Source of the DNA: an uncultured Chlorobiota bacterium
Lineage (GTDB): Bacteria > Bacteroidota > Kapaibacteriia > OLB7
Length of the DNA: 5,475 nt
Assembly (NCBI GenBank): GCA_946481475.1
Contig: CAMLOB010000320.1
Coordinates: 1 to 5,475, forward strand
Direction of reading: 5' to 3'
Shown here: in pieces, positions 1 through 5,475 of the stretch
Position numbering within the stretch: position 1 is the first letter of the stretch
How the letters are laid out: each line of letters begins with the position of its first letter
Made by a program: the position numbers and the translations under genes
Notes under the pieces: model-generated
Told to the model about the DNA's origin: nothing
The model's input: only the letters and a program-made list of their open reading frames with translations
Databases searched by the model: none

Positions 1-254
1 TCCTCTTCTGCTGCGGGGTTGTCCGATTCCTTCAGTGCCGTTTCCACGTTCTCTCCGAGGTTCTCGAGGTCGGCGACGATGTCGTCGATGATCCAGTTGA
101 GACAGCCTGCCTCGCGGCCGGTGACGTGTTCGAGTCCGTAGGTGGCGTAGCGCAGGACCTGCAGGCGTCCGGCGTTGCGCTCGATCGTGCGGAAGATGCT
201 TTCCGTGGTGGTGCCGCTCCTGGCGGTGGTCGATGTGAATTGTGAGTGAGTCAT
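1..254 (-). CDS. Unidentified small protein, 3' end outside the window
   Basis: An open frame starts at ATG 254-252 and runs off the left edge after 84 codons without a stop. The translation begins MTHSQFTSTTARSG. It continues with a predicted amphipathic helical part (IFRTIERNAGRLQVLRYATY, then NWIIDDIVADLENLGENVE) and an acidic tail (ESDNPAAEE). Codon use is GC-rich at third positions, as in the neighbouring genes, which supports real coding. I recognise no family. The helical, soluble character and the position at the end of a phage-like operon suggest a small accessory protein of the mobile element, but that is inference. The start codon lies inside a 17-bp repeat (250-266), and a potentially structured leader (275-339) lies just upstream. 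Confidence 0.6.
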   Translation of the reverse strand, partial: MTHSQFTSTTARSGTTTESIFRTIERNAGRLQVLRYATYGLEHVTGREAGCLNWIIDDIVADLENLGENVETALKESDNPAAEE

Positions 255-266
255 AGGATTTAAGCA
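250..266. repeat. 17-bp direct repeat, copy 1
   Basis: The plus strand reads gtcataggatttaagca here and recurs at 386-402 with one mismatch (t for a at the 13th base). In this copy the reverse complement contains the ATG of the partial gene that ends at the left edge. An 8-bp inverted partial copy (tcctatga) lies at 294-301, in the loop of a predicted hairpin. Confidence 0.7.
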
Positions 267-274
267 GAAAACGA

Positions 275-339
275 TACCGAGCCTTGCTAACGCTCCTATG
301 AGGGCGTCCCCGCACGTCACCGTAACGGGAGACTCGGTA
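275..339 (-). ncRNA. Candidate structured RNA leader (three-way junction)
   Basis: A 7-bp outer stem (275-281 TACCGAG with 333-339 CTCGGTA) encloses two inner hairpins. One is 290-295 with 302-307 (ACGCTC/GGGCGT, one G-T pair, 6-nt loop). The other is 309-312 with 326-329 (CCCG/CGGG), with a smaller ACG/CGT helix inside. On the minus strand the outer stem is followed by TCGTTTTC, and the ATG of the next gene is about 20 nt further on. The element could therefore be a regulatory leader or attenuator of that gene. It matches no riboswitch or ribozyme consensus that I can recall. Short stems can arise by chance in GC-rich DNA, and neither transcription nor strand is proven. Confidence 0.35.
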
Positions 340-344
340 CCATA

Positions 345-383
345 GTTATCGGAATAAAGAATAACCGCTTGACGGAGCGGTTA
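345..383 (-). terminator. Probable rho-independent terminator of the minus-strand operon
   Basis: A perfect 8-bp inverted repeat (362-369 TAACCGCT with 376-383 AGCGGTTA, loop 370-375) is followed on the minus strand by a T-rich run, TTCTTTATTCC. No T-run follows it on the plus strand. It lies about 95 bp beyond the stop of the Mor-like gene, so it would end transcripts coming from the replication operon. The interrupted T-run makes it a moderate call. Confidence 0.5.
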
Positions 384-385
384 CC

Positions 386-402
386 GTCATAGGATTTTAG
401 CA
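386..402. repeat. 17-bp direct repeat, copy 2
   Basis: This is the second copy of the 17-bp repeat (gtcataggattttagca), 136 bp from the first. On the minus strand it also contains ATGAC, but the frame that opens there closes after 14 codons, so it is not a gene. The two copies bracket the terminator and the candidate structured leader. Confidence 0.7.
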
Positions 403-476
403 CTGGAAAGATAGGGAACTCCGAAGAGAATTCCTCGGCGATCATGGATAGAAGTGCCTCGCCGTCGGGCTGACGA

Positions 477-752
477 TCACGTCCCTCCTTCGATTGCGCG
501 GACGGCACTCCGCACATAGTCGATGCTGAGACCGACCTCTTTGGCGATGGTGCGGATCGGGACGTTCTGCGCGTGGAGCTCTGCGATGTAGGCCTGCACC
601 AGCGGCTCGATCCGGTTCGGATGCGGGACGTAGAGCCGGGTGCCGGGGAGTTCGACCATGAGTGTGCGGACGACATCGATGCCGCAGACGTCGGCGATCA
701 GTTGCATGTCGGCCGAGAGGTGTTGGTAGGTGATACGCTTTGTCAGGGACAT
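477..752 (-). CDS. Mor-family transcriptional activator (phage Mu Mor/C type)
   Basis: This 91-residue protein has the layout of the Mor transcription activator family. An N-terminal helical dimerisation part holds MQLIADVCGIDVVRTLMVEL (16-35). A short strand with the family-typical GTRLYVP (37-43) follows, and a C-terminal helix-turn-helix covers about residues 64-87 (IRTIAKEVGLSIDYVRSAVR). In phage Mu, Mor activates the middle promoter as a dimer; related proteins occur in many prophages and integrative elements. Length is close to the family norm. No clear Shine-Dalgarno precedes the ATG. The gene lies downstream of the replication-like genes, where a switch to later gene expression would fit. 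Its target promoter is not identifiable here. The assignment rests on my recognition of the family pattern, not on a search. Confidence 0.75.
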   Translation of the reverse strand: MSLTKRITYQHLSADMQLIADVCGIDVVRTLMVELPGTRLYVPHPNRIEPLVQAYIAELHAQNVPIRTIAKEVGLSIDYVRSAVRAIEGGT

Positions 753-759
753 GGTGGAT

Positions 760-880
760 TTTCGATTTGCGATTTATGAGTTTCGATTGTTGGTTGAGTT
801 GGGGGCAGTGAGCTATGAGCTATCAGCAGTCAGCTATGAGTCTCCCTTTGCGCCTTTGCTCTTTGCGTTCTTTGCGTGAG
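760..880. repeat. Patchwork of three short intergenic repeat types
   Basis: Three runs of simple repeats lie side by side. About 760-787 has CGATTT-type units (cgatttgcgattt, then tttcgattg). 811-840 has AGCTATGAG and GCTATCAG units (agctatgag at 811-819 and again at 832-840). 846-876 has CTTTGCG-type heptamers at 846, 861 and 870, with a variant between them, a period of about 8-9 bp. Similar sequences are common between genes in several bacterial phyla. The third run is inside the coding frame of the upstream gene and encodes its lysine-rich tail. Confidence 0.7.
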
Positions 881-1427
881 TCTCGGCAGTAGAGCAATCA
901 GCCTCCCTCCGCCAGTATGCCCGGCGTTCCTTGCGAAGTTGGGTGATGGTCTCGCCGGCTCGGTCGAGATCTTCCTTCAGCTTCCAGCGTTCGCGTTCGC
1001 AGGCGAGGAGGCGGACGGTTGTTGCGTTCATTCGCTCGGCTGCTTCCTCCGGTGAACCTTCCCGCTCTTCCTCCTCCCTCCTCTTGCGGTAGCCCGCTTC
1101 GAAGGCTCGTTGCTTGATTGCGGCCAGTTGCCGGGGCGTGATCACCGGTTCACCGAACGCCTGGAACCAGAACCGGCGGGCAAGGGGACGGCCATACGTC
1201 TCCATCAACGCCACCGTCTCGGCGGCGGCGGTGATCTGGTCCAGCGTGTAGGGCGTTTCGTACAGCCAGTCGGCCAGCGTCAGGCGCTGGTCCGATGTGG
1301 CGACGCTGAGCGTTGCCTGCTCCAGTTCGGCAATCAGCCGGATGATCGCCACCGCCCGCTTCTCCTCTTGCTCCGGCGACAGACCGGCGTGATCGATAGC
1401 TGGGGCCGTGATGCCGGCGGCGTCAAT
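834..1427 (-). CDS. Unrecognised protein in the position of a helicase loader
   Basis: The open frame reaches back to an ATG at 1553, but residues encoded there (MRPRSRADSNTSTSTRTR) look like a shadow of the upstream gene. I prefer an ATT start at 1427, four bases after AAGGAG, with the upstream TGA overlapping it by one base (ATTGA). This gives 197 residues. Residues 46-93 are helical, with DWLYETPYTLDQITAA followed by GRPLARRFWFQAF. Residues 113-175 are highly charged and likely coiled coil (KRREEEEREGSPEEAAERM ... LRKERRAYWRRE). The tail THAKNAKSKGAKGDS is encoded by an intergenic-type repeat. The middle part faintly recalls lambda P-type replication proteins (Trp ... tldqi ... pla..Fw), and the gene directly follows an initiator-like gene, as P follows O. 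That role is inference; no diagnostic motif is seen. Confidence 0.65.
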   Translation of the reverse strand: MDAAGITAPAIDHAGLSPEQEEKRAVAIIRLIAELEQATLSVATSDQRLTLADWLYETPYTLDQITAAAETVALMETYGRPLARRFWFQAFGEPVITPRQLAAIKQRAFEAGYRKRREEEEREGSPEEAAERMNATTVRLLACERERWKLKEDLDRAGETITQLRKERRAYWRREADCSTAETHAKNAKSKGAKGDS

Positions 1428-2406
1428 GAAGCTCCTTCTTTTCGGCTCGTTGTCTGCGTCGTTCCCGCATGAGGGCGAGGAGTTTGAGGGTCTCCGGATC
1501 CTCGTCCGGGTTGAGGTGGACGTGTTGCTGTCGGCTCGTGATCGTGGTCTCATGGTCGCGTCGAGATGATGATGGTGATGCGTTCGATTGTCGGTACCGC
1601 CAGGCGGCCATCAGACTGGCTCCCCAGTGACGGATCGCGTTGCCGTTGCGGTCGACCCAGCCGACCGACGTGTAGCTCTCCCAGATGCTCCGGGCATCCT
1701 CCTCCGGCACACCGGATCGAGCGGCATGGTCCAGAAACTCCGCAAGCGTCGGCCAGTGATCGCCCGGATCGAAGCGCGCCGCCTCTGTCTCTGTTCTCTG
1801 GTCTTGTTCAATGGTATAGTTCCTGGATCTGGTTCTGTGGGACATCGGTGTCACGGGTCGGGGGACACCAGTGTCACCCCCCTCAGGACATCGGTGTCCT
1901 CCCCCCGGGTCATCCGTGTCACCGGTGACAGGGGCGTCATCGGGCAGAAGGACACCAGTGTCCCCGGTTGGAGGACATGTGTGTCCCTCCCCCGGGACAT
2001 CAGTGGCACCGGTAGCAGGGACACTCACGTCACCCGGGACATCGGTGTCACCGGTTGCAGGGACATTGATGACCTCACCGGACAGAGATAACCCCTCCCG
2101 AGCGGTCGGTTCCCCCGAGTTTTCCACAAGACAGATCGTCGGGTTCAGCAGGCGGTACGTGGTGGTTCTGCCGGTCGAAGCCTTCCGCTCGATCAGCCCC
2201 ACCCCCTCCAATCCCTTCAGCAGACGGGCAACGGTCCGGACCGAGAGTCCGATATCGGCGGCAAGACGGGAGCGGGAGGGCCAGCAGATCTGCTCGGCGT
2301 TGGCGTAGGAAGCCAGGATCATGTAGAGGCAGCGGGCCTGGGGCGAGAGGGCGGCGTTGCGGATCAGCGCAACCGGAAGACAAGCGAAGGGTTCGGTCCG
2401 CTTCAT
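1423..2406 (-). CDS. Replication-initiator-like protein with N-terminal winged HTH
   Basis: The 327-residue protein has three parts. Residues 1-90 form a winged helix of the HTH_36 kind used in plasmid and phage replication proteins: LSPQARCLYMILASYAN, then CWPSRSRLAADIGLSVRTVARLL, then a wing ending TTTYRLL. Residues about 111-190 are a Gly/Pro/Asp/Thr-rich linker with recurring GDTDVPG, GDTGV, GHRCPE and TPMSH, encoded by the repeat array at 1841-2073. Residues 215-272 contain a conserved-looking module (IWESYTSVGWVDRNGNAI, then HWGASLMAAW). It matches the GW..g..i.dW.aa...W pattern seen at the C terminus of phage replication proteins. The tail is basic (RERRRQRAEKK). The start overlaps the upstream stop as ATGA, with a strong GGAGGGAG 5 nt before it, so the pair is probably translationally coupled. 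Initiation at its own internal repeats, as with lambda O, is a hypothesis. Confidence 0.75.
   Translation of the reverse strand: MKRTEPFACLPVALIRNAALSPQARCLYMILASYANAEQICWPSRSRLAADIGLSVRTVARLLKGLEGVGLIERKASTGRTTTYRLLNPTICLVENSGEPTAREGLSLSGEVINVPATGDTDVPGDVSVPATGATDVPGEGHTCPPTGDTGVLLPDDAPVTGDTDDPGGGHRCPEGGDTGVPRPVTPMSHRTRSRNYTIEQDQRTETEAARFDPGDHWPTLAEFLDHAARSGVPEEDARSIWESYTSVGWVDRNGNAIRHWGASLMAAWRYRQSNASPSSSRRDHETTITSRQQHVHLNPDEDPETLKLLALMRERRRQRAEKKELH
1432..1437 (-). promoter_or_regulatory. Shine-Dalgarno that supports a non-standard ATT start
   Basis: On the minus strand AAGGAG is followed by CTTC and then ATTGAC. The ATT (1427-1425) is in frame with the downstream gene. The last base of ATT is the first base of the TGA that ends the upstream gene. 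No ATG, GTG or TTG in this frame lies near the Shine-Dalgarno. The 4-nt spacing is short but workable. Confidence 0.5.
1841..2073. repeat. Array of eleven 12-bp inverted-repeat units (iteron-like)
   Basis: Plus-strand units start at 1841, 1864, 1887, 1909, 1927, 1951, 1974, 1996, 2020, 2038 and 2062. Consensus is GACAYCRGTGTC; the copies at 1864 and 1951 (GACACCAGTGTC) have perfect 5-bp arms, and the one at 1927 is the most diverged. Spacings are 23, 23, 22, 18, 24, 23, 22, 24, 18 and 24 bp, about two helical turns. Some spacers are also related (ctccccccgg and cctcccccgg; accggtagcagg and accggttgcagg), which suggests block duplications. Eight units are read as D-T-D/G-V-like, two as G-H-R/T-C-P and one as T-P-M-S, so all codon phases occur. 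Binding by the encoded HTH protein is inferred. Confidence 0.8.
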
Positions 2407-2720
2407 GGCCGCTCCCTCCTCCGCTGCGTCCCTTGCAACGCGGCGGTGACATCCTCGACACGGTAGAGCAGGCGACGGCCGGCACGGCAGGGGATCAGCG
2501 CTCCCTGCTTCTCGAGTTTCCGGAGCGTGGTGTAGGAGACATGCAACAACTCGGCGGTCTCGGCTCTGGTCAGGAAATCGGTCCCGCCGTCGGGCTTCTC
2601 CGGATCGTTCTTCGGCAGACGTTCATCGAGGGCATCGGCGATCCCGCGACGGATCAGACCGGAGAGTTCTTCAAGACTGATCGGGAGGATGATTCCTCCC
2701 GGATGGACTGGATGATTCAT
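2403..2720 (-). CDS. Excisionase/MerR-type HTH DNA-binding protein
   Basis: This 105-residue protein carries a C-terminal helix-turn-helix of the HTH_17/excisionase class at about 49-95: FLTRAETAELLHVSYTTLRK, then a wing with CRAGRRLLYRVEDVTAAL. The N-terminal 45 residues include a short helical segment (SLEELSGLIRRGIADALDERL) that may mediate self-association. Proteins of this type act as excision directionality factors, replication accessory proteins or small regulators on Bacteroidota mobile elements, and the sequence does not decide between these. It begins 27 bp after the upstream small gene and ends in a 4-bp ATGA overlap with the initiator-like gene, so all three are probably one transcription unit. 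No clear Shine-Dalgarno precedes its ATG. Confidence 0.8.
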   Translation of the reverse strand: MNHPVHPGGIILPISLEELSGLIRRGIADALDERLPKNDPEKPDGGTDFLTRAETAELLHVSYTTLRKLEKQGALIPCRAGRRLLYRVEDVTAALQGTQRRRERP

Positions 2721-2747
2721 GGCGTTTTGTGAGTTGGTGAGAAGATT

Positions 2748-2954
2748 TCAGCGATTACGGGTCTTCTTGACGGCCTTCGACTTCGTCGGTGCGGTTGCTT
2801 CGGCATAGGTCCAGACGATCTGCTGATAGTTCTGGCTGGTTTGCAGCAGGTAGGAGAGGAAATTCTGCGGGGTTCGCAATTCCTCTTTGGCCGCCGCCCG
2901 GATAGCGTTCATGTGGTCTTCGGGAAGATAGACGTGAGCCTGGATATTCTTCAT
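2748..2954 (-). CDS. Small ribbon-helix-helix-like protein
   Basis: The 68-residue reading starts at ATG 2954 (MKNIQAHVYLPEDHMNAIR). The frame extends upstream to a TTG at 2981, but those nine residues look non-coding. A short N-terminal strand (QAHVYLPEDH, 5-14) is followed by two helices (MNAIRAAAKEE, and TPQNFLSYLLQTSQ). This order recalls Arc/CopG-type ribbon-helix-helix dimers, although the usual Gly/Asn turn and Ser at the second helix are only loosely matched. The C-terminal tail is basic (KSKAVKKTRNR). It is the first gene of the leftward operon and is divergent from the XRE regulator, the place of a Cro-like or copy-control regulator in phage and plasmid modules. That role is inference. 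Confidence 0.65.
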   Translation of the reverse strand: MKNIQAHVYLPEDHMNAIRAAAKEELRTPQNFLSYLLQTSQNYQQIVWTYAEATAPTKSKAVKKTRNR

Positions 2955-3052
2955 ACTTATAGAATGATTTGTGTACAACAAAAGTGATGATTATTTTAGC
3001 TTAAATAGCTTAATTTAATTCGCTTTTCAAGAAGATATTTCATTCAGCCGAA
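2955..3052. promoter_or_regulatory. Divergent AT-rich control region with candidate operator
   Basis: This 98-bp gap between divergent regulator genes is much richer in AT than its flanks. It has a 9-bp tandem repeat (2997-3005 TAGCTTAAA, 3006-3014 TAGCTTAAT) and an overlapping inverted repeat (3001-3006 TTAAAT with 3013-3018 ATTTAA, spacer AGCTTA). On the minus strand CACTTTTG (2986-2979) differs by one base from the Bacteroidota -7 element TAnnTTTG. It would place the start of transcription about 18 nt before the leftward gene, with the repeats near its -33 position. No good promoter is visible for the rightward gene. Repressor binding here is inferred from layout. Confidence 0.5.
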
Positions 3053-3559
3053 ATGAAGCAAACCAGAATGGCTCGCATCATTGATGATTACGAGTCTTTA
3101 CAGAAGCAAATTGGTCATCGTTTGCAGATGATGCGGATCGAGCTGGGATTGAACCAGACGGAGCTGGCTGAAGCCTGCGGCGTCTCGAACGGACGCATCA
3201 GCGAGAACGAGGCGGGGAACGCACTGATCAGTACCGACCTGATCCTGGCTCTCTGGCAGGTCTTCCACGTGAGTCCCTTCTACCTCCTGTTCGACATCGG
3301 ACCGAGGAGGTTTGCCCGGGATCCGATGACCGATGGAGCCGGCGTTGCGACGTTGAACAGACTGCTGGAGGCGATCAGCGCGACAAGCGAATGGTTGCTC
3401 TCGAACGGCGGCGAAGTCCTGCCGCAACCGGCACCGGAAGACATGAACCGCTTCAGCAACGCCCGCTTCGGCAAGACGGCCAAAGCCGAGACCTACACCG
3501 CCGAAGAGGTGGCCGAACTGATGAACCAGTTGCGCAAGAAGGAGCGGAAGGGCCCATGA
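3053..3559 (+). CDS. XRE-family helix-turn-helix transcriptional regulator
   Basis: The 168-residue protein has a typical Cro/CI helix-turn-helix at about residues 20-80: IGHRLQMMRIELGLNQTELA, turn ACGVS, then recognition helix NGRISENEAG (46-55), and DLILALWQVFHVSPFYLLF. The HTH is followed by a region of about 90 residues with no recognised domain and a C-terminal predicted helix (TYTAEEVAELMNQLRKKERK, 147-166). It lacks a fused S24 peptidase or other sensor domain. It is transcribed away from the replication-type operon across a shared control region, which fits a repressor of that operon and of itself. The ATG has no Shine-Dalgarno but is the first in-frame start giving the complete HTH. 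Confidence 0.85.
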   Translation: MKQTRMARIIDDYESLQKQIGHRLQMMRIELGLNQTELAEACGVSNGRISENEAGNALISTDLILALWQVFHVSPFYLLFDIGPRRFARDPMTDGAGVATLNRLLEAISATSEWLLSNGGEVLPQPAPEDMNRFSNARFGKTAKAETYTAEEVAELMNQLRKKERKGP

Positions 3560-3677
3560 CCGAATGATACGGCGTATACAGACAACAGGAACTTGAATCA
3601 CTTGCAGCCCCCTGCCGCCCGCTACCGACGTATGGTTCAACCAGACCGGCACGGGGAGAAAACGGAACAATCACTCT

Positions 3678-4022
3678 ATGAGATCATACAACGCTGAGCG
3701 GAACGGCCGCTCACAGCAGACGACAGGAACGAACGACAACAGAAGACAGATCACGATTGAGGACGGCTCGCTTGAAGGGGTAGGGATTCATCCGGGAGAT
3801 GAAGTCACGATCGAGCTGCAACCCATCCACCGTGAAGACCTGCGATACCACCGAGGCGAGCTTCTCTGTTTCGCGGATGGTGCCGGCGGCATAGTGGTAG
3901 GCCGGTGTGCGTATCCGTACATTGAACTACCGTACCGGGAAATCACCTTGAGAATCGGGATGAGTGATCGGCGGGTTGTGGGGGTGGTGAAGAATACGAA
4001 CCGGTCCGAGCAAAATGAGTAA
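3678..4022 (+). CDS. Small protein resembling a degenerate S24/LexA-like domain
   Basis: The 114-residue protein contains DGSLEGVGIHPGDEVTIEL (29-47). This resembles the active-site segment of LexA/CI S24 peptidases (GDSM..aGI.dGD.v.v), and Ser31 is in the position of the nucleophile. The end (RRVVGVVKNTNR, 98-109) resembles their last strand, eviG.V. The expected catalytic lysine is not evident: around GGIVVGRCAYPYIEL (70-84) an arginine (76) is the only basic residue. It may therefore be an inactive or non-proteolytic fold. It lies 118 bp after the XRE gene on the same strand, so the two could be the separated halves of a phage-type repressor. No strong ribosome binding site is seen. It could also be an unrelated beta-barrel protein. 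Confidence 0.6.
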   Translation: MRSYNAERNGRSQQTTGTNDNRRQITIEDGSLEGVGIHPGDEVTIELQPIHREDLRYHRGELLCFADGAGGIVVGRCAYPYIELPYREITLRIGMSDRRVVGVVKNTNRSEQNE

Positions 4023-4050
4023 GTTGACACCCCAATTGGCACCCCACAAA

Positions 4051-4083
4051 CACAAAATCCCCGAAATCATTACGATTTCGAGG
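4051..4083 (-). terminator. Rho-independent terminator of the rpsT-tRNA-Arg unit
   Basis: A 10-bp stem (4059-4068 with 4074-4083, one G-T pair, 5-nt loop) is followed on the minus strand by ATTTTGTG. It begins 7 bp beyond the 3' end of the tRNA. On the plus strand there is no T-run after the stem, so it is directional. It also marks the boundary between the core genes and the accessory region. Confidence 0.7.
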
Positions 4084-4090
4084 ATTCCAG

Positions 4091-4164
4091 TACACCCGAG
4101 AGGATTCGAACCCCTAACCTTCTGATCCGTAGTCAGATGCTCTATCCAGTTGAGCTACGGGTGC
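4091..4164 (-). tRNA. tRNA-Arg, anticodon ACG
   Basis: The minus strand folds into a complete 74-nt cloverleaf. The acceptor stem is GCACCCG/CGGGTGT with one G-T pair, and the D arm is GCTC/GAGC. The anticodon stem TCTGA/TCAGA has loop CTACGGA (anticodon ACG), and the T arm AGGGG/CCTCT has loop TTCGAAT. The discriminator base is A. The CCA end is not encoded and must be added after transcription. In bacteria A34 of this tRNA is normally converted to inosine, so it reads CGU, CGC and CGA. It lies 30 bp after the rpsT stop on the same strand and probably shares its transcript. Its 3' end faces the phage-like region, a common integration target. Confidence 0.97.
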
Positions 4165-4194
4165 ATTGTCGCCGACTCTTTGTCGGGGCGGACC

Positions 4195-4455
4195 TTAGGC
4201 GTTGTCGAAGTTTGCGACCAGCCGGGCGAACTGACTCTTCCGGTTTGCCGCAAAGTTCTTGTGGATAACTCCCTTGGTGGCCAGACGGTCAAGGATCTGT
4301 TGCGCCTCGCGACTCTTCGCGACCGCTTCATCCTTGTTCGAGGCCTGATGCACCGCCTTGATCGCCCGGCGCATCTTGATTTTCTGGAACCGGTTGTAGG
4401 CGCGGCGCTTTGCCGACTGCTTTACCCGCTTCTCTGCTGACTTATGTTGAGGCAT
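4195..4455 (-). CDS. rpsT: 30S ribosomal protein bS20
   Basis: The 86-residue product has the bS20 signature throughout. It begins MPQHKSAEKRVKQSAKRRAYNR, typical of the lysine/arginine-rich first helix. A central three-helix bundle follows, with AIKAVHQASNKDEAVAKSRE and ILDRLATKGVIHKNFAANRK, in which the G-V-I-H-K-N-x-A-A-x-R-K motif is diagnostic. bS20 binds 16S rRNA early in 30S assembly. The length is normal. The frame is open further upstream to 4728, but the family N terminus and a promoter at 4486-4516 fix the start at 4455. Shine-Dalgarno complementarity is weak (GACGAG). A 5-bp hairpin (CCGAC/GTCGG) in the 30-bp gap to the tRNA lacks a T-run and probably does not terminate transcription. 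Confidence 0.97.
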   Translation of the reverse strand: MPQHKSAEKRVKQSAKRRAYNRFQKIKMRRAIKAVHQASNKDEAVAKSREAQQILDRLATKGVIHKNFAANRKSQFARLVANFDNA

Positions 4456-4485
4456 AGTTTCTCGTCGCTGTTTTTTAAAGAGCCA

Positions 4486-4516
4486 CAAAGTTACGGTAAC
4501 TTGACCGCTCAAACAA
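4486..4516 (-). promoter_or_regulatory. Bacteroidota-type promoter of rpsT
   Basis: On the minus strand TAACTTTG (4493-4486) matches the -7 consensus TAnnTTTG exactly. A TTG (4516-4514), within TTGTTTG, lies 20 bp upstream, the usual distance for the -33 element. The predicted leader is about 25 nt before the rpsT ATG. The tRNA is probably transcribed from here as well. Confidence 0.7.
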
Positions 4517-4540
4517 CCGGAATTTTGATAAAAGGATGTA

Positions 4541-4577
4541 TCACGGTTTTCCGTCTCCCCTTTTGATCGTAGCTTTG
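4541..4577 (+). promoter_or_regulatory. Bacteroidota-type promoter for the rightward gene
   Basis: TAGCTTTG at 4570-4577 matches TAnnTTTG. About 19 bp upstream lies a T-rich TTTTC, an imperfect -33 element. The ATG at 4607 is 30 bp beyond it. The leader contains a small hairpin (4585-4589 TTCCG with 4598-4602 CGGAA) that ends four bases before the ATG and could limit translation. This promoter and that of rpsT point away from each other, about 75 bp apart. Confidence 0.55.
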
Positions 4578-4606
4578 CAGGCTGTTCCGCAATTGCACGG
4601 AATTTT

Positions 4607-5287
4607 ATGAACCGAACATCCCGAATATATCGAACTCTCCGGTGTCCGACCGGCAACATCCCGAGCAGGCCGAGCAGGGTCTGTCGGTCGATTCTGTTTT
4701 TCGCACTGCTGTTTGCCCTCGTCGCCACATCCGCATCGGCACGGCAGACGACAAATCTTGAGCAGTTTCAACGCTGTGCCCGTATCGTGGCCGATACGCT
4801 CTTCGCCCGCTCGACTGTCGGGGAAGGATTCTGCGTTCGTGTGGTCCCGCACCAGGCCGACTGGCTTCTGGATCAGGCGGCTATCGATCTGGCCGCCGTA
4901 CGGGAGCTCCCCCTGCTCCCATGCAAGCCCCCCTACACCAATGAATTGCTGATCGCCGTCACCGAAATCGGCGTCCGCTATGTGGAACTTGACGACGAGG
5001 ACTTCTACCGTCGCGAGATCAGGCTCGGGGTCAGCGCGTCGGTACCGGTTGCACGGCCGGGTGACGGGAAGACATCCCGAGCAACCGAACGCTTCGATTG
5101 TTCGCTCCACGATACGATCGAAGCACTGAGCATCGCCGATATCGAGGCACCGGGGTACAATTTTACCACCGGAACCACGATCAGGATAAACCGGTCGAGC
5201 TTCTGGAAGAGCGTTGCAGAGCCGGCCATCATCGTCGGTACGTCCGTGGTGATGGTGATTCTTCTTTTCACCACAAGGAGCAAATAA
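4607..5287 (+). CDS. Secreted or membrane-anchored protein of unknown function
   Basis: The 226-residue protein has a long basic N terminus (1-27) and a hydrophobic segment (29-44, ILFFALLFALVATSAS). A likely signal peptidase I site follows Ala46 (ASA/RQ). After cleavage about 155 residues would be exported. They hold four cysteines (57, 76, 106 and 164), which may form disulfides. A C-terminal hydrophobic helix (204-221, VAEPAIIVGTSVVMVILLF) is followed by TTRSK, so the protein is probably an inner-membrane-anchored periplasmic protein with a very short cytoplasmic tail. I recognise no family. A lipoprotein gene follows immediately (TAAATG), so the two may act together at the envelope. The AAGGAG near its 3' end serves the next gene. 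A promoter at 4570-4577 supports this start. Confidence 0.75.
   Translation: MNRTSRIYRTLRCPTGNIPSRPSRVCRSILFFALLFALVATSASARQTTNLEQFQRCARIVADTLFARSTVGEGFCVRVVPHQADWLLDQAAIDLAAVRELPLLPCKPPYTNELLIAVTEIGVRYVELDDEDFYRREIRLGVSASVPVARPGDGKTSRATERFDCSLHDTIEALSIADIEAPGYNFTTGTTIRINRSSFWKSVAEPAIIVGTSVVMVILLFTTRSK
5275..5280 (+). promoter_or_regulatory. Shine-Dalgarno for the lipoprotein gene
   Basis: AAGGAG lies 7 nt before ATG 5288, the standard spacing. It favours that start over the later in-frame ATGs at 5345 and 5372, even though those would give a more usual signal peptide length. Confidence 0.6.
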
Positions 5288-5475
5288 ATGCCCTTGTTTT
5301 GTTTCCACTCCTCACGTACATTCATCAACGGCGTATCGAACGCCATGTCTGACACGGATTTGCCTGCTTATATGACAACATCGATCAGGGTCCTCGCGAT
5401 CCTCACCGCCGCCGCCATCGTGGGGTGTGGAGGATCAGGTTCATCGACAAAGGATCTCACGACCGAAGAACGGTT
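5288..5475 (+). CDS. Lipoprotein, 3' end outside the window
   Basis: The frame opens directly after the upstream stop (TAAATG) and stays open for 62 codons to the right edge. From ATG 5288, residues 32-46 form a hydrophobic signal sequence (SIRVLAILTAAAIVG). It is followed by a lipobox, IVG then Cys47, and a Gly/Ser linker (GGSGSS), typical of lipoproteins processed by signal peptidase II. No Asp follows the Cys, so it may be sorted to the outer membrane. The visible mature part ends TKDLTTEERF. Such a start, with TxEERF just after the anchor, is common in BamD-type TPR lipoproteins, but with so few residues this is only a suggestion. With the ATG at 5372 the signal peptide would be of normal length (18 residues before Cys). 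The Shine-Dalgarno favours 5288. Confidence 0.7.
   Translation, partial: MPLFCFHSSRTFINGVSNAMSDTDLPAYMTTSIRVLAILTAAAIVGCGGSGSSTKDLTTEER

What the first reader, a model, noticed from the sequence alone, without database searches (positions are those of the whole stretch)
1841..2073. Possible intragenic replication origin: 11 palindromic units inside an initiator-like gene
Seen directly: a 12-bp imperfect palindrome (GACAYCRGTGTC) occurs 11 times at 18-24 bp spacing, close to two helical turns. It lies wholly within the part of the gene that encodes the linker between an N-terminal winged HTH and a C-terminal module. A locally AT-richer stretch (about 1791-1840, 27 of 50 bases A/T) follows on the C-terminal side. 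Established: in phage lambda the origin lies inside gene O, with palindromic iterons in the linker-coding region, an AT-rich stretch after them, and binding by the O N-terminal domain. Inference: the same design arose here with a different HTH family and many more units.
Basis: partly seen in the sequence, partly recalled or inferred. Interest (0 to 1): 0.75.

Follow-up and report, generated by a model that had tools for sequence, protein, structure and literature searches.

The report
Replication origin hidden inside initiator gene
A gene on a probable integrated virus-like element carries, inside its own coding sequence, eleven copies of a palindrome followed by an easily melted stretch, which looks like the DNA start site that the gene's own protein would open for replication, a known phage design that here turns out to be widespread.

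Summary
The array is real. Eleven units (six exact GACANNNNTGTC, five with one mismatch) lie at 18-24 bp spacing in 1841-2073, inside the gene at 1423-2406 (-); the exact palindrome occurs nowhere else in the window. Units fall in all three reading frames, and 0 of 1000 synonymous recodings reach the array's score, so DNA is what is kept. The gene encodes a winged HTH (HTH_36), a linker predicted as disordered that holds the array, and a helical C-terminus. A protein-blind scan of viral contigs for two adjacent units gave 23 loci; in 21 they lie 3' of an HTH in one ORF (19 with PF13730). An AT-rich, A-biased stretch follows the array (top 6% of the gene in 18 of 22 genes). Arginine 61 of the recognition helix is present in 21 of 21; two close homologues with threonine there appear to encode a different palindrome. 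Best explanation: a lambda-type intragenic origin, iterons plus unwinding element, bound by the protein's own N-terminus. It works like lambda O/ori but is not a Phage_rep_O member. Binding and origin activity are untested. New member of a known kind; generality and helix-iteron covariation are the interesting part.

The parts
1423..2406 (-). Initiator-like gene, 327 aa: HTH_36 N-terminus, linker, C-terminal helical part
   Evidence: ORF; PF13730 E 1.1e-14; PHROG replication initiation / O-like families
2191..2349 (-). Winged HTH (residues 20-72), proposed iteron-binding domain; Arg61 codon at 2224-2226
   Evidence: Pfam; AF2 block-mean pLDDT 71-84 for residues 21-90; R61 conservation
1841..2073 (-). 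Array of 11 palindromic units GACA-N4-TGTC: 2062-2073, 2038-2049, 2020-2031, 1996-2007, 1974-1985, 1951-1962, 1927-1938, 1909-1920, 1887-1898, 1864-1875, 1841-1852
1781..1840 (-). A-rich, AT-richer stretch on the C-terminal side of the array, proposed DNA unwinding element
   Evidence: 1791-1840 in the top 2% of the gene's 50-nt stretches, 22 A to 5 T on the gene strand; same position in relatives with the same unit
1582..1746 (-). C-terminal helical part (residues about 221-275), proposed partner of a helicase loader or helicase
   Evidence: AF2 helices, low confidence (block means 43-65); a last helix at residues 304-326 is better predicted (65-78)
2403..2720 (-). HTH_17 / excisionase-like small DNA-binding protein just upstream, overlapping the initiator start by 4 bp
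834..1553 (-). ORF in the position of lambda P; no Pfam match; as listed it overlaps the end of the initiator gene
   Evidence: role inferred from position only
3053..3559 (+). Divergent phage-type repressor (HTH_3)
   Evidence: phrog_8 5.9e-15

Best explanation
The array is the replication origin of a prophage or integrative element, lying inside the gene of its own initiator, as in phage lambda. The winged HTH of the protein (residues about 20-90) binds the palindromes, probably as dimers, at up to 11 sites about two helical turns apart; the resulting nucleoprotein complex melts the A-rich stretch at 1781-1840, and the C-terminal part brings in a helicase loader or helicase. Shown here: the anatomy, DNA-level conservation of the array, the recurring link between this iteron, this HTH type and the AT-rich stretch, and a trend of covariation with the recognition helix. 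Inferred: binding, dimerisation, melting, loader recruitment, origin activity.
For: (1) Units lie in all three frames and 0/1000 synonymous recodings reach the score. (2) A protein-blind scan for two adjacent units in viral contigs gave 23 loci: 21 of 23 lie 3' of an HTH in one ORF (by eye), 19 of 23 with PF13730 at E<=0.01 (20 of 24 with the window); phrog_270 'replication initiation protein' in 19 of 24 including the window. Exceptions: L011 (unrelated protein) and L024 (N-terminus outside the stretch). (3) Units span more than one frame in 19 of 22 genes; the 60 nt 3' of the array are in the AT-richest 6% of the gene in 18 of 22 (10 of 13 HTH clusters) and have more A than T on the gene strand in 22 of 22 (no control for codon bias was made). 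(4) Lambda's four annotated iterons lie in frames 0,2,2,1 and the 60 nt after them rank 0.00 for AT in the gene, 30 A to 12 T. (5) Arg at position 61 in 21 of 21 pattern-found HTH ORFs, 12 clusters at 50% HTH identity besides the window, and in the protein-found L077, which has the same unit. P0002 and P0003 (Thr61) have 5 and 4 linker sites that could encode GCAACCGRTTGC within 1 mismatch (shuffled linkers: at most 2) and 0 that could encode the window unit. (6) Other HTH_36 initiators carry other palindromes: Thermus phage L002 and Parageobacillus phage L003. (7) Control: among HTH_36 hits in Actinomycetota genomes 4 of 29 tested tails score at <=5/100, none of those that by eye look like LexA or GntR regulators.
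Against: No binding or origin data. The AT-richer stretch is modest in absolute terms (54%; 12% of window 50-mers match it). Five of 11 units carry a half-site mismatch. In genes with other units the AT-rich stretch is less regular: with motifs set by hand, 3 of 24 loci gave fewer than two units (L061, L075, L080) and of the other 21 only 9 (lambda among them) have the following 60 nt in the top 6%; several of those 21 gave one to three doubtful units. Within the GACA set, L008, L014, L023 and L030 lack a marked AT-rich stretch. P0004 has 1 site for the relatives' unit, no more than shuffles give. Arg61 does not predict the iteron: of 8 protein-found loci with Arg there only L077 has a GACA-N4-TGTC array; L088 has one site with a 3-bp spacer and L003, L072, L074, L082, L084, L085 have none. 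Only 10 of 25 protein-found phage and plasmid genes show an array at <=5/100, one of them, L078, by a motif that is probably a GC artefact. The downstream ORF is not recognisable as a loader.
Confidence: 0.85

Rival explanations
1. The array is a cluster of binding sites for the same protein but serves autoregulation, incompatibility or partition rather than initiation.
For: HTH_36-type domains also occur in regulators; multiple sites could titrate the protein. No replication data exist.
Against: No exact site lies at the promoter side or anywhere else in the window; an AT-rich, A-biased stretch follows the array at the same place in 10 of 13 clusters; the PHROG families matched are mostly replication initiators.
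Confidence: 0.1
2. A degenerate repeated protein motif (DTGVP) in a flexible linker, kept for the protein, with the palindrome as by-product.
For: Most window units are in frame 0 and read DTGVP-like; L014, L023 and L030 use one frame only; L038 shows a purely in-frame 33-bp tandem.
Against: Units in frames 1 and 2 read GHRCP, GHTCP and VTPMS; 0/1000 synonymous recodings reach the score; 19 of 22 genes use more than one frame.
Confidence: 0.02
3. A family of small mobile palindromic elements (REP-like) that invaded the gene in all three frames.
For: Insertion in several frames and variable copy number would fit.
Against: In the viral scan the unit pair lies 3' of an HTH in one ORF in 21 of 23 loci; no exact unit lies elsewhere in the window; other initiators carry other palindromes at the same place.
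Confidence: 0.02

Closest known systems
Phage lambda O protein and ori-lambda
   Same: Iterons in the linker-coding part of the initiator gene, in all three frames, AT-rich A-biased stretch on the C-terminal side (passages of PMC7466680)
   Different: O is Phage_rep_O (PF04492), the window protein HTH_36; 4 iterons in lambda, 6 in Stx phages (PMC7466680 passages), 11 here; different palindrome and a GC-rich setting
pPR9 Rep (plasmid initiator with pfam13730 N-terminus)
   Same: PF13730 N-terminal domain; differs from pSK41 in the ~500 bp of N-terminal domain and origin; supports autonomous replication (passages of PMC5703833)
   Different: Its C-terminus is >97% identical to that of pSK41 Rep (same passages); its DNA was not fetched or examined here
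RepA_N plasmid initiators (pSK41 Rep)
   Same: Winged HTH N-terminus binds four Rep boxes centrally inside the rep gene; the ori-encoded protein part is dispensable (PMC5703833 passages)
   Different: No RepA_N match in the window protein up to E 0.1
Pseudomonas phage MD8 O-like gp56
   Same: HTH_36, palindromic array found here at 0/100; its authors already note repeats within the gene (PMC8508860 passages)
   Different: Different unit (CCGCA-N5-TGCACC type)
Bacillus phage SPP1 gene 38 / oriL
   Same: Direct repeats and AT-rich unwinding element, positioned within the gene of the origin-binding protein (PMC6316719 passages)
   Different: Not compared by sequence here

Membership tests
HTH_36 (PF13730) initiators | HTH_36 domain over the curated cut-off | tested here: met
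   54.4 bits against 25
HTH_36 (PF13730) initiators | Match to phage replication initiation families | tested here: met
   phrog_270, 391, 1032 and others
Phage_rep_O (lambda O family, PF04492) | PF04492 domain | tested here: not met
   Not among matches up to E 0.1; lambda O itself gives PF04492 only, up to E 0.01
RepA_N | RepA_N domain | tested here: not met
   No such match up to E 0.1
RepC (repABC, PF03428) | RP-C domain over cut-off | tested here: not met
   18.8 bits against 24.4
Lambda-type intragenic origin (by architecture) | Iteron array inside the linker-coding part of the initiator gene | tested here: met
Lambda-type intragenic origin (by architecture) | AT-rich stretch next to the array on the C-terminal side | tested here: met
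   modest in absolute AT content
Lambda-type intragenic origin (by architecture) | Helicase loader gene next door | tested here: inconclusive
   ORF 834-1553 has no Pfam match and only a weak match to a PHROG of unknown function
Lambda-type intragenic origin (by architecture) | Initiator binds the iterons and opens the origin | not testable with these tools
   needs binding and replication assays

The most novel reading that the evidence does not exclude
HTH_36 initiators form a large, scattered class in which each gene carries both halves of its own recognition pair, the recognition helix and its binding sites a few hundred bases away, and the two change together. Arg61 goes with the GACA half-site, and other residues go with GGTGCA or GGGGCA types. 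The pair moves as one cassette in front of differing C-termini, so that the origin can be read off the protein gene and a protein-DNA recognition code could be learned from sequence alone.
Probability: 0.45. Interest if true: 0.68.

Novelty: new member of a known kind. Interest (0 to 1): 0.48.

Why it matters
It places a lambda-type origin inside a GC-rich initiator gene of another HTH family, with the largest array met in these calls, and shows that such genes can be found from a DNA pattern alone. If the helix-iteron covariation holds, many uncharacterised phage and plasmid origins could be predicted from sequence, with natural paired data on how a winged HTH chooses its DNA.

Tried and rejected
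Searches that led nowhere: the window protein or its small alignment A1 in viral contigs (no relative); genome contigs gave one locus, L001 (Cellulomonas), whose match covers residues 95-139 only and has no exact unit nearby, taken as a low-complexity artefact. No host genome is held, so dispersed copies and the far end of the element could not be looked for. The repeat finder and TRF show only parts of the array, probably because spacing varies. The pattern for the relatives' inferred unit (CAACCGRTTG pair) gave 11 loci of which only L061 and L066, with near-identical proteins, lie in an HTH ORF, so it does not confirm that unit in DNA; it stays inferred from protein. A scan with a relative of L022 returned only itself. 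The A3 family scan returned 8 loci, five of them on contigs already known. The A4 family (80 of 434 relatives) is nearly uniform. The Fisher table (14/0 against 4/13, p 2e-5) was made by hand: GACA clusters plus L077; the others, whose single-linkage group of the window was split by hand into window, P0002-P0004 and the Tyr group, plus L061. L088 was dropped as ambiguous (p 3e-5 with it; 6e-6 after dropping L072, the L074 group and P0005). Several rows counted as 'other unit' have arrays that are not significant at 5/100, and rows were sampled in different ways, so it is a lead and no proof. Actinomycetota loci were first read on the wrong strand for minus hits and redone; their sorting into regulators is by eye, without a family scan. 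Foldseek gave no match at E<=0.001; among the weak winged-helix matches are 4pta (titled Structure of MDR initiator) and 5kbj (Structure of Rep-DNA complex). That the C-terminus resembles DnaT-type tails is recalled and untested.

Full report
WHAT IS THERE. The minus-strand gene 2406-1423 encodes 327 residues. Its N-terminus is HTH_36 (PF13730, E 1.1e-14) and matches PHROG families named replication initiation or O-like. AlphaFold2 on a four-sequence alignment (mean pLDDT 48.9) gives a winged HTH (block means 71-84 for residues 21-90), values under 50 at 91-218, low-confidence helices at 221-275 and a better predicted last helix at 304-326. The part of the gene that encodes the disordered stretch holds eleven units GACA-N4-TGTC, six exact and five with one mismatch, at 18-24 bp. 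The exact palindrome is found only there in the window.

IS IT DNA OR PROTEIN. The units fall in three reading frames: DTDVP/DTGVP in frame 0, GHRCP and GHTCP in frame 1, VTPMS in frame 2. Dinucleotide shuffles do not reach the score (0 of 200); nor do synonymous recodings of the linker (0 of 1000) or codon-order shuffles (maximum 9 against 23 in 300). Lambda's own four annotated iterons lie in frames 0, 2, 2 and 1, so this is what an intragenic origin can look like when read as protein.

BLIND RETRIEVAL. A scan of the viral contig collection for two adjacent units, without reference to any protein, returned 23 loci. In 21 of 23 the pair lies 3' of an HTH in one ORF (by eye; L025 is a short HTH ORF, with the units near its end). 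L011 is an unrelated protein and L024 lacks its N-terminus in the stretch held. Pfam confirms PF13730 at E<=0.01 in 19 of the 23 (20 of 24 with the window). The 21 HTH proteins share 17-29% identity with the window in the alignment; their HTH regions form 12 clusters at 50% identity besides the window.

UNWINDING ELEMENT. In these 21 genes and the window the 60 nt directly 3' of the array are among the AT-richest 6% of the gene in 18 of 22, in 10 of 13 clusters, and carry more A than T on the gene strand in 22 of 22. L008, L014, L023 and L030 are the exceptions for AT rank. Lambda has the same layout (rank 0.00, 30 A to 12 T). For genes with other units the picture is mixed: of 24 loci scanned with hand-set motifs 3 gave fewer than two units, and 9 of the other 21, lambda included, reach the top 6%. 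In the window the stretch is 54% AT, modest in absolute terms.

OTHER INITIATORS, OTHER PALINDROMES. Twenty-five phage and plasmid genes found by protein similarity were examined: 22 of the 61 phage records, picked to spread over the groups listed (two of them fetched through; not each group is covered, for example H16), and three plasmids. Ten of 25 show a palindromic array at <=5 of 100 shuffles (in L078 by a doubtful motif). Thermus phage Lalka27b has eight GGTGCA-N5-TGCACC-like units at 21-23 bp, Parageobacillus phage four GGTTCT-N3-AGAACC-like, Bifidobacterium phage PMBT6 six GACA-N4-TGTC, five of them exact. Actinomycetota HTH_36 hits serve as control: 4 of 29 tested tails pass <=5/100 (L032, L035, L037, L038), and those that by eye look like LexA or GntR regulators do not.

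HELIX AND ITERON. At window position 61, in the recognition helix, Arg is present in 21 of 21 pattern-found HTH ORFs and in the window. The closest homologues, P0002-P0004 (38-43% identity by BLASTP), have Thr, Thr, Leu there. Their linkers could encode GCAACCGRTTGC within one mismatch at 5, 4 and 1 places, in three frames for P0002 and two for P0003, and the window unit at none; shuffled linkers give at most 2, so P0004 says nothing. In family A2, 17 of 80 loci with an RA[VI]R[NG]ALRWL helix carry GGCA-N5-TGCC units, whereas 63 with an RTVQ helix carry CCGCA-N5-TGCACC-type units where visible. A hand-made cluster table gives p 2e-5 for Arg61 with GACA, with the caveats told under Tried and rejected. 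Against a simple code: of eight protein-found loci with Arg at this place only L077 has the array.

CONTEXT. A divergent phage-type repressor (3053-3559 +), a weakly ribbon-helix-helix-like ORF (2748-2951 -), an excisionase-like HTH_17 protein overlapping the initiator start by four bases, the initiator, an unknown ORF in the place of lambda P, and a late-activator-like ORF at 477-752 follow in lambda-like order beside tRNA-Arg and rpsT. This suggests a prophage or integrative element at a tRNA; no integrase was recognised among the ORFs scanned and no second copy of the tRNA 3' end lies in the window.

MECHANISM. Shown: anatomy, DNA-level constraint, recurrence, covariation as a trend. Inferred: the winged HTH binds the units in dimers, the complex melts the A-rich stretch, the C-terminus recruits the helicase through a loader. 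Confidence 0.85 for origin function of this kind.

KNOWN OR NEW. It works like ori-lambda; by Pfam it is not of the lambda O family. A review describes a plasmid initiator, pPR9 Rep, with a pfam13730 N-terminus and autonomous replication, and Rep boxes inside rep for pSK41 (passages of PMC5703833). Repeats within the O-like gene of phage MD8 were noted by its authors (passages of PMC8508860), and SPP1 oriL lies in gene 38 (passages of PMC6316719). In the repABC plasmid p42d the origin is inside repC but without iterons (passages of PMC3155836). Mycobacteriophage RepA authors suspected an origin upstream of or within the gene and found no repeats in the regions they looked at (passages of PMC7157519). 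The listings showed no title or abstract start that states a helix-iteron covariation in this class; most of those papers were not opened, and the library lacks most subscription papers. Hence: new member of a known kind, of more than usual interest because of its generality.

Noticed in passing
window 4090-4164 and 4195-4455 (-): tRNA-Arg (ACG) and ribosomal protein S20 gene next to the element; the tRNA 3' end faces the element, as for integration at a tRNA, but no second att copy lies in the window (longest repeat of the tRNA 3' end 11 bases).
   Followed up: partly
window 3678-4022 (+): 114-aa ORF after the repressor with a pattern recalled from S24/UmuD-like repressor C-termini; no Pfam match.
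   Followed up: no
window 477-752 (-): 91-aa ORF similar to a late transcriptional activator family (phrog_836, 2e-7), in the place of lambda Q.
   Followed up: no
L004, L005, L006: Three plasmids of Candidatus Chlorohelix each carry an HTH_36-like gene, in L004 and L006 near partition or ATPase genes, with a few GGAA-N6-TTCC palindromes in the linker (5, 0 and 12 of 100 shuffles): probably their plasmid initiators.
   Followed up: partly
L038: HTH ORF in an actinomycete genome ends in four in-frame 33-bp tandem copies holding GAACTGAGTTC, unlike the frame-shifting arrays.
   Followed up: no
L074, L084, L085: Gut phage contigs with HTH_36-like ORFs of only about 100-120 residues and no linker; where their origin sites lie is unclear.
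   Followed up: no
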